In this document: positions 1 through 64,000 of the stretch, piece by piece
Position numbering within the stretch: position 1 is the first letter of the stretch
Layout of the letters: every line of letters begins with the position of its first letter
NCBI GenBank assembly: GCA_025351385.1
Contig: JANXWA010000025.1
Span: 62,001 to 126,000, forward strand
Length of the DNA stretch: 64,000 nt
Source: Acidimicrobiales bacterium
Lineage (GTDB): Bacteria > Actinomycetota > Acidimicrobiia > Acidimicrobiales > RAAP-2
Direction of reading: 5' to 3'
The notes under the pieces: generated by a model
Told to the model about the DNA's origin: nothing
Databases searched by the model: none
Seen by the model: only the letters and a program-made list of their open reading frames with translations
Made by a program: the position numbers and the translations under genes

Positions 1-671
1 GCGTCGTCGCGAGGCGCGACGCCGCCCGTCCAGGCGGGGATCTTGCGTGCCGCCGGCCCGAAGGCGACGTACAGGGTGGCAAGCACCCAGATGACGTAGC
101 ACGCCGCGACGTTCACGTAGGCGAGCACCGCCGTGAGCGCGTACGAGATCGAAGGGGGCGTCGACCGCAGGATCGTACGACTGAGGGCACCGCGCTTTAC
201 CTCGCCAACGAAGAGCGACTCGTGGAAGTAGAGGTAGATCCACAGGCTGGTGAAGGCGAGGCCGATCAAGAGCATGTTGAGGCTGTAGAGCTCCGCCGCC
301 GTCGAGGCGCCGGCCCCGGACGACCCCCACGAGTAACGCGCCAACACCGCGGTCGAGAACGGCAGGAACGCCACGAACATCATCAGCGCGAGGTTGAGTA
401 TCAACAGCGGGCGGTCGACGTCGCGCACGCGGCGAAACATCGAGTGGTGCGACACCCAGACGAAGCCGATCGTGCAGAAGGAGAGCACGTACGCCAGGTA
501 CGAGGGCCACAGGTGACGCAGCGCCGCCCCGAGGAGCGTCCCCCTCGTGTTGGGGATCCGGATCCCGATGACCAGCAGGGTGATGGCAATAGCGAGGATG
601 GCGTCACTAAAAGCCTCGAGGCGCTCCGATCCGCCGTCGGGCGAGCGTTCGGGCAGGACCGGCCTCGTCAT
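1..671 (-). CDS. TMEM175-family (DUF1211) potassium channel, 3' end outside window
   Basis: Integral membrane protein of the TMEM175/DUF1211 family, whose bacterial members form potassium-permeable channels. The N-terminus carries the family signature: RLEAFSDAILAIAITLLV starts about residue 16, so the FSD motif lies in the first helix. Further hydrophobic helices follow (LVIGIRIP, a SYLAYVLSFCTIGFVWVSHH segment, a MMFVAFLPFSTAVLARY segment). Start ATG at 671 is preceded by a strong AAGGAGG ribosome site, and the frame stays open to the left window edge, so about 223 codons are visible and the C-terminus is cut off. It diverges from the cyclase gene at 768. Family assignment is from motif recognition; ion selectivity is not shown. 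Confidence 0.85.
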   Translation of the reverse strand, partial: MTRPVLPERSPDGGSERLEAFSDAILAIAITLLVIGIRIPNTRGTLLGAALRHLWPSYLAYVLSFCTIGFVWVSHHSMFRRVRDVDRPLLILNLALMMFVAFLPFSTAVLARYSWGSSGAGASTAAELYSLNMLLIGLAFTSLWIYLYFHESLFVGEVKRGALSRTILRSTPPSISYALTAVLAYVNVAACYVIWVLATLYVAFGPAARKIPAWTGGVAPRDD

Positions 672-767
672 CGTGCGACCTCCTTCGTGGCAACCACGCC
701 AACTCTACGGAGGGCACGGGCATCACGTCGGCTTCGCGACGTAAGATTCCGACCCAAAGGCGGGATC

Positions 768-3700
768 ATGCAATGTTGGTCATGTAAAGGCGACACCCCT
801 GATGGCAAACCGTTCTGCGCGAACTGCGGGGCGGCGATGGCCGCGCGCTGCGCCGCCTGCGGATCCGATCTCGTTGCCGGCAAGCCGTTCTGCGCGAACT
901 GTGGGGCGGCCGTCTCCTCTCCGACCTCGACCTCGTCGAACGGCCCGTCGCCCTCCGACACCAAGGCCGTCGCCGAACGGCGCCTGTGCTCAGTGCTCTT
1001 CGTAGACCTGGTCGGATTCACGCCACTCGCTGAGAAGAGTGACCCCGAACACATCCGAGAGCTGCTCACCCTTTATTTCGACCGCGCCCAGAGGATCGTC
1101 GACAACTACGGCGGGACCGTCGAGAAGTTCATCGGCGACGCGGTGATGGCCGTGTGGGGAGCGCCGGCCGCCAACGAGGACGACGCGGAGCGGGCGGTGC
1201 GCGCCGCCCTCGAGATCGTCGCGTCGGTGAACGAGCTGGGCAGCGAATCGGGCCTCGTCGACCTGCGCGCTCGCGGAGGCGTCGTCACCGGCGAGGTGGC
1301 GATCACGATTGGGAAGGTCTCCGAGGGGATGGTGCTCGGCGACACCGTCAACTCGGCGTCGAGGGTCCAGGGCTCCGCAGCGCCGGGCACGGTCCTGGTC
1401 GACGAGTCGACGTGGCGCGCAGCTTCGGACGCCATTGCATTCGAGGACTTCGGGGTGCTGGACCTCAAGGGGAAGTCCGAGCCGGTGCGCGCGTGGCGCG
1501 CACTGCGTGTCGTCGCCCAGCGCAAGGGGCTCGGCCGAGCCCAGCGTCTCGAGCCCCCCTTCGTCGGACGCGACGAGGAGATTCGACTCATCAAGGACCT
1601 CCTGCATGCGACGGCTCGCGAGCAGCGGGCTCGTCTGGTCTCGGTGACCGGCATTCCCGGGATCGGCAAGAGCCGGCTCTCGTGGGAGTTTCTCAAGTAC
1701 GTCGACGGTCTCGCCGAAGACGTCTACTGGCATCAGGGACGTTCTCGAACCTACGGCGAGGGGATCACCTTCGGTGCGCTCGGCGAGATGGTTCGCATGC
1801 GCGCGGGGATCCTCGAGTCCGAGGAGGCAACATCCTCGCTGTTGAAGCTACGAGCCTGCCTCGAGCAGTTCGTCCCCGACCCCGAGGAGCGCAGGTGGAT
1901 CGAGCCGTGCCTCGCCCATCTGCTCGGACTAGCCGACGCCCCGACGAGCGACCGCGACGAGCTCTTCTCCGCCTGGCGCACGTTCTTCGAGCGAATCTCA
2001 TCGACCGGCCTCACGGCACTGGTCTTCGAGGACCTCCAATGGGCCGATTCCGGTCTCATCGACTTCGTGGAGTCAATCCTCGAGTGGTCGCGCACGTTCC
2101 CACTGCTTGTCATCACGCTCTCGCGGCCCGAGCTAATGGACCGTCGCCCGCTCTGGGGCGCGGGCCAGCGCAACTTCACGTCGCTGCACCTCGAGCCGCT
2201 CTCCCAGGTCTCGATGCGTGAGCTGTTGGACGGCTTCGTGCAAGGACTTCCGAACATCGTGGCCGAGAAGGTGCTCGACCGCGCCGAAGGAGTGCCGCTC
2301 TACGCCGTCGAGACAATCCGAATGCTGGTCGACCGGGGCGTGCTCGTCGAGCTCGACGGCAAATACCGCGTTGAGGGGGAACTGGAGCACCTCGAGATAC
2401 CCGAGACGCTGCACGCTCTGATCGCCTCGCGGCTTGACTCACTGCCCCCCAAGCAGAGGGCCCTACTTCAGGACGCGGGCGTCGTGGGCTCGACGTTCAC
2501 CGTCGAGAGCCTGCTCGTCGTGAACGGCGGGGCGAAGGACGACGTGGAGAACGAGCTGCGCGAGTTGGTGCGAAAGGAGTTCCTCTTCGCCGACAACGAC
2601 CCCCGGTCACCCGAGCGCGGGCAGTACGGCTTCGTGCAGGGAGTTATCCGCGAGGTCGCGGTCGGCATGCTCGGACGGCGTGACCGCAGCGCGAAGCATC
2701 TGGCTATCGCCCGGTACGCGGAGTCGCTCGATGACGAGGAGCTCTCGGGCATCGTGGCCGCCCACTACCTTGAGGCCTACCGAGCAGCGCCCGACGAGGG
2801 CGACGTCGAGGCGACGGCCCTCAACGCCCTTTCGTGGCTCGACCGAGCCGGCCAACGTGCAATCTCGCTCGGTTCGCCCGAGCAGGCGGTCGTGCTCTTC
2901 GAGCAGGCCCTCGAGTTGGCCACGGACGACGCCGTCCGGGCCGGACTCCACGAGCGAGCGGGCGAGGCCGCCGGACGCTCTATGAAACAAGAGGAAACGC
3001 TTGCGCACCTCGAACGGGCCGTCGCAATCTACGAGTCACTCGGCGACGCGGACGCCGCGGGCCTTGCCATCGCCAACCTCGCCAGCCCATCCGCGCGCAG
3101 CGCCGGTCCAGTGGCGGCCGTCGAGCGCTGTGAACGGGCCTTCCATGGCTTGGGCGAGGACGGCAACCCGCTGGTTCGCGCGAAGCTCGCCGACGCGATC
3201 GCAGAGGTCCTGTGCCACGGCTCCGAGGTCGAACGTGCTCTTTACTGGTGCGAAATCGCCCTCGACCTCGCGGAGAAGCTCGACAACACTGAGATTCTGG
3301 CAAGCGCCATCGGGGCCCGATCGCTCGCGCTCTTCACCCTCGGTCGTCATCGCGAAGCGGTAATGCTGGCCCGGGGCATGGCCGGCATCGCCGATGAGGC
3401 CGGAGCACTATACGAACAGGCGCGGGCGCGGACGGGCCTCAGCCTCTACATGCTGCCCGACGACCCCCGGTCCATGGTGTCGGTGGCGCTCGAGGCGGTC
3501 GAGCTGGCCCGCAAGGCCGGGCGTCGGGGCATCGAGGTGACCAACCTGTTGAACATCACCGAGACGTCGATCTACCTGGGCCTTTGGCACGAGGCGCGCG
3601 TAGCGATGAGCGAGCTGCGCCAGCGCGAGATCCGGAGTTCACACGAGTCCTGGTTACTAGGCCTCGAAGCCCTGCTCGCGGCGCTGACGGGCGAGTTCGA

Positions 3701-4256
3701 GATCTCCGCGGAGATCCTGGCGCGCCAGGAGACCTTCGGCGGAACCGAGACCCCGATCGCCGACCAGACGACCCGTCTCACGACGTCGGCCTTCACGGCG
3801 CTCGCGGCCGGCGACCTGGACGTGGCCCTTCGGGACTCCCGTCGCGCCGTTGAGATCGACCCCGTGGGCATCAACAGCGCGGCCGCGCTGGTGATCCTCG
3901 GACACGCAGCGCTCTGGCAGCGCGACCTCGTCGGCTCGCATGAAGCGCTGGCCTCGATGGAGAGGATTCGCGGACGGGCGATGGCCGCACAGCGCCGCAC
4001 CGCCGAGGCCGGGATTGCCGCGCTGGAGGGTCGGCCCGACGACGCGGCCGAGATCTACCGCGACGCCATCGAGCGGTGGCGAGTGCTCGAGAGCGTCCTC
4101 GACCTGGCCCTGTGCGAACTCGACCTGGTGCTCTTGCTCGGTTCGGATCATCCCGACGCCACGGTCGCGAAGGAGGCGCGCGACATCCTCACGCAGATCG
4201 GCGCCATGCCATTCCTTCAACGGCTGAACGAGGCGACGGGGTCTTCCGGAGTCTGA
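768..4256 (+). CDS. Double zinc-ribbon class III adenylate/guanylate cyclase - AAA ATPase - TPR regulator
   Basis: Large (1162 aa) cytosolic signalling protein. Residues 3-20 and 27-44 hold two CxxC-x10-CxxC zinc ribbons. A class III nucleotide cyclase domain follows (about 70-240). Both metal-binding aspartates (FVDLVGFT and GDAVMAVWG), the substrate lysine (EKFIGD) and the N/R transition-state pair (NSASRVQ) are present, so catalysis is plausible. Next comes a STAND/AAA-type NTPase: Walker A GIPGIGKSR near 294 and Walker B LVFEDLQWAD near 420. The C-terminal half is helical and TPR-like (ALNALSWLDRAG, AVVLFEQALELA). Proteins of this layout are common in Actinobacteria and Chloroflexi but mostly lack known ligands. 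The ATG at 768, with AAAGGCGGG upstream, is preferred over the open-frame extension because the zinc ribbon begins there. Confidence 0.87.
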   Translation: MQCWSCKGDTPDGKPFCANCGAAMAARCAACGSDLVAGKPFCANCGAAVSSPTSTSSNGPSPSDTKAVAERRLCSVLFVDLVGFTPLAEKSDPEHIRELLTLYFDRAQRIVDNYGGTVEKFIGDAVMAVWGAPAANEDDAERAVRAALEIVASVNELGSESGLVDLRARGGVVTGEVAITIGKVSEGMVLGDTVNSASRVQGSAAPGTVLVDESTWRAASDAIAFEDFGVLDLKGKSEPVRAWRALRVVAQRKGLGRAQRLEPPFVGRDEEIRLIKDLLHATAREQRARLVSVTGIPGIGKSRLSWEFLKYVDGLAEDVYWHQGRSRTYGEGITFGALGEMVRMRAGILESEEATSSLLKLRACLEQFVPDPEERRWIEPCLAHLLGLADAPTSDRDELFSAWRTFFERISSTGLTALVFEDLQWADSGLIDFVESILEWSRTFPLLVITLSRPELMDRRPLWGAGQRNFTSLHLEPLSQVSMRELLDGFVQGLPNIVAEKVLDRAEGVPLYAVETIRMLVDRGVLVELDGKYRVEGELEHLEIPETLHALIASRLDSLPPKQRALLQDAGVVGSTFTVESLLVVNGGAKDDVENELRELVRKEFLFADNDPRSPERGQYGFVQGVIREVAVGMLGRRDRSAKHLAIARYAESLDDEELSGIVAAHYLEAYRAAPDEGDVEATALNALSWLDRAGQRAISLGSPEQAVVLFEQALELATDDAVRAGLHERAGEAAGRSMKQEETLAHLERAVAIYESLGDADAAGLAIANLASPSARSAGPVAAVERCERAFHGLGEDGNPLVRAKLADAIAEVLCHGSEVERALYWCEIALDLAEKLDNTEILASAIGARSLALFTLGRHREAVMLARGMAGIADEAGALYEQARARTGLSLYMLPDDPRSMVSVALEAVELARKAGRRGIEVTNLLNITETSIYLGLWHEARVAMSELRQREIRSSHESWLLGLEALLAALTGEFEISAEILARQETFGGTETPIADQTTRLTTSAFTALAAGDLDVALRDSRRAVEIDPVGINSAAALVILGHAALWQRDLVGSHEALASMERIRGRAMAAQRRTAEAGIAALEGRPDDAAEIYRDAIERWRVLESVLDLALCELDLVLLLGSDHPDATVAKEARDILTQIGAMPFLQRLNEATGSSGV

Positions 4257-4335
4257 CCGGTCTCGCGAAGTGCCATCCGTGACTCATCACGGGGCGGCCT
4301 CCTAGCATTGGCTCAATCATCATCGGAGGAGAACA

Positions 4336-5310
4336 ATGCGGATTCTCATTGTTGGAGGTACGTCGTTCGTCGGTCGGGGCGTCGCCGTCGCCGCAGTCGA
4401 CGCCGGCCACGACGTCACGGTCATCAATCGGGGCCAGACGCCTTCGGACCTTCCCGACTCGGTGACCCGCCTCGTCGGCGACCGCCAGAGCGACCTGACG
4501 GCCCTCGCCGGACTCTCCTTCGACGCCACGGTCGACGCCATTGCCTACCGGCCCCACGACGTCGAACTCCTCCACGACGCGCTCGGAGACCGCGGTGGAC
4601 ACCAACTTCAGATCTCCTCGATCTCGGCCTACCAGGACCCTCCCGCGGAGGGGGCCACCGAAGAGACTGCGGTCCTGCATTCCGACGCTCCCACCGAGCC
4701 CGACGCGCCGATCGACGCCGACACCTACGGCCCCCTCAAGGCGGCGTGCGAGCGTGCGGCTGGCGAGCGGTTCGGCGAGCGGCTCACCATCGTGCGTCCG
4801 ACCTTCGTGATCGGGAGCCACGACGCGACCATGCGCTTCCCCTACTGGGTGCTGCGCCTCGCTCGAGGCGGCAACGTTGCCGTCGCCGGCCCGCGAACCA
4901 ACGCGCTGCAGTACATCGACGCGCGTGACCTGGGCGAGTTCGTGGTCGCGCTCGCCGCCCGCGGGACCCTCGGGGCGTTCCACGCCGCTGGCCCCTACCC
5001 GGCGCCCCGCTTCGTCGAGGTGATGGAGTCGATCATGGCGCAAGTCTCCCCACCGGACACGAAGATCGTCGAGGTCTCGCCCAAACAGGTGTCCAGCCAC
5101 CACCTCGGTGCCAGGTTCCCTCTCTGGCCCGGTGCATTCGGTGAGACCGCCCTCGCAGTCGATTCCGCCAAGGCCGTTGCGGCGGGACTGACGTTTCGCG
5201 ATCTCAGCGAGAGCGTCGACGACGTGCTGGCGTGGTGGGACGACCGGGAATGGCCCTCGTGGTGGCTGACCCGCGAGCAAGAGGCGATGCTGGTGCACAA
5301 TTCCCGCTGA
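4336..5310 (+). CDS. Atypical SDR / NAD-dependent epimerase-like reductase
   Basis: A 324-aa Rossmann-fold protein. The N-terminus MRILIVGGTSFVGRG gives the extended/atypical SDR nucleotide-binding glycines, and NRG after the second strand suggests NADP(H) or NAD(H) binding. An active-site-like YGPLK (YxxxK) lies near residue 133. The C-terminus resembles NmrA/CSP41-like epimerases (FHAAGPYPAPRF, LAWWDDRE). The ATG has a strong GGAGGAG site about 5 bases upstream. It stands as a single gene between the cyclase and the sigma factor. The substrate is unknown. Confidence 0.82.
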   Translation: MRILIVGGTSFVGRGVAVAAVDAGHDVTVINRGQTPSDLPDSVTRLVGDRQSDLTALAGLSFDATVDAIAYRPHDVELLHDALGDRGGHQLQISSISAYQDPPAEGATEETAVLHSDAPTEPDAPIDADTYGPLKAACERAAGERFGERLTIVRPTFVIGSHDATMRFPYWVLRLARGGNVAVAGPRTNALQYIDARDLGEFVVALAARGTLGAFHAAGPYPAPRFVEVMESIMAQVSPPDTKIVEVSPKQVSSHHLGARFPLWPGAFGETALAVDSAKAVAAGLTFRDLSESVDDVLAWWDDREWPSWWLTREQEAMLVHNSR

Positions 5311-5377
5311 CCTCCGTCGTGGGGCGACTGGCGACGTGGACCGGTAAGAATCGATGGTGAACGGACAGGAGAAGGTT

Positions 5378-5881
5378 ATGGGCTCTTCTCGAGATGATCG
5401 TTTCCGACGACTGGTCCACGACCATACGCCGGCCGTTGGCAACTACCTGCGGCGCCGACTCCACCCTCTGACGAGCGCTGACCTCGACGACCTCGTCGAA
5501 GAGACGATGCTCGTCGTCTGGCGACGAATCGACGACATCCCAGCCGACGCCGAACTGCCCTGGATGATCGGCGTCGCCCGCAATATCCTGAGAAACGCGC
5601 GCCGAAACCAGGGCCGACGCAGCACCTTCGAGTCGTCGCTGGTGCCCAAGGCCGACGACGCGTCGGCCGAGGACCACGTCATCGCCGACAGCAGCGTTCG
5701 CGAGGCGCTGTTGGCGCTCAGCGACGACGACCGGGAGATCCTGATGATGAACGCGTGGGATGGCCTCAGCACCGAGGCCATCGGCGTCGCCCTCGTGATT
5801 ACGACCAATGCGGCCGCGGTACGGCTCTCGCGCGCCCAGGCCCGCTTCCGCGAGACCTTCGCCTCGGCCGAAGTCCATTGA
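5378..5881 (+). CDS. ECF-like sigma-70 family RNA polymerase sigma factor
   Basis: A 167-aa sigma factor. Region 2 is recognisable by DLDDLVEETMLVVWRRIDDI and PWMIGVARNILRNARRN. Region 4 is recognisable by ALLALSDDDREILMMNAWDGLS followed by a helix-turn-helix (TEAIGVALVITTNAAAVRLSR). It lacks region 1 and most of region 3, as ECF sigmas do. Start: the ATG at 5378 has AGGAGAAGG at 5367-5375, whereas the upstream ATG at 5354 has no ribosome site. The next gene, 52 bases downstream, encodes a single-pass membrane protein and may be its partner, although it has no zinc anti-sigma (HxxxCxxC) motif. Confidence 0.85.
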   Translation: MGSSRDDRFRRLVHDHTPAVGNYLRRRLHPLTSADLDDLVEETMLVVWRRIDDIPADAELPWMIGVARNILRNARRNQGRRSTFESSLVPKADDASAEDHVIADSSVREALLALSDDDREILMMNAWDGLSTEAIGVALVITTNAAAVRLSRAQARFRETFASAEVH

Positions 5882-5933
5882 AAGTTCGACGCCTCTCGCG
5901 ACAGGAACAGAGTAGGGACACGAGGGAGATCTC

Positions 5934-7292
5934 ATGAGCGACTTTCACGAACGACTGGTGGCTGCGGACCCCGCCGCCGGCCAGTCGTACGCACATCACG
6001 ACCCCGAGATTATGGTCTCGAGGATCGTGGCCCAGCACCCCGTGCGCCGACGCAACGTACTGCGTGACTTCCAGCTGAAGATGGCCGGAGCGGTGACGAT
6101 GGCGACGGTCTTGACCGTTGGCGGGATCGCCGCCCTCGACGCCGCCGTCCCGGGGCTACCCATCCTCGCGCTCGCCAGCGCCCACGCCAAGGCCACAACG
6201 CCCGACGCCGCGAGCCCGAACGGTCTGGGCACCTACAACACCATGATGCGCATCAACGAGGAGTTCCGGTTCACCGCCGGAGCTGGTCTCGGCGCCAACG
6301 CCTCGACGGGCAATGCCTACCGGTTGCGGTTCCCGACCAGCGGCTCGGGCGAGGCCTCTCGGGTCGCCTCGATCTTTTCGGTCTCGGGCCCGCCCGTCGA
6401 CACGAACGGCGACGGGTCGTACTGGACGGTCACCGACGTGTCCGGCCCGTCAATCACCTACAACAACTATGGCGGCGTGCCGAGTTGGTACTACCAGAGC
6501 ACCTCGCCGTCGGTCGTCTCGACGCCGCCGTCCGCGGGAGCCGCCTCCGGCATCGAGGCCGTCCCGGCTCAGGCGATGCCCAGTCAGGCCACCGTCGAGT
6601 CCAGCGTGAAGAGTTACCTCGCTCGCCTAAGTTACGGCTACCAAGTCGGCTCGCCGCAGTTCTCCTCCTCCAGTGGCACGACGACGGGCCCCGACCAGGT
6701 GACCACCACCACGAACTGGGTGACGGTCGACTACAGCGTCTTCGTGGACGGCACCCTCACCGACCAGAGTGTGCAGTTCACCTTCGACGGCTCCAACCAG
6801 TTGGTCAGCGCCTCCGGCCCGGCCTTCAGCGTCGACGCCCCGGTCAACTACCCGCTACAGAGCCCGATCGCCGGCGTCGCGGTCTTGAACGCGCAACAGC
6901 AGAGCTACTTCACGTCGAAGGAAGGAACCCCGGGCCTTGGCGGCACCGTGGCTCCGATGGGATCAGGCCCCGTGACCAAGGACACCACCAACCCGTCCGG
7001 CGGTCCCTCGGGATCTTCACCGGGCGCCGTGCCGACGCCAGGACCGACCGACACCTCGGTCACCACGACCACCACGGGCCCGCCGATCGTCGACGTGACC
7101 TTGGACTCGGTCGACGTGTCGCTCCAGTCGTACACGCTCGCCGACGGGTCGATGTGGCTACTGCCGATCTACACCTACGGCGGCGTCGTGACGCCGAGCG
7201 GCGGCAACTCGTACAACGGCACCTGGTCGACGATCGCCGTGGACCCGGCCTACGTGAAAGTGGCCGCCGCCACCGGTCCGATCCTCTACTAG
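5934..7292 (+). CDS. Single-pass membrane-anchored extracellular protein, possible sigma-factor partner
   Basis: A 452-aa protein of no recognised family. About 48 polar residues at the N-terminus (probably cytoplasmic, ending RRRNVLRDFQLK) precede one membrane helix (MAGAVTMATVLTVGGIAALDAA). A long extracellular part follows, rich in Ser, Thr, Gly and Tyr. Residues about 345-385 form a P/S/T/G-rich linker (GGPSGSSPGAVPTPGPT). The layout is that of a transmembrane regulator next to an ECF sigma factor, and the GGAG ribosome site lies in the same transcript. No catalytic motif is visible. The link to the sigma factor is inferred from position only. Confidence 0.7.
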   Translation: MSDFHERLVAADPAAGQSYAHHDPEIMVSRIVAQHPVRRRNVLRDFQLKMAGAVTMATVLTVGGIAALDAAVPGLPILALASAHAKATTPDAASPNGLGTYNTMMRINEEFRFTAGAGLGANASTGNAYRLRFPTSGSGEASRVASIFSVSGPPVDTNGDGSYWTVTDVSGPSITYNNYGGVPSWYYQSTSPSVVSTPPSAGAASGIEAVPAQAMPSQATVESSVKSYLARLSYGYQVGSPQFSSSSGTTTGPDQVTTTTNWVTVDYSVFVDGTLTDQSVQFTFDGSNQLVSASGPAFSVDAPVNYPLQSPIAGVAVLNAQQQSYFTSKEGTPGLGGTVAPMGSGPVTKDTTNPSGGPSGSSPGAVPTPGPTDTSVTTTTTGPPIVDVTLDSVDVSLQSYTLADGSMWLLPIYTYGGVVTPSGGNSYNGTWSTIAVDPAYVKVAAATGPILY

Positions 7293-7297
7293 GGAGA

Positions 7298-7328
7298 GCG
7301 ACGGCAGGCGGTCGCTAGCTGCCGTCGC
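7298..7328. terminator. Bidirectional stem-loop terminator candidate
   Basis: GCGACGGCAG (7298-7307) pairs perfectly with CTGCCGTCGC (7319-7328) around an 11-base loop. It lies just after one gene and across the 3' end of the convergent one. No clear T-run follows, so this is a hairpin terminator only by position. Confidence 0.5.
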
Positions 7329-8499
7329 CCTTGTTGAGTCCCCGGCGTCGCGTCTTTCGCTCGCGCGGCGGATTCACCACCTCGGGGCGCGAGCTCTGGT
7401 ACTTCGACGCGCCGCTCGGCGAGCGGTGAGGCGGGCGGATCGGCTCGACCGCGCCGGCGCGAAGGTGTCGACGGGTCCCCGACCAGGGGGCCGGCGGCGC
7501 CGTCAGTTGGTCGGCCAGTCGATACGACACGCTCTCGTAGTTCACGCGCCAACCCCGAAAATCCGGCCAGGCCTCCTGCGCACTGCGCTCCATCGGGAAC
7601 CCCACTGAGCGCAGCCTCTCGACGGCGCTCTCGAACTCCTCGTAGGTGAGCACAATCGGCCCCTCTGGGTTGGGGTCCAGGTCGACCGCCCAGCCCAGGG
7701 ACGCGCCAATCCGGTTGAAGAGCGTGAAACCCATCCGCAGGCACAACCGCGCCTGGGAGGGCGCGGACGCCGGCGAGAGGGCCATCTGCATCGCGCCGGC
7801 GTCAAGCACCGCGAGCAGTCCGATCATCCACGAGAGCCACGGCTCGGGCGACCGGAACAGGAGCAGCACCGGGTACGTGGTGTGGCTCTCGGTGACCTCC
7901 GAGGACCACTCCTCCCAGCTCGCGTAGAGGTCGGGCAGTGTGTCGGTGATGCCCACGAGCTGATGGCGTGCCAGGAGCTCGGGTCCCCAAGCCGGCGAGC
8001 CGGCGCGACTCTCGAGCATCGTCACGAGCCCTTCACGGCGACTGAACGAGTTGTAGAGGGAGGGTAGGTAGGCGATCTGGAGGGCCACGATCACGACCCA
8101 CGTCGCCCCGGCGGCGATGTCGACACCAACGTTAGCCGGACCTCCGACGTGGATGGTGCCCACGGTGAACAGTGCGGTGAGGGCCTGGGACAGTCCCTGG
8201 CCGAACGAGTGCGTCGTCGCCACGAGCATCAGCGCGAAGCCGACGACCAGACTGCCCGCCCAGAAGAGCAGTTGCACCAACAGGGCCACCGGCGCCGTGG
8301 GCGCGAGGATCGCGTCCTTGCCCTCGTAGGTCTTGGCCAGGCGCGAGAGGGCGACGAAGGCGAGACGCACGACCCGGTTGACGACCAGTGACAGTCGCTC
8401 GAGGCCCGTCGGGCGGCGGGGCAGCACCAGGATGAAGAGCACGCTGACGACCGTCACCAGGACCAGGGCGAGGCCCGCCACGAAGGACAGGACGTTCAT
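7315..8499 (-). CDS. Membrane protein with two-TM ion-channel-like core
   Basis: A 394-aa protein. Residues 1-30 form one membrane helix. About 85-115 form a second (VALLVQLLFWAGSLVVGFAL). A re-entrant pore-like segment (LSQALTALFTVGTIHVG) follows, then a helix (AAGATWVVIVALQIAYLPSLYNSF). This is the outer helix/pore loop/inner helix order of potassium channels, but the filter reads TVGTIH, not TVGYGD. The soluble C-terminal half is of unknown function and ends in a basic tail (RERKTRRRGLNKGD). The second ATG (8499) is chosen because GGGAGGGG sits 6 bases upstream of it and abuts the earlier ATG at 8505. Ion conduction is inference. Confidence 0.7.
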   Translation of the reverse strand: MNVLSFVAGLALVLVTVVSVLFILVLPRRPTGLERLSLVVNRVVRLAFVALSRLAKTYEGKDAILAPTAPVALLVQLLFWAGSLVVGFALMLVATTHSFGQGLSQALTALFTVGTIHVGGPANVGVDIAAGATWVVIVALQIAYLPSLYNSFSRREGLVTMLESRAGSPAWGPELLARHQLVGITDTLPDLYASWEEWSSEVTESHTTYPVLLLFRSPEPWLSWMIGLLAVLDAGAMQMALSPASAPSQARLCLRMGFTLFNRIGASLGWAVDLDPNPEGPIVLTYEEFESAVERLRSVGFPMERSAQEAWPDFRGWRVNYESVSYRLADQLTAPPAPWSGTRRHLRAGAVEPIRPPHRSPSGASKYQSSRPEVVNPPRERKTRRRGLNKGDGS

Positions 8500-8641
8500 C
8501 GCCATCCCCTCCCATCGCGCGCGGGCCGTCGAACCGAGCCGCCCATTCGGTGGCCCACCAGTAGTGAATGTCGCATCCCACAGTTGACACCAAAACGTCG
8601 CTCGAAGCGAGCGACGTCGGTGGTGGAGTCGATCGGGAGTG

Positions 8642-9307
8642 TCACCTCGGTACGGCGGCGCGCCGCTCCCGCCGATCGGTCGCGGTAAGCCTCAGGTGCA
8701 GGGCGATCGCCGCGCTCGCCAGCGCGGCGTAAAAGCACCAGAGCGACGTGAAGCCGTCGGCGGCCAGGCGAGCGAGGACCACGACTGCGACGAGGTTCGC
8801 AACGCCGAACCACACGACGTTGCGGATCCCCGAAGCGAGCAGCGACCCGCACGTCGCCACGATGTAGAGACCAATGATGACCATCCCGTGTTGGAGCCCG
8901 ATCGAGTAGGCCAGGTGGTACGAGCCCAACTTGACCGACGGATGACCCCCGAGCATGGTCTCGAGCAGTATCGACGAGACCACCGCCCCCAACACGATGA
9001 ATGGCATGATCCGCCACCGTCGACGCACCGGCTCGAACAGAAGCACCGTCGAGGGCACCAGCACCGGCAGCACCACCAGCGCGAAGAGCAGGTAGGTCCA
9101 CGTCGCGAAGGTCCCGACGCCCGAGGGGACGTGCCCCTGGAGTCGCCACCACACGAACGTCTCATCAATCTGGTGCAGGCCGAGCAGGACCGGCAGCGTC
9201 GCCACGAGCCGGTACTCGACCCGACCTCGCAGGTGCCGACAGGCGTCGATCCCGATCGCCGTGACGACGAGGCCTCCGATGAGGTCTCCCTCAGGCGAGA
9301 AGCACAC
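8642..9307 (-). CDS. DUF6629-like multi-pass membrane protein
   Basis: A 221-aa hydrophobic protein with about seven membrane segments. It begins CFSPEGDLIGGLVVTAIGID, like the MCFSATAS...G start of the DUF6629 family, and has a conserved-looking LLGLHQIDETFVWW in helix 2. Function is unknown. The GTG at 9307 is preferred because family members begin right at the (M)CFS motif; an ATG at 9358 would add 17 atypical residues. Neither start has a convincing ribosome site. It diverges from the P-type ATPase. Confidence 0.65.
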   Translation of the reverse strand: MCFSPEGDLIGGLVVTAIGIDACRHLRGRVEYRLVATLPVLLGLHQIDETFVWWRLQGHVPSGVGTFATWTYLLFALVVLPVLVPSTVLLFEPVRRRWRIMPFIVLGAVVSSILLETMLGGHPSVKLGSYHLAYSIGLQHGMVIIGLYIVATCGSLLASGIRNVVWFGVANLVAVVVLARLAADGFTSLWCFYAALASAAIALHLRLTATDRRERRAAVPR

Positions 9308-9429
9308 GGATCGTCCCGGGACGAGCCGTGCCCCGTCCGCCTCGAGCAGAGGCGCCAAAGCGAGTCATGGCGCACCCTAATCCGTGCCGTCGCGGACACG
9401 GCCTGTGGGCGAGCACCGACCCGCGGGTA

Positions 9430-12132
9430 ATGGTCCTCGCAGCCCCCACCAGCAAGACTCGGTACGTGGCGCAACCATCCCCTGCGGGGCCCGAGCAACT
9501 CACCATCGCTGAGGCTGCCACTCTCTCCCCCGACGCCGTGCTCGCGCGTCTCGCCAGCTCCTCGAACGGGCTCAGTGCCGCGGATGTCGCGCGTCGTCAA
9601 ACCGAGTTCGGCCCGAACGCCCTCGGCACGCACCGGGTCCGCGCTTTCTCGGTCCTCCTTCGCCAGTTGCGCAACCCGATCCTCGTCCTCTTGCTGCTCG
9701 CCGCGTTGGTGTCCGAGCTCACCGGCGGCGGTACCAACGCGGTCATCATCGCGGCGATCGTCGTGCTGAGTGTCGGGCTCAGCTTCTTCAACGAGTTCCG
9801 AGCCGAGGTGGCGATGTCAGCCCTGCGCGCGAAGATCCGACTCGACGCCGAGGTCCGTCGCGACGGCCAGACCACCAGCGTCCCGGTGACCGAACTGGTG
9901 CCCGGCGACGTCGTCTCACTGCGCATCGGAGCGCTCATCCCCGCCGACCTTCGCCTCCTCGAGGTCGACGAGCTCGAGTGCGACGAGGCGGTCCTCACGG
10001 GCGAGTCGCTCCCGGTGGAGAAGTCCGCTGACGCCACGACCGGCCGCGAGCCACTCGACCAACCGGGTTGCGCCTTCATGGGCACCATCGTCCACCAAGG
10101 CTCGGCCACGGCCGTCGTCGTGGGAACGGGGGCCCGCACCGCCTTCGGCGTCATCGCTGCCGGTCTCTCCGAGAAGCCCAGTCAAACTGCGTTCGAGGTC
10201 GGGCTCTCGCGATTCTCGCGGTTCCTGTTCGCGGTCGCCGCGCTGTTGACGGTCTTCATCTTCGCGATCAACATCGTCCTCGCTCGTCCCGTGATCGACG
10301 CGCTGTTGTTCTCGCTCGCGATCGCCGTCGGCATCGCTCCCGAGATGATGCCGGCCATCGTCACGGTCAGCCTCTCGGCCGGCTCCAAGGCGCTGGTCGC
10401 GAAGAAGGTGCTGGTGAAGCGGCTCGTCGCCATCGAGGACCTCGGCAACATCGAGATCCTGTTCACCGACAAGACCGGAACACTCACCGACGGCGTGGTC
10501 ACCTTCGAGGCCGCGCTGGACCCCGCCGGCCTGCCGAGCGACCGGGCGTTTCTCCTCGGACTGGTGTGCAACGAGGCCACGCTCACCAACGGCGCTCCGG
10601 TTGGAGGCAACGCCCTCGACCAGGCCCTCTGGCTCGGCGTCGCACCAGGGGGAACCCCGTCGCGGACGACCGACGCCACGAGCGAGGTCGCCCGGTACCG
10701 GCGAGTCGCCACGATCCCCTTCGACCATGAGCGCCAGCTCGCCTCGGTGCTCGTCGACGGCCCCGACGGCCAGCGAGCCGTCATCACGAAGGGTGCGCCC
10801 GAGGAGGTGCTGAGACGCTGCGTCGGGGTGGCGCAGAGCGCCAGCGACCTCTTAGACGGTCTTTTCTCGCAGGGCGCGCGGGTGGTCGCCATCGCGACGC
10901 GACCGGCACCCGGCCTGGCCCAACTCGACGGCTCGGACGAGCAGTCCCTGACCCTGGAGGGGTTCCTCACCTTCGCCGACCGGCCGAAGCACGACGCCAG
11001 CGCCTCGATCAAGAAGCTCGAGGCGCTGGGCGTCGAAGTGAAGATCATCACCGGCGACAACGGACTCGTGGCGAAGAAGGTCTGTGCGGACATCGGCCTC
11101 GAGTGCAAGGGCGTGCTGACCGGCGCCGACGTCGAGGCCCTCAGCGACGAGCAGCTCACGGTGGCCCTTCCGCTCACGACGGTGTTCGCGCGCATCGGCC
11201 CGGAGCAGAAGTCGCGCATCATCAAGGTGGCGCGGCGCTCGGGCAAGGACGTGGGCTTCCTCGGCGACGGCGTGAACGACGCAGTCGCCCTGCACCACGC
11301 CGACGTCGGCATCTCGGTCGACTCGGGTACCGACGTCGCGAAGGACGCCGCCGACGTGGTCCTGCTCGACAAGGACCTCGGGGTCCTCGCCGACGGCGTC
11401 ATGGAGGGCCGGCGCATCTTCGCCAACACGATGAAGTACGTGCTGATGGCGACCTCGTCGAACTTCGGCAACATGTTCAGCGCGGCGGGCGCCTCAGCCT
11501 TCCTGACCTTCCTGCCGATGCTGCCCAGCCAGATCCTGCTCAACAACCTCCTCTACAACGCCGGTCAGTTGGTGATCCCCACCGACCTCGTGGACCCCGA
11601 GGCGCTCGCGCGTCCGGCGGCGTGGGACATGACATTCATCCGTCGATTCATGGCGGTCTTCGGGCCCGTCAGCTCGATCTTCGACTTCCTCACCTTCGGC
11701 GTGATGCTCTGGGTCATCCACGCCGGGCACACCGGCTTTCGCACCGGTTGGTTCATCGAGTCGATCGCCACCCAAACCCTCGTGATCTACGTCATCCGGA
11801 CCCGACGGGTCCCCTTCTTCAAGAGTCGGCCCAGCCTGGCGATGCTGGCGGTGCCGACCGGCGCGGCGCTCGTCGGCGCCGTGCTCCCCTACACCGGCCT
11901 CGCCCACATGCTCGGCTTCAAGCCCTTGCCGGCGACGTTCTTCGCGATCCTCTTCGGGATGGTCGTGGTGTATCTGGCGTTGGTGGAGTTCGCCAAGGCG
12001 CGCTTCTTCGCCTCGGCGCGAGTCACGCGCCCGGTGACGGCGACGACCCACACGCAGCGTCTCGAACGGCGCATAGCCCGTCGGGCCTCGCACTTCATCC
12101 ACCGCCCCGCGCCGCGCGCTCCGCGGACGTGA
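9430..12132 (+). CDS. mgtA: P3B-type magnesium-translocating P-type ATPase (MgtA/MgtB-like)
   Basis: About 900 aa. Shows the TGES actuator loop (about residue 186), the phosphorylated aspartate in DKTGTLT (residue 347), the nucleotide-binding KGAPEEVL segment and the hinge GDGVND (about 612). The M4 sequence AVGIAPEMMPAIVTVSLSAG is characteristic of MgtA/MgtB rather than of copper or calcium pumps. About ten membrane helices, with the last four to six at the C-terminus. Likely role: ATP-driven Mg2+ uptake at the inner membrane. The start is uncertain: the ATG at 9430 leaves room for a divergent promoter with the DUF6629 gene, while in-frame starts at 9328 and 9367 lack ribosome sites. The C-terminal tail is unusually basic. 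Confidence 0.88.
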   Translation: MVLAAPTSKTRYVAQPSPAGPEQLTIAEAATLSPDAVLARLASSSNGLSAADVARRQTEFGPNALGTHRVRAFSVLLRQLRNPILVLLLLAALVSELTGGGTNAVIIAAIVVLSVGLSFFNEFRAEVAMSALRAKIRLDAEVRRDGQTTSVPVTELVPGDVVSLRIGALIPADLRLLEVDELECDEAVLTGESLPVEKSADATTGREPLDQPGCAFMGTIVHQGSATAVVVGTGARTAFGVIAAGLSEKPSQTAFEVGLSRFSRFLFAVAALLTVFIFAINIVLARPVIDALLFSLAIAVGIAPEMMPAIVTVSLSAGSKALVAKKVLVKRLVAIEDLGNIEILFTDKTGTLTDGVVTFEAALDPAGLPSDRAFLLGLVCNEATLTNGAPVGGNALDQALWLGVAPGGTPSRTTDATSEVARYRRVATIPFDHERQLASVLVDGPDGQRAVITKGAPEEVLRRCVGVAQSASDLLDGLFSQGARVVAIATRPAPGLAQLDGSDEQSLTLEGFLTFADRPKHDASASIKKLEALGVEVKIITGDNGLVAKKVCADIGLECKGVLTGADVEALSDEQLTVALPLTTVFARIGPEQKSRIIKVARRSGKDVGFLGDGVNDAVALHHADVGISVDSGTDVAKDAADVVLLDKDLGVLADGVMEGRRIFANTMKYVLMATSSNFGNMFSAAGASAFLTFLPMLPSQILLNNLLYNAGQLVIPTDLVDPEALARPAAWDMTFIRRFMAVFGPVSSIFDFLTFGVMLWVIHAGHTGFRTGWFIESIATQTLVIYVIRTRRVPFFKSRPSLAMLAVPTGAALVGAVLPYTGLAHMLGFKPLPATFFAILFGMVVVYLALVEFAKARFFASARVTRPVTATTHTQRLERRIARRASHFIHRPAPRAPRT

Positions 12133-12145
12133 TCGACGCAATGGG

Positions 12146-13744
12146 TCAGCGCTGCTCGATCAGGTCCATGTAGTCGTCGTCCCACAGGTCGAAGAACTCC
12201 TCGGGCAACAACACGGCGTGGGTCGGCTCCAGGGATTCCACGAATCCCCTCTCGTGGCTCACCGCCACGATCGTGCCCTTCCACTGACGCATCATCTCGC
12301 CCAGCGCAAGGACGCTCGCGGGGTCGAGGTTGTTGGTCGGTTCGTCGAGCAGCAGCAAGTTGGCGTCCGACGAGGCGAGAATCGCGAGCGCGAGCTTGGC
12401 CCGCTCGCCGCCCGAGAGGGTGCCGGGCATCTGATGGGCGGCCGATCCCTTCAGTCCGAAGGCTCCGAGCAAGGAGCGTCGCTGAACCTCCGTCACGACC
12501 GTGGCGTTCTCGAGGTTGCCGAGGACCGACTTGTCGAAGTCCAATTGCTCGTTCTCCTGGGCGAAGTAGCCGACCTTCACGTTGGCACCGAACTTCACGA
12601 CGCCGGTCTGGGCCCTCTGAGTGCCCGCCAGACAGCGCAGCATCGACGACTTGCCGGCGCCGTTCTTGCCTACGATGATGATCCGGTCGCCGCGCCGGGT
12701 GATGAAGTTCACGTCCTTCAGCACCTCGAGCGATCCGTAGCGAACGGCGACGTGCTCGACGGTCATCGGGACGTCCCCGCTGCGCGGTGGTGAGGGCAGC
12801 TTGAAGGTGACCTTCTTCTCCTTCTTCGTGACCTCGACCCGGTTGTCCTGAAGCTTCTCGACCTTGCGGTCGAGGACCTTGGCGAGGCGGGCGCGCTTCT
12901 CGGTCTGGCCGCGCATGGAGTCGGCGAGCTTGGAGAGGCGGTCGATCTGCTCGTCCTGGTGTGAGGCCAGCTTCTCCTCGCTCAGGCGACGCTCGTTCTC
13001 GAGCTGGAGGAACTTCGAGTAGTTGCCCTTGTACTCGCGCAACTGGCCTTCGCGCAGAGCCAGCACCCGATCGATGGACTTGTCGAGCAGGGGCAGGTCG
13101 TGGCTGATGACGAGCACCGTGCCGCGGAAGCGCTCGAGCTCGTCGAAGAGCCAGCGCTTGGCGGCCTTGTCGAGGTGGTTCGTCGGCTCGTCGAGCACCA
13201 TGGTCTGGGGCTGCTCGTAGAGCACGCGCATCAGGTCGACGCGCCGACGCTGACCGCCCGAGAGCGAGTCCAGGTCCTCGAGCAGCAGGTCCTCCTCCAG
13301 CCCGAGCCCGGCGGCGAGGCGCGAGACCTCGGACTCCGCCTCGTAGCCTCCACGCTCACGGAACTGCTCCTCGAGCTCGGTGAAACGTTCGATGGTCTCC
13401 TCGGTCGGGTCCGCCGCCAATTCGTGGCGGGCGTGCTGCATGTCGGCGTCCAACTGATCGAGGCCCCTCGCCGAGAGCACGTGGCTCAGACCGATCGGCT
13501 CGACGCCGAGGCCGCGCGCCACCGGCTCCTGGGGCAGGTGGCTGAGGGTGCCCTGGTGCTGCACGGTGCCGGTGATGCGCAGGTGTTCGGGGTGGTAGCC
13601 GAGCAGGACCGACAGCAGTGTCGACTTGCCCGCACCGTTTCGCCCGACGATGCCGACCTTCTCGCCGTCGCCGACGGTGAACGACACGGGGTTGAGGATG
13701 CGTCGCGCAGCGATTTCGATGCCCAAATCACGAACTATGAGCAT
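12146..13744 (-). CDS. ABC-F family ATPase (ribosome-associated translation factor / resistance type)
   Basis: A 532-aa protein with two ABC domains and no membrane segments. Domain 1: GRNGAGKST, signature LSGGQRRR, DEPTNHLD. Domain 2: GKNGAGKSS, LSGGERAK, DEPTNNLD. A charged, coiled-coil-like linker (about 235-320; KLADSMRGQTEKRARLAKVLDRK) separates them, as in ABC-F proteins that enter the ribosomal E site. Its cellular role (EttA/Uup-like housekeeping versus antibiotic protection) cannot be told from sequence alone. The ATG immediately follows the TAA of a possible 58-aa leader ORF, suggesting translational coupling. Confidence 0.9.
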   Translation of the reverse strand: MLIVRDLGIEIAARRILNPVSFTVGDGEKVGIVGRNGAGKSTLLSVLLGYHPEHLRITGTVQHQGTLSHLPQEPVARGLGVEPIGLSHVLSARGLDQLDADMQHARHELAADPTEETIERFTELEEQFRERGGYEAESEVSRLAAGLGLEEDLLLEDLDSLSGGQRRRVDLMRVLYEQPQTMVLDEPTNHLDKAAKRWLFDELERFRGTVLVISHDLPLLDKSIDRVLALREGQLREYKGNYSKFLQLENERRLSEEKLASHQDEQIDRLSKLADSMRGQTEKRARLAKVLDRKVEKLQDNRVEVTKKEKKVTFKLPSPPRSGDVPMTVEHVAVRYGSLEVLKDVNFITRRGDRIIIVGKNGAGKSSMLRCLAGTQRAQTGVVKFGANVKVGYFAQENEQLDFDKSVLGNLENATVVTEVQRRSLLGAFGLKGSAAHQMPGTLSGGERAKLALAILASSDANLLLLDEPTNNLDPASVLALGEMMRQWKGTIVAVSHERGFVESLEPTHAVLLPEEFFDLWDDDYMDLIEQR

Positions 13745-13921
13745 TTAGCGCCCTGACAGCTCGGCGGGGGAAGCAGGTCCGTCTCGATGCAACGGCGAGG
13801 CCGTGGCGAGGGGCACGGACGCGACCAATTGAACGGACCGCCCGCCCAGGTCCGCCACCCCGCCTCTGGTCACGACGACGCCCGCCGGCGGGCGTCGCAA
13901 CTGCGCAGGGTTCGGGGTCAT
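13745..13921 (-). CDS. Possible 58-aa leader ORF of the ABC-F gene
   Basis: An unrecognised small ORF (MTPNPAQLRRPPAGVVVTRG...). Its TAA directly abuts the ABC-F ATG (TAAATG). A GGAG lies 2 bases before its ATG and a TATCAT -10-like box lies just upstream. By my count about 48 of 59 codons end in G or C, consistent with coding in this genome. An internal perfect 22-bp palindrome could fold the transcript. ABC-F resistance genes in Firmicutes are often controlled by leader-peptide attenuation, but that this one is regulatory is inference. Confidence 0.4.
   Translation of the reverse strand: MTPNPAQLRRPPAGVVVTRGGVADLGGRSVQLVASVPLATASPLHRDGPASPAELSGR
13876..13897. repeat. Perfect 22-bp palindrome in the ABC-F leader
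   Basis: CGACGCCCGCC followed by its exact reverse complement. On the minus-strand transcript it would fold into a GC-only-rich hairpin about 130 bases before the ABC-F start, a possible attenuator or antiterminator element. Confidence 0.5.
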
Positions 13922-14166
13922 GGCTCCAATGATACGGTCCGAACCTCGGGCGCAGACCGTGACGGTCGATCGGAGGCGGTTCGTTGACGCGTACCCGAGC
14001 GACTGCGACGTCCCCTCGATACTGTCCACGGGGCCACCGACCTGCGGGGTCCGGTGCGCCGACCACGTCACTGGTTAGCGCGATCCCGAGGTCGCCGCCG
14101 CACTCATTTCGCCTCCGGTCATGGGACTTTTCGTGGCACCCGAATCACCTGTGCGAGGCTTTGGCG

Positions 14167-14814
14167 GTGACCGAGCCATTCACCGTCGACGTGTGGAGCG
14201 ACGTCGTGTGCCCTTTTTGCTACCTGGGCGATCGCCAGCTCGCCGAAGCCCTCGACCGCTTCGAGCACCGCGCCCAAGTGATCGTCCGGCGCCGAGCCTT
14301 CGAGCTCGATCCGACTGCCTCCCTCCACGACGGCCAGTCCCTGGACGGGCTCGTGGCCCGCAAGTACTCCATCTCCGTGGAGCGGGCCCACGCCCTCCAT
14401 GGCCGCATGGAAGCGCAGGCCGGCGCGCTCGGCATGCAGTGGTCGCTCGCCACCGCCCGACCGACCAACACTTTCGACGCGCACCGGATGATCGCTTTCG
14501 GCTCGACGATGGGCCTGGGCGACGAGGTCAGCGAGCGCCTGTTCCGGGCCTACTTCTGCGAGGGCGTGTTGGTGAGTGACCGTTCGAGGCTCTCCGACCT
14601 CGCTCGAGAGGTCGGACTGGACGGCGTCGACGAGCTGTGGGAAGGCAACGCCTACGTCGACCTGGTTCGCGCCGATGAGGCCGCAGCACTCGAGCTCGGC
14701 GTCACGGGTGTGCCGACTTTCCTCCTCGACTCCCGGTTCATGGTCGTCGGTGCGCAGGGTCCGGACCACATCCTCGACGCACTTCAGCGCGCCTGGGCCC
14801 GTCGGGCGGCCTAG
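14167..14814 (+). CDS. DsbA-family oxidoreductase, FrnE-like
   Basis: A 215-aa thioredoxin-fold protein. Starts (V)TEPFTVDVWSDVVCPFCYLG: the CPFC redox pair is at residues 15-18, as in FrnE/2-hydroxychromene isomerase-like DsbA proteins. The cis-proline loop GVPTF is near 183. There is no signal peptide, so it is probably a cytosolic dithiol oxidoreductase. The GTG at 14167 has GAGG about 8 bases upstream; the longer open frame from 13984 shows no homologous N-terminus. Its TAG stop shares the bases CTAG with the gyrA stop. The 422-base stretch before it (13745-14166) otherwise holds only the ABC-F leader ORF and its promoter region. Confidence 0.85.
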   Translation: MTEPFTVDVWSDVVCPFCYLGDRQLAEALDRFEHRAQVIVRRRAFELDPTASLHDGQSLDGLVARKYSISVERAHALHGRMEAQAGALGMQWSLATARPTNTFDAHRMIAFGSTMGLGDEVSERLFRAYFCEGVLVSDRSRLSDLAREVGLDGVDELWEGNAYVDLVRADEAAALELGVTGVPTFLLDSRFMVVGAQGPDHILDALQRAWARRAA

Positions 14815-17291
14815 TCGTCTGCTTCGGCCGGCACGAGGGCTGCGGTCGCCACCGAGTGGCCGTCGTCGAGGTTCATGACCCTCACTCCCGTCGCGTCGCG
14901 CCCCTGGGAGGACACTTCGCGAACCGGCGTGCGGATGAGTACCCCGCCACTCGAGGCGAGCATGACCTCATCGTCGAGGCGGACCATGAACGCGGCCACC
15001 AAGAAACCCCGCGCCGCGGTCAACTTGATCGCTCTCACGCCCTGGCCACCGCGGCCTTGGCGGTTGAAGCGTTCGGTCTTGACCCGCTTGCCGAAACCGG
15101 TGTCGGTCACGATGAGGAGGTCGGCGTCGTCGCGCACGACGTCCAGAGCGATCGACTTGTCGTCACCCTTCAGTCTGATGCCGCGAACGCCCATCGAGTC
15201 ACGACCGACCTCGCGCACCTCGGCCTCATTGAAGCGGATCGCCACTCCGCGGTAGGTCACGACCATCAGGTCGTCGTCCCCGGAGGTCGCCACCACTCGC
15301 ACGACCTCGTCGCCGTCGCGCAGGTTGATCGCGATCCAACCTTCCCGTCGGGACTTGTCGTACTCGCTGAAGGGCGTCTTCTTCACGGTGCCGTTCGCCG
15401 TGGCGAACACGAGGAACTTGTCCTTCGGGAAGTTGGTCGTGGCCACGATGGCCTGGATCGACTCGTTGGGCAGCAGGTTCAGGAGGTTGACGATCGCCGT
15501 CCCCTTCGCGGTGCGCTCCTTCATCGGGATTTCGTGGCCGCGCAGTCGGAACACCCGTCCGCGGTTGGAGAAGAGGAGGAGGTAGGCGTGCGTGGTGGTG
15601 TGCAGGATCTGCGAGACGAAGTCCTCGTCGCGCAACTTCGCGCCCTGAACGCCCCGACCGCCACGGCCCTGGACGCGGAAGGCGTCGGCGGCCACAGACT
15701 TCACGTAGCCGGCCTGGGTCATCGTGATGACGATGTCCTCGTCAGTGATGAGGTCCTCCATGCCGAGCTCGCCCGGGTCGTTCACAATCTGGGTGACGCG
15801 GTCATTGGCGTACTTGTCGCGGATGGCGGTCAACTCGTCAGCGATCACGCCACGAAGCTTCACGTCGCTCGCGAGAATCGACTGCAGCTCGGCAATCGTC
15901 TCGCGGAGCTTGCGCATTTCCTCCTCGAGCTCGCTGCGGCCGAGGCGGGTGAGCCGGCCGAGCGTCATGTCAAGGATGTGGTTGGCCTGCTCCTCGGAGA
16001 AGTCGAACGGTGGAGACATCAGTGCGGTGCGCGCCGCGGGGCGGTCATCCGACCCACGGATCGTGGCGATCACCTGGTCCAGCATGTCGATGGCCTTGAG
16101 GAGTCCCTCGACGATGTGGGCGCGGGCCTCGGCCTTTCGCAGGCGGAACTGCGTGCGCCGGGTCACGACCTCGACCTGGTGCGCGATGTAGTGGGTCAAC
16201 GCCTGAGCCAAGGTCAGCGTGCGAGGCACGCCGTCCACCAGCGCAAGCATGTTCACCGCAAACGTCGTCTGCAGCGACGTGTTCTTGTAGAGCTTGTTCA
16301 ACACGACGTTCGCGTTCGCGTCTCGCTTCAACTTCACAACCAGACGGGCCTTGCGGCCGGCCGAGTCGTTCTGCACGGCCGAGATCCCGTCGAGGTCGCC
16401 GTTCTTCACGAGGTCGTAGATCTTCTCCTCGATGGACTCGACCGAGACCTCGTAGGGGAACTCGGTGATGACGATTCGCACGTCCTTCGCCGTTTCCTCG
16501 ATCTCGGCGACGGCGCGCATCTTCACCGAGCCCCGTCCGGTGCGGTACGCGTCGAGGATCCCCTGACGACCGAGAATCTGCGCCCCGGTCGGGAAGTCCG
16601 GCCCCTTCACGTGGGCCATCAGGTCGTCGGACGACGCCTGGGCGTTGGCGAGCAGGTGCAGGGTCGCGTTGATGACCTCGCCGAGGTTGTGCGGCGGGAT
16701 CTTCGTCGCCATCCCGACGGCGATCCCCTGGGAGCCGTTCACCAGGAGGTTCGGGAACCTCGCCGGCAGCACCGAGGGCTGCTGGGTCGAATTGTCGTAG
16801 TTCGGCTCGAAGTCGACGGTTTCTTCATCGATCGAGTCGAGGAGTTCGAGGGCGAGCGGCGCGAGGCGGCACTCGGTATAGCGCATCGCCGCGGCACCCT
16901 CGTCCGGGCCGGTCCCGCCGAAGTTGCCGTGACCGGCAATGAGGGGGTGGCGCATGGCGAAGTCCTGGACCATGCGCACCAGGGCGTCGTAGATGGCGCT
17001 GTCGCCGTGGGGGTGGTACGTGCCCATCACCTCGCCGACGACCTTGGCGCACTTGGTGTGCGGACGGTCGGGGCGCAGGCCCTGGTCGAACATCGAGTAG
17101 AGGATCCGGCGATGGACCGGCTTCAGCCCGTCTCGGGCGTCGGGCAGCGCGCGCTGGACGATGACCGACATCGAGTACTCGAGGAAGGAGCGCTCCATCT
17201 CGAGATTAATCTCGATCGGCTCGATGTAGCCGAGGACGACGTCGTCGGCCGGTGGGGTGCCGGCGTCCGAACTACCAGATTTTCGTGCCAT
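14811..17291 (-). CDS. gyrA: DNA gyrase subunit A
   Basis: An 826-aa catalytic subunit of type IIA topoisomerase, introducing negative supercoils with GyrB. The catalytic tyrosine is Tyr138 in AAAMRYTE. The quinolone-resistance region reads HPHGDSAIYD with Ser98 and Asp102, the residues found in susceptible enzymes. The C-terminal beta-pinwheel holds a GyrA box, QGRGGRGVQG, and several blade repeats (GFGKRVKTERFNRQGRGGQG). It lies 12 bases after gyrB on the same strand. The ATG is preceded by GGAGG in the gyrB-gyrA gap (cggaggaac). Confidence 0.98.
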   Translation of the reverse strand: MARKSGSSDAGTPPADDVVLGYIEPIEINLEMERSFLEYSMSVIVQRALPDARDGLKPVHRRILYSMFDQGLRPDRPHTKCAKVVGEVMGTYHPHGDSAIYDALVRMVQDFAMRHPLIAGHGNFGGTGPDEGAAAMRYTECRLAPLALELLDSIDEETVDFEPNYDNSTQQPSVLPARFPNLLVNGSQGIAVGMATKIPPHNLGEVINATLHLLANAQASSDDLMAHVKGPDFPTGAQILGRQGILDAYRTGRGSVKMRAVAEIEETAKDVRIVITEFPYEVSVESIEEKIYDLVKNGDLDGISAVQNDSAGRKARLVVKLKRDANANVVLNKLYKNTSLQTTFAVNMLALVDGVPRTLTLAQALTHYIAHQVEVVTRRTQFRLRKAEARAHIVEGLLKAIDMLDQVIATIRGSDDRPAARTALMSPPFDFSEEQANHILDMTLGRLTRLGRSELEEEMRKLRETIAELQSILASDVKLRGVIADELTAIRDKYANDRVTQIVNDPGELGMEDLITDEDIVITMTQAGYVKSVAADAFRVQGRGGRGVQGAKLRDEDFVSQILHTTTHAYLLLFSNRGRVFRLRGHEIPMKERTAKGTAIVNLLNLLPNESIQAIVATTNFPKDKFLVFATANGTVKKTPFSEYDKSRREGWIAINLRDGDEVVRVVATSGDDDLMVVTYRGVAIRFNEAEVREVGRDSMGVRGIRLKGDDKSIALDVVRDDADLLIVTDTGFGKRVKTERFNRQGRGGQGVRAIKLTAARGFLVAAFMVRLDDEVMLASSGGVLIRTPVREVSSQGRDATGVRVMNLDDGHSVATAALVPAEADD

Positions 17292-17303
17292 GTTCCTCCG
17301 TTC

Positions 17304-19235
17304 CTAGATGTCTAGGAAGCGAACGTCTTTCGCGTTGGTTTGGATGAAGTGACGACGTTGCGGCACGTCGTCACCCATGAGAATCGAGCAGACCTCGTCG
17401 GCGAGGGCGGCCTGTTCGACGGTGATCTGGAGGAGGGCCCGCTTCGTCGGGTCCATCGTCGTGTCGCGCAGCTCGTCGAAGTCCATCTCGCCCAGTCCCT
17501 TCAGCCGCTGGAAGTCGTTCTTGTGGTCGGGGTGCTCGGCGAGGAAGGCGGCCTTCGCGGCGTCGTCGCGCAGGTAGGCCTTCTCCTTGCCGACCAGTGT
17601 CGAGTACAGGGGCGGCTGGGCGACGTACACGTGACCGTTGTTGACCATCTCGGTCATCTGACGGAAGAAGAAGGTGAGCAGCAGGGTCCGGATGTGACTT
17701 CCGTCGACGTCGGCGTCGGCGAGCAAAATGATCTTGTCGTAGCGGATCTTCGTGACGTCGAAGTCCGCCTCGACGCCCGCGCCGATCGCCGAGATCAGCG
17801 CCTGGATTTCGGTGTTGCGCAGGATCTTGTCCGAGCGGGCCTTCTCGACGTTCAAGATCTTGCCGCGAATCGGCAGGATGGCCTGGTTGCGAGGATTGCG
17901 AGCGTCCTTGGCCGATCCCCCCGCGGAGTTGCCCTCCACGATGAACAGCTCGCACTCGCGCGGCTCGTTGCTCGAGCAGTCCACCAGCTTGCCGGGCAGG
18001 CCAGCGCCGTCGAGGGCGTTTTTGCGCCTAGTGAGGGCCCGGGCCTGCTGGGCCGCCATTCGCGCACGCGACGCCTGAACGGCCTTCGCCACGATCTGGC
18101 TCCCCTCCTTGGGGTTCTCCTCCAACCAGTCCGCGAGCTTCTCGTTAGTGGCACGCTCCACGAGTGAGCGAATCGACACGTTGCCCAGTTTTCCCTTGGT
18201 CTGGCCTTCAAACTGAGGCTCGGCGAGGCGCACCGCGATGATCGCGGTGAGGCCCTCTCGCACGTCGTCGCCCTGGAGGTTCTCGTCCTTTTCCTTCAAG
18301 AGATTGCGCTTTCGCGCGTAGCGGTTCACGACGTTGGTAATGGCCTTGCGGAAGCCCTCCTCGTGCATGCCGCCCTCGATCGTCGAGATGCCGTTGGCGA
18401 ACGAATGGATGCTCTCGTAGTAGCCGGTGTTCCACTGGAACGCGACCTCTACCTCCTGGCCCTCCTCGGACTGGTCATAGAAGCCGACCTTGCGAAAGAG
18501 CGACTCCTTGGCGTTGTTCAGGTGGCGCACGAAGTCGACGATCCCGCCGGAGTATTTGTAGGTCTCCTTCGCCTCACGGCCCGGTCGCTCGTCCACGAAA
18601 CGGATCTCGAGTCCCCGGTTGAGGAAGGCCATGATCTGCAGGCGTTCGAGCACGGTCTGCGCTCGAATGTCGACGTCATCGAAGATGGTCGGGTCGGGAA
18701 GGAACGTCACCGTCGTGCCGGTGCGCCCTCGAGGGGCCGCACCCGTGACCTTCAACTTGCCCTGAGGCTTTCCGCCGTTTTTGAAGACCAGTCGGTGGCG
18801 CTCGCCGTCGCGGTCGATCTCCAAGATGAGCTCTTTGGACAAGGCGTTCACGACCGACACGCCCACGCCGTGAAGGCCACCTGAGACCTGGTAGCCCTCG
18901 CCACCGAACTTCCCACCGGCGTGCAAGACGGTGAGCACGATTTCAGCGGCCGACTTGCCCGGATACTGCGGGTGCTCCTCGACCGGAATCCCGCGACCGT
19001 CGTCGACGACACGGCAACTCCCATTGGCCAGGATCGTGACGTCGATACGCGTGCAGTAACCGGCCATCGCCTCGTCGACCGCGTTGTCGACGACCTCCCA
19101 GACGAGGTGGTGGAGGCCGGAGGGTCCTGTCGAACCGATGTACATGCCCGGTCGAACTCGAACGGGATCCAGACCTTCAAGAACGGTGATGTCGCTCGCT
19201 CCGTAGCTAGCGGACCCCTTTTTCCTCTCGGCCAC
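17304..19235 (-). CDS. gyrB: DNA gyrase subunit B
   Basis: A 643-aa ATPase subunit. GHKL motifs: EVVDNAVDEAMAG, DDGRGIPV and GGLHGVGVSVVNALS. TOPRIM motifs: EGNSAGGSAK, PIRGKILNVEKA and DADVDGSHIRTLLLTFFFR. The C-terminus GLGEMDFDEL...DTTMDP is typical. GTG start with AAAGGA upstream; a TAGAAT -10-like box lies about 25 bases before the start. Together with gyrA it forms the topoisomerase pair left of oriC. Confidence 0.98.
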   Translation of the reverse strand: MAERKKGSASYGASDITVLEGLDPVRVRPGMYIGSTGPSGLHHLVWEVVDNAVDEAMAGYCTRIDVTILANGSCRVVDDGRGIPVEEHPQYPGKSAAEIVLTVLHAGGKFGGEGYQVSGGLHGVGVSVVNALSKELILEIDRDGERHRLVFKNGGKPQGKLKVTGAAPRGRTGTTVTFLPDPTIFDDVDIRAQTVLERLQIMAFLNRGLEIRFVDERPGREAKETYKYSGGIVDFVRHLNNAKESLFRKVGFYDQSEEGQEVEVAFQWNTGYYESIHSFANGISTIEGGMHEEGFRKAITNVVNRYARKRNLLKEKDENLQGDDVREGLTAIIAVRLAEPQFEGQTKGKLGNVSIRSLVERATNEKLADWLEENPKEGSQIVAKAVQASRARMAAQQARALTRRKNALDGAGLPGKLVDCSSNEPRECELFIVEGNSAGGSAKDARNPRNQAILPIRGKILNVEKARSDKILRNTEIQALISAIGAGVEADFDVTKIRYDKIILLADADVDGSHIRTLLLTFFFRQMTEMVNNGHVYVAQPPLYSTLVGKEKAYLRDDAAKAAFLAEHPDHKNDFQRLKGLGEMDFDELRDTTMDPTKRALLQITVEQAALADEVCSILMGDDVPQRRHFIQTNAKDVRFLDI

Positions 19236-19370
19236 GAAGGATTCCTTTCAATTCTAAAAGTCGGCGCTTTCGCGCGGTCGAACACAATTTTTCGACGACT
19301 CCATCCTACCCGAAGCGACGTGACATTCAGGCGCCCAACGGTCGCATTCGACCGCCAATTGAACGAGTTT

Positions 19371-19676
19371 TCAGGGCTTCGACAGAACAGTCCGCAACGA
19401 CGTCGGAGCACGTGCGCCGAGTGGTGCGAAACCCTCCAAAATCGAGACGCTGTCGACCTGGACGCGCTGCGCGAACGCTCCTGAGGGGACGCTCACGAGC
19501 AGCACTCCGTTCTTCACGAACTCCGGTCGACAGTGCTCGGCGATCACCGGATCGACGATGCTCGGCCACAGGGCGCGGACTTCATCGATGACCCGAAGGT
19601 CGACCTTGCGCAGTCGCCCCGCCAGCGTGTTGAGCAGCTCACCGAGGCTCGCCGGTGGCTCATCTCGTCGCTTCAT
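19371..19676 (-). CDS. dciA: DciA-family (DUF721) replicative helicase operator
   Basis: A 101-aa DUF721/DciA protein. The hallmark is a basic N-terminal KH-like fold: VRALWPSIVDPVIAEHCRPEFVKNGVLLVSVPSGAFAQ contains the conserved W and the VLxVxVxS-type strand. DciA loads or operates DnaB in bacteria lacking DnaC/DnaI, and dnaB occurs in this window at 43.1 kb. The position between recF and gyrB matches Rv0004 of Mycobacterium. Its start overlaps the recF stop by 4 bases (ATGA). Confidence 0.85.
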   Translation of the reverse strand: MKRRDEPPASLGELLNTLAGRLRKVDLRVIDEVRALWPSIVDPVIAEHCRPEFVKNGVLLVSVPSGAFAQRVQVDSVSILEGFAPLGARAPTSLRTVLSKP

Positions 19677-20755
19677 GTCAACATTTCGGTCAGGTCGATC
19701 ACTGCGGCCGGGCTCATTCCTGACGGCAGAGGCGACGCGGTCGTCACCAGTGTTTGACCTGATGGCAGCAGTCGAAGTAGACAGTCGCTGCGCTTCGGAT
19801 CGAGCTCACTGAACACGTCGTCGAGTAGAAGGAGCGGGTCGACGCCGCGAAGTCGACGCACCAACTCATGACCGGCCAACCGCATCGCGAGGGCGAGCGT
19901 GCGCTGTTCGCCCTGGGACGCTTGACGACGGGTATCGCGACCATCGAGCGAGAGAGCAACGTCGTCTCGTTGGGGACCGATCGTCGTATGGCCCCGGAAT
20001 CGGTCATCGTCGAAGACGCCGCGAAGCGCGTCGATGAGGTCCCCGCTCCACGACTGCTCGTACGACACGACAACCGGCGCATCGTTCTGAGCGAGTTCGT
20101 TGTAGTAGTGCGCGACCAATGGCGCGAGCTCACCAATCAACGCCTCGCGATGTTCGACGAGCTGCTCGCTGACCGTGCAGAAGTCGTTCGTCCACACCTC
20201 GAGTTCGCCCTGCTGGATTGAGGTCGGCCGCTCCCCCGCCAGTGCCCGCAGCAGCGCGTTGCGCTGACTCAAGACCCGATTGAACCGCTCGATGACGTCA
20301 CCCGTCGCCAGGTCGACGTCAGTGAGCAAATTGGTCAGGAACACTCGGCGATTCTCTGGACCCTGACGGACAATGTCAACACCCTCGGGCGTGAATACCG
20401 TCAGCGGGAGCGCCTCGGAGAGGTCGGCCCGGGACTTCGGGCGTTGCCCATTGACCAACATCCTCTTGGTGGTGTTTCGCGCGCCTCGGTTCAGGGTCAG
20501 GTCGACCTGGACCCGTCGCTCCCGCTGGAAGAGCACTCCGTGGACCTCGGCGATCGACTGTGCGGTGCGGATCATGTCACTCGCCACACTGGTGCGGAAC
20601 GATGAGGCGGTCGCGAGGGCGTAGACCGCTTCCAGCACGGACGTCTTGCCGGTTCCATTCGGTGACAGCAATACGGTGATGGCGTCGCGGTCGGGATGGA
20701 AGTTGAGTTCCTCGAAGAGCCGGAAGTTCCTCAGTCGAAGCTCGTGGAGGCCCAC
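19673..20755 (-). CDS. recF: DNA replication and repair protein RecF
   Basis: A 360-aa SMC-like ATPase. The P-loop is SPNGTGKT (31-38), with Ser where Gly is usual at the first position. The signature region QGEQRTLALAMRLA and Walker B LLLLDDVFSELD are both present. It loads RecA at gaps via RecOR. GTG start, 15 bases after dnaN, with no strong ribosome site, suggesting coupling to dnaN. Operonic with dciA and probably gyrB. Confidence 0.96.
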   Translation of the reverse strand: MGLHELRLRNFRLFEELNFHPDRDAITVLLSPNGTGKTSVLEAVYALATASSFRTSVASDMIRTAQSIAEVHGVLFQRERRVQVDLTLNRGARNTTKRMLVNGQRPKSRADLSEALPLTVFTPEGVDIVRQGPENRRVFLTNLLTDVDLATGDVIERFNRVLSQRNALLRALAGERPTSIQQGELEVWTNDFCTVSEQLVEHREALIGELAPLVAHYYNELAQNDAPVVVSYEQSWSGDLIDALRGVFDDDRFRGHTTIGPQRDDVALSLDGRDTRRQASQGEQRTLALAMRLAGHELVRRLRGVDPLLLLDDVFSELDPKRSDCLLRLLPSGQTLVTTASPLPSGMSPAAVIDLTEMLT

Positions 20756-20770
20756 GGCGATCCGTCCGTA

Positions 20771-21871
20771 CTACTGGACGCGCACGGGCATGAGCAGGTA
20801 GCGGAACCTCACGTCCTCGACACCGTGCACCATGGCGGGCCGCACCGAGTCCGACATCTCGAGCACGACTTCGTCTCCGGGCACTGCCTCGATACCGTCG
20901 ATCAGGAAGCTCGGATTGAACGCAATGGTGATCTCTTCACCGTTGTAGTCCGCGTCCACGTTGTCCTCGACATCGCCGGCGTCGTGGCTCTGAGTGCGAA
21001 TTTCGACGGAGCGCTCTTTCATGGTCAGTCGCACCGAGGATGTGGAGTCCTTCGCGAGCAGCTTGGCCCGCTTCAGCGAGGTCAGAAGAGTGTCCTTGGC
21101 GACCCGTAACTGATTTGGGTAGCTTGCTGGGATCAGTTGAAGTACCGACGGATAGTTGCCGTCAATCAATCGTGAGGCGATACTTGTGCTCCCAACAACG
21201 AAGCAGATCTCAGCGTCTGTGAGGGTGACGCCGATAGTCGCATCCCCGTCTAGGGACGCCGCGGCTCGCTGGAGCTCCTGAAGGGCCCGTGCCGGTACCA
21301 GGAGGTCTTGCGAGCCCCCTATTCCTTGGACTTCCGGGACGTCGCGAACTGCCAATCGATACGAGTCGGTAGCGATGAGGCGAAGGGTTTCGTTGTCGGT
21401 GGTGAATAACACACCGGTCAACAGGGGACGGGCGTCATCATTCGCTGCGGCCCGCACAACTTGATTGAGACCTTGGATGAGATCGTTAGCAGCGATGGAG
21501 GTGAGCTGTCCGGTGACCGGGGGCAGCTTTGGATAGTCAACGACTGAGAAGGTCCGTAGCGAGAACTTCGCGCGACCCAGGGAGACCTCAACGGTCTCAT
21601 CGTTGCTGGAGATAGTGACGGCGCCAGCTTCCAAGGACCTGACGGCATCGACAATCAAGCGTGCGGGGACGACGGACGAACCGTCGTCGATGCCGATGAC
21701 GTCAACCGTTGTTCGTACCGTGATGTCGAGGTCGGTACCGGTGACTACCAACTGATTACCGGTCAGCGTCAACAGCACGCCCGACGATGCCCCGATGAGG
21801 CGTGTCGCGACCACGCGGCTCGCCGCACTGAGTGCCTCAACCAGGATGTCGCGCTCTGACTTGAACTTCAT
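20771..21871 (-). CDS. dnaN: DNA polymerase III sliding clamp (beta subunit)
   Basis: A 366-aa clamp with three repeated domains. Begins MKFKSERDILVEALSAASRVV and ends YLLMPVRVQ, the conserved C-terminal LMP(V/M)R motif. The ATG has AAAGG 9 bases upstream. It lies directly left of the oriC element and is oriented co-directionally with leftward replication. Confidence 0.97.
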   Translation of the reverse strand: MKFKSERDILVEALSAASRVVATRLIGASSGVLLTLTGNQLVVTGTDLDITVRTTVDVIGIDDGSSVVPARLIVDAVRSLEAGAVTISSNDETVEVSLGRAKFSLRTFSVVDYPKLPPVTGQLTSIAANDLIQGLNQVVRAAANDDARPLLTGVLFTTDNETLRLIATDSYRLAVRDVPEVQGIGGSQDLLVPARALQELQRAAASLDGDATIGVTLTDAEICFVVGSTSIASRLIDGNYPSVLQLIPASYPNQLRVAKDTLLTSLKRAKLLAKDSTSSVRLTMKERSVEIRTQSHDAGDVEDNVDADYNGEEITIAFNPSFLIDGIEAVPGDEVVLEMSDSVRPAMVHGVEDVRFRYLLMPVRVQ

Positions 21872-21928
21872 CGAACTGCCTTTCTTCGGTACTGAGGTTA
21901 CGGTGTGTTCTTGAATATAGAGAGGTCT

Positions 21929-21960
21929 AAGTAGTAGTAGGGCTGTGGATATGTGGATTA
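21929..21960. other. oriC: oriC basal unwinding element: DnaA-trios, GC cluster, two DnaA boxes
   Basis: In the dnaN-dnaA gap (21872-22121). Reading rightwards: trios AAG-TAG-TAG-TAG (21929-21940), GC cluster GGC (21941-21943), then DnaA boxes TGTGGATAT (21944-21952) and TGTGGATTA (21952-21960), each one mismatch from TGTGGATAA. This is the mirror image of the DnaA-box/GC/DnaA-trio order of the Bacillus basal unwinding system. The side beyond the trios (about 21905-21930) is comparatively AT-rich. Strand opening would therefore be expected towards dnaN. Confidence 0.8.
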
Positions 21961-22121
21961 CTCCGGAACCAACCTGATCAAACCCCTCTTTGGTGAAGCC
22001 GTACTGTACACACCCTTGTCGAGAATTCCCTCAACCATGGAAACTCAACCCTGAAGTGATGTGCACTACCCGGTGGTAAGCAGCCCTTAATCAACAGGGT
22101 CGTCCCAAGGTTGCGCACAAA

Positions 22122-23486
22122 CTATTCCCTGTTCTCCCCCTGCAGTCGTCGCTTCAGTTGGTTGACTTGTGCGAGGACCTCAGGGTTCAAAGTGATCTGC
22201 TCCTTGATCTTCTCAACACCGCTGATGACCGTCGTGTGATTGCGGCCGTCGAAGATTCGAGCGATCATCGGATACGAGTAGTTGTTCAAGAGGTCCCGGA
22301 TCAAGTACATCGCGATATGACGCGCGTGAACCAGGGGCCGGAGTCGTTTGGATCCGCGAACGTCTTCAACGGACAGGCCGTAGAAGTCAGCCACCACCGA
22401 CAGGATCGTCTCGGGCTTCAAGATGACCTGCTCTTGACCGAGGTTGGTGAGGTGGGTCTTGGCGAGCTCGAGAGAGATCGGCTCTTGGCGGAGGTTGGCG
22501 AAGGCCCTCAGCATGGTGATAGACCCCTCGAGCTCTCGGATGTTGTCGCGCACGCGATGCGCAATCCACTCCGCCACGTCGTTGGGCAGTGCGATGCCCT
22601 CTCGCTCGGCCTTGGAGCGCAGGATCGCGATTCTCGTCTCCAGGTCGGGCTGGTCAATCTCGGTGACGAGTCCCTGGAGCAGACGGCTACGGAATCGCTC
22701 CTGGAGGCCCGCAAGGTCGCGCGGTGAGCGGTCCGAGGTGAGCACAATCTGCTTTCCTTCGCCGTGGAGTGCGTTGTACGTGTGGAAGATCTCCTCGTGG
22801 AACGTTTCGCCGCGCGTCTCCATGAACTGGATGTCGTCGATGAGCAGCACGTCATTCTCGCGGTAGCGCTCGTGCAAGGCCAATTGAGTGCGCGTTTGAA
22901 TGGCACGGATGAAGTCGTTCAGAAACGTCTCGGTCGACACGTAGAGGACCTTGCGTCCCGGGTAGTTCTCTTGAACGTAGTTGCCAATGGCGTGCAGCAG
23001 GTGGGTTTTTCCCAATCCGGAGTTGCCGTAGATCATCAAGGGATTGTACGCACGACCAGGAGTTTCGGCGACCGATTGGGCCGCCGCGAAAGCGAGGCGA
23101 TTGGATGAGCCGGGCACGAAAGAATCGAAGGTCATGCGCGGATCGAGTCGCGCCGGACGGTCAACGCTCGGTACGAACGAGGCTGGCGGCGCCTCGACCT
23201 CGTCGGCCGGTTCGTCCACCGTGGCGTCGCTCTTCGTGGTGTCACTGAGCGTCAGAGACACCTGCACTTCGTGGCCGACCAACAGCTTCGCCTGCTCAGT
23301 GATGAAGGGCAGATAACGCTGCTGGACACGCAGCAGTTGAATCTGATTCGGAGCGCCGATCACAATCTGATTGTCGTGGTAATCCACAAGGCGCAGTGTG
23401 TTAAGTCCCGCCGCCCAAACTGCCTCGGAAGCGTTGCCACGTAAGGAGTCGCGCAAGGCAGACCAGATCTCCTCACCAGCTTGCAC
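22122..23486 (-). CDS. dnaA: Chromosomal replication initiator DnaA
   Basis: 454 aa. Domain I: IWSALRDSLRGNASEAVWAAGL...; a short acidic linker; AAA+ domain III with GNSGLGKTHLL (about 155), Walker B VLLIDDIQFME (about 213) and sensor residues; domain IV with the DnaA-box-binding signature RNHTTVISG near the C-terminus. The start is chosen at GTG 23486: GGAGGA lies 5 bases upstream and domain I begins immediately. The frame is open to 23672 and an in-frame GTG at 23522 exists, but the extra residues are not DnaA-like and the region carries a DnaA box. Confidence 0.96.
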   Translation of the reverse strand: MQAGEEIWSALRDSLRGNASEAVWAAGLNTLRLVDYHDNQIVIGAPNQIQLLRVQQRYLPFITEQAKLLVGHEVQVSLTLSDTTKSDATVDEPADEVEAPPASFVPSVDRPARLDPRMTFDSFVPGSSNRLAFAAAQSVAETPGRAYNPLMIYGNSGLGKTHLLHAIGNYVQENYPGRKVLYVSTETFLNDFIRAIQTRTQLALHERYRENDVLLIDDIQFMETRGETFHEEIFHTYNALHGEGKQIVLTSDRSPRDLAGLQERFRSRLLQGLVTEIDQPDLETRIAILRSKAEREGIALPNDVAEWIAHRVRDNIRELEGSITMLRAFANLRQEPISLELAKTHLTNLGQEQVILKPETILSVVADFYGLSVEDVRGSKRLRPLVHARHIAMYLIRDLLNNYSYPMIARIFDGRNHTTVISGVEKIKEQITLNPEVLAQVNQLKRRLQGENRE

Positions 23487-23514
23487 GGACTTCCTCCACA
23501 GATCGAACTTCACA

Positions 23515-23523
23515 TTATCCACA
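23515..23523 (+). promoter_or_regulatory. Consensus DnaA box upstream of dnaA
   Basis: A perfect TTATCCACA 29 bases upstream of the chosen dnaA GTG, within the dnaA-rpmH spacer. It may serve dnaA autoregulation or be part of the origin. Confidence 0.75.
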
Positions 23524-23697
23524 GGCAGATCGTCTGGACAAACAGCCGCTTTGTCCGTGGGGAGAGTCACCCTACACCTATTTGGGACGTCCCGCCGAGG
23601 GGGCAAGTCCCGTCGGGTAAGATTGCTCCCAGTAGCGCGCCAGCGACCCCCAGGGGGTACCGCGAAGCGCATCGAAACAGTTTGAGAAGAGGATTCC

Positions 23698-23832
23698 GTG
23701 AAGCGTACCTATCAACCGAACCAACGCAAAAGGGCGAAAACGCATGGTTTTCGTGCCCGCATGCGAACCCGTGCCGGCCGTGCCGTCCTGAAGGCCCGTC
23801 GCAACAAGGGCCGCCACCAACTGACGGTCTAA
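23698..23832 (+). CDS. rpmH: 50S ribosomal protein L34
   Basis: A 44-aa protein [19 protein letters not shown]..., basic throughout, with the invariant L34 N-terminus and the [16 protein letters not shown] centre, ending HQLTV. GTG start with AGAGG 5 bases upstream. First gene of the rightward rpmH-rnpA-yidD-yidC-jag-rsmG run, divergent from dnaA across a 211-base spacer. Confidence 0.97.
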
Positions 23833-23838
23833 GCGAAC

Positions 23839-24165
23839 GTGCCCGGTCGGGTCCGAACCCGACGGCAGTTCGCGTTGTTCGCTTCACCGTCGCGACGGGG
23901 ACAGAGTGGGCCGGTACGGATTAGTTTCGTAGCCACCACCGATGACCCTTCAGTGGCAGTGGCGTACGCGATCAGCCGTAAGGTCGGGAACGCCGTGATC
24001 CGCAATCGGATCAGGCGTCGACTCAGGGCCCTCGTAGACGACCTTGACCCTCAACCAGTGCCTGGCAATTACCTGATCAGGTGTGGTGTAGAGACAGGAA
24101 GCCTCTCCTATGAAGAACTCAGTCACCATCTCCACCAAGCGCTCGGACGAGCCGGTGTCCTCTAG
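23839..24165 (+). CDS. rnpA: Ribonuclease P protein component
   Basis: A 108-aa basic protein assisting the RNase P RNA in 5' tRNA maturation. The RNR signature is [23 protein letters not shown] start 6 bases after rpmH, with no strong ribosome site, consistent with coupling. Its 3' end overlaps yidD by 56 bases. Confidence 0.93.
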
Positions 24166-24412
24166 GGATTCGGCGCTGGCCTCGGCGCTCGTGCGAGTGT
24201 TCCGGGCCTATCAGCGTCTCACCTCGGGGCGCCCCGCCCCCTGTCGTTTCTACCCCTCGTGCTCGAACTACGCCATCGAGGCCATCGAGAGCCACGGTGC
24301 GCTCCGCGGAGCCGGGTTGGCGTTGCGTCGACTGGCTCGTTGCCGTCCCCTCGGTCCTCACGGTGTGGACCTCGTACCTGAACCGAAGAGTGCTAGGAGT
24401 CCCCAGCAATGA
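24110..24412 (+). CDS. yidD: Membrane protein insertion efficiency factor YidD
   Basis: 100 aa. The core [20 protein letters not shown] followed by [13 protein letters not shown] and HGVDLVP is diagnostic of YidD, a small peripheral protein aiding YidC/Sec insertion. The ATG at 24110 gives a 56-base overlap with rnpA; a GTG at 24155 would reduce it to 11 bases and still keep the family core. The stop overlaps the yidC start (ATGA). Confidence 0.9.
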
Positions 24413-25380
24413 AGTCATTCGTCCACACCATTGGTGCAATCTTCCAGCCGGTGTTCCATCTCTTCGGGTGGATCCTGGCCTTCTTCTATGGTCTGATTCC
24501 CAACTATGCCGTCGCGATCTCACTGTTGACCGTTGTCATCATGGGCGCGCTCACGCCGTTCACCATCAAGAGCACGAAGTCCATGATGGCGATGCAGAAG
24601 CTTCAACCGGAGATCAAGAAGCTTCAACAGAAGTACAAGGGAGCCGAGAACCGCCAGGTCCTAAATGAGGAGCTGATGCGCCTCTACAAGGAGGAGGGCG
24701 CCAATCCGGTCGGCGGCTGCCTACCGGTCCTATTGCAGGCGCCCTTCCTCTTCATCCTTTACAGCGTCATCAAAGGCCTGTCCAACAAGGTCCTGGTCCA
24801 CGGTTTGCTCGTGGCACAGCCCCGCTACATCCCGTCGTCGTCGAAGATGTATCACAGCCTGGTCGTGTCACACGGCTCGATCAAAGCCTTCGGCATGGAC
24901 CTCAACCTCAAGCTCTTCAGTGTCCACAATTCCTTCGTCGCCCAGATCCCGTTCATCGTGTTCGTCCTAGCGGCCGTCGGTCTGCAGTACTTCCAGATGG
25001 CGCAGATGAACAACCGAAACCGCAAGACCGGTCAGGCGATGCCTAGTCAACAGCAGGCGATGCAGCGGTTTTTGCCGCTGATCTTCGCCTACTTCTACAT
25101 GGTGATACCCGCGGCGGTCGTGCTGTATATGATTATTTCTACGGTGATTCGTATAATTACTCAAGACCTGATGTTCCGGTCCGGTGTGTCGAACCCGCAC
25201 AAGGCCGGAGACGGAAAGATCGTCGAGCGAGAGCTGCCGGCGGCAGCGAAGACTGAGGCGCCGGAAAAGAAGGCAATTCCACCCGCAAAGCAGTCCACGC
25301 CCCCCCCGAAGAAACCCTCAACCATCAAGTCCCAACCACAGTCTCGCTCCAAAGCGAAGCGGAAGAGAAAGGCGCGGTAA
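24409..25380 (+). CDS. yidC: Membrane protein insertase YidC/Oxa1
   Basis: A 323-aa insertase. The N-terminal helix [20 protein letters not shown] is followed by the hydrophilic hairpin [15 protein letters not shown] and [18 protein letters not shown], then two C-terminal helices ([34 protein letters not shown]). The basic, Pro/Lys-rich tail ([12 protein letters not shown]...KAKRKRKAR) can contact ribosomes. No large periplasmic domain, as usual in Gram-positive types. Confidence 0.96.
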
Positions 25381-25383
25381 CCC

Positions 25384-26250
25384 ATGGATTGGGTAGAAAC
25401 CACAGGTAAATCAATCGACGAGGCGACCGACCGGGCCTTGGCGCACCTCGGTGTCCATCGTGACGACGCAGAAGTCGAGGTTCTCGAGGAGCCCAAGGCC
25501 GGGCTGTTCGGCCGTGTGCGTGGAGAGGCTCGCGTACGAGCCAGGGTTCGCCCGAGTGGACCTCGGCCGAAGCGGTCGCGCCGCTCGGGTGGTCACGAGG
25601 AGCGTCCCCGCGGAGGAGCGCCTCGAGGTGACCGGCCGCGCCCCTCTACGTCAGTCGAGGGTCAGGCACCACGCAAGGAAAAGGTCAAGAGCAGTTCGCG
25701 ACAACAACAAGAAGGAGCCGTGAAGGCCGCTCCCCGATCTGAAAAGAGTCCATCAAAGGAGGACACCATGGCTGAAGGAATCTCTCTGGCTGAACAAGGG
25801 TCGATCGCTAAGGAGTTCCTGGAAGGACTCCTGGCGTCGATGAACATCATCGCCGAAGTCTCGGTGAGGGAGCTCGACGAGGAGACGGTCGAAGTGTCCG
25901 TCAACGCGACTCCCCCAACGGAACTGGGCGTTCTCGTGGGACCTCGCGGCACCACGTTGCAGGCTCTCCAGGAGGTCACGCGAACAGTGGTCCAGTCCAA
26001 GAGTCCGAATCGTACCGATCGGATTCTGGTCGACGTCGCACAGTACCGGGAGCGCCGAGTGGCCGCACTGGGACGATTTGCCCAACAGGTTGCCCAGGAA
26101 GTTGTCGAGTCCGGCGAGGAGCGAGCCCTAGAGCCGATGTCAGCCGCTGATCGCAAGGCTGTCCACGACGCTTTGACAGACAGCGTCGAGGTTGTCACCC
26201 GTTCGGAAGGCGAAGATCCTCGCCGCTTCGTGGTGGTCGCTCCGGCGTAG
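25384..26250 (+). CDS. jag: Jag/KhpB RNA-binding protein (Jag-N, KH, R3H)
   Basis: 288 aa. Jag-N domain MDWVETTGKSIDEATDRALAHLG with the AGLFG motif (about 39). A disordered R/P/G-rich linker of about 75 residues. KH domain near 135-215 (LVGPRGTTLQALQEV). R3H ends in the C-terminal third (MSAADRKAVHDAL). Binds RNA with KhpA in other Gram-positives and influences cell-wall elongation. It starts 3 bases after yidC. Confidence 0.92.
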   Translation: MDWVETTGKSIDEATDRALAHLGVHRDDAEVEVLEEPKAGLFGRVRGEARVRARVRPSGPRPKRSRRSGGHEERPRGGAPRGDRPRPSTSVEGQAPRKEKVKSSSRQQQEGAVKAAPRSEKSPSKEDTMAEGISLAEQGSIAKEFLEGLLASMNIIAEVSVRELDEETVEVSVNATPPTELGVLVGPRGTTLQALQEVTRTVVQSKSPNRTDRILVDVAQYRERRVAALGRFAQQVAQEVVESGEERALEPMSAADRKAVHDALTDSVEVVTRSEGEDPRRFVVVAPA

Positions 26251-26254
26251 TGCG

Positions 26255-26878
26255 ATGGAGAATGACTGGTTGTCTCGCGCCCTCGAGGAATCGAGGGCGC
26301 GAGGCTATTTGGGACCCAACTCAATTGAGCCGCACGTAGCGCACGCGGAGGGTTTCGCCCGTTGCTGGGAGGATCGGACATCTGCTCCCCCAAACTCGTT
26401 CCTGGACTTGGGCAGTGGCGGAGGGCTTCCGGGTCTGGTACTGCTGGAACGCTGGCGTCAGCGTTCGGTGTTCACTGACTCCATGGCAAAACGGGCGAAC
26501 TTTCTCATCGAGGTGCTGGCGTGGGAAGGGGCTCCATCAGGTGGCGAAGTAGTGATTGGCCGAGTCGAGGAGGTCGCCCGAATCGAGGAACTTCGGGGCA
26601 AATTCGACCTAGTGACGGCGCGGTCGTTTGGCCCTCCATCGGTCACCGCAGAATGTGGGGCCGGATTCTTAAAGGTAGGGGGAGTCCTGATCGTCTCCGA
26701 GCCACCCGACGACAGTGTGGTTGACCGCTGGGACGTGGATGGACTTACGATGCTGGGCCTCGAGAGTCTCGGAAGGTTGCGGTACGGGGCGGCCTACCAG
26801 TTGCTCGTAAAGACCAGGGATACACCCGATCTCTATCCCCGGGGGATTGGCACCCCTCGAAAAAGACCTCTCTTCTAG
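26255..26878 (+). CDS. rsmG: 16S rRNA (guanine-527-N7)-methyltransferase RsmG
   Basis: A 207-aa SAM-dependent methyltransferase acting on 16S rRNA G527. SAM-binding loop FLDLGSGGGLPGL, downstream FDLVTARSFGPP, C-terminal PRGIGTPRKRPL typical of GidB. The ATG at 26255, right after the jag stop, is preferred over 26192, which lies inside jag. Confidence 0.93.
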   Translation: MENDWLSRALEESRARGYLGPNSIEPHVAHAEGFARCWEDRTSAPPNSFLDLGSGGGLPGLVLLERWRQRSVFTDSMAKRANFLIEVLAWEGAPSGGEVVIGRVEEVARIEELRGKFDLVTARSFGPPSVTAECGAGFLKVGGVLIVSEPPDDSVVDRWDVDGLTMLGLESLGRLRYGAAYQLLVKTRDTPDLYPRGIGTPRKRPLF

Positions 26879-26984
26879 TCTTCGGTCGCTCGAGCCGTGA
26901 CCAGCGAGCCAGGAGTATTCGCTGTCATTCCATGGATTTGAGTCTTCGCTGCCAGGAGGAATCTCTCCCGAATGGCTCCCCCGA

Positions 26985-27000
26985 TGTTTCACGTGAAACA
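26985..27000. promoter_or_regulatory. parS: parS centromere site 1
   Basis: Perfect palindrome TGTTTCACGTGAAACA, the ParB-binding consensus. It is the first of four in the rsmG-parA spacer (26879-27536), which holds no convincing gene. Confidence 0.95.
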
Positions 27001-27202
27001 ATCGCATGCCTGATCTCCTCCGAGACCCCTCCGGGTCGTTCATCCGAGCACTGGACCAACCCGCTGGCAATTGCAGAGATGACCATCATTGGCGCGTGGG
27101 CTCTCGGCCGGTCTTCGGTGAAGCAATGAGCCGTGCAGCGGTTCAATGGTAGTGATTCATGATTCGGATCGAAATGTTGACCACAATGGTCGAACGTGGA
27201 TA

Positions 27203-27218
27203 TGTTTCACGTGAAACC
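27203..27218. promoter_or_regulatory. parS: parS centromere site 2
   Basis: TGTTTCACGTGAAACC: the 14-base core is perfect and the last outer base differs. Confidence 0.92.
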
Positions 27219-27304
27219 ATCGGGCCGGAAGAGCTGCCACGAGAGGCGCGCTCCGGTAACGCGACTCCAGGATTCCGTGGCCCGTCGGGGGCCCATTCCG
27301 GAGA

Positions 27305-27320
27305 TGTTTCACGTGAAACA
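27305..27320. promoter_or_regulatory. parS: parS centromere site 3
   Basis: Perfect TGTTTCACGTGAAACA. Confidence 0.95.
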
Positions 27321-27433
27321 TTTTGGAAGAATCGGAGCCCTCGTGGCTCCGAGCTTCAAGTAAAGCCAGGATTCTGTGGCCAATTAGCGTGATACCACTT
27401 TGATGGGATGTGCCGTCGCCGGAAGCGGGGACA

Positions 27434-27449
27434 TGTTTCACGTGAAACA
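27434..27449. promoter_or_regulatory. parS: parS centromere site 4
   Basis: Perfect TGTTTCACGTGAAACA, 88 bases before the parA ATG, so ParB bound here could also affect parAB transcription. Confidence 0.95.
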
Positions 27450-27536
27450 TTCGGTACTTGACGGCTCGCTGAAAACCGAGTTGAATGGCAGGGTTCGACG
27501 AAGTGTCGGGATTCTCCCAAGGTCGGAAAGAGGCTC

Positions 27537-28310
27537 ATGGCGGACGCCAGCACAATGAGAATTTTCGCTGTTGCCAACCAGAAGGGTGGGGTGGGCAAGA
27601 CCACGACAACAACCTCCCTGGGGGCCGCATTGGCTGAAATGGGCAATCGGGTGCTGATAGTAGACCTCGATCCGCAGGGAAACGCGACGACGGGCCTTGG
27701 CGTGGACGGGCGCCAGTTCGAGCGCTCCGTCTACGATGTCCTGCTCAACGACGTTCCAATGGTCGATATCGTCGAACCGACGGGCTACAACAACCTATTT
27801 GTCGCCCCGGCGACCCTCGATTTAGCCGGGGTCGAGCAGGAACTTACCTCGGTGATCTCGCGTGAGCTGCGCCTGAAGAGGGCGCTTGATTCGGTGGAGG
27901 GGGACTTTGACTACATCTTCATCGACTGTCCCCCGTCGTTGGGGCTCATAACTATCAATGCCTTCGCGGCGGCGACCGAGATAATGGTCCCCGTGCAGAC
28001 AGAGTTCTACGCATTGGAAGGGTTGACGCAATTGCAGAGGATCGTGGACCTCGTCCAGAAGAACTTGAACCCCACTTTGAGAATCACCAAGGTGGTCTTG
28101 ACGATGTACGATTCCCGGATCACCCTTTCGGGGGATGTGGCCAAGGAAGTCAAGAGACATTTCGAGAACGAGCTGTGCAGGACCGTGATTCCGCGTACCG
28201 TTCGCCTGGCCGAGGCACCCTCGTTCGGTCAGCCAATTACCGTTTTCGACCCGACGTCAAAAGGGGCGAAGGCCTATCGCGCGCTAGCAGAGGAGATCAT
28301 GAATGGCTAG
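27537..28310 (+). CDS. parA: Chromosome partitioning ATPase ParA (Soj)
   Basis: A 257-aa deviant Walker A ATPase: KGGVGKT at 16-22, followed by DLDPQGNATTGLG and the FIDCPPSLGLIT motif. No N-terminal DNA-binding extension, as in chromosomal Soj. It forms the ATP-dependent gradient that moves ParB-parS complexes. The ATG is preceded by AGAGG; an alternative ATG lies 18 bases downstream. It overlaps parB by 8 bases. Confidence 0.97.
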   Translation: MADASTMRIFAVANQKGGVGKTTTTTSLGAALAEMGNRVLIVDLDPQGNATTGLGVDGRQFERSVYDVLLNDVPMVDIVEPTGYNNLFVAPATLDLAGVEQELTSVISRELRLKRALDSVEGDFDYIFIDCPPSLGLITINAFAAATEIMVPVQTEFYALEGLTQLQRIVDLVQKNLNPTLRITKVVLTMYDSRITLSGDVAKEVKRHFENELCRTVIPRTVRLAEAPSFGQPITVFDPTSKGAKAYRALAEEIMNG

Positions 28311-29226
28311 AAAACCAGGTTTAGGCAAGGGTCTTGGTGCCCTCATCCCGGAGGGTGAGGAGTCGACGCACACAACTGTCAAGCCGCCCACAGAGGGACC
28401 GCTTCGCAAGGTGCCGGTCACGTCTATCCGACCGAATCCTTTCCAGCCCCGTAAGGCGTTCAACGACGACAGTCTTCAGACGTTGGCATCATCCGTGCGA
28501 GAGCTCGGCGTCCTTCAACCAATTATCGTTCGGCCAGTTGATGGCGAGGTCGATCAATACGAGGTCATTGCGGGGGAGCGGCGCTGGCGCGCAGCGATGA
28601 TTGCCGAACTCGAGTTCGTCCCAGTCCTCGTGCAAGTGGACGTCAATGATCGCCTATCGCTCGAACAGGCCGTCGTGGAGAACCTCCATCGAGTGGACCT
28701 TCATCCCTTAGAGGAAGCGTCCGCCTACCAGCAGCTCATCGATGAGTTCGATCTCACTCACGAGCAGGTCGCACAGCGAGTTGGGAAGAGTCGAGCAAAT
28801 GTTACGAACACGTTACGGCTTCTTCAACTTGGTGAGACGGCGCAGTCAGCGCTCGCAACCTCGCAGATCACGGCAGGTCATGCCCGGTCGCTGTTGGCCA
28901 TCTCTGATCCCAACGCTCAGTCGACGATGGTCGCACGGGTGATCAAGAATGAGTTGTCGGTCCGCGCGACCGAGGAGGCGGTCAAGGCATTCCTCGAGCC
29001 CAAGCCTCCCGTTGACGTGGAGACACCTGCGAAGCAGGACATCGGTGCCCCCCGGCTCCGACCGGTACCCGACGCCAGCGTCGCGGAGCTCGAGCACCTG
29101 CTCGAAGATTTTCTTGACACGCGGGTCCATGTGGATCTGAAGGGGCGAAACGGTCGCATTATCATTGATTTTGCGGACCTTGACGACCTTGAGCGCATCT
29201 ATATTGCCATCTCGAGCCAGAGTTAA
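28303..29226 (+). CDS. parB: Chromosome partitioning protein ParB (Spo0J)
   Basis: 307 aa. The N-terminus begins RKPGLGKGLGALIP, a conserved ParA-contact segment. The CTPase/nuclease-like fold contains NPFQPRK, GERRWRA (about 93-99) and ENLHRVDL. The HTH is LTHEQVAQRVGKSRANVTNTLRLL. The C-terminal dimerisation domain is DLDDLERIY. Binds the four parS sites upstream of parA and spreads as a CTP clamp. Confidence 0.97.
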   Translation: MARKPGLGKGLGALIPEGEESTHTTVKPPTEGPLRKVPVTSIRPNPFQPRKAFNDDSLQTLASSVRELGVLQPIIVRPVDGEVDQYEVIAGERRWRAAMIAELEFVPVLVQVDVNDRLSLEQAVVENLHRVDLHPLEEASAYQQLIDEFDLTHEQVAQRVGKSRANVTNTLRLLQLGETAQSALATSQITAGHARSLLAISDPNAQSTMVARVIKNELSVRATEEAVKAFLEPKPPVDVETPAKQDIGAPRLRPVPDASVAELEHLLEDFLDTRVHVDLKGRNGRIIIDFADLDDLERIYIAISSQS

Positions 29227-29259
29227 GTCTCAACCCTCAAGATAACCTTCTCGTTGAAG

Positions 29260-29280
29260 TTATCCCCAACTTGTGGATGA
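29260..29280. promoter_or_regulatory. Head-to-head pair of near-consensus DnaA boxes
   Basis: TTATCCCCA (29260-29268) and TGTGGATGA (29272-29280), each one base from consensus, facing each other in the parB-cwlM spacer. Confidence 0.5.
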
Positions 29281-29297
29281 AGTTGTGGGTTTCTCAG

Positions 29298-29311
29298 GTT
29301 TCGCTTGAAAC
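29298..29311. promoter_or_regulatory. Degenerate parS-like palindrome
   Basis: GTTTCGCTTGAAAC matches 12 of 14 bases of the parS core GTTTCACGTGAAAC. It lies between DnaA-box-like sites after parB. Confidence 0.4.
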
Positions 29312-29354
29312 AAAGGGATTTCAGCGTTGAAATGCCCGATTTTCGACAGAGTTT

Positions 29355-30302
29355 TCAGTTTTGCCTGTGGATAACTTCGCCAATGACCTTAGTTATGACC
29401 AGTGCGAGTTCCTCGAGTGCGCCCTGAGAGTCCGCCGCGTGTTCGATGTGGAGCGTCGTCATCTTCGTCTCTCGCAGTATCGGCAGCGCCATGCCCGTCA
29501 CTTCGACCCTGGGCAACTGCTGGGACTGCGACAATGCCGCCGCGATCGCGCTGGCGAGCTGCTCGCCGCGTCGTGAATGGGATCGGTAGCTGGCCCAGTA
29601 GTGCAAATGTACGCCGTCAACCTGCTTGAGGGTTTGCACCGAGATGACGGCGGCCGCACCGTTCGCATTGGCGAAGGCGGCGACCTCGTCAGCGCTGGAA
29701 TTGCTCAGGAGCGTCACACGCATCGTGTCGAGGGCGTCGCGAGCGAGCAGCGCCGCGAGTGGACTCTCGCCGCACACGACCACCGGGCCGGTCGGCTCGT
29801 CGTCGAAGCCGGCCACATCACGGGCCTCGGTCACGAGGCTTCGTGACGCGCCGTGGGACGTCACGCGAAGCAGCTCGACCAGCGCCTCGCGCGTGAGCGT
29901 GCCGCTGGGATCAATTGCGCAGTTGCGTTGGAAGTCAACGAGGGCGTCTTCCAAGAGCCGCCCGAATATCCCGTCGATCCTGCCAGGGTTGAACCCGAGT
30001 TGGGCGAGACGCACCTGCAGTTCGGCGACGTCGTCGCCGCGCAGATTCGGGCGGTCGAGATAGAGGAGCCGGTGACCGAGGCGCCAACCGGCCTCGATCA
30101 GTCGCGTCCAGGTAGTGGCGTCGACCTCTCCGGTGATCGGCAGACCCCTCGACCGCTGGAACGCCTCGACGACCGCGACTGTCCCGTCACCGAAGGCGTC
30201 AATGGCGTCACCGGTCGAAAGGAGGTCGAGCGACGCGAGGCGCTCGTGCAGTTCGCGAACTCGCGGACCGGTGGCGCCGAGGCGGAGCGAGTCGAAGGTC
30301 AG
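29355..30302 (-). CDS. CwlM-like protein: two peptidoglycan-binding domains plus degenerate amidase domain
   Basis: About 315 aa. Two PG_binding_1 domains: LRLGATGPRVRELHERLASL and LRGDDVAELQVRLAQLGFNPGRIDGIFG. The C-terminal amidase_3-like fold is degenerate. The first strand reads PVVVCGESP where a GHGG zinc histidine is expected, and ISVQTLKQ replaces the SIHxN motif, so hydrolase activity is unlikely. Mycobacterial CwlM, in the same place next to trxC/trxB2, regulates MurA rather than cutting peptidoglycan. No ATG/GTG/TTG lies near the domain start; CTG at 30302, just past the trxA stop, is the best start, and the only ATG (30545) lies deep in trxA. Family by context and domains. Confidence 0.72.
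   Translation of the reverse strand: MTFDSLRLGATGPRVRELHERLASLDLLSTGDAIDAFGDGTVAVVEAFQRSRGLPITGEVDATTWTRLIEAGWRLGHRLLYLDRPNLRGDDVAELQVRLAQLGFNPGRIDGIFGRLLEDALVDFQRNCAIDPSGTLTREALVELLRVTSHGASRSLVTEARDVAGFDDEPTGPVVVCGESPLAALLARDALDTMRVTLLSNSSADEVAAFANANGAAAVISVQTLKQVDGVHLHYWASYRSHSRRGEQLASAIAAALSQSQQLPRVEVTGMALPILRETKMTTLHIEHAADSQGALEELALVITKVIGEVIHRQN
29366..29374 (-). promoter_or_regulatory. Consensus DnaA box inside the cwlM-like 3' end
   Basis: Perfect TGTGGATAA within the last codons of the neighbouring minus-strand gene, about 7.4 kb from the oriC element. Confidence 0.5.
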
Positions 30303-30310
30303 GGCCGTCG

Positions 30311-30637
30311 CTACAGGTTCGCGGATATCTCTTGGAGCAGGGCGCCCTTGGGCTTGGCGCCCACCAGGCGTGCCACGACCTCGCCGTCCTTGAACAGGAG
30401 AAGCGTCGGAATGCTCATCACCGAGAACTTGGTGGCGGTGGCGACGTTGGCGTCGACGTCGAGCTTGCCGATCGTGAACTTCTCTGATTGCTCGGTGGCG
30501 AACTCCTCGAGGATTGGGGCGATCATCTTGCACGGGCCGCACCATTCGGCCCAGAAGTCGACCAGTATTGGCTTCTCGGACGAGCCAATCACCTCGTCGA
30601 ACGTGGCGTCGGTCAGTGTTGTGATCTGCTCGCTCAT
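30311..30637 (-). CDS. trxA: Thioredoxin
   Basis: A 108-aa thioredoxin. Redox motif WCGPC at residues 32-36, cis-proline SIPTLLLF, KxDVDxN strand. Reduces cytosolic disulfides using TrxB encoded just upstream. The ATG at 30637 has GGAGG 5 bases upstream; the frame to 30727 overlaps trxB and is not thioredoxin-like. Confidence 0.97.
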
Positions 30638-30702
30638 GGCAACCTCCAAAGATGACGACTCAACGTGCGTCGCACCGACCACCTTAGCGACCGAGGCGTG
30701 GT

Positions 30703-31656
30703 CTAATGCCCCTGTGATTCGAGCCAACGCTCGGCGTCGATGGCGGCGACGCAGCCAGATCCAGCCGCCGTGATGGCTTGGCGGTAGACGTGGTCCTGCA
30801 CGTCGCCGGCGGCGAAGAGGCCCTCGATGTTCGTGAACGACCCGAGGCCGGTGCGCACGTAGCCGTTCTCCTCGAGGTCGACCTGTCCGGCGACCAAGGT
30901 GGTATTGGGGACGTGGCCAATCGCGACGAAGACGCCGGTCACGTCGAGCACCCGCTCCTCGCCGCTCAAGGCGTCGCGCACCCGTAGGCCCGAGACCTTG
31001 TCCTCACCTAGGACCTCGAGGACCTGGGTGTTCCACGCGAATCGGATCTTCTCGTTGGCGAATGCCCGTTCCTGCATGATCTTCGAGGCACGCAGCGTGT
31101 CACGACGGTGTACGACGGTGACGCTCGAGGCGAAGCGCGTGAGGAAGGTGGCCTCTTCGATCGCCGAGTCGCCTCCGCCGATCACCGCGATGTCGTGTCC
31201 GCGGAAGAAGAAGCCGTCGCACGTCGCGCACGTCGAGAGGCCGTGGCTCAACAAGCGCTCCTCGCCGGGAACGTTCATCATCAGCGATTGGGCCCCCGAG
31301 GCCAGGATCACCGCGTCGGCCGTGATGTTCGGTTCGTCGTCGTCGGTGAGCCACGCGCGGAAGGGGCGGCTCGAGGCGTCGAGGATCTGCACTTTCGTCG
31401 TGCGCAGGTCGGCACCGAATCGCTCGGCCTGGGCGCGCATGTTGGCCATGAGTTCGGGGCCGGTGAGGCCCTCGGGGAAGCCGGGGAAGTTCTCTATATC
31501 GGTGGTGAGCATCAGCTGCCCACCGGGCTGGTCGGACGTGGACGACGGCTCGCCCTCGATGACGATGGGGCGCAATTGGGCGCGAGCGCTGTAGATGGCC
31601 GCAGTGAGTCCGGCGGGGCCCGAGCCAATGATGAGAACCCGGGTGTGCTCGGTCAT
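30703..31656 (-). CDS. trxB: Thioredoxin reductase (NADPH)
   Basis: A 317-aa flavoprotein. FAD motif [14 protein letters not shown], redox CATC (near 143), NADPH motif [11 protein letters not shown] with HRR after it, C-terminal [21 protein letters not shown]. The ATG at 31656 shares its A with the stop of the preceding gene (TAATG) and has AAGGAAG upstream. Operon with trxA. Confidence 0.96.
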
Positions 31657-31973
31657 TACTTCCTTACAGTGACGGGACGACGCCGACGCCAGATGACCAG
31701 GCCCGTGAACAACGAGATGGCCCCGATCACGAGATAGCTCAGCCACTCGTGGCCGGCGAAGAGATAGACGTTGAAGAGTCGTACGAGGCCGATGACGAAG
31801 GCGCCGAACAGCACGATCGACGCGAGAAAGACAATGAATCCGTAGGCGACGAAGCGCCCGGCAAGGAGTATCGGGCGCAGCAGCTTGTCGTGGACGAGGT
31901 CAAGTACGTGATCGAACCTGTGCAGGGCCTTGTCCACAAAGTCGGAATCGCGGTTCTGGTTTGCTTCGCTCAC
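31656..31973 (-). CDS. Small two-helix membrane protein of unknown function
   Basis: 105 aa. A charged N-terminus ([21 protein letters not shown]) leads to two membrane helices ([40 protein letters not shown]) and a basic tail [10 protein letters not shown]. It sits where SigM and its anti-sigma lie in mycobacteria. Its stop overlaps the trxB start, suggesting co-transcription with trxB-trxA. No family recognised. Confidence 0.75.
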
Positions 31974-32001
31974 ACCAAGAACTTAGCGGCGTTCGTTGGG
32001 C

Positions 32002-32841
32002 TTACGCCTCGATCCAACAGAGGCCGATGATCCCCGGCCCTCCATGGGTCCCAACCACGGGGCCCATGTCGGTCACAATGAGCGGGAACTCGGTGGGGAC
32101 GTCCGCGACGAGCGCCTCGAGCGCCTTCACCTCGCTCGACGCCCCGTGCACGAGGGCCAGACGTCGCAGCGGTTGGTGGCTCTTGGCGACCTCGGCGATC
32201 GCTACGAGCGCCTTGGCCCGAGTCCGCTGGCGCCCGGCCTCGGCGACGACGCCGTCCTTCAACTCGAGCAGAGGCTTGATCGAGAGCACCTGGCCGAGGA
32301 GAGCCCTCGCCCCACCCACGCGCCCTCCCTTGATGAGGTGTTCGAGGGTGTCGAGCATGGCGACGACACCGACCTTGTCCACGAGTGACTCGGCGTGCTC
32401 GACCAGCAAGTCGAGGCTGACCCGTGTGGCGGCGACCTCGGCCACGTCGATGGCCAAGAGTCCCTGGGCCATCGAAACCGCCTTCGTGTCGACGACGCGC
32501 ACGTCAATGGAGCCGGCGACCGCCTCGCACGCGATCACGGCAGATTGGTGGGTCGCGGAGAGCAGCGAGGTAAGCGTTAGGACGATGACGCCATCGCACC
32601 CGTCGGCCTTGGCCCGCTCGTAGGCCGCCTGGAAGGCGCCCGGCGACGGAGCGGCGGTCTCGGGGAGGGTCTTGGACGCCTTGCACTTGGCCCAGAACTC
32701 TGCGGGCGAGAGGTCGACGCGGTCGACGAACTCGTCGTCGCCGAATCGGATGCTCAGCGAGACGATGTCGATGTCGAGGCGGCGCGCGATCTCCTCGGGG
32801 ATGTCGCACGCACTGTCGGTGATAACGCGGATTCGAGCCAT
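32002..32841 (-). CDS. DegV family fatty-acid-binding protein
   Basis: A 279-aa protein with the DegV N-terminus IRVITDSACDIPEEIARRL, then KTLPETAAPSPGAFQ and LTSLLSATHQSA. DegV/FakB proteins bind one fatty acid and present it to a FakA kinase; no fakA is visible here. The ATG has AGGGGGG 2-3 bases upstream. It lies 8 bases after murJ on the same strand. Confidence 0.92.
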   Translation of the reverse strand: MARIRVITDSACDIPEEIARRLDIDIVSLSIRFGDDEFVDRVDLSPAEFWAKCKASKTLPETAAPSPGAFQAAYERAKADGCDGVIVLTLTSLLSATHQSAVIACEAVAGSIDVRVVDTKAVSMAQGLLAIDVAEVAATRVSLDLLVEHAESLVDKVGVVAMLDTLEHLIKGGRVGGARALLGQVLSIKPLLELKDGVVAEAGRQRTRAKALVAIAEVAKSHQPLRRLALVHGASSEVKALEALVADVPTEFPLIVTDMGPVVGTHGGPGIIGLCWIEA

Positions 32842-32849
32842 GGCCCCCC

Positions 32850-34454
32850 TTAGAACTGCTTCAGCCTTGCATCTTTTGGGGAAGTGCGCGAAATCCGTCG
32901 CTGCTGGACCAGGACTACGGCGCCGTAGGTCACGACCCCGAGCACGACCGCTAGGGAAAACCGGACGACGAGGAGCGTCCCGCGACTCCACGAGGGGCCG
33001 GCGTAGGCGAGAGCCATGACGGCGGTCGCCAGCAACGATGCCCAGAGGCTCCTTCGAACGTGCAGCGACCAGACCACCGACGCGATGTTCACTTGGTGGC
33101 GCGCGAGCGCCGCCAACGCGAAGACCGCCGCGGCGCTGTAGGCGATTGACACGCTGGCCGTGACACCGCCGAGAGAGTGGCGGCCGAGCACGAAGCAGAG
33201 CGCGACGGTCAGGGCGTTCTGCAGCGCGTAGAGGAAGAAGACCTCACGGGCTCGCTGCATCGCTTGAAGCCCTCGCACGCCGAGTTGAAAGACGGTGAAG
33301 CCGGGCAGGCCGGCGGCCAGCACCGCGAGCACCGTGCCGGCGGAGATCTTGTGCGAGGCGTTCACGTGGTTCAACAGAATTGCGACAATCGGTTGGGCGA
33401 GGATCACGAGGACGAGCGTGCAGGGGATGATGATGACCAGCGACTGGCGAAGTCCGAACCGCAGCCGTTCGCTCAGGCCCGCGTAGTCCTTCGCGGTGGC
33501 CATGCCGGCGAGTTGCGGCGTGAGCGCCGCCAGCACCGAGACCACCACGACGGCGTAAGGCATCTGCATGAACGACCAGCCGTAGGTATAAGCGCTGACC
33601 GGTCCGTTGCCGCCGATGCCAAAGGCGAAGGCCAGCACGACGTAGAGCGACAGCTGGTTCGCGAGAACGACCAGAAGCGTCCAGCTGCCGAGGCGGCTGA
33701 CGGCCCGCACCGCCGGGTCCCTCAGGTCCAGGCGGAAGGACAGTCGCCACAGGTCGCTGCGGGCGAGAGACGGCAGCAGGCAGGCGAACTGGACCGCGAC
33801 GCCGAGTGTGGTGCCGAGTCCCAGCCAGAGCAGGTGATGCGAGCCGTTCAGCGAGTGGAGGGTCGGCGTGGGGTCCACCAGGTGGAACCAGACGAGCACC
33901 CCGATGCAGACGAAGTTGTTGGCGACCGGCACCCACGACCCGATACCGAACCGACTGCGGATGTTGAGCAGCGCGGTCGCGATGCCGATTACGCCGTAGA
34001 AGAAAATCTGGGGAACGAACCAGCGCAGCAGCTGGGTGGCGACGGAACGCTGCTCGGCGAGCGCGGTCGCCGACTGGGTCGCAGTGGCGTGGTGCATGAC
34101 GGTGAATCCGTCGATGATCCACGGAGCGCAGAGCCACGCCGCCAACGAGGCGACCACGAGGACCAGCAACGATCCGGTGACCACGCTGGAGATCGACCTC
34201 CAGGCCCGACGCTCGCCGTCGAGAGCCAAACGCTCGACGAACACGGGTATGAACGTCGCTCCGGCGACCCCTCCGAGGACGAGGTCGAACAACATGTTGG
34301 GCACGGTGTTGGCGAGGTTGAAGGCGTCGGCGATCGGCGTGAAGCCGAGCACCCACGCGAGCACGAGCACCCGCAGCAGTCCCGTGAGCCGGGAGGCGAG
34401 CGTGCCGCTCGCCATGGAGAAGACCCGTGATCCGTGAGTGGACGACGGATTCAT
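32850..34454 (-). CDS. murJ: Lipid II flippase MurJ (MviN)
   Basis: A 534-aa multi-pass protein with about 14 helices of the MOP superfamily. Typical segments: GTLASRLTGLLRVLVLAWVLG, FNLANTVPNMLFDLVLGGV and GATFIPVFVERL. Flips lipid II across the membrane for peptidoglycan synthesis. The start ATG at 34454 overlaps the stop of the DUF6049 gene (ATGA). There is no kinase-like C-terminal extension as in mycobacterial MviN, and the tail is short and basic. Confidence 0.94.
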   Translation of the reverse strand: MNPSSTHGSRVFSMASGTLASRLTGLLRVLVLAWVLGFTPIADAFNLANTVPNMLFDLVLGGVAGATFIPVFVERLALDGERRAWRSISSVVTGSLLVLVVASLAAWLCAPWIIDGFTVMHHATATQSATALAEQRSVATQLLRWFVPQIFFYGVIGIATALLNIRSRFGIGSWVPVANNFVCIGVLVWFHLVDPTPTLHSLNGSHHLLWLGLGTTLGVAVQFACLLPSLARSDLWRLSFRLDLRDPAVRAVSRLGSWTLLVVLANQLSLYVVLAFAFGIGGNGPVSAYTYGWSFMQMPYAVVVVSVLAALTPQLAGMATAKDYAGLSERLRFGLRQSLVIIIPCTLVLVILAQPIVAILLNHVNASHKISAGTVLAVLAAGLPGFTVFQLGVRGLQAMQRAREVFFLYALQNALTVALCFVLGRHSLGGVTASVSIAYSAAAVFALAALARHQVNIASVVWSLHVRRSLWASLLATAVMALAYAGPSWSRGTLLVVRFSLAVVLGVVTYGAVVLVQQRRISRTSPKDARLKQF

Positions 34455-36406
34455 CGGACGTGGCGGCCCTTCGGCTTGCGTCGGTAGGTGCGGAGCCACC
34501 AGTAGGCCAGGACCAAGAGAGATGCGATGGTCAAGAAGTAGCCGACGATCGACGTTCCGGCGATGCGAACCTGGATCGCCGCTCGTGCGAGCACGGTCTG
34601 GTTGTCCGGGGTCGTGACGACCACCTGCAACGTCAGACTGCTGGCGAGGTGCTTGGTCGTGGGGATACGCACGGACTTGGTTGGCGAGTCCATGACGACT
34701 ACGACACTCTTGCCCTTCGGAAACGTCAGGCGGTCGGTGACGAGGTGCACGACAGCGGTCACGGTGTAGTTGGCCCGGCTGAACAACGTGATCGGCAGGG
34801 AGGTGCTGGGACCGGCCAACGTGATCGCGCTCGGATCGACCCGGAAGTTGCTCAACTCGCTGGTGAGCGCGTCGTTGGCGCGGTTGATCGCCTCCTGTCG
34901 AGTGTCGGGGCTTCCCACGATCTCCGCCGAGGCGACGGCGACCCGCAGGTCGTTGCCGACGTTGCTGGAGGTGACGGCCTGGCTGTAGGACGCCACTCCA
35001 CTAATCAATGTCGTGAGTGATGCGACGTTGTGGGTGGACCAGGTCGACGGCGACCCGGGGGAGCGCATCGAGCGCTCGGCGGGCGACCCATTGGTCGCGA
35101 GAAGTGCGCTGTCGAACGAGGGCGACAGTGTGGCCAGCTGGACGAAGGGGTTGTGACGAAATCCGCTCAACAGGTCCGTGATAAAGCGGACCGGGGTCTG
35201 CGACACGGGAGCGACGACAACGACGGTGCGGACGGCCGCGGCGTACGGCGCCTCGAAGTGGAGGAAGTCGAGCGTCGCCAAGGTCAGCGCGGCACGAAGT
35301 CCGGGCTCAATCGACGAGTTGCCAACGAGGCGCGAGAGGGGGTCGTCGATGCTGAGCGCGTTGCTCGACGCGTCACCCTGAGGGTGGAAGGGGGCCCCCC
35401 AAGCCAGTGTCGATGACGGGGATGTGGCCAGGGCGCTCTCAGGCATCACGACGTCGCCAATACCGGACCGACGCAGCGCAATCACGTCAGCGAGCGAGGG
35501 AGTGCCGCTCAAGAGCACCGGTCCGTCGACGTAGCGACCAGTCAAGGTCTTCAAGAGATTCGAGGAGAGGACCAACTGCTCGCGCACCTGGCTGGCGAGT
35601 CCGTTGGCCGAGAGCCCGGCAAAGTCGATGGTACCGGGGGGTGCGCCCACCACCTGGTGCAACGGGCTCGAGAGGGCTTTGACCAAAGAGCTCCGCAGCG
35701 TTGAGTTGAGAACACTTGTGCCAGAGAGGTCGCTCAGCGTGCGGTAGTCGGCACTCAGCGTGATCGGGGACGGGTACTGACCAATGGCGGAGAGGACCGA
35801 GATCGTCCGTTGGGCGTGCATCAACGATGACGGGTCCAGGGTCTCGATGAGATCCACCCTCAGGGGTTGGACGACCCTGGTCGCCTGGAGGACGAGCAGT
35901 GACCACTTGTTCGTCGTGACCCCTTGAGTCGTCACCGAAATTCTCAACGGGTAGACCCCGTCGCAACGTTGGCCCCGACAGTTCAGGTGGAGTCGGGGCG
36001 CCACGGCCGCACAGCGACTACGTGAGGTCCCCGGCCTTGTCGTGTAGAGGTCGATCGTGACAGTGGCGGGCCCCTTGGACACGCAGTTGAGGGAAAAAGT
36101 ACTGGAGACCGCCGTCGAATGGACCTGGACCCCGGTGCCGCTCACAATGGGGTCGATCTGGGCTCGTTCGATGAGTCGGGGGTAGATCGCGACTAGGGCG
36201 CGCGACTTCGGATCGTCCGGGTGCAGGCCGAAGGTGATGCTGAAATGCGCCAAGCCGCGGGCCGAGAGCGTCGCGACGACGTCCTGGTGAAGGAGTTTGA
36301 ACGTGGGCGTCGTTGAGGCCTGCGCGGCCGAGGGCCACGGCACCGTCGCGAGGCTGAGGAGTACGACGCCGAGCGCCCGCCACCAGGTCGAAAATCGGTG
36401 GAACAT
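34451..36406 (-). CDS. DUF6049-like secreted/membrane-anchored protein
   Basis: 651 aa. Signal-peptide-like N-terminus (FSTWWRALGVVLLSLATVPW...AQA), a long Ser/Thr/Leu-rich extracytoplasmic region, one C-terminal helix (IVGYFLTIASLLVLAYWW) and a basic tail RTYRRKPKGRHVR. Size, topology and position directly upstream of murJ match the mycobacterial Rv3909 / DUF6049 group of unknown function. The ATG at 36406 is preferred because it places the signal peptide at the N-terminus; the frame opens at 36475. Confidence 0.75.
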   Translation of the reverse strand: MFHRFSTWWRALGVVLLSLATVPWPSAAQASTTPTFKLLHQDVVATLSARGLAHFSITFGLHPDDPKSRALVAIYPRLIERAQIDPIVSGTGVQVHSTAVSSTFSLNCVSKGPATVTIDLYTTRPGTSRSRCAAVAPRLHLNCRGQRCDGVYPLRISVTTQGVTTNKWSLLVLQATRVVQPLRVDLIETLDPSSLMHAQRTISVLSAIGQYPSPITLSADYRTLSDLSGTSVLNSTLRSSLVKALSSPLHQVVGAPPGTIDFAGLSANGLASQVREQLVLSSNLLKTLTGRYVDGPVLLSGTPSLADVIALRRSGIGDVVMPESALATSPSSTLAWGAPFHPQGDASSNALSIDDPLSRLVGNSSIEPGLRAALTLATLDFLHFEAPYAAAVRTVVVVAPVSQTPVRFITDLLSGFRHNPFVQLATLSPSFDSALLATNGSPAERSMRSPGSPSTWSTHNVASLTTLISGVASYSQAVTSSNVGNDLRVAVASAEIVGSPDTRQEAINRANDALTSELSNFRVDPSAITLAGPSTSLPITLFSRANYTVTAVVHLVTDRLTFPKGKSVVVVMDSPTKSVRIPTTKHLASSLTLQVVVTTPDNQTVLARAAIQVRIAGTSIVGYFLTIASLLVLAYWWLRTYRRKPKGRHVR

Positions 36407-36451
36407 GCTTTCACAGGCTACCTTCGTGCAGCCATCAAGTCGGACGCCAAC

Positions 36452-36457
36452 TACCCT
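36452..36457 (+). promoter_or_regulatory. -10-like box giving a probable leaderless cca transcript
   Basis: TACCCT ends 8 bases before the GTG start of cca, which has no ribosome site. Confidence 0.35.
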
Positions 36458-36465
36458 CATTCGCA

Positions 36466-37905
36466 GTGACTTCATTCGATCTGGTCCTCGACCGCCTCAA
36501 CGAACTCGCGAAATCCTCGAGTCCTCTCGCCCGTGCTTTCGACGACGCGGGCTTCTCGCTCTACGCCGTGGGGGGCTCGGTTCGTGACGCCATCCTGGGC
36601 GAACCCAATCGTGAGGACTACGAGATCGACTTCACGACGAACGCCCGTCCGGACGACATCGCGCGCCTGATGAAGCCCTTGTGCACGGCGCTCTGGGAGC
36701 AAGGACGCGCCTTCGGCACGATCGGCGGAACCCTCCGCGCAAGTGGAATCAAGGCCGAGGTCACCACGTTCCGGTCCGAGGCGTACGTCGATCACTCGCG
36801 AAAGCCCTCGGTCGAGTGGGGCGACTCCCTGGAAGCCGATCTCAGCCGTCGTGACTTCACCATCAATGCCCTGGCCCTCGACGTGGTGGCCCTCGACGCC
36901 GCAACTCCGGGCGTGCAGACGTTGTTCGACTTCCATAATGGCTACAACGACCTTCACGACCGGATGCTGCGAACGCCGATCGACCCCGAGATCCTCTTCA
37001 GCGATGACCCGCTACGCATGTTGCGGGCCGCGCGATTCGCGGCGCGCCTCGACATGACCATCGATCCGGGGATCGAGGTCGCGGCGACGAGGATGGCCGA
37101 GCGGTTGGAGAAGGTGTCGGCGGAGCGCATCCGCGGCGAGCTCGACCTCTTGATGCTGACCGATCGGCCCTCGATCGGCCTTGACTTCATTGTTCGCACG
37201 GGGCTCGCCGACCATTTCCTTCCCGAGCTTCCGAAGCTGCAGCTCGAACAGGACCCGATCCACCAGCACAAGGACGTGTTGAAGCACACCTGGGCCGTGG
37301 TGGACAAGACCTCACCGGAGTTGGCGCTGCGCCTCGCCGCGCTCTTCCACGACATCGGCAAACCCAACACCCGAGCCATCAGCGACGAAGGGGTCACCTT
37401 CCGATTCCACGAGGTGGTGGGGGCGAAGATGACGCGCAAGCGCATGGTCGCGCTGAAGTACTCCCTGGAGATGATCGACGACGTGAGCATGCTCGTGGAG
37501 CTGCATTTGCGTTTCCACACTTACAAGATGGGATGGAGCGACAAGGCGGTTCGACGATACGTGCGAGACGCCGGGCACCTGTTGGACGAGCTCAATGAGT
37601 TGACTCGGTGCGACTGCACGACTCGCAATGCTCGCAAGGCCGCCGCACTGGACCAGCGAATGGACGAGCTCGAGATCCGAATCGCCGAACTGCGTGAGCA
37701 AGAGGATCTCAGCCGACTGCGTCCGGCCCTCGACGGCGTGGCGGTGATGGAGTTGCTCGACGTCAAACCCAGTCCTGTGGTCGGCCGGGCTCTGGACTTC
37801 TTGATGGAGATTCGACTTGACGAGGGCGAGATCTCGACTCAGGAGGCGGCGGTTCGATTGCGCGAATGGTGGTTGGAGCAGAGCGACTCCGGCGGACACG
37901 CCTGA
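36466..37905 (+). CDS. cca: CCA tRNA nucleotidyltransferase with HD domain
   Basis: A 479-aa class II enzyme completing tRNA 3' CCA ends. YAVGGSVRDAILG loop; metal-binding motif written E53-I-D55 (YEIDFTT), where Asp-x-Asp is usual; RRDFTINALALD; ARFAARL; then an HD domain with LFHDIGKP. Divergent from the DUF6049/murJ unit, as pcnA is in mycobacteria. GTG start without a ribosome site. Confident family; the E-for-D change is a real deviation in the read. Confidence 0.94.
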   Translation: MTSFDLVLDRLNELAKSSSPLARAFDDAGFSLYAVGGSVRDAILGEPNREDYEIDFTTNARPDDIARLMKPLCTALWEQGRAFGTIGGTLRASGIKAEVTTFRSEAYVDHSRKPSVEWGDSLEADLSRRDFTINALALDVVALDAATPGVQTLFDFHNGYNDLHDRMLRTPIDPEILFSDDPLRMLRAARFAARLDMTIDPGIEVAATRMAERLEKVSAERIRGELDLLMLTDRPSIGLDFIVRTGLADHFLPELPKLQLEQDPIHQHKDVLKHTWAVVDKTSPELALRLAALFHDIGKPNTRAISDEGVTFRFHEVVGAKMTRKRMVALKYSLEMIDDVSMLVELHLRFHTYKMGWSDKAVRRYVRDAGHLLDELNELTRCDCTTRNARKAAALDQRMDELEIRIAELREQEDLSRLRPALDGVAVMELLDVKPSPVVGRALDFLMEIRLDEGEISTQEAAVRLREWWLEQSDSGGHA

Positions 37906-37932
37906 TTCCACTATCAGCTTCGTAAGAAAGGG

Positions 37933-37976
37933 AAGAACCCCTGATGAAAGGCTTAAAGCCTCGTCAGGGGTTCTTT
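37933..37976. terminator. Bidirectional intrinsic terminator
   Basis: AAGAACCCCTGA (37933-37944) pairs with TCAGGGGTTCTT (37964-37975). The loop contains a second small pair, GGC/GCC around TTAAA. A-rich and T-rich ends on both sides suit termination of cca and of convergent ino1. Confidence 0.8.
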
Positions 37977-38007
37977 CCGAAACGTCGACCTCGACGCAAC
38001 CGTTTGC

Positions 38008-39102
38008 CTACGGCCACACGAGGTTCTCCGCGCCCTCGTCGGCGAACTCCTCGACCATCCGGTGCGCCACGTCGTCGTGGTACTGCACGGGCGGGGACTT
38101 CATGAAGTAGGCCGAAGGTCCGATGATCGGTCCGCCGATACCGCGGTCGAGGGCGACCTTGGCGCAGCGCACGGCGTCGATGATGACACCGGCGGAGTTC
38201 GGCGAGTCCCACACCTCGAGCTTCAGCTCGACGTTGAGCGGTACGTCGCCGAAGTTGCGACCCTCCATACGAATGTAGGCCCACTTGCGGTCGAGCAGCC
38301 ACGGCACGTGGTCACTCGGGCCGATGTGCACGTCGTCGGGGTCCATGTGGCTGAAGTCGAGCTGTGACGTCACGGCCTGGGTCTTGGAGATCTTCTTGGA
38401 CTCGAGTCGCTCGCGCTCGAGCATGTTCTTGAAGTCCATGTTGCCGCCCACGTTCAACTGATACGTGTGGTCGAGGGCGAGGCCTCGGTCCTCGAAAAGG
38501 CGGGTGAGCACGCGGTGGACGATTGTGGCACCGACCTGGCTCTTGATGTCGTCGCCGATGATCGGCACGCCCGCGTCGATGAACTTCTGGGCCCAGACGG
38601 GGTCCGAGGCGATGAAGACGGGTATGGCGTTGACGAAGGCGACGCCGGCGTCGATGGCGCACTGGGCGTAGTAGCGCTGGGCCTGCTCCGAGCCGACGGG
38701 TAGGTATGACACGAGCACTTCGGCCTTGGCGTCGCGCAGCGCTTGGGCGACGTCCACCGGCTCGGCGGGTGACTCCTCGATGACGTCGCGGTAGTACTTG
38801 TTGAGGCCGTCCATCGTCGGACCGCGCAGAACGGTGACTCCGAGGGTGGGAACGTCAGCGAACTTGATCGTGTTGTTCATGCCGCCGTCAATCGCCTTGC
38901 TCAGGTCGCTGCCGACCTTCGAGCCGTCGACGTCGAAGGCGGCGACGAAGTCGATCTCACTGACGTGGTAGCCGCCCAGCACGACGTGCATGAGTCCGGG
39001 CACGTGATCGCCCGGCTTGGCTTCCTTGTAATAGGTGACGCCCTGGACGAGTGAGCTGGCGCAGTTTCCGACGCCCGCGATGGCCACGCGAATCTTCTCC
39101 AT
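38008..39102 (-). CDS. ino1: Myo-inositol-1-phosphate synthase
   Basis: A 364-aa enzyme of the actinobacterial type: NAD-dependent conversion of glucose-6-phosphate to inositol-1-phosphate, feeding phosphatidylinositol and mycothiol. N-terminal Rossmann [25 protein letters not shown]; core catalytic region [14 protein letters not shown] and SPPVQYHDD near the end. The ATG has GGAGAG upstream, 12 bases after padR, so the two are one operon. Same arrangement as Rv0046c-Rv0047c. Confidence 0.96.
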
Positions 39103-39114
39103 GGCTCTCCTTTC

Positions 39115-39726
39115 CTACTTCGCTTCTCGGGCGAAGGTTTGCTGATTACTCCGTTCGGTGGACAACAGGTTGTCAATCCACGCGAGATCCAACTCGACGC
39201 CCTTGGCCGCGTGCTCCATGACACTTCGCGCGTAGGAGTCGAGCTGCTCATTGTGCGCGCCGGCGCGAACCTCGGCCAGTCGCGCGACGAGGTCGGCGCG
39301 TCGGCGCTCGAGCAGACCCACCCGCAGGCTTGGGGTGAGGTACTTGGCGAGCGCCATGCGAAGTGAGAAGTTCTTGCTGTCGTCGAGGGTGGCCGGGTCG
39401 CTCAGTAGCGTGACGAACTCCTCACGGCCCTTCTCGGTGATGCGGTAGACCTTTCGACCGCGTCGACCCAGTCCAGGGGTCGCGCGCAGCGATCGCAACG
39501 ACGCGCGCTCACCGGAGAGTGAGCCGGTGGAGAGCGGGCTCACGCGTGAGCTCTCAGCGACCACCGCTTCGACGCAACCGAATCGTTCGAGTCGGGCCAG
39601 CGCTGGATAGATCGAACCGAAGGAGACGTTCGCCCATACGCCGAGTCGGTCGCGCAATTGGGTCCGGATCTCGTAGCCGTGGTGGTCACGATCCATGAGC
39701 AGTCCGAGGATGGCGATGTCTAACAC
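39115..39726 (-). CDS. PadR-family transcriptional regulator
   Basis: 203 aa. Winged-helix N-terminus LDIAILGLLMDRDHHGYEIRTQLRDRLG with WANVSFGSIYPALARLERFG, a wing containing an insertion of about 25 residues before GRKVYRITEKGREEF, then a helical dimerisation domain. GTG start at 39726 with a -10-like TACTAT 7 bases upstream and no ribosome site, so the mRNA is probably leaderless. A perfect palindrome in its promoter implies autorepression and control of downstream ino1. Confidence 0.88.
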   Translation of the reverse strand: MLDIAILGLLMDRDHHGYEIRTQLRDRLGVWANVSFGSIYPALARLERFGCVEAVVAESSRVSPLSTGSLSGERASLRSLRATPGLGRRGRKVYRITEKGREEFVTLLSDPATLDDSKNFSLRMALAKYLTPSLRVGLLERRRADLVARLAEVRAGAHNEQLDSYARSVMEHAAKGVELDLAWIDNLLSTERSNQQTFAREAK

Positions 39727-39733
39727 GCGAAAT

Positions 39734-39739
39734 ATAGTA
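39734..39739 (-). promoter_or_regulatory. -10 box of padR-ino1 operon
   Basis: TACTAT on the minus strand, ending 7 bases before the padR GTG. Confidence 0.45.
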
Positions 39740-39742
39740 TCA

Positions 39743-39758
39743 GTTCGATATATCGAAC
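39743..39758. promoter_or_regulatory. Probable PadR operator palindrome
   Basis: Perfect 16-base palindrome GTTCGATATATCGAAC, located in the -35/-10 spacer region of padR and just upstream of the DUF5318 promoter. Confidence 0.65.
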
Positions 39759-39773
39759 GTGACGTCGTGTCAT

Positions 39774-39801
39774 TTGTCCATGAATTGCTGGGCGGTAGTG
39801 T
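39774..39801 (+). promoter_or_regulatory. Promoter of DUF5318-panB, leaderless
   Basis: TTGTCC (39774-39779), a 16-base spacer and TAGTGT (39796-39801), followed after 8 bases by the ATG. Confidence 0.5.
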
Positions 39802-39809
39802 CACCCGTA

Positions 39810-40238
39810 ATGGATAAGCGGTTCCGCACCAGTACTGCCGACGGAGCAGTGGTCGAGTTCGGGTTGGTCCGCCATGCCCTCCTTGCGAAGGTCGCCGCCG
39901 GCCTCGTGCGCTACGAGGACGTCTGCGACGCACATCCGGAACTGCTGCGCGCGGCGAAGAACGTCGGGCGAAAGACCGGCGAGACCTGTCCCGTCTGCGG
40001 CGACGTTGAGCTCGTCGAGGTGACCTACGTGTTCGGCGCTCGGCTGCCGGCCGGGGGAACGTGCCCGACGTCCAGGGCCGATCTCCTTAAGCTCGAACGC
40101 CGCGAGGAACCCGTGCAGTGCTACGCGGTCGAGGTCTGTGTCGGTTGCAACTTTCACCACCTCGTGCGAAAGTGGGCAGCAGGTGGTCGCCGGATCCGCA
40201 GGGCTCCGGCGGTCCAGCGCAAGGAGGTCGGCGAGTGA
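39810..40238 (+). CDS. DUF5318 family protein (zinc-ribbon-like)
   Basis: 142 aa. Contains CPVCGD and a later CVGCNFHH, giving a CxxC...CxxC pair that may bind zinc, plus VDYRL-like N-terminus replaced by VEFGLVRHALLAKVAAG. Matches the actinobacterial DUF5318 group (Rv0049), which also lies next to padR-ino1. Function unknown. The stop overlaps the panB ATG (TGATG). Confidence 0.78.
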   Translation: MDKRFRTSTADGAVVEFGLVRHALLAKVAAGLVRYEDVCDAHPELLRAAKNVGRKTGETCPVCGDVELVEVTYVFGARLPAGGTCPTSRADLLKLERREEPVQCYAVEVCVGCNFHHLVRKWAAGGRRIRRAPAVQRKEVGE

Positions 40239-41056
40239 TGCTGGGAGCACCGACGATTCGCGCCCGCAAGCGCCGCCATGGCGATGCGCCGCTGGTCATG
40301 GTCACCGCCTATGACGAGCCAGGTGCGCGTCTCGTCGCAGCGGCGGGCGTCGACCTGATCCTGGTTGGGGACTCACTGGCCAACGTGGTGCTCGGTCACG
40401 AGAATACGCTGCACGTCACGGTCGAAGAGATGTGTCATCACGTGCGGGCCGTGGCCGCCGCGAAGCCCAGCGTCCACGTCGTGGCCGACATGCCGTGGTT
40501 GAGCTACCACGTCGGGGTCGGCGACAGCGTTCGAAACGCTGCCGCTCTCATCCGCAGCGGGGCCAACAGTGTGAAGCTCGAGGGCGGTCGGGTGCGGCGC
40601 GACGTCGTACGGGCGCTGCTCGCCGCCGAGATCCCGGTGATGGGGCACCTCGGCCTCACGCCCCAGAGCGTGATGATGCTGGGTGGGTTCAAGGTCCAGG
40701 CCAAGACGCACGAGGCGGCCAAGCTGCTGATCGAGGATGCCCAACTACTCCAGGACGAGGGCGTCTTCGCGGTCGTGATCGAGGGGGTGCCCAGTGTCGT
40801 GGGCAAGATCGTCACCGAGGCGATTGACATCCCCACGATCGGCATCGGCGCCGGTCCCGACACCGACGGACAGGTTCTGGTCTTCCACGACCTGCTCGGT
40901 CTGGGGAATAGGGCACCGGCGAAGTTCGTCCGCCAGTACGCGGATCTGGGTTCAGAGATCACCAAGGCGATCGGCCGGTTCGCCCAAGACGTTCGAAGTG
41001 GCGGGTTTCCCGACGAGTCGGAGGCCTACGCCAACCCCGAAGGGCTGTTCGACTAG
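40238..41056 (+). CDS. panB: 3-methyl-2-oxobutanoate hydroxymethyltransferase
   Basis: A 272-aa TIM-barrel enzyme making ketopantoate for pantothenate/CoA. Motifs: VMVTAYDEPGARLVAAAGVD, ILVGDSLANVVLGH, DMPWLSYHVG, SVKLEGG, GHLGLTPQS and GIGAGPDTDGQVLVFHD. The ATG at 40238 has GGAGG 10 bases upstream; the longer frame lies inside DUF5318. It occupies the position held by ponA1 in mycobacteria. Confidence 0.95.
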   Translation: MLGAPTIRARKRRHGDAPLVMVTAYDEPGARLVAAAGVDLILVGDSLANVVLGHENTLHVTVEEMCHHVRAVAAAKPSVHVVADMPWLSYHVGVGDSVRNAAALIRSGANSVKLEGGRVRRDVVRALLAAEIPVMGHLGLTPQSVMMLGGFKVQAKTHEAAKLLIEDAQLLQDEGVFAVVIEGVPSVVGKIVTEAIDIPTIGIGAGPDTDGQVLVFHDLLGLGNRAPAKFVRQYADLGSEITKAIGRFAQDVRSGGFPDESEAYANPEGLFD

Positions 41057-41086
41057 CCAGAAACTGGCCCGTGGACTAGCATTGAC

Positions 41087-41153
41087 CTTCCCACGAACGT
41101 GGGGAAGTGCCAATGAACCCTGCTCTGTCTTCCGCAGAGCCCGGCCTAGCCGG
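41087..41153 (+). promoter_or_regulatory. Structured 5' leader of the rpsF operon (possible S6:S18 autoregulatory RNA)
   Basis: Three consecutive hairpins: CTTCCCAC/GTGGGGAAG (41087-41107), GCTCTG/CAGAGC with loop TCTTCCG (41122-41140), and CCGGC/GCCGG (41141-41153). The second loop ends in CCG, the trinucleotide bound by S6:S18 in known leaders. A TAGCAT -10-like box lies at 41077-41082. Confidence 0.4.
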
Positions 41154-41176
41154 ACCAGAGGGAAAGGAAACCGGCC

Positions 41177-41497
41177 ATGAGGCCCTATGAGACCATGATC
41201 GTGTTCGACACCGCCGTCGACGCGCAGACCATCCAGATCGCACTTGATCGTGCTCTTGAGACCATCCGTTCCAACGGAGGAACTCCGGGAACCATCGACC
41301 GTTGGGGCAAGCGTCCCTTGGCCTACGAGATCAACAAGCGCAAAGAGGGCTACTACGTTCTGGCGGAGTTCAGTGGCGAGACGGCGACCGTTGTCGAACT
41401 CGACCGGATCCTGACCCTGTCGGACGAGGTCCTTCGCTTCAAGATCCTCCGCCGTCATGTCAAGAAGAGCTCGAGCCGAGTCACGGCTCAGGCGTAA
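41177..41497 (+). CDS. rpsF: 30S ribosomal protein S6
   Basis: A 106-aa S6: MRPYETMIVFDT at the start, GKRPLAYEINKRKEGYYVLAEF in the centre and VLRFKILRRH at the end. GGAAAGGA ribosome site. First gene of rpsF-ssb-rpsR-rplI. Confidence 0.97.
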   Translation: MRPYETMIVFDTAVDAQTIQIALDRALETIRSNGGTPGTIDRWGKRPLAYEINKRKEGYYVLAEFSGETATVVELDRILTLSDEVLRFKILRRHVKKSSSRVTAQA

Positions 41498-41529
41498 GTT
41501 CGGACGTCGAGCGATCCAAGGAGAAGAAA

Positions 41530-41985
41530 ATGGCCGATAACACCATCACCATCGTCGGGAACGTGACCCGTGATCCCGAACTGAAGTTCTTGAACAGCGG
41601 ACAGGCGGCTTTGAAACTTTCGGTCGCCGTCAACCGCCGCTGGCAGAACCGACAGACCCAGGAGTGGGAGGAGCGCGTCTCCTACTTCGAGGTCGTGGGC
41701 TACGGTTCACTCGCCGAGAACGCCGCGAACTCCCTTTCGAAGGGCTCGCGTGTCATCGTCAACGGTCGTCTCGAGCAGCGAAGCTGGGAGACCGAGAACG
41801 GCGACAAGCGCTCGATCGTCGAGATCAACGCCGACGAGATCGGCCCGAGCCTCAAGTGGGCGACCGCGGCCGTCACCAAGACACCACGGGCCGAGGGTGG
41901 CAACTTCCAGTCGAATGACCGACCTGCCGCCGCCCCGCGCTCGAACGAACCCAGTACCTACGCCTTCGATGAGGAGCCCTTCTAA
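41530..41985 (+). CDS. ssb: Single-stranded DNA-binding protein
   Basis: A 151-aa SSB. OB fold: [20 protein letters not shown]...LSVAVNRRW...[10 protein letters not shown]. Flexible Pro/Asn/Arg tail ending DEEPF, the partner-recruiting tip. AAGGAG ribosome site; the stop overlaps the rpsR start (TAATG). Confidence 0.96.
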
Positions 41986-42458
41986 TGCCCCGTATCAACA
42001 ACCCCAAGCCGCCGAAGCGCGCGCCAAAAATCGATACGCGCCGCGGCGCCAAGAAGAAGCCCTGCTCCTTCTGCCAGCACGGCGTCGATACGGTCGATTA
42101 CAAGGACCTGGCGCAGCTGCGAAAGTACATCTCGGACCGCGGCAAGATCCGTGGGCGCAAGGTGTCGGGCAACTGCCAGCAGCACCAGCGCGATGTCACC
42201 GACGCAATCAAGACGGCCCGTGAGTTGGCGCTCCTGCCCTATACCCAGCGCACCGTGACCGAACGTCGCGGTGGCCGTGGACGTGACGGTGGGCGAGACG
42301 ACCGCGGGCCGCGTGGCCCGCGTCCGGACCGTGACGGCGCCGAGTCGCCGGCCGAGGTGGCCGTGGTTGCGGTGGAAGAGGTCGCCGAGATGCTCGACGA
42401 CGCCGCTGTGGCCGCCGAGGTGCTCGCCACCGCAGATGCCGAGGGGGTCAACGAATGA
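41985..42458 (+). CDS. rpsR: 30S ribosomal protein S18 with long C-terminal extension
   Basis: 157 aa. Residues about 25-90 are canonical S18 ([26 protein letters not shown]), of the zinc-binding C+ type: CSFC and CQQH are present. The remaining 65 or so residues are unusual: first Arg/Gly/Asp-rich ([20 protein letters not shown]), then acidic and Ala/Val-rich ([19 protein letters not shown]). Usual S18 is 75-90 aa. The frame is uninterrupted into rplI with an ATGA overlap, so the tail is not an obvious sequencing artefact. Confidence 0.93.
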
Positions 42459-42901
42459 AGGTCCTTCTTCGAAGTGACATCCATGGCGTCGGACGCCGAG
42501 GCGACATCGTCGAGGTGAAGTCTGGCTACGCGCGCAATTTCCTGTTCCCGTCGGGCGCGGCCATGGTCGCGAGCGACACCACCGAACTCCAAGCCGCCTC
42601 GATGCGCAAGGCCCGTGACCTGCGTGACGCCCAGAGTCGCGAGGCTGCCGAGACCCAGCGTGCCGTCATCGAGCAGCAGACCCTCACGGTCGCCGCTCGC
42701 GCCGGCGCCAACGGTCGTCTCTTCGGCTCGGTGACCGAGGCCGACATCGTCAACGCGCTGCGCACGGCGACGGGCATCTCGCTCGACCGCCACGCGATCC
42801 ACATGGTCGAGCACTTGAAGGAAGTCGGCGAGTCGAGCGTGACCGCGACGATCTTCGAGGGCGTAGAGGCGACAATCAAGGTGGAGGTCGTGGCCAAGTA
42901 G
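42455..42901 (+). CDS. rplI: 50S ribosomal protein L9
   Basis: A 148-aa L9. N-terminal [30 protein letters not shown], long connecting helix, C-terminal [14 protein letters not shown]. Start overlaps rpsR by 4 bases. Confidence 0.97.
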
Positions 42902-42923
42902 CCCGACGATTCACTACTTCTTC

Positions 42924-42953
42924 ACTACGCCGGGGCCTTGGCCCCGGCGTAGT
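42924..42953. terminator. Strong GC hairpin after rplI
   Basis: Thirteen perfect base pairs (ACTACGCCGGGGC with its complement) closing a CTTG loop, 23 bases after rplI. No T-run follows, so it is a terminator or a 3'-end stabiliser. Confidence 0.65.
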
Positions 42954-43058
42954 CATGTCACACCACGGTGCCATTCTCTGGGTGGACTTAGACACAGGAA
43001 TATCCCCACGTTGTTGTTCTTGCAGCACACAGCCATGATGAGCAACCGTTGAGGTCTT

Positions 43059-44426
43059 ATGACGCAGATTGAATCAGACCGCAATCGACAGGCACCGGGC
43101 AGCGGACGCGTGCCGCCCAGTGCCATCGAGGCCGAGGAGTCGTTGATCGGCGCGATGCTCCTTTCGCCTGAGGCGGTCAGCGTCGCCTACGAGACGGTCC
43201 AGCCCGAGGACTTCTATCGGCCACTGCACGGGCAGATCTTCAGTTCGATCATCGCGTTGGCGAACTCGGGCGAGCCGGTCGACTACGTCACGGTGCAGGC
43301 GAAACTGCAGGAGCGCGGTGCGGTTGCCGTGGAACTCGCGGTGCTCTCGGCGCTGCAGATGAATACGCCGTCGGCCGCCAACGCGCAGCACTACGCCGAG
43401 CTGGTGCGCGAGAAGGCCCAGCAACGCCGCCTGATCTCGGTTGCCGGTGAGATCGTGGATGACGCGTACGTCGCTACCGAGGACGTCGTGGGCCTGATCG
43501 ATGAGGCCGAGCGCAAGATCAACGCCATCGGCGACGCTGGAAGGGTCGACTCGGTGTCACCGCTTCAACGACTCTTGCTCACCGAGGCCGACATTCTCGA
43601 GGAACGCGGAGAGACCCGTGGTCGGATCAACGGGCTCGAGACGGGCTACAAGTCGCTCGACCTTGTGTTGCAGGGCCTTCAACCCAGCAGCATGACGATC
43701 GTCGGTGCCCGTCCCGGCACCGGCAAGACAGCGTTTGCGCTCGGCATCCTGATCCACGTTGGCGCGGTGGTGAAGCGCCCGGCCCTCTTCTTCTCGCTGG
43801 AGATGAGCCGCCAGGAGCTCGCCGAGAGGATCCTCGCCTCGACAGCGCGGATTGACTCGTCCAAGCTGCGTACTGGCGACCTCAGCGACGCCGACTGGAA
43901 TCGGGCGCACGAGGCGTTCGGTTATTTGCAGAGCGCCAAGGTCTTCATCGACGATAACCCGGCGCTGACGGTGATGGACGTGCGGGCGAGGGCCCGGCGC
44001 ATCAAGCAGCAGAACGGCGACCTCGGCGTCGTGATCATCGACTACCTGCAGCTGATGAGCTCGCGCGGACGCGCCGAGAATCGTCAGGTCGAGGTCTCGG
44101 ACATGAGCCGGTCGCTCAAGATCCTCGCGCGCGAGCTGCAGTGCCCGGTGATCGCCCTGTCTCAGTTGTCGAGGAAGCTCGAGGAGCGTGCGGACAAGCG
44201 CCCGATGATGTCGGACCTGCGCGAGTCGGGGTCGCTCGAGCAGGACGCCGACGTCGTGCTCTTCATCTTTCGCCCCGAGCAGTACGGCGAGGTTGCCAAC
44301 GACAAGAAGGCCGAGGCGGAGATCATCGTCGGCAAGAACCGCAATGGTCCCACCCGAACCGCACACCTCACGTGGCGCGGCGAGTTCGCCCGTTTCGACA
44401 ACGTCGCCGAGGCCCGAGAGATCTAG
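43059..44426 (+). CDS. dnaB: Replicative DNA helicase DnaB
   Basis: A 455-aa hexameric helicase without an intein. N-terminal domain VPPSAIEAEESLIGAMLL; Walker A GARPGTGKT (about 217); FFSLEMSRQELAERILA; Walker B VVIIDYLQLM; QLSRKLEERADKRPMMSDLRESGSLEQDAD; KNRNGPT near the end. Uses DciA (19.4 kb) as probable loader. GAGG upstream of the ATG. Confidence 0.97.
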   Translation: MTQIESDRNRQAPGSGRVPPSAIEAEESLIGAMLLSPEAVSVAYETVQPEDFYRPLHGQIFSSIIALANSGEPVDYVTVQAKLQERGAVAVELAVLSALQMNTPSAANAQHYAELVREKAQQRRLISVAGEIVDDAYVATEDVVGLIDEAERKINAIGDAGRVDSVSPLQRLLLTEADILEERGETRGRINGLETGYKSLDLVLQGLQPSSMTIVGARPGTGKTAFALGILIHVGAVVKRPALFFSLEMSRQELAERILASTARIDSSKLRTGDLSDADWNRAHEAFGYLQSAKVFIDDNPALTVMDVRARARRIKQQNGDLGVVIIDYLQLMSSRGRAENRQVEVSDMSRSLKILARELQCPVIALSQLSRKLEERADKRPMMSDLRESGSLEQDADVVLFIFRPEQYGEVANDKKAEAEIIVGKNRNGPTRTAHLTWRGEFARFDNVAEAREI

Positions 44427-44442
44427 GGACGTGTAGGGGCCA

Positions 44443-44460
44443 GGCACTCTGGTCAGTGCC
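44443..44460. terminator. Weak hairpin after dnaB
   Basis: GGCACT and AGTGCC around a CTGGTC loop, 17 bases after the stop; no T-run. Confidence 0.3.
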
Positions 44461-44542
44461 CAGTGGTATTGACCAATGATTGTCCAATCTGCGCCAATTC
44501 AAGCTACACATTGAACTGGTGCGAAGTCTGATTGCGTCTACT

Positions 44543-44818
44543 TCACTCGGATATTTTCAGCTTGACTTCGCACGCCGGCATCACCTCATCGCCGAAGTTG
44601 TTGATCACTTCGATGGCGAATCCCCGGTGCAGGGAGCTTGAAACCGTCGAGCACAGTCTCTTCCACGCGTCGAGGTCAAATTCGGCGTTGCCAGACCTCT
44701 CGAGTCATTCGTGGGGCCTTTCAGATCCCGTGAAATAGGCCTGGCGGACTATGAACTGGTCCACTCCATGGTCGGTGTCGATGAACCAACATGCAATGTC
44801 GTCGACGTCGAGTTCCAC
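44543..44818 (-). pseudogene. Small protein remnant with in-frame TGA
   Basis: Reading from GTG 44818, 37 codons (beginning VELDVDDIACWFIDTDHG) end at a TGA (44707-44705). The same frame then continues for 53 more codons (LERSGNAEFDLDAW..., INNFGDEVMPACEVKLKISE) to a TGA at 44543. Both halves have protein-like composition, so a nonsense mutation in a short gene of about 91 codons is the simplest reading. No family recognised; it could be two tiny ORFs. Confidence 0.4.
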
Positions 44819-44927
44819 TCCTCGCTGAGCTCTTGAGAGCTGTCAACACAAGGTTTCATTCTCGTGACGTCGGGCACCGAAATTCGGAATGAATCGCAGG
44901 CACACCCCGCGAGGCAGGCAAGTGCAC

Positions 44928-44940
44928 GTGGGATTCGAAC
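44928..44940 (-). other. tRNA T-arm/3'-end-like fragment
   Basis: GTGGGATTCGAAC on the plus strand; its complement reads GTTCGAATCCCAC, the T-loop plus 3' stem of a tRNA. The 5' stem half, anticodon arm and CCA are missing, so it is not a functional tRNA. Confidence 0.35.
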
Positions 44941-44945
44941 TCGAC

Positions 44946-46301
44946 TTATCGAGAGTGGCGTAGCCGATGGTTGTGGAAGTGCAGGTGTTCGTGGGCGCTC
45001 TTGGGACGATGGACGAGTCCACTGGAGAAGACCTCCTGGTCGATGCGCTTCATTGTGCGAAGTCCCGGCAGCACGGCCAACGTGATGATGCCGCCTATGA
45101 GGGCGAGTCCATCGCGCAGACCCGTGACCTGAATCAAGATCGTCATCGCGAGGGAACCCACGGCCATTCCTGCCACTTCTCCCGCTTCCAAGGCACCAAG
45201 CACTCTTCCTAGCTTTTCGTTCGGCACGACATGTTGCAAGACCGTGATGGCGTTGACGTCGACCACCGAGTTGGCGATGCCGATGAGACCCATGGCGACC
45301 AGAGCCGCGACGAGGCTAGGGAAGGCAGCGATGAGGATCAGCGGCGCAGCCCACACCATCACTCCCAGCGCGAAGTTGGTCGCGAGTCGCGCTCGTTCCA
45401 TAAGCATGAGTGCAATGAAGCCTCCGAGGAGGCCACCAATGCCAATCGTTGACTCCATCAGACCGAGGCCGGAACTCCCGATGTGAAGCAAATGCAAGGC
45501 GATTGCGACGGTAAAGACGGCGGACGCTCCGGCGACGACGCACTGCAAGATGTACAGGATGACCAGGATGCGCAGGTCGTGGTTTCTCATGATGACGCGA
45601 AAGCCTTGCGCCGCACGCGAGAGGAAGCTCTCTGCCGCAGTCTCCTCTGTGGCCACCGTCGGGTAAGAAACGATCGATGGCTCGTGCGCCTTTGGGTAAC
45701 GCACTGAAGTGACGAAGAGACCAGACCATACGAAAGTCAACGCATCGAAGGCGAAGGCGGTGGGAACGTTGGCGAAGGCGAGCAAGAACCCCGCCAGCGC
45801 GGGCCCCGCGAAGAATCCCACGCTTTCGATGGTGCTGGATACGACGTTGGCTCCGCCAAGTTCGTCCGAATTGCGCGCGAGCGATGGAAGTATTGAGGCC
45901 TGAGCCGGTCGAAAGGCCGTACCTGCTATCCCCACGAGGACCACGAGCACGAAGACGTACCACTTCGAGGCGTGGACGCCGGCGAGAATTGCCGCCACTG
46001 TGACGAGGACCAGGCGCACGGCGTCTGAGCCCACCATGACGAGTCGTCGGTCGTAACGGTCGGCGAGGGTCGAAGTGAAAGACGCGGTGCTCGCGATGGC
46101 CACGTATCGCGCGACGGCCAGTCCGCCGACCGCCGTCGGACCGCCGTGTCGGTACGCGAACACGATGGCGCTCAGCGCAAACACGCCGTCGCCGATCAGC
46201 GAGCCACCAAAAGCCAGGAATATCCTTCGCATTGCTCGATTTGCGAAGACGTTGATCATCGCCCTCTTCGATGATTCAAGTTCGTCGCTGATGACGCCCA
46301 C
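44946..46301 (-). CDS. MFS transporter
   Basis: A 451-aa, 12-helix major facilitator. The loop 2-3 motif is LADRYDRRLVMVGSDAVR. GTAFRPAQASILPSLA and FALSAIVFAYRHGG resemble the MFS_3/macrolide- or enterobactin-exporter group. Substrate unknown. The C-terminal tail is rich in histidine (HEHLHFHNHRLRHSR), which is odd. It stands alone in a gene-poor region. Confidence 0.85.
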   Translation of the reverse strand: MGVISDELESSKRAMINVFANRAMRRIFLAFGGSLIGDGVFALSAIVFAYRHGGPTAVGGLAVARYVAIASTASFTSTLADRYDRRLVMVGSDAVRLVLVTVAAILAGVHASKWYVFVLVVLVGIAGTAFRPAQASILPSLARNSDELGGANVVSSTIESVGFFAGPALAGFLLAFANVPTAFAFDALTFVWSGLFVTSVRYPKAHEPSIVSYPTVATEETAAESFLSRAAQGFRVIMRNHDLRILVILYILQCVVAGASAVFTVAIALHLLHIGSSGLGLMESTIGIGGLLGGFIALMLMERARLATNFALGVMVWAAPLILIAAFPSLVAALVAMGLIGIANSVVDVNAITVLQHVVPNEKLGRVLGALEAGEVAGMAVGSLAMTILIQVTGLRDGLALIGGIITLAVLPGLRTMKRIDQEVFSSGLVHRPKSAHEHLHFHNHRLRHSR

Positions 46302-46319
46302 TCAAACTCCCTATTCCGT

Positions 46320-46496
46320 TCAGATCCCGTTCGAAGATATCCGCTTCACCGTGGACGTCGCAAGAGGATCGCGCCCGTGGATCTCGGTCAAGATTGCGAT
46401 TCGGTCCCGAAAGTTGAGGGCCAGGCCGAGCCACTTCGGGACTGCAACTCTGACGGCGCTGTTACACATCCTCGCAATGTTGGATCGAGACGCCAT
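46320..46496 (-). CDS. Hypothetical 58-aa ORF
   Basis: A short frame MASRSNIARMCNSAVRVAVP... ending RISSNGI. No family recognised and no convincing ribosome site. It may be chance or a remnant in the 264-base gap between the MFS gene and the DUF4760-like gene. Confidence 0.25.
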   Translation of the reverse strand: MASRSNIARMCNSAVRVAVPKWLGLALNFRDRIAILTEIHGRDPLATSTVKRISSNGI

Positions 46497-46566
46497 GACG
46501 TGATGTCCCGCACGTCGAGCGAATGTCGCGGTCTCGCTCTCGGGTAGCCGGTAAGAGCGTTCGTGG

Positions 46567-46902
46567 CTACTTCGAGCGCGTAGCCAACGCTTCGAAGTGT
46601 TCGTACAGGCGAGGCTCTCCAGTACGTTCGCGCTGGTATTTAGCGTGAGCTTCGGTCTGGCGCCACATGCCGTCAATCCAGAATAGATCCGAAAGCAATT
46701 CCCAGTCGAGCACATTGTGCTTGACGAGCGAACCAATGGTCTCACCGAAATTCAGCACTTTTCGGACTGAGTCGTTATCGGCCGCCCCGTCGCTGGCATC
46801 GAATCCATCGGCGAAGATCTCCTTCATCGCGTCATCGATACCCAATTCGGTTCCCCATCGCGACAGCTGAATGACGATTAGTGCATCTTCATGCTTGGCC
46901 AT
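46567..46902 (-). CDS. DUF4760-like small protein
   Basis: 111 aa, soluble and acidic. The core VRKVLNFGETIGSLVKHNVLD, then DLFWIDGMWRQTE and RLYEHFEALATR, resembles DUF4760 proteins, small helical proteins of unknown function often found in accessory regions. The ATG has AAGGGG 5 bases upstream. Transcribed alone. Confidence 0.65.
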   Translation of the reverse strand: MAKHEDALIVIQLSRWGTELGIDDAMKEIFADGFDASDGAADNDSVRKVLNFGETIGSLVKHNVLDWELLSDLFWIDGMWRQTEAHAKYQRERTGEPRLYEHFEALATRSK

Positions 46903-47609
46903 ATTGCCCCTTTACCCTAGTGAACGTCGTCCGAGCGCTGGCCCAGATTGCGGAAACCTTAGTTGATTGGTTGCACCCGTGCTGGAGGCTTCGGTACGAC
47001 GAATGGTGGGCCATGAGCCCCCGGAGGAAGCTGTGTCGAGCAATTGGCAAATGTTAAAGCGCCGGGAGAAACGCGAGATCGGCCAACGCGTCCTAAGTTC
47101 AGGGTTGCGTCGTGAGCGGCTTTTGGGTCAATGGTCAAACAGACCATGGACCACGAGCTACGCCTACATTGGCGCAAGCGTGTACGTGCGCTCGATCTCA
47201 TTCGCGGTAATCCTGTCGTTGATGGAGCACATTTCGATGGTCACGAAAAGCCACTCGTGGAAGAGAAATTGGGTCCATCAAGCCTGAGTTCGGCGGCCAA
47301 TTGGAGATGCTGAAGGCATCAAAATTGGAAGACGCCATGTCCCGTCAACTCCGCCGTACTCCCGCATTGGACTCGGCGAGTGATGGCCATGACTCCTAGG
47401 AAATGGTCGAGTAGATCGTTCCAAAGTGGTCCCGAGCTTGTCTTGCCGAGTCAATTTGGGATCCATTGGTCAACTTGAAGAGCTGTTACTGGTCCGGATA
47501 AGTGGCGCCCTAACGGACGCGCCAGTCGCCAGCTCGCCCAAGCTCACCGGCCGGCGAGCGTGCGATCGCTTTGTGCGAAACTCGCTTCACCATCGAGAAG
47601 GGGGCCGTC
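46903..47609. other. Gene-poor region, possible remnants only
   Basis: About 700 bases with no convincing gene. Plus-strand fragments (for example from 47146, MDHELRLHWRKRVRALDLIRG) look weakly protein-like but have no ribosome site, family or intact length. Probably decayed accessory DNA. Confidence 0.45.
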
Positions 47610-48584
47610 ATGATCGTCCGCACTCGCCACGAGAGCCACTATCTAGCCGACAACATGCTGGGTGACTCCGGAGAACGGGACCTGTTCGTCTACCTACCTC
47701 CGGGCTACGAGGAGTCCGGGCAACGTTGCGCCACTGCCTACCTTCTGCACGCCTTCGGCGAGACCGCGGGAGAGGTGGTCAGTCCACCGACGGATGGGCA
47801 ACGGTGGAAGCCGCCGCTGGAGGACGTCCTCGATCCAGTGTTCCGACGGATGGGCGTGCCTCCAATGATCGTGGTCATCCCCGAGGGGAACTCACGTTAC
47901 GGCTGCGGCCAATGGGTCGACTCGCCGGTGAGCGGCCACTTCGGCTCCTACGTCGCGAAGGACGTAGTGGATTTCGTCGACGCGAACTACCGGACCATTC
48001 CCGATCCACGAAGTCGGGGAGTGTTTGGCTTCTCATCAGGCGGCATGGGGGCGTGGAACGTCGTGTCGCAAAACCCCGACGTCTTCGCGGCGATGGCCGT
48101 GCTCTCGGCGGACACCTACCTCGACATGACTCACAAGGTCTTCACCTACAAGTACTTCAATGACATCTGGCCCGAGCCGCCGAACGGTCCGGTCGAGGGC
48201 GACGACTGGTCCCCGATGGTCTACGCCTACTCGGCCGCCTACTCGCCCAATCCAATCAACCCACCATTCTTCGTCGATCTTCCAGTGGCCTGGCCGAGCG
48301 GCGAGCTCATCGAGGAGGTCTGGAACCGCTGGTTGGCCTGGGACCCCGTCGTGAACTACGCCGATCGACTCGACAACCTTCGCCAGCTCTCGGGAATACT
48401 GCTCGACGCCGGATTCAACGACAACTACGAGCTGCAGTGGGGACACCGGCTACTGAGTCATCGACTGACCCAGTCGGGAATAGCCCACCAGATGACGGAG
48501 AACTCGGGCAATCACGGCGGGCGGGCCAACGAGCGTCTGCAAGTGGCCCTGGAGTGGCTGGGCCGGGTGCTGGACCACGACTGA
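47610..48584 (+). CDS. Alpha/beta-hydrolase, esterase D/antigen-85-like putative esterase
   Basis: 324 aa. Nucleophile motif GFSSGGMGA (about 141), preceded by LPPGYEESGQR and MIVVIPEGNSRYG, all typical of the FrmB/EstA putative esterase family. The late NHGG supplies a likely catalytic histidine. No signal peptide. The ATG at 47610 has AAGGGGG 6 bases upstream, preferred over the open frame from 47571. Substrate unknown. Confidence 0.83.
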   Translation: MIVRTRHESHYLADNMLGDSGERDLFVYLPPGYEESGQRCATAYLLHAFGETAGEVVSPPTDGQRWKPPLEDVLDPVFRRMGVPPMIVVIPEGNSRYGCGQWVDSPVSGHFGSYVAKDVVDFVDANYRTIPDPRSRGVFGFSSGGMGAWNVVSQNPDVFAAMAVLSADTYLDMTHKVFTYKYFNDIWPEPPNGPVEGDDWSPMVYAYSAAYSPNPINPPFFVDLPVAWPSGELIEEVWNRWLAWDPVVNYADRLDNLRQLSGILLDAGFNDNYELQWGHRLLSHRLTQSGIAHQMTENSGNHGGRANERLQVALEWLGRVLDHD

Positions 48585-48773
48585 GACGACGATGGCGGAT
48601 CTCTCGACATCCATTTGAGACTGTGCCAGTGCGGTGCCGCGTTCGCTGATCGCGATCTTCCCAGCCGGCGCCCATACGCTGTCCCGACGGACAGCAGGTA
48701 TCGTGGGCCAATCTCAAGCGACCGGCCCACGGTCAGTCGGGCGAGAGCGATGCCGGGCACCGACGGGGGGACC

Positions 48774-50399
48774 ATGGACCTGCACTTCGCCACCGCGTGG
48801 GAGATCGCGACCGACACCGTGGCGGATCGTGACGTCATCGTCCAGGGCTCTCGACGATTGACCTACCAGGAGTTCGACGAGCAGGCCGCGCGGTTCGCAA
48901 CGGCGCTCGAGGACGCCGGAGTCGCCGAGGGTGCCTCGGTCGGCCTGTACCTCTACAACTGCCCCGAGTATCTCGTCGCCCAGTACGGCGCCTTCAAGCA
49001 CCGGGCCGTACCGGTCAACGTGAACTACCGATACCTCGACGACGAGCTGGCCTACCTGCTCGACAACAGTGAGGCCGAGGTGATCGTCTACCACAGCTCC
49101 CTCGGCGACCGGGTGGCGCGAGTGCGCGACCGTTTGCCCCAACTGCGCTTGCTCATCGAGGTCGACGACGGGGGCACCAGTCTGGCGGGATCGCATCCGT
49201 TCAATTTCCTGATCACGTCGCATGGGCCTCAGGTCCGCAAGGAGCGTTCGGGCGACGACCTCTACATGCTCTACACGGGTGGGACGACCGGGCTGCCCAA
49301 GGGCGTCATGTTTCGCCAGGGCTACTTCGTCGAACGGCTCTACGGCGCCTTCGCGGCGCTGGGTCTCGGTGCCGCGCCGCCGACGATCGCCGAGCACGTC
49401 GGGCCACTGGTGCGCGAGATGGCCGCGACGGCCCCCGTGACCTCGATCCCTTGCTGCCCCCTGATGCACGGTACGGGGATGTGGGTCTCGGCGATGCGGG
49501 CGCTGCTGTCGGGCGGCACCGTGGCGTTGCTTGAGGAGCGCACCTTCAACGCCCACGAGGTCTGGGCACTCTGTGAACGTGAGCGCGTCACCGAGATCGT
49601 CATCGTCGGAGATCCTTTCGCGCGCCCGATGCTCCGAGCACTCGAGGAACGCGAGGACGCCGGTCGGCCCTACGACACGTCGAGTGTTCGGGGAATCGCC
49701 TCGGCGGGGGCGATCTGGAGCGCCGAGGTGAAGGACGGATTGCGTTCTCGCCTGGCCGCGCAACTCATCGACGCGCTCGGATCCACCGAGGGCAGCACCT
49801 ACGCCATCAGTTCGGCCAACGCCGAGGTCGGGGCCGAGACGGCCCGCTTCACCTTGGCCCCTGGCACCAGGATTATCACCGAGGACCGACGTGACGTGGT
49901 ACCGGGTTCGGGTGAACAGGGGATGCTGGCCAGCCGGACCGCGGCCTACGGCTACTACAAGGACCCCGAGAAGACTGCTCGGACGTTCCTCGAACTCGAC
50001 GGTCTGTCGTACGTGCTCACAGGTGACTGGGCGACGGTCGAGACCGACGGCACTATCACTCTGTTGGGGCGTGGATCTTCGTGCATCAACTCGGGTGGGG
50101 AGAAGATCTTCGCCGAGGAGGTCGAAGAGGCCATCAAGCGCCATGAGGGCATTGAGGACTGCCTCGTGGTCGGACTACCCGACGAGCGTTTCGGACAACG
50201 GGTGGTCGCCGTCGCCGGTTCGTCGTCTCCGACGCCGCCCGACGGCGAGGAGTTGCGCGACTGGTTGCGGCCGATGCTCGCGCACTACAAGATACCTAAG
50301 GTCATCACCGTGGTCGACCGGGTGCAGCGCGCCCCCAACGGGAAGGCCGATTACGGATGGGCCAAGGCGACCGCCCTCGCGAACGGCGCCGATCGCTGA
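48774..50399 (+). CDS. Acyl-CoA synthetase (AMP-forming, FadD-like)
   Basis: A 541-aa ANL-superfamily enzyme. AMP-binding YTGGTTGLPKGVMF; substrate region ALGSTEGSTYAIS; hinge GDWATVETDGTITLLGRGSSCINSGGEKIFAEEVE; catalytic lysine in RAPNGKADYGWAK. Activates a carboxylic acid as acyl-CoA via acyl-AMP. Closest in feel to FadD17/FadD19-type synthetases; chain length is not deducible. The ATG at 48774 starts the conserved N-terminus; an ATG at 48750 is possible. Confidence 0.9.
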   Translation: MDLHFATAWEIATDTVADRDVIVQGSRRLTYQEFDEQAARFATALEDAGVAEGASVGLYLYNCPEYLVAQYGAFKHRAVPVNVNYRYLDDELAYLLDNSEAEVIVYHSSLGDRVARVRDRLPQLRLLIEVDDGGTSLAGSHPFNFLITSHGPQVRKERSGDDLYMLYTGGTTGLPKGVMFRQGYFVERLYGAFAALGLGAAPPTIAEHVGPLVREMAATAPVTSIPCCPLMHGTGMWVSAMRALLSGGTVALLEERTFNAHEVWALCERERVTEIVIVGDPFARPMLRALEEREDAGRPYDTSSVRGIASAGAIWSAEVKDGLRSRLAAQLIDALGSTEGSTYAISSANAEVGAETARFTLAPGTRIITEDRRDVVPGSGEQGMLASRTAAYGYYKDPEKTARTFLELDGLSYVLTGDWATVETDGTITLLGRGSSCINSGGEKIFAEEVEEAIKRHEGIEDCLVVGLPDERFGQRVVAVAGSSSPTPPDGEELRDWLRPMLAHYKIPKVITVVDRVQRAPNGKADYGWAKATALANGADR

Positions 50400-50433
50400 T
50401 CGAGCGCGGTCACGGTGACCTGGACGGGTCGAA

Positions 50434-50964
50434 CTAGGACGGAGGCACGGCGGGGTCGCCGTAGACGATGCAGAATCCGGCACCGGCACTCTGCTTGTTG
50501 GCCGACCACGTGGCGCGCACGGTGTCACTGCAGTGGTAGACGCCGTCGATGATCGTGGGCCGGTTCGTGGGGACGTCGGCGTAGGCGTTGGCGTTCACCA
50601 CGTTGTTCTGTCCGGGACTGCCCTTCGCCGGGAAGAAGTGCGTGTGCTTGGGCAGCCCGGGCGGGCCCGAGACACGGATCAGCGAGAGGTGGCCCGGATA
50701 CGAGCCCTTACCGTTGTTCCAATGGTAGGTCTGGATGTACGTCACGCAGTAGGCCTTGCCGTGGGTCGAGAACGTCGGGAGTCCTCCGCCGTTGGCGACC
50801 TCGAGGCCGTTGGTGTTGTCGAAGAGCGTGCGCTGTGATCCCTGGCAGACGTAGGTCGAAAGCGGGTGCGTCGTGGCCCCGCCCGGTGCGCCGCTCGCGA
50901 GGACGAGTCCCGCCACGCCAAGCACGATGGATCCGGTCGATGCGAGCAGACGTCGTGTGTTCAT
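50434..50964 (-). CDS. Secreted hypothetical protein
   Basis: 176 aa. Signal peptide MNTRRLLASTGSIVLGVAGL followed by a probable cleavage after GGATT. The mature part has four cysteines (YVCQG, AYCVT, YHCSD, GFCIV) that could form two disulfides, and His/Asn-rich loops (HWNNGKG, KHTHFFP). No family recognised. The ATG has GGGGGG upstream. Divergent from the ABC exporter across a 155-base spacer. Confidence 0.7.
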   Translation of the reverse strand: MNTRRLLASTGSIVLGVAGLVLASGAPGGATTHPLSTYVCQGSQRTLFDNTNGLEVANGGGLPTFSTHGKAYCVTYIQTYHWNNGKGSYPGHLSLIRVSGPPGLPKHTHFFPAKGSPGQNNVVNANAYADVPTNRPTIIDGVYHCSDTVRATWSANKQSAGAGFCIVYGDPAVPPS

Positions 50965-51107
50965 GGGAACCCCCCGCGGGCGCCTCGACTCCGGTGATCT
51001 CGCCCCGTGGCACGAAGGTACACGGCGGACCGATTGTTCGCAAGGTTCCAATTGGCGTATGCACTGCCCGGGCATCGAAAGTGACCTTGGGCCCACCGGT
51101 GCGCGGA

Positions 51108-51113
51108 TAGTTT
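51108..51113 (+). promoter_or_regulatory. -10-like box, probable leaderless ABC exporter mRNA
   Basis: TAGTTT ends 6 bases before the GTG at 51120; no ribosome site is present. Confidence 0.35.
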
Positions 51114-51119
51114 CTGCAC

Positions 51120-52007
51120 GTGACCCTCCACGCCATCGAGGCCCGAGGACTGACCAAGTCGTTCGGCGGCGTCCTCGCCGTCGACTCCCTGGACCTGACC
51201 GTCGAATCCGGCGAGGTGGTCGGGTTCCTCGGCCCCAACGGCGCCGGCAAGACGACCACCCTTCGACTCCTGCTCGGCCTCTTGCGACCGAGTTCGGGCG
51301 AGGCGACCATCCTGGGCAAGCGGTGCGGCTCCTCCTTCGCGCGCCAGCACGTTGGCTACGTGGCGGGAGACGTCGCGCTCTGGCCCCAGTTGACCGGTCG
51401 AGAGACCCTCTCCCTACTGGCCTCGTTGCACGGATCCAATGACGACGCGTACCGCGATCAGCTGATCGAACGTTTCGAGCTCGACCCCGACAAGCGGATC
51501 CGCGCCTACTCGAAGGGCAATCGACAGAAGGTCGCGATCATCGCAGCCCTCGCGACGCGCGCGGACGTGCTCTTGCTCGACGAGCCGACGTCGGGCCTCG
51601 ATCCCTTGATGGAGAGGGCCTTTCGCGAGGCGGTGGCCGAGACTCAGGAACGGGGTCAGGCGGTCCTGCTCAGTTCGCACATGCTCTCCGAAGTCGAGCA
51701 ACTCTGCGCGAGGGTCGCGATGATTCGAGCAGGACGTCTGGTGACGGTCGCCGACGTGTCCGAGTTGCGCGCTCGCGTCGACATGGAGTTCGAGGTCATT
51801 GGCGAGGTGGGCGACCTCTCCCATGTGCTCGGCGTCACCTCGGTCGAAGCTCTCGACGACGGCGTGCGCGTTCACGTCAGTGGCCCGCCGGGCCCGCTGC
51901 TCGTGGCACTGTCCCGTTGGCCCGTTCGGTCGCTGCGCACTCGCGAGGCCTCCCTGGAGGAGATCTTCCTGTCGTTCTACGACCAGACGACGTCACCCGA
52001 CCCGTGA
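51120..52007 (+). CDS. ABC exporter ATP-binding protein
   Basis: 295 aa. Walker A GPNGAGKTT, a signature-like YSKGNRQKV (replacing LSGGQ), DEPTSGLDPLM and a switch histidine in SSHMLSE. Drug/antibiotic-exporter type. GTG start, overlapping the permease by 4 bases. Confidence 0.93.
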   Translation: MTLHAIEARGLTKSFGGVLAVDSLDLTVESGEVVGFLGPNGAGKTTTLRLLLGLLRPSSGEATILGKRCGSSFARQHVGYVAGDVALWPQLTGRETLSLLASLHGSNDDAYRDQLIERFELDPDKRIRAYSKGNRQKVAIIAALATRADVLLLDEPTSGLDPLMERAFREAVAETQERGQAVLLSSHMLSEVEQLCARVAMIRAGRLVTVADVSELRARVDMEFEVIGEVGDLSHVLGVTSVEALDDGVRVHVSGPPGPLLVALSRWPVRSLRTREASLEEIFLSFYDQTTSPDP

Positions 52008-53587
52008 GTCCTCCGAGTTCGAAGCACGGTTTGATGTGGCGCCAGGTCCGCGTGGTCACCTTCGTGATGCTCGTCCTGATGGCTTTGGTCGTACGAGTCG
52101 GACTCACGACGTTCGACTCGGCCGGGGGCGTGAAGGGCATGACCGCGTTCATGCACTTGCTACGCAACCCCGCGATGACCGCCCTCTACGGAAGGGCGAC
52201 CTCGCTCGCCACGGCCGGCGCGTTCGTCGCCTGGCGAATGGGGATGTACCTGGCTCTGGGCGCGGCGCTGTGGGCGGGACTCTTGGCCACCCGTCTCACT
52301 CGCAGCGCCGAGGATGACGGCACGTGGGACCTGTTGGTCACCGGCGTCGCGGGACGGCGGTCGGCCCTGAAGACGGCGATCGTCGTGGTCATCGAAGGAG
52401 GTGCTGGCGTCGGGGTCGTCACCTTCCTGGGGCTGATGTCCGGTTCGCAGAGTGTGGTCGGCTCGACGCAGTTTGCCCTGGGGTTGGCCGGGGTGGCATG
52501 GTTCGGCGGAGCGATCGGCCTGCTCTGCGCCCAGCTGTTCGCACCTCGACGCAGTGCCTCCCAGATCGCCCTGATCACTGTGGGCCTGATGTTCCTCGTG
52601 CGGATGCTGGCCGACGGGTCGTCGGGCGGTGGCTGGCTTCGTTGGCTGACGCCCTTCGGATGGCTCGAGAACGTCGACTCGTTCGGTCGTCGCTCGTCGC
52701 TGTGGACCCTGCCACTCATGATCGTCCCGGCCGTGGCGATGGCTGCAGCGTGGTGGAGCGAGCGTCGGCGCGACATCGGCGGAGCGATGTGGGTCCGCCC
52801 GGACCGTTCCCGAGCGCACGTGATGCTGTTGGCGACGTCGTGGCGCTTCGCCTGGCGCGAGCGCCGCAGCTCGCTCGTCGCCTGGGCCATCGGTCTGGCG
52901 GCAATGGGCGTCGTCGTCGGATACTTGACCAACGCGCTGGTCTCGTTCTCTCGGTCGGACCCCGCGTACGCCCGACTGCTCAACCGGTGGGGCTACGGGT
53001 CGATGATCACTGTCAAGGGATTCGTCGCCGAGATCTGCGTCATCATGGCGTTGGCTCTCAGTTTCCTCGTCGTGACTCTGCTGACGATGGTGAGCGCCGA
53101 CAACCTCCAAGGTCGCCTGGAGGTGCCGCTCGCCTCGGGGACTGGACGCGTGAAGTGGCTGTCGGCCAACCTCGCCGCGACCTCCCTCGGCTTGGTCGTC
53201 GTCGCGCTTGTCTCCGGGGTCGCGATGTGGGTGGGCGTCGAGTTCAGCGGTTCCTCGATCGCGTTGTCGGTGCCGCTGAAGGGGATGCTGAACTCGGTGA
53301 GCGTGGCACCGTTGAATGTCGGTGTCGCGGTGGCCTTCGCGGTGTGGCTGCCCCGGTTCGCGTTCACCGCGATGGCCGCACTGTTGTCACTCTGCTACGT
53401 GATCTCGATGCTCGGGCCGATACTTCGCTGGCCCAAGTGGCTGCTCGACGTCTCGCCCTTCCATTTCTTGCACCTCGTACCGTCAGAGGCGCCGAACTGG
53501 GGGGCGACCATGTGGTTCTTCGTCATCGGGGCGGCCCTGACCACGGTCGCGTCGATCGGCTTCGCTCGTGGCGACCTCGGCCGTTGA
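52004..53587 (+). CDS. ABC exporter permease (ABC-2 type, large)
   Basis: A 527-aa polytopic protein with about 12 helices in two similar halves, each opening with a cytoplasmic amphipathic stretch (LMWRQVRVVTF; SWRFAWRERRSSLVAWAIG). This resembles antibiotic-exporter permeases of the TrnC/Rv1217-type fused ABC-2 group. Partner of the preceding ATPase (GTGA overlap). Substrate unknown. Confidence 0.85.
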   Translation: MSPPSSKHGLMWRQVRVVTFVMLVLMALVVRVGLTTFDSAGGVKGMTAFMHLLRNPAMTALYGRATSLATAGAFVAWRMGMYLALGAALWAGLLATRLTRSAEDDGTWDLLVTGVAGRRSALKTAIVVVIEGGAGVGVVTFLGLMSGSQSVVGSTQFALGLAGVAWFGGAIGLLCAQLFAPRRSASQIALITVGLMFLVRMLADGSSGGGWLRWLTPFGWLENVDSFGRRSSLWTLPLMIVPAVAMAAAWWSERRRDIGGAMWVRPDRSRAHVMLLATSWRFAWRERRSSLVAWAIGLAAMGVVVGYLTNALVSFSRSDPAYARLLNRWGYGSMITVKGFVAEICVIMALALSFLVVTLLTMVSADNLQGRLEVPLASGTGRVKWLSANLAATSLGLVVVALVSGVAMWVGVEFSGSSIALSVPLKGMLNSVSVAPLNVGVAVAFAVWLPRFAFTAMAALLSLCYVISMLGPILRWPKWLLDVSPFHFLHLVPSEAPNWGATMWFFVIGAALTTVASIGFARGDLGR

Positions 53588-53588
53588 G

Positions 53589-54365
53589 CTATTTCGGCTG
53601 GAAGCGGATGCCGGCGTCGATGCGGATCGACTCGGCGTTCATGTAGTTGTTGGTGAGCAGCTCGATGGCGAGTGACGCGAACTCCTCGGGGTAGCCCAGC
53701 CGCTTGGGGAACAGGACGTCCTTGCCCAGGTGGGATTTGAACTCGTCGGACTGCGGGCCCGAGCCATAGATCGGCGTTTCGATCAGTCCGGGCATGATGC
53801 AGTTCGCCCGCACGCCCACGACCGCAAGGTCGCGCGCGAGCGGCACGGTCAGCCCGATGATGCCGCCCTTGGAAGAGGCGTAGGCGACCTGGCCGACCTG
53901 TCCCTCCACCCCGGCGATCGAGGCGGTGTTGACAATCGCCCCGCGCAGCCCGTCACCGTCGGGCGCATTGTGGCTCATCGCCGTGGCGGCGAGGCGACAG
54001 ACATTGAAAGTCCCGACGAGGTTGATCTCGATGACCTTGCGGTAGAGGTCGAGGTCGTGGGCCGAGACGTACTCGCCGTCCTTGCCCACGGTGCGCGTGG
54101 CCCACCCGATGCCCGCGCAGTTGACCACGCTCGCGAGGGGAGCCAGGGACTTGGCGAGTTCGATCGCCGCGATGACCTGGTCGGTATTGGTGACGTCGCA
54201 GTGTGCGTACGCCCCTCCGACCTCGGCGGCGACTTGGGCGCCGCGCTCGTCGTTGAGGTCGGCGATGACTACCTTGACGCCCCGGGCGGCTAGAGCCCGG
54301 GTCGTAGCCTCGCCGAGGCCGGAGGCCCCACCGGTGACGACGGCTGATGTGTTCTTGAGTTCCAT
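53589..54365 (-). CDS. SDR, 3-hydroxyacyl-CoA dehydrogenase-like (HSD17B10 type)
   Basis: 258 aa. Cofactor motif [12 protein letters not shown] with D45-type acid in IADLNDE (NAD preference), [11 protein letters not shown], catalytic Ser in VNTASIAG and YASSK. Sequence style is that of actinobacterial 3-hydroxy-2-methylbutyryl-CoA dehydrogenase-like enzymes, which fits the acyl-CoA synthetase nearby; the exact substrate is inference. The ATG at 54365 begins [13 protein letters not shown]. Confidence 0.88.
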
Positions 54366-54375
54366 GAGTTGCTCT

Positions 54376-54702
54376 CTATCGGTAGGCCAGCACACGCGGC
54401 TGAGCCGCTACCGAGTCAAGCAGACTTCGGCTGGCCCGTGTCGCGAGCGCCATCTGGATCCACCGGTTCGGTCCGGGGGCCGCAGGAGCGAGGGTGAAGC
54501 TGGTGTCGGTCGCCACCAACTGGCGATACGCCTCGATGGTCGCCTCTTGGTCGCGAATGACCTTCGCCTGGGCCTCGAGTGTGGCGTCGAGACGGCGTTC
54601 CGCTCGGTGCGCCACCTCGAATCGCAGACCGAGCCAAGGCACGAAGACGGCGAACGCCAGCGCGAGGGAGAGGAGGGGGAGTGCGAAGATCTCTGCGAAC
54701 AT
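54376..54702 (-). CDS. Small membrane protein with coiled coil
   Basis: 108 aa. N-terminal helix EIFALPLLSLALAFAVFVPWLG, then a charged helical stretch (EAQAKVIRDQEATIEAYRQLV), then a polar C-terminus. Unknown function. 10 bases upstream of the SDR, so probably co-transcribed. Confidence 0.6.
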   Translation of the reverse strand: MFAEIFALPLLSLALAFAVFVPWLGLRFEVAHRAERRLDATLEAQAKVIRDQEATIEAYRQLVATDTSFTLAPAAPGPNRWIQMALATRASRSLLDSVAAQPRVLAYR

Positions 54703-54874
54703 GGTGTCCTACTTTCTTGTTCGATACTCAGCTCGAAGTCTGACCGGCGACCTCTAACGCGGGTCAAGGCCGGCCGAAGGATTCGCTAAGAACCGGGGTC
54801 GGGGCTAAGCACCCTCCGAAGGCGGGCAATGGAGAGGGTGAGGAGGCCCTGGCTCGCGGCCTTAGCCTGAGTGG

Positions 54875-55915
54875 ATGCCGTCGGTCTACGAGTACACCAA
54901 GGATCAGCTCGCGGAGTTGCTCGCCGGCGAGCCGCGCTACCGCGTTGACCAGGTCTGGCACGGCCTCTGGAGCGAGGGCCAGGCTCTCGGTGACATCACG
55001 ACTATCCCCAAGACGCTCCGCGCGCGCCTCGCCAAGCAGTTCCCAGGGGGCCTCGAAGTGGCGAACGACGTTCAGAGCGACCACGGCGCGACGCGCAAGT
55101 GGGTCTTTCGTCTCACCGACGGATCGACCATCGAGACGGTTCTCATGGGCTACGACGACCGCGTCACGGTGTGCGTCTCGAGTCAGGCCGGTTGCGCCAT
55201 GGGCTGCACCTTTTGTGCCACGGGCCAGGCCGGCTTCACCCGTCACCTCACCGCGGGCGAGGTGCTCGAACAGGTGATGTTCGCCGCACGCGCCGCCGCG
55301 CCGCGGCGCTTGTCGAACGTCGTCTTCATGGGGATGGGCGAACCGCTCGCCAACTACATCGTGACGATGAAGGCCGTGCGGCGACTCCACGAGTACCGCG
55401 GACTCTCGGCGCGCCACCTCACGGTGTCGACTGTCGGTGTAGCGCCGGCCATCGAGCGCATGGCCCGCGAGGGCCTTCCCTTGACGCTCGCGGTGAGCCT
55501 GCACGCCGCGAACAACGAGACGCGCGACGAGCTCGTGCCGCTCAATCGCCGATTCCCGCTCGAGCGCCTGCACGATGCCTGCGTGAACTGGATGGCGGCG
55601 ACCGGTCGGCGACTGAGCTTCGAATGGGCGCTGATCGACGGGGTCAACGACACCGATCGGGCCCTGGACGAACTCGCTCCCTACGCGAGGTCGTTGCGCG
55701 CGCACGTCAACCTCATCCCGCTCAATCCGACGCCCGGCTATCTCGTGCTCGGCTCGTCGTCCCAGCGCGTGCGCGAGTTCCGCGACGGCCTAGTGGAGCG
55801 GGGCGTCAACGCCACGGTGCGCAACACGCGGGGCCGCTCGATCGACGCGGCCTGCGGGCAGTTGGCCAACGTGACCAACGGTCGCCGCCGTTCGATTCCG
55901 GTTCGCTCCGCCTAA
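54875..55915 (+). CDS. rlmN: Dual-specificity RNA methyltransferase RlmN
   Basis: A 346-aa radical SAM enzyme methylating A2503 of 23S rRNA and A37 of tRNA at C2. Cluster motif CAMGCTFC (Cys107, 111, 114); VVFMGMGEP; SLHAANNETRDELVP; C-terminal NTRGRSIDAACGQLA with the substrate-bound cysteine. Its stop overlaps the convergent MFS stop. Confidence 0.95.
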   Translation: MPSVYEYTKDQLAELLAGEPRYRVDQVWHGLWSEGQALGDITTIPKTLRARLAKQFPGGLEVANDVQSDHGATRKWVFRLTDGSTIETVLMGYDDRVTVCVSSQAGCAMGCTFCATGQAGFTRHLTAGEVLEQVMFAARAAAPRRLSNVVFMGMGEPLANYIVTMKAVRRLHEYRGLSARHLTVSTVGVAPAIERMAREGLPLTLAVSLHAANNETRDELVPLNRRFPLERLHDACVNWMAATGRRLSFEWALIDGVNDTDRALDELAPYARSLRAHVNLIPLNPTPGYLVLGSSSQRVREFRDGLVERGVNATVRNTRGRSIDAACGQLANVTNGRRRSIPVRSA

Positions 55916-57135
55916 AGGGCTTCGCGGTTCCAGAACGTCGGACGCCATCGCATCAGGGCGATGACGCCAAAGATGCAGGCGACCCCGCCCGAGACGATCG
56001 AGAACTCGGTGGAGGTGAAGTTCGCGACGACCCCGGACTCGAGGTCGCCCAGACGCGGCCCGCCGGTGACGACCGCCATGTAGATCGACGAGATTCGGCT
56101 ACGGAAGTCGTCGGAGATCGCTATCTGGATCATCGTGTTGCGCAGCACCGTCGAGATGACGTCCATGGCGCCCGCGATCGCTAGGCAGACGAGTCCGACC
56201 GCCGCCACGTGGACCAGTCCGAAGAGGGCCATCACCGTCCCCCAGGCCACGACCACGAGCGCGACGAGCCGGCCCTGGCGGCGCACTCGAGCGATCCACC
56301 CGGTCATCACGGCCATCAGCAACGCCCCCGCGCCGGGCGCCGCGTAGAGCAGGCCGAGCGTGCGCGGCCCACCGTGGTAGAGGGTCAGGGCGACGGCTGG
56401 GAAGAGCGCGCGCGGCAGGCCGAAGACCATGGCGTTGAGGTCGACAAGGTAGACCGCCTGGACGATTGCGTGGCCACGCACGTAGCGAAGCCCATCGCCG
56501 ATGGCGCGCAGAATCGCCGTGTCGGTGTGCTCGTTTGAGGCAGGCATCGGCGTCATGAACGATGTCAGCGCGATGAGCACGACGAACGTCGTGGCGTCGA
56601 TTGCGTAGCAACTGAACAGGCCCACGCTCGCGATCAGCACCCCGGCGAGCGCCGGTCCGATGACCATCGTCGAGTTGTACGCGACTTGGTTCAGCGAGTA
56701 CGCGCCGACAAGCTCGTCGGGTCGAACCAACTTCGGGATCGCGGCAGTTCGCAGTGGCCCTGAGAACCCGGCGAACCCGGCGGCGAGGGCCGCGAGCACC
56801 AGAAGGTAGGCGAGGTGCTGGTGACGAAGGTGCGCGTTGACGGCCAGAGCGCCACTCAAGAGTCCAAGCATCGCGGCGCTCAGTTGCATGAGCGTGCGCT
56901 TGTCGCGACGATCGCCCATAGCGCCTCCCCACAGCGAGCCAGTGATGAGGAAGGGCAGTTGGATGAGGCTTGCGATTCCGACCCAGAGGCTCGAGTGCGT
57001 CTCGCGGAAGACCTGATAGGGCACCGCGACGATCGTCAGATTACTGCCGAGTAGCGAGAACACTTGGCCGGCGTAGAGGAGTCGGAAGTCGCGATTGCGC
57101 TTCAGCGGCCCGATGTCGACAAGGAACCTGGGCAT
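55912..57135 (-). CDS. MFS transporter (EntS-like)
   Basis: 407 aa, 12 helices. GAMGDRRDKRTLMQLSAAM is the loop 2-3 motif, and RPDELVGAYSLNQVAYNSTMVIGPALAG is typical of the MFS_3 enterobactin-exporter-like group. Substrate unknown. TACGAT at 57142-57147 ends 6 bases before the ATG, so the transcript may be leaderless. It diverges from the dehydrogenase operon. Confidence 0.87.
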   Translation of the reverse strand: MPRFLVDIGPLKRNRDFRLLYAGQVFSLLGSNLTIVAVPYQVFRETHSSLWVGIASLIQLPFLITGSLWGGAMGDRRDKRTLMQLSAAMLGLLSGALAVNAHLRHQHLAYLLVLAALAAGFAGFSGPLRTAAIPKLVRPDELVGAYSLNQVAYNSTMVIGPALAGVLIASVGLFSCYAIDATTFVVLIALTSFMTPMPASNEHTDTAILRAIGDGLRYVRGHAIVQAVYLVDLNAMVFGLPRALFPAVALTLYHGGPRTLGLLYAAPGAGALLMAVMTGWIARVRRQGRLVALVVVAWGTVMALFGLVHVAAVGLVCLAIAGAMDVISTVLRNTMIQIAISDDFRSRISSIYMAVVTGGPRLGDLESGVVANFTSTEFSIVSGGVACIFGVIALMRWRPTFWNREAL

Positions 57136-57189
57136 CCGTTTATCGTACGAGAGTAGGGTGCGAAAGAGTTAGTGGTCGAAGGAGAGTCG

Positions 57190-58257
57190 ATGATCGACGA
57201 GGAACTTGTCCAGTTGCTCACGCCGGAAGGCGAACGGATTACCCACCCCGATTACGAGTCGACCCTTGACGGTGACGAGGTATTCGGCCTCTACCGCGAC
57301 ATGGTCATCATCCGACGGCTCTGCAATGAGTCGACGTCTCTGCAGCGCCAGGGCCAATTGGCGCTCTGGGCCCCGGTCCAGGGTCAGGAGGCCGCTCAGA
57401 TCGGCGCCGGTCGGGCCCTCGCCCCGATGGACTTCTCCTTCCCCTCCTACCGTGAGCACGGCGTCGCCTGGTGTCGAGGCGTCCCGCCCGAGGACATGCT
57501 GCGGGTGTTTCGCGCCGTCACGACGGGGGGCTGGGACCCTCAGAGGTACCGCCACTCCGTGCCGACCGTGGTACTCGGTAACCAGACGCTGCACGCGGTG
57601 GGCTACGCGATGGGCGTACAGCGCGACGGGGCTGAGGAGGCCGTGTTGACCTTCTTCGGCGACGGCGCCTCAAGCCAGGGTGACGTGCTGGAGTCGTTCG
57701 TTTGGGCGGCGTCATTCAACGCGCCGGTGGTCTTCTTCTGTCAGAACAATCAGTGGGGCATCTCGACGCCATCGTCGGTGCAGTCGAAGATCCCGCTGTA
57801 CCACCGCGCCCACGGATTCGGGTTCCCCGGCATCCGTGTCGACGGCAACGACGTGCTGGCGGTCTACGAGGTGACCAAGCGCGCCCTCGAGAGCGCACGC
57901 GTTGGCGGGGGCCCGACGCTGATCGAGGCCTACACCTACCGGATCGGCGCGCACACCACGTCGGACGATCCCACGAGGTACCGCATCGACGCCGAGGTCG
58001 AGGTGTGGAAGCACCGTGATCCCGTGGAGCGGGTGAAGTCGCTGCTGGTGCGCGAGTACCAGATCAAGAACGCCACTTTCGACCAGGTCGCGACCGAGGC
58101 CGACGCCCTCGCGTCCAAGCTGCGAGAGGACGTACTCGCGATGGGCCGACCCGACCCCATCTCGATGTTCGACCACGCCTACGCTGCGCCGCACCCGCTC
58201 GTCGACGAGGGGCGCCGTGAGATGGTCGAGCTCGGCATCAGCGCGGGGACGAGTTGA
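57190..58257 (+). CDS. 2-oxoacid dehydrogenase E1 component alpha subunit
   Basis: A 355-aa TPP-dependent decarboxylase subunit of pyruvate or branched-chain 2-oxoacid dehydrogenase. TPP motif GDGASSQGDVLES...FCQNN; the phosphorylation-loop-like YRIGAHTTSDDPTRYR favours the branched-chain/pyruvate type. The ATG at 57190 has AAGGAGAG about 5 bases upstream; GTG 57172 is less likely. First gene of an E1alpha-E1beta-E2 operon (overlap TGATG). Confidence 0.93.
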   Translation: MIDEELVQLLTPEGERITHPDYESTLDGDEVFGLYRDMVIIRRLCNESTSLQRQGQLALWAPVQGQEAAQIGAGRALAPMDFSFPSYREHGVAWCRGVPPEDMLRVFRAVTTGGWDPQRYRHSVPTVVLGNQTLHAVGYAMGVQRDGAEEAVLTFFGDGASSQGDVLESFVWAASFNAPVVFFCQNNQWGISTPSSVQSKIPLYHRAHGFGFPGIRVDGNDVLAVYEVTKRALESARVGGGPTLIEAYTYRIGAHTTSDDPTRYRIDAEVEVWKHRDPVERVKSLLVREYQIKNATFDQVATEADALASKLREDVLAMGRPDPISMFDHAYAAPHPLVDEGRREMVELGISAGTS

Positions 58258-59243
58258 TGGCGACGACGACGATGACGATGGCCAAGGCCCTCAATGAGGG
58301 ACTGCGCCGCGCGATGGAGAAGGATTCGAAGGTCCTCCTGATGGGCGAGGACATCGGTCGACTCGGCGGCGTCTTTCGCATCACCGACGGCCTCCAGAAG
58401 GACTTCGGCGAGGACCGAGTGATCGACGCACCGCTCGCGGAGTCTGCGATCGTCGGAACCGCGGTGGGTCTCGCGATCCGTGGGTACCGCACTGTCTGCG
58501 AGATCCAATTCGACGGATTCGTCTACCCGGCCTTTGATCAGATCGTCTCGCAGGTCGCCAAGTTGCACAAACGCTCCGACGGCGTCTACACGATGGGTCT
58601 CGTGATCCGCCTGCCTTTCCAGGGCGGCATCGGAGCGATCGAGCACCACTCCGAGAGCCCCGAGCCATACTTCGCCCAGACCGCCGGCCTTCGTGTCGTG
58701 TCGTGCGCGACGCCCAACGACGCCTACTGGATGATCCAGCAGTCAATCGAGCACGACGACCCGATCATCTTCTGCGAGCCCAAGAGCCGCTACTGGGAGA
58801 AGGGTGAGGTGGACATCGACACTCCGCCGCGCGGACTCTTCGAGGCCGAGGTCCGCCGAGTCGGCACCGACGTCACCGTCGTCGGCTACGGCTCGTCGGT
58901 GAAGACGATATTGCGCGCCGCAGACACCGCGGCCGGCGAGGGGACCTCGCTGGAGGTCATCGACGCTCGCTCGGTCTCGCCGCTGGACCTCGACACGATG
59001 GCGAGGTCCGTCCAGAAGACCGGACGACTGGTGGTCGTCCAGGAGTCGCCGAACACCGCATCGGTCGGCTCGGAGATCGTGGCCGAGTTGACCCAGCGCT
59101 GCTTCTTCTCGATGAGCGCCCCCGGACTTCGGGTGAGCGGCTACCACGTGCCGTATCCGCCGTCGCGGATCGAGGATGACTTTCGACCGAGCGTCGACCG
59201 GATCCTCGACGCCGTCGACCGAGTGATGGGATTCGGGGGATGA
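58257..59243 (+). CDS. 2-oxoacid dehydrogenase E1 component beta subunit
   Basis: A 328-aa transketolase-like subunit. MAKALNEGLRRAMEKD, LMGEDIGRLGGVFR, FGEDRVIDAPLAESAIVGTA, IEHHSESPEPYFAQTAGL and LEVIDARSVSPLDLDT are diagnostic. Overlaps E1alpha and E2. Confidence 0.95.
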   Translation: MATTTMTMAKALNEGLRRAMEKDSKVLLMGEDIGRLGGVFRITDGLQKDFGEDRVIDAPLAESAIVGTAVGLAIRGYRTVCEIQFDGFVYPAFDQIVSQVAKLHKRSDGVYTMGLVIRLPFQGGIGAIEHHSESPEPYFAQTAGLRVVSCATPNDAYWMIQQSIEHDDPIIFCEPKSRYWEKGEVDIDTPPRGLFEAEVRRVGTDVTVVGYGSSVKTILRAADTAAGEGTSLEVIDARSVSPLDLDTMARSVQKTGRLVVVQESPNTASVGSEIVAELTQRCFFSMSAPGLRVSGYHVPYPPSRIEDDFRPSVDRILDAVDRVMGFGG

Positions 59244-60628
59244 GCGAGGCCACATTCCTGCTGCCGGACGTCGGCGAGGGCCTGACCGAGGCAGAGATCG
59301 TCGAGTGGAAGGTGCAGGTCGGCGACGTCGTCACCTTGAACCAGGCGCTCGTCGACATCGAAACGGCCAAGGCCGTCGTCGAGCTCCCGAGTCCCTACGC
59401 GGGCACCGTGGTCACGTTGCACGGCCAGGTGGGTGACGTCATCGACGTCCATCAGCCCCTGATCACGTTCGAAGTCGGTGGGGACGCGACCGCGACGACC
59501 GCCTCGACCAGTGTCGCATCGTCTACCCAGGAGCCCGCGGTCGGCGAGGGCCGTCAGGCGGTCCTTATCGGTTACGGCGTGGCGAACGAGGAGGCCGTCG
59601 TCACTCGCCAGCATCGCCGCACCGGGACGACGGCGGTGGCCGGGACAGTCGCGACGACTGCACCGCAACCAGAGCCGGTGATAGGGGCGACTGACGTCCG
59701 CGCCGCGCCCGCGCCGCGCTCCACACCGCCCGTACGCCTCTACGCGAAGCAGCACGGCGTTGATCTCGAGTCACTTTCGGGCTCGGGGCGTGACGGCCTC
59801 ATCACCCGCGACGACGTCGATCGCGCGATGCAGGGATCGGGTAGCGCCCGATCGAGCGCCCCAATTACCGGGCCGACCGCCACGTCGCGCTTCGTTGGAC
59901 GCGATCTCGAGTCGTGGTCGACTGGCCCGAAGGAGGAGCGTATCCCGGTGAAGGGCGTGCTTCGTTCGATGGCCGAAGCGATGGTCCAGAGTGCCTTCAG
60001 TGCGCCTCACGCCGCGGCGTGGGTGCGTGTCGACGCTACGCGGACGATCGACCTCCTGGCGTCGTTGAAGGAGCAGCCGAACCTCGCCGGCGTGCGACTG
60101 TCACCGCTGACGATTATGGCGCTGGCAGTCTGTGACGCCGCGCGCCACTACCCGGGCATCAACTCCAGTTTCGACGCCGCGGCCGGTGAGGTGATCGTGC
60201 GGCGTACCGTGAACCTCGGCATCGCGGCGAACACGCCGCGAGGCCTAATCGTCCCGAACCTGAAGAGAGCCGACCAGCTCGAACTTGTCGCCATGGCGTC
60301 GGCCCTGACGGCCCTCGTGGATAAGGCCCGTCAGGGTACGACGACGCCCGCGGAGATGCTGGGCACGACGCTGACCATCACGAACGTCGGCCCGTTCGGC
60401 GTCGACGCCGCAATTCCGATCCTCCCTCCGGGAACGGGGGCGATCCTTTGCGTGGGCCAGATCGCCAAAGCACCGTGGGTCGTCGACGACGAGGTCGTCG
60501 TTCGCCACGTGGTCGAACTCACCTTGGCCTTCGACCATCGACAGATCGACGGAGCGATGGCGTCGGCCGTCCTCGCCCACATTGGTCGGTTCGTCAACGA
60601 CCCCGCACCGGCGATCATCGCCGGCTAG
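59240..60628 (+). CDS. Dihydrolipoamide acyltransferase (E2)
   Basis: 462 aa. One lipoyl domain with Lys44 in DIETAKAVVE; a Thr/Ala-rich linker; an E3-binding domain (VRLYAKQHGVDLESLSGSGRDGLITRDDV); then the catalytic core ending FDHRQIDGA with the HxxxDG motif. Branched-chain E2-like. No E3 (lpd) gene lies beside it. The stop shares CTAG with bcp. Confidence 0.94.
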   Translation: MSEATFLLPDVGEGLTEAEIVEWKVQVGDVVTLNQALVDIETAKAVVELPSPYAGTVVTLHGQVGDVIDVHQPLITFEVGGDATATTASTSVASSTQEPAVGEGRQAVLIGYGVANEEAVVTRQHRRTGTTAVAGTVATTAPQPEPVIGATDVRAAPAPRSTPPVRLYAKQHGVDLESLSGSGRDGLITRDDVDRAMQGSGSARSSAPITGPTATSRFVGRDLESWSTGPKEERIPVKGVLRSMAEAMVQSAFSAPHAAAWVRVDATRTIDLLASLKEQPNLAGVRLSPLTIMALAVCDAARHYPGINSSFDAAAGEVIVRRTVNLGIAANTPRGLIVPNLKRADQLELVAMASALTALVDKARQGTTTPAEMLGTTLTITNVGPFGVDAAIPILPPGTGAILCVGQIAKAPWVVDDEVVVRHVVELTLAFDHRQIDGAMASAVLAHIGRFVNDPAPAIIAG

Positions 60629-61080
60629 GCCGTCGAGACCCTCAGGGCCGCTAGGGCCCGATCGGCGTGTACGTCCATCTGCATCTCCGAGTTGATGACG
60701 TCGACCAACCGTCGGTCTCGTCCGATGACGAAGGTCGTGCGCCTCACCTTCAAGAAGTCGAGAGACCGCTTCACCCCGTAGCGCCGGGCGACCTCTCCAT
60801 CCACATCGGCCAGTAGTGGGAAACCGAGTCCGAACTGCGATGAGAACTGCGCCTGTCGTTCGACGCTGTCCATCGAGATGCCAACGCGCTGGGCCCCGAC
60901 GGCTGCGAACTCAGCGGCGAGGTCGCGGAAGTGGCACGACTCCTTTGTGCAGCCCTTGGTCATGGCCGCCGGGTAGAAGAAGAGAACCACGGGTCCGCTC
61001 GCCAGCATCGTCGAAAGCGTCCGCTCGGCTCCTTCCTCGTCGAGGAGCGTGAAGTCCGGGGCGAGGTCACCGCTGTGCAT
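60625..61080 (-). CDS. bcp: Peroxiredoxin, Bcp/PrxQ type
   Basis: 151 aa. Peroxidatic Cys44 and resolving Cys49 in TKGCTKESCHFRD, the 1-Cys/2-Cys PrxQ spacing. The proline before is replaced by Ala in FFYPAAMTKGC. Reduces peroxides with thioredoxin, presumably TrxA of this window. Confidence 0.93.
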   Translation of the reverse strand: MHSGDLAPDFTLLDEEGAERTLSTMLASGPVVLFFYPAAMTKGCTKESCHFRDLAAEFAAVGAQRVGISMDSVERQAQFSSQFGLGFPLLADVDGEVARRYGVKRSLDFLKVRRTTFVIGRDRRLVDVINSEMQMDVHADRALAALRVSTA

Positions 61081-61089
61081 CTCTTGAGA

Positions 61090-61782
61090 CTACGGGTCGA
61101 GCCGGAAACCGACTCCGCGGATGGTGATCAGGTGTCGGGGGTTGGTGGGGTCGTCCTCGATCTTCTGGCGAAGGCGCTTCACGTGGGTGTCGAGGGTGCG
61201 CGTGTCCGAGAGCTCGAGGCCCCACCAAAGCGTGTCGAGACAGACCTCGCGGGTCACGACCTGACTGAGTCGGGTCGCGAAGAGAGCGAGCAGGTCGAAC
61301 TCCTTGCGGCTGAGCTCGATCTCCAGTCCTCGTCGAGTCACGGTGCGCCGGATGAAGTCAATCCGGAGGTCGCCGAAGCATGCGACCTCCTGATCGAGAC
61401 ACGCGACCGGTCGGCGCAACACCGCTCGGATCCTCGCAATCAACTCGCGCAGCCGGTATGGCTTCGTGACGTAGTCGGCGGCGCCGATCTCGAGGCCGAG
61501 CACGACGTCAACCTCGCTGGTGCGTGCAGTGACCATGATGACCGGCGTGCGGGTCGAGTCGTGGAGCTCTCGGCAGTAGTCGATACCCGAGCCATCGGGG
61601 AGCATGACGTCGAGCAGCACCAGGTCCGGCTTGGCTGACGTCATCAACTGACGGGCCTGAGCGATGTTGGTGGCGCCGATGACGACGAACCCCTCCACGG
61701 TCAGCCCGACGTTGAGCGCGTCCTGGTAGCTCTCCTCGTCCTCGACCACCAGGATCACACTGCGACTGTCAGGGTCGGCCAT
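61090..61782 (-). CDS. OmpR/PhoP-family response regulator (orphan)
   Basis: 230 aa. Receiver with acidic pair E14/D15, phosphoacceptor Asp58 (LLDVMLPDGSG), MVTAR and KPYR; then a winged helix (LSRKEFDLLALFATRLSQVVTRE, DTHVKRLRQKIEDDP, TIRGVGFRL). RegX3/PhoP-like. The ATG has GAGGA upstream. No sensor kinase is adjacent. Confidence 0.93.
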   Translation of the reverse strand: MADPDSRSVILVVEDEESYQDALNVGLTVEGFVVIGATNIAQARQLMTSAKPDLVLLDVMLPDGSGIDYCRELHDSTRTPVIMVTARTSEVDVVLGLEIGAADYVTKPYRLRELIARIRAVLRRPVACLDQEVACFGDLRIDFIRRTVTRRGLEIELSRKEFDLLALFATRLSQVVTREVCLDTLWWGLELSDTRTLDTHVKRLRQKIEDDPTNPRHLITIRGVGFRLDP

Positions 61783-62016
61783 GGCGTCCTCGCAGTTCGG
61801 TGTCAGAGCGGCGAAAGGCGGCACGGTTCGTCTCGTCAAGGGGGCTTTGCAATCGTCGACGTGCCACGAGGCCAACGTAGGAAGGCAGGGTTACCGCAAG
61901 GTGATAAGAGCGCTATCGAGAGGGGGTTAAGAGATGAATCTTTTCAAGGCCCCTCGTCATAAGGGCAGCATCCGGCGTCCCGCTGTGTTTGACTCGGAGC
62001 TGACGCAAGGGGGATC

Positions 62017-62937
62017 GTGGGTGAGGCAATGCTGAGGATCGGTCGCGACGAGCACGTCTGGTCGTTTGACGCGAATCGTGAGCCGGTGGTGACGGTCGAG
62101 CCGGGCACGGTGCTCGAGATCGAGACGTGGGACTGCTTCACGGGTCAGGTGCAGAGCGAGAACGACACCCTCGAGAAGCTCGACCTCAATCGGGTGAACA
62201 GCGCGACCGGACCGATCGCGGTGCGCGGTGCCGAGCCGGGCGACACGCTGTCGGTCACCCTCCTCGACATCCGGCCCGGAGAGAAGGGGGCGGCGATGTG
62301 CATCCCGGGATGGGGACAGCTCATCGACTCCGTCCACTCGCCCACGACGCGCATATTCACGGTCGCCGACGGTGTCGTCACCATGAATGATCGGGTGTCA
62401 TTCCCGGCCCGTCCGATGTTCGGTGTGATTGGCGTGTCGCCGGCATCGGGCGATATCACGACGTTCCTCGCCGATCGCCACGGGGGCAACATGGACGACC
62501 ACGTCAACGGGATCGGCGCGACGATTCACCTGCCGGTATTCCAGTCCGGAGGTCAACTGGCGATCGGCGACATGCACGCGTCGATGGGCGACGGCGAAAT
62601 CTCGGGCACTGGCGTTGAGATCGGTGGTGTCGGGCTGATCAAGGTCGACGTGATCAAGCGCCGGGCTGGGGGTTGGCCCATCACCGAGACGAACGATGCC
62701 TTCTACACCCACGGCACGTCGGCGAGCAGCATCGACGAGGCCCTGAAGTCAGCGTGCGAAGAAGCCTCGCGACTGCTCGTGGACGAGTGGGACTTCTCCG
62801 TAGAGGACGCTTTCATGTTTCTCTCGGTCGCGGGCGACCTCGGCATCGCGCAGTACTGCCATCCGTCGCCTGGCAGCGTGATCGCTCGCATGCGGGTGCC
62901 GAAGCTGGCCTCGAATCCGGCACCATTTCGCGTCTGA
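62017..62937 (+). CDS. Acetamidase/formamidase family protein
   Basis: 306 aa of the FmdA/AmdA family, which hydrolyses short amides to ammonia and acid. Motifs: VLEIETWDCFTGQ, NSATGPIAVRGAEPGDTLSV, FGVIGVSP, GGNMDDHVNGIGATIHLPVF and DMHASMGDGEISGTGVE. GTG at 62017 has AAGGGGG upstream; ATG 62029 with GAGG is an alternative. The 141-base spacer before it includes the divergent response-regulator promoter. Confidence 0.9.
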   Translation: MGEAMLRIGRDEHVWSFDANREPVVTVEPGTVLEIETWDCFTGQVQSENDTLEKLDLNRVNSATGPIAVRGAEPGDTLSVTLLDIRPGEKGAAMCIPGWGQLIDSVHSPTTRIFTVADGVVTMNDRVSFPARPMFGVIGVSPASGDITTFLADRHGGNMDDHVNGIGATIHLPVFQSGGQLAIGDMHASMGDGEISGTGVEIGGVGLIKVDVIKRRAGGWPITETNDAFYTHGTSASSIDEALKSACEEASRLLVDEWDFSVEDAFMFLSVAGDLGIAQYCHPSPGSVIARMRVPKLASNPAPFRV

Positions 62938-64000
62938 TCAACCCGTGGCGATGGTGAAGCCCTGGTAGGTCGTCGTCGAGCTCAGGTAGCTGCCAGTGGC
63001 CGTGCACGACGTCGCGGTGTTGCACACGAGCCCATACACACCACCGTCGACCCCGACGGTGGTGGCTCCCGGAGGAAGCCTCACCTGGGTGCCGGCCAAC
63101 CAGGTGCCCGCCCTCTCGTTCACGACGAGGGCCTGGTAGTTGCCCGCGTCGTCAATGAAGGCCGCGCCAGCACTGCAGTTGCCTGACGACCGGCACGACA
63201 CCGCGACTACGCCGCCGTTCTTGCCGGCCGCCTGTGCGCCACTCGTCAGCGCGAGTTCGGTGGCCGTGCTCCATTGGCCCGCGACCTCATTGACGAAGAA
63301 GCCCTGGTAGAGCTGCGCACTGTCGCGGTACTGTCCGCCCGCGCTGCAGTTGCCGAGCGAGGGGCAGGACAGTCCGCCGAAGCCGTAGAAGAAGACGTGG
63401 GGATTGGACGCCGCGCCCGCTGGCATCCTCATCGACACCGCGCGGCCCCACTGACCGCGAAGCTTGGTCACCGCGAGACCCTCGATGGCTCCGTTTGCGT
63501 TGGTGTAGTCGCCGATCGCGGTGCAGTTCGCGTTCGAGACGCACGATATTTCGATGAGAATCGCGCCCGGGAACGCGTTGGCATCGCCGGGCAGGGCGAG
63601 TGGTCGGGCCCGTGCCCACTCGCCGCCAACTTGGTCGACGGTCAGCCCGTGCGTGACGCCGTTGACGTCGATGTAGGACCCGACCGCGCTGCAGTTACCG
63701 GCCGAGGTGCAGTCCAGTTGGTTGATTGAGATGAAGGGATTCACGTTCGCGCCCGCCGGCGGGACCACCTCGCTCGCGCGTCCCCATCTGCCCCGCACTT
63801 CGCTGACGACGTAGCTGTCGGCGTGGCCGACCGGCGAGGTATTGGTCAGGTACGCACCGACCGCGCTGCAGTTGCCGATCGAAGCGCACGACAGTGATCG
63901 GACTGCGCTGTTCTGACCAGTCGCCATCGCGTTCGCCGGCAGCACGACCGCTCGGGCGGCGGACCATGACCCCTGCACCTCGTTGGCGAGGAGGCTCTGC
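62938..64000 (-). CDS. Cysteine-pair repeat protein, 5' end outside window
   Basis: At least 354 residues, open through the right window edge. Six tandem repeats of about 57-59 residues each contain a SC-x4/5-NC-(S/T)A-x-G-x-(Y/F) core (SLSCASIGNCSAVGAYL, QLDCTSAGNCSAVGSYI, EISCVSNANCTAIGDYT and so on), then VxExxGxW and a P.GA turn. The two cysteines per repeat likely form a disulfide, suggesting a secreted propeller-like fold. Repeats of this kind occur in actinobacterial extracellular proteins of unknown function. The start and any signal peptide are not visible. Confidence 0.75.
   Translation of the reverse strand, partial: QSLLANEVQGSWSAARAVVLPANAMATGQNSAVRSLSCASIGNCSAVGAYLTNTSPVGHADSYVVSEVRGRWGRASEVVPPAGANVNPFISINQLDCTSAGNCSAVGSYIDVNGVTHGLTVDQVGGEWARARPLALPGDANAFPGAILIEISCVSNANCTAIGDYTNANGAIEGLAVTKLRGQWGRAVSMRMPAGAASNPHVFFYGFGGLSCPSLGNCSAGGQYRDSAQLYQGFFVNEVAGQWSTATELALTSGAQAAGKNGGVVAVSCRSSGNCSAGAAFIDDAGNYQALVVNERAGTWLAGTQVRLPPGATTVGVDGGVYGLVCNTATSCTATGSYLSSTTTYQGFTIATG

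Follow-up and report, generated by a model that had tools for sequence, protein, structure and literature searches.

A predicted BUS-type unwinding module and an upstream phased motif in the dnaA-dnaN spacer of an actinobacterial genome

The spacer between dnaA and dnaN in the DNA analyzed here, a 64,000-nucleotide window of an actinobacterial draft genome, is very likely a chromosome origin, in which the stretch at 21929-21960 would serve as an unwinding module of the BUS (basal-unwinding) type opened by DnaA. The trios, the gene context, the conservation and the GC skew all support this reading, in agreement with the original prediction of such an oriC between dnaN and dnaA. The BUS plan would thereby extend to an uncultured peat-soil lineage of the actinobacteria, in which it appears to be ordinary. 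Furthermore, we observed a motif with the consensus A-N-C-W-G upstream of the module, which is absent from the original description. It may matter more than the module itself, as it is phased and kept across dozens of families and thus predicts a further origin-binding contact. Apart from DnaA boxes, trios and A+T-rich unwinding regions, few sequence elements are, to our knowledge, widely shared among bacterial origins.

The Probable Origin Locus

The window covers bases 62001-126000 of the 196,651-bp contig C12, which belongs to a draft genome of 2.18 Mb (36 contigs, 97% complete). The host very probably belongs to the uncultured Acidimicrobiia of peat soils; a 28-base module pattern with 25 fixed letters matched six Acidimicrobiaceae metagenome contigs in a public collection, five of them with the isolate names palsa or bog. 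The genes gyrA, gyrB, recF, dnaN and dnaA lie in this order on the minus strand, with yidC, jag, a ParA-like ATPase and ParB to the right, and the gene order around the spacer agrees with the oriC-proximal cluster presented in PMC4285127. dnaN (20771-21871, minus strand) was assigned by a TIGR00663 match and dnaA (22122..~23490, minus strand) by a TIGR00362 match. The dnaA reading frame is open to 23672, and the gene likely starts near 23490, from where the matches of many relatives begin.

The putative oriC, or its main part, is the 250-bp spacer at 21872..22121. An origin between dnaA and dnaN has likewise been predicted in Kocuria rhizophila (PMC12500396) and described in Mycobacterium tuberculosis (PMC2607554), and the spacer is shorter than the 601-bp oriC of Kocuria, for which trios and two box arrays were predicted (PMC12500396). 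The suggestion that this could be a very compact origin did not hold up, since the median length, 275 bp for 33 spacers of the order and 297 bp for 29 spacers of the rest of the class, exceeds the 250 bp seen here by little and since five weak box-like positions in the spacer show conservation within the genus. Within the genus, 29 of the 30 spacers measure 246-258 bp, the thirtieth (L004) having been mis-measured.

The cumulative GC skew of C12 reaches its minimum at 77,346, that is, 6.6 kb from the module (~83,945 on the contig), with a weak mean skew of -0.016 (left) and +0.015 (right) on this single 196-kb contig. In a relative of which 243 kb were read (G114), the minimum is 11 kb from the module, and the curve stays flat over the 43 kb available to the right. 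A skew switch elsewhere had been named in advance as evidence against an origin at this place; a minimum 6.6 kb away, on one contig with weak skew, does not refute it. The skew fits an origin at this locus without pinpointing it, and the position of the module in the chromosome origin is given only by the gene context (the dnaA-dnaN spacer) and this local skew on one contig of a draft genome.

Elements of the Predicted Unwinding Module

The DnaA-trios occupy 21929..21940 on the plus strand, where 5'-AAGTAGTAGTAG-3' reads 3'-GAT GAT GAT GAA-5' (CTACTACTACTT on the dnaA strand). They are followed by a 3-bp G/C spacer, GGC, at 21941..21943, by the trio-proximal DnaA box ATATCCACA at 21944..21952 (minus strand; plus-strand letters TGTGGATAT) and by the upstream box, or box 1, TAATCCACA at 21952..21960 (minus strand; plus-strand letters TGTGGATTA). 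Every base of the AAG-TAG-TAG-TAG trios, the GGC cluster and the two boxes cited in the original prediction is present, and the boxes are indeed near-consensus, each with one mismatch to TTATCCACA on the minus strand, and do share one base, 21952. On the dnaA strand, the order is TAATCCACA/ATATCCACA with one base in common, GCC and then CTACTACTACTT, which is the published element order of the Bacillus DnaA-trio system, as had been claimed. The module is therefore not mirrored, except relative to the window; it seemed to be read in reverse because the genes are on the minus strand.

The BUS search program (PMC8287927) looks for a DnaA box that is separated by no more than 16 bp from a run of three or more NAN trios. 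In the window, two boxes with one mismatch each (up to two are allowed in at least one box) are accompanied by four in-register trios, three of which are GAT, with 3 bp separating them from the proximal box and 11 bp from the upstream one; in the BUS survey, the distance from the main box to the trios peaks at 10-13 (PMC8287927). The arrangement differs from that of the program in the boxes, for which a gap of up to 3 bp is foreseen (PMC8287927), whereas here they overlap by 1 bp at a pitch of 8, and at a pitch of 7 in most of the class. Such closely spaced tandem boxes are frequent but not required. Membership in the BUS group stands despite the overlap, since the survey admits single boxes and describes the tandem as merely the most frequent arrangement, at 57% (PMC8287927).

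The module resembles the incC BUS of B. subtilis (DnaA-boxes 6/7 plus trios) in its co-oriented tandem boxes, short G/C stretch and 3'-GAT-5' trios, as these are presented in PMC6669920, PMC8287927 and PMC10721633, and also in its location between dnaA and dnaN. The near-consensus boxes TAATCCACA/ATATCCACA differ from TTGTCCACA, the form given for M. tuberculosis and Streptomyces in PMC4285127. The dnaA-linked oriC2 of Clostridioides difficile has a trio string, CACCTACTACTATTACTACTATGA, that contains the same CTACTACTA core, but its trio run is longer; P1 nuclease revealed the unwinding of oriC2, for which both parts of the origin were required (PMC7561715).

A putative unwinding region lies next to the trios at 21890..21928. 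Its A+T-richness is only moderate: three 30-bp windows starting at 21890-21910 have an A+T fraction of 0.60-0.67, and the other 24 windows 0.43-0.57. Between the trios and the ribosome site of dnaN, a block, CACACCGTAACCTCAGTA on the dnaA strand (21890-21907), was seen by eye to be kept in most same-genus spacers; it contains no obvious DnaA box.

Conservation of the Module

The genus set comprised the window and 29 of 36 relatives, after six without a DnaA match and one without the locus (G014) had been removed. The loss of the trios in relatives had been proposed as a finding that would count against the module. What we found is that CTACTACTAC is exact in 29/30 genus spacers, window included, and that the thirtieth carries CTACTACTGC, with one change. 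The trio-proximal box has a mean of 6.9/9 matches over the 25 genus sequences that are ungapped there, and the upstream box, which is degenerate in some relatives, a mean of 6.3/9 over all 30. The better conservation of the trio-proximal box in the genus differs from the BUS survey, in which the upstream box is nearer the consensus (PMC8287927).

Could such short words have come together by chance, or be conserved for another reason? The single elements are short and degenerate, and even 7/103 reverse strands pass the score described below. On the other hand, the 2.18-Mb host genome contains the pattern TCCACA-N0..6-CTACTACTAC a single time. This pattern was matched in 28/198 genomes of the class, once in each except G167 and G247, compared with 3/198 for the backwards control (by count), and in 26 of the 28 it follows the dnaA match, with which it shares the strand, by no more than ~0.45 kb (the dnaA position is not listed for G127 and G167). 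Furthermore, a BUS-like score for two boxes plus trios, which was chosen together with its threshold of 36 after the genus alignment was seen, reached at least 36 in 78/103 phylum spacers but in only 1/2060 first-order Markov simulations. With a single genome occurrence, trios exact in 29/30 and 1/2060 simulated spacers passing, we rejected the chance cluster, which we regard as extremely improbable.

The 103 spacers are 62 from the class and 41 from the rest of the phylum (L122, L161, L165 and L171, with no usable dnaN start, were omitted). They include 22 of 24 genomes from other families (G049 and L060, which ends before dnaN, were set aside) and 15 of a further 30 loci, one per family. The score was passed by 27/33 spacers of the order, 25/29 of the rest of the class and 26/41 of the rest of the phylum, and 25/103 remained below the threshold. 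Together with the genus trios, these passes place the module at the same position in relatives. The G/C spacer measures 4 bp in 68/78 passing loci. The pitch of the boxes is 7 in 24/27 and 8 in 3/27 passing spacers of the order; 7 in 22/25, 8 in 2/25 and 9 in 1/25 of the rest of the class; and 8 in 11/26 and 9 in 15/26 of the rest of the phylum. Overlapping boxes, with a pitch of 7 or 8 in 51/52 passing spacers of the order and class, are hence the rule in the class, and, given the gap of up to 3 bp in the search program, they represent a local variant of the BUS plan rather than a peculiarity of this genome. The idea that the distance from box 1 to the trios is invariant at 20 bp (pitch 8 with gap 3, pitch 7 with gap 4) was dropped, as the measured range is 19 to 22.

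DnaA and the Proposed Opening Mechanism

Residues 90-510 of the DnaA encoded in the window align with chain 8btg_A at 321 bits; we take 8btg to be the B. subtilis BUS cryo-EM entry, whose residues match those of the paper in letter and number. In B. subtilis numbering, the protein keeps E183, N187, I190, I193 and E228, while K222 is replaced by Arg, R202 by His, N196 by Arg and E223 by Gly. Alanine at N187, I190, I193, R202 or E228 leads to severe growth defects in B. subtilis. Four of these five growth-critical, trio-capturing residues are thus kept, a partial likeness to the B. subtilis BUS, and the exception is R202; according to the source of the mutant data, none of the trio-capturing residues is universally conserved. 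The replacements at R202, N196 and E223 speak against the BUS reading.

The residue R202 contacts the trio guanine in B. subtilis. Its equivalent could be located in 29 DnaA proteins of the genus (not in L027) and is His in all of them. In other families of the order, it is Lys in 15/17 and Arg in 2/17, the stretch having been found in 17 of 23 loci. The genus retains the trio guanine despite the His at this position.

The letters, order, phase and conservation of these elements are observed here, whereas the following binding and unwinding steps are inferred. ATP-DnaA would bind both overlapping boxes through domain IV, and a filament of domain III would nucleate onto the plus-strand trios, in 3'-GAT-5' units. 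By capturing two bases per trio, the filament would force the strands apart to the left, in the direction of dnaN. That strands separate at the predicted BUS cannot be taken as proven for all actinobacteria, because in M. tuberculosis the DnaA-dependent opening was mapped with permanganate about 500 bp from dnaN (-500 to -518; PMC2607554).

A Phased Motif Upstream of the Boxes

The motif was recognized in the genus and wider alignments and reads GATCAGG in the window (21973..21979, minus strand). Counted from its first A, the motif precedes the upstream box by 18 bp and the trios by 38 bp. Within the genus, the motif block stands 38 bp before the trios in 24/30 spacers, 37 bp in 5/30 and 35 bp in 1/30, and A-N-C-W-G fits 29/30, L007 having ACTAGG. 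Other families mostly have GACCTGC or GACCAGC at the site.

In 72 families, represented by one locus each with a score of at least 36, at least 60 bases upstream and box 1 called without reference to the motif, ACCTG was found in 21 at 17-19 bp ahead of box 1, and no 5-mer in any of 300 shuffles exceeded 8. In the 22 families outside the class alone, no 5-mer rose above the shuffles (6 vs a maximum of 6). The form A[CGT]C[AT]G is present 16-19 bp before box 1 in 19/27 loci of the order, 17/25 of the rest of the class and 10/26 of the rest of the phylum, against at most 3, 1 and 2, respectively, in any of twelve control windows. This strict form is absent from 16/52 loci of the order and class and 16/26 of the rest of the phylum, some of which have near variants, e.g., ACGCTGG.

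A less dependent test was a search of 394 class genomes, a set that overlaps the genomes already examined, for CTGTGGATTG-N1..31-CWGGT, with matches counted without requiring dnaA adjacency. Matches were obtained in 130 genomes, compared with about 27/394 for the backward control. Among 150 of the matches listed, 52 have a tandem box, and in these the motif stands at one spacing in 44/52, one base off in 3/52 and elsewhere in 5/52; the remaining 98 show many spacings, and 8 of them likewise have that one. As the search pattern fixes the box pitch at 7, the pitch-8 module of the window is not among the matches.

The phased motif, which does not resemble a DnaA box, is the new addition here and is common in the class; it is an extra upstream element compared with the BUS of B. 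subtilis as described. Whether the motif at 16-19 bp is a genuine, undescribed origin element of the opening machine, widespread in one class and part of the phylum and read by a non-DnaA protein or by DnaA in a new mode, we consider evenly balanced. Among the open-access papers listed for actinobacterial origins, trios and the GACCTGC word, we recognized no description of it. It was rejected as a DnaA box, its letters being unlike TTATCCACA, and it differs from the AdpA and MtrA sites, TGGCSNGWWY and GTCACAGCG, as tabulated in PMC4285127.

The nucleoprotein complex at the module probably makes a second sequence-specific contact at the motif (21973-21979), and the partner there would be either a bending or regulatory protein or DnaA in an unrecognized mode. 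We favor the former, a functional analogue of IHF or of origin regulators sitting between the upstream boxes and the BUS boxes, although we hold it tentatively, at somewhat less than an even chance. The spacing between the motif and box 1 is fixed at about two helical turns, and ~33 bp beyond the motif (~51 bp before box 1) the loci of the order and class (e.g., L075-L113) have a conserved reverse-oriented box core, GTGGA or GGGGA, so that the motif sits between the BUS and further box-like words upstream. Elsewhere in the phylum, the most frequent word near -51 is a forward CCACA in 6/22 families, no more than shuffles reach. The dissimilarity to the actinomycete AdpA and MtrA sites of PMC4285127 also fits such a protein. 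Against it, no candidate protein emerged, the motif is short, and, as noted above, 16 of the 52 loci of the order and class do not have it in its strict form.

A non-canonical contact by DnaA, for example by a filament protomer that reaches back to the upstream duplex, is rather unlikely by comparison. The distance from the motif to box 1 is kept at box pitches of 7, 8 and 9 (e.g., L058, L001 and L153), which speaks for such a contact, and DnaA3 in the B. subtilis cryo-EM model also touches double-stranded DNA behind the boxes (PMC10721633). However, the letters do not resemble a box, and the motif lies farther off than an immediately adjacent contact. Least probable of the three, and improbable in our view, is that the motif belongs to a promoter or RNA element for dnaN and not to the origin. 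Its position on the coding strand ahead of dnaN would suit this, as would the likeness of TTGAYC to a -35 hexamer, but no sigma-70-like promoter or terminator was detected in 21850-22140 (the scan covers that promoter type only), and Rfam gave nothing over the gathering score in 21700-23800 and nothing up to E 0.1 within the spacer. With neither kind of feature overlapping the motif, both were rejected. Moreover, the motif keeps its phase relative to the DnaA boxes, which themselves stand at variable distances from dnaN.

Further DnaA Boxes

The original prediction noted that few other boxes lie in the spacer. This is correct for near-consensus boxes but not at up to two mismatches, where two more appear beyond the tandem pair, and the genus conserves five weak box-like positions. 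These are CTGTACACA at 22004..22012 (plus strand, 3 mismatches; genus mean 5.9/9, at least 7 matches in 9/30), TTCTCGACA at 22017..22025 (minus strand, 2 mismatches; 6.5, 17/30), TAGTGCACA at 22060..22068 (minus strand, 3 mismatches; 6.5, 18/30), TAATCAACA at 22088..22096 (plus strand, 2 mismatches; 6.3, 18/30) and TTGCGCACA at 22111..22119 (plus strand, 3 mismatches; 6.7, 16/30). The means may be compared with a maximum of 3.4 when each sequence was shuffled, a lenient null, since shuffling destroys conservation and any conserved word can exceed it; further positions, with means down to 4.4, did so as well. The name weak boxes is accordingly a provisional one, because each position has two or three mismatches in the window. 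According to PMC4285127, T. maritima provides the only analyzed origin with boxes that exceed two mismatches, which speaks against the three positions with 3 mismatches.

Two stronger boxes are associated with dnaA itself, namely the consensus box TTATCCACA at 23515..23523 (plus strand), just upstream of the likely gene start, and TAATCCACA at 23380..23388 (plus strand), inside the 5' part of the gene. A pair of boxes 133-137 bp apart at the dnaA start was found in 24/30 genus loci (L030 is cut before the region) and may reflect a bipartite origin, of which it would be the second part, or autoregulation. The weaker positions in the spacer and the boxes upstream of dnaA would probably feed and regulate the assembly of DnaA.

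On the opposite strand of dnaA, Rfam gave a match to RF02674 AsdA, an antisense RNA of the dnaA mRNA, at 22951-23030 (plus strand) with 37.5 bits, below the gathering score of 52; this is possibly nothing but conserved dnaA coding sequence.
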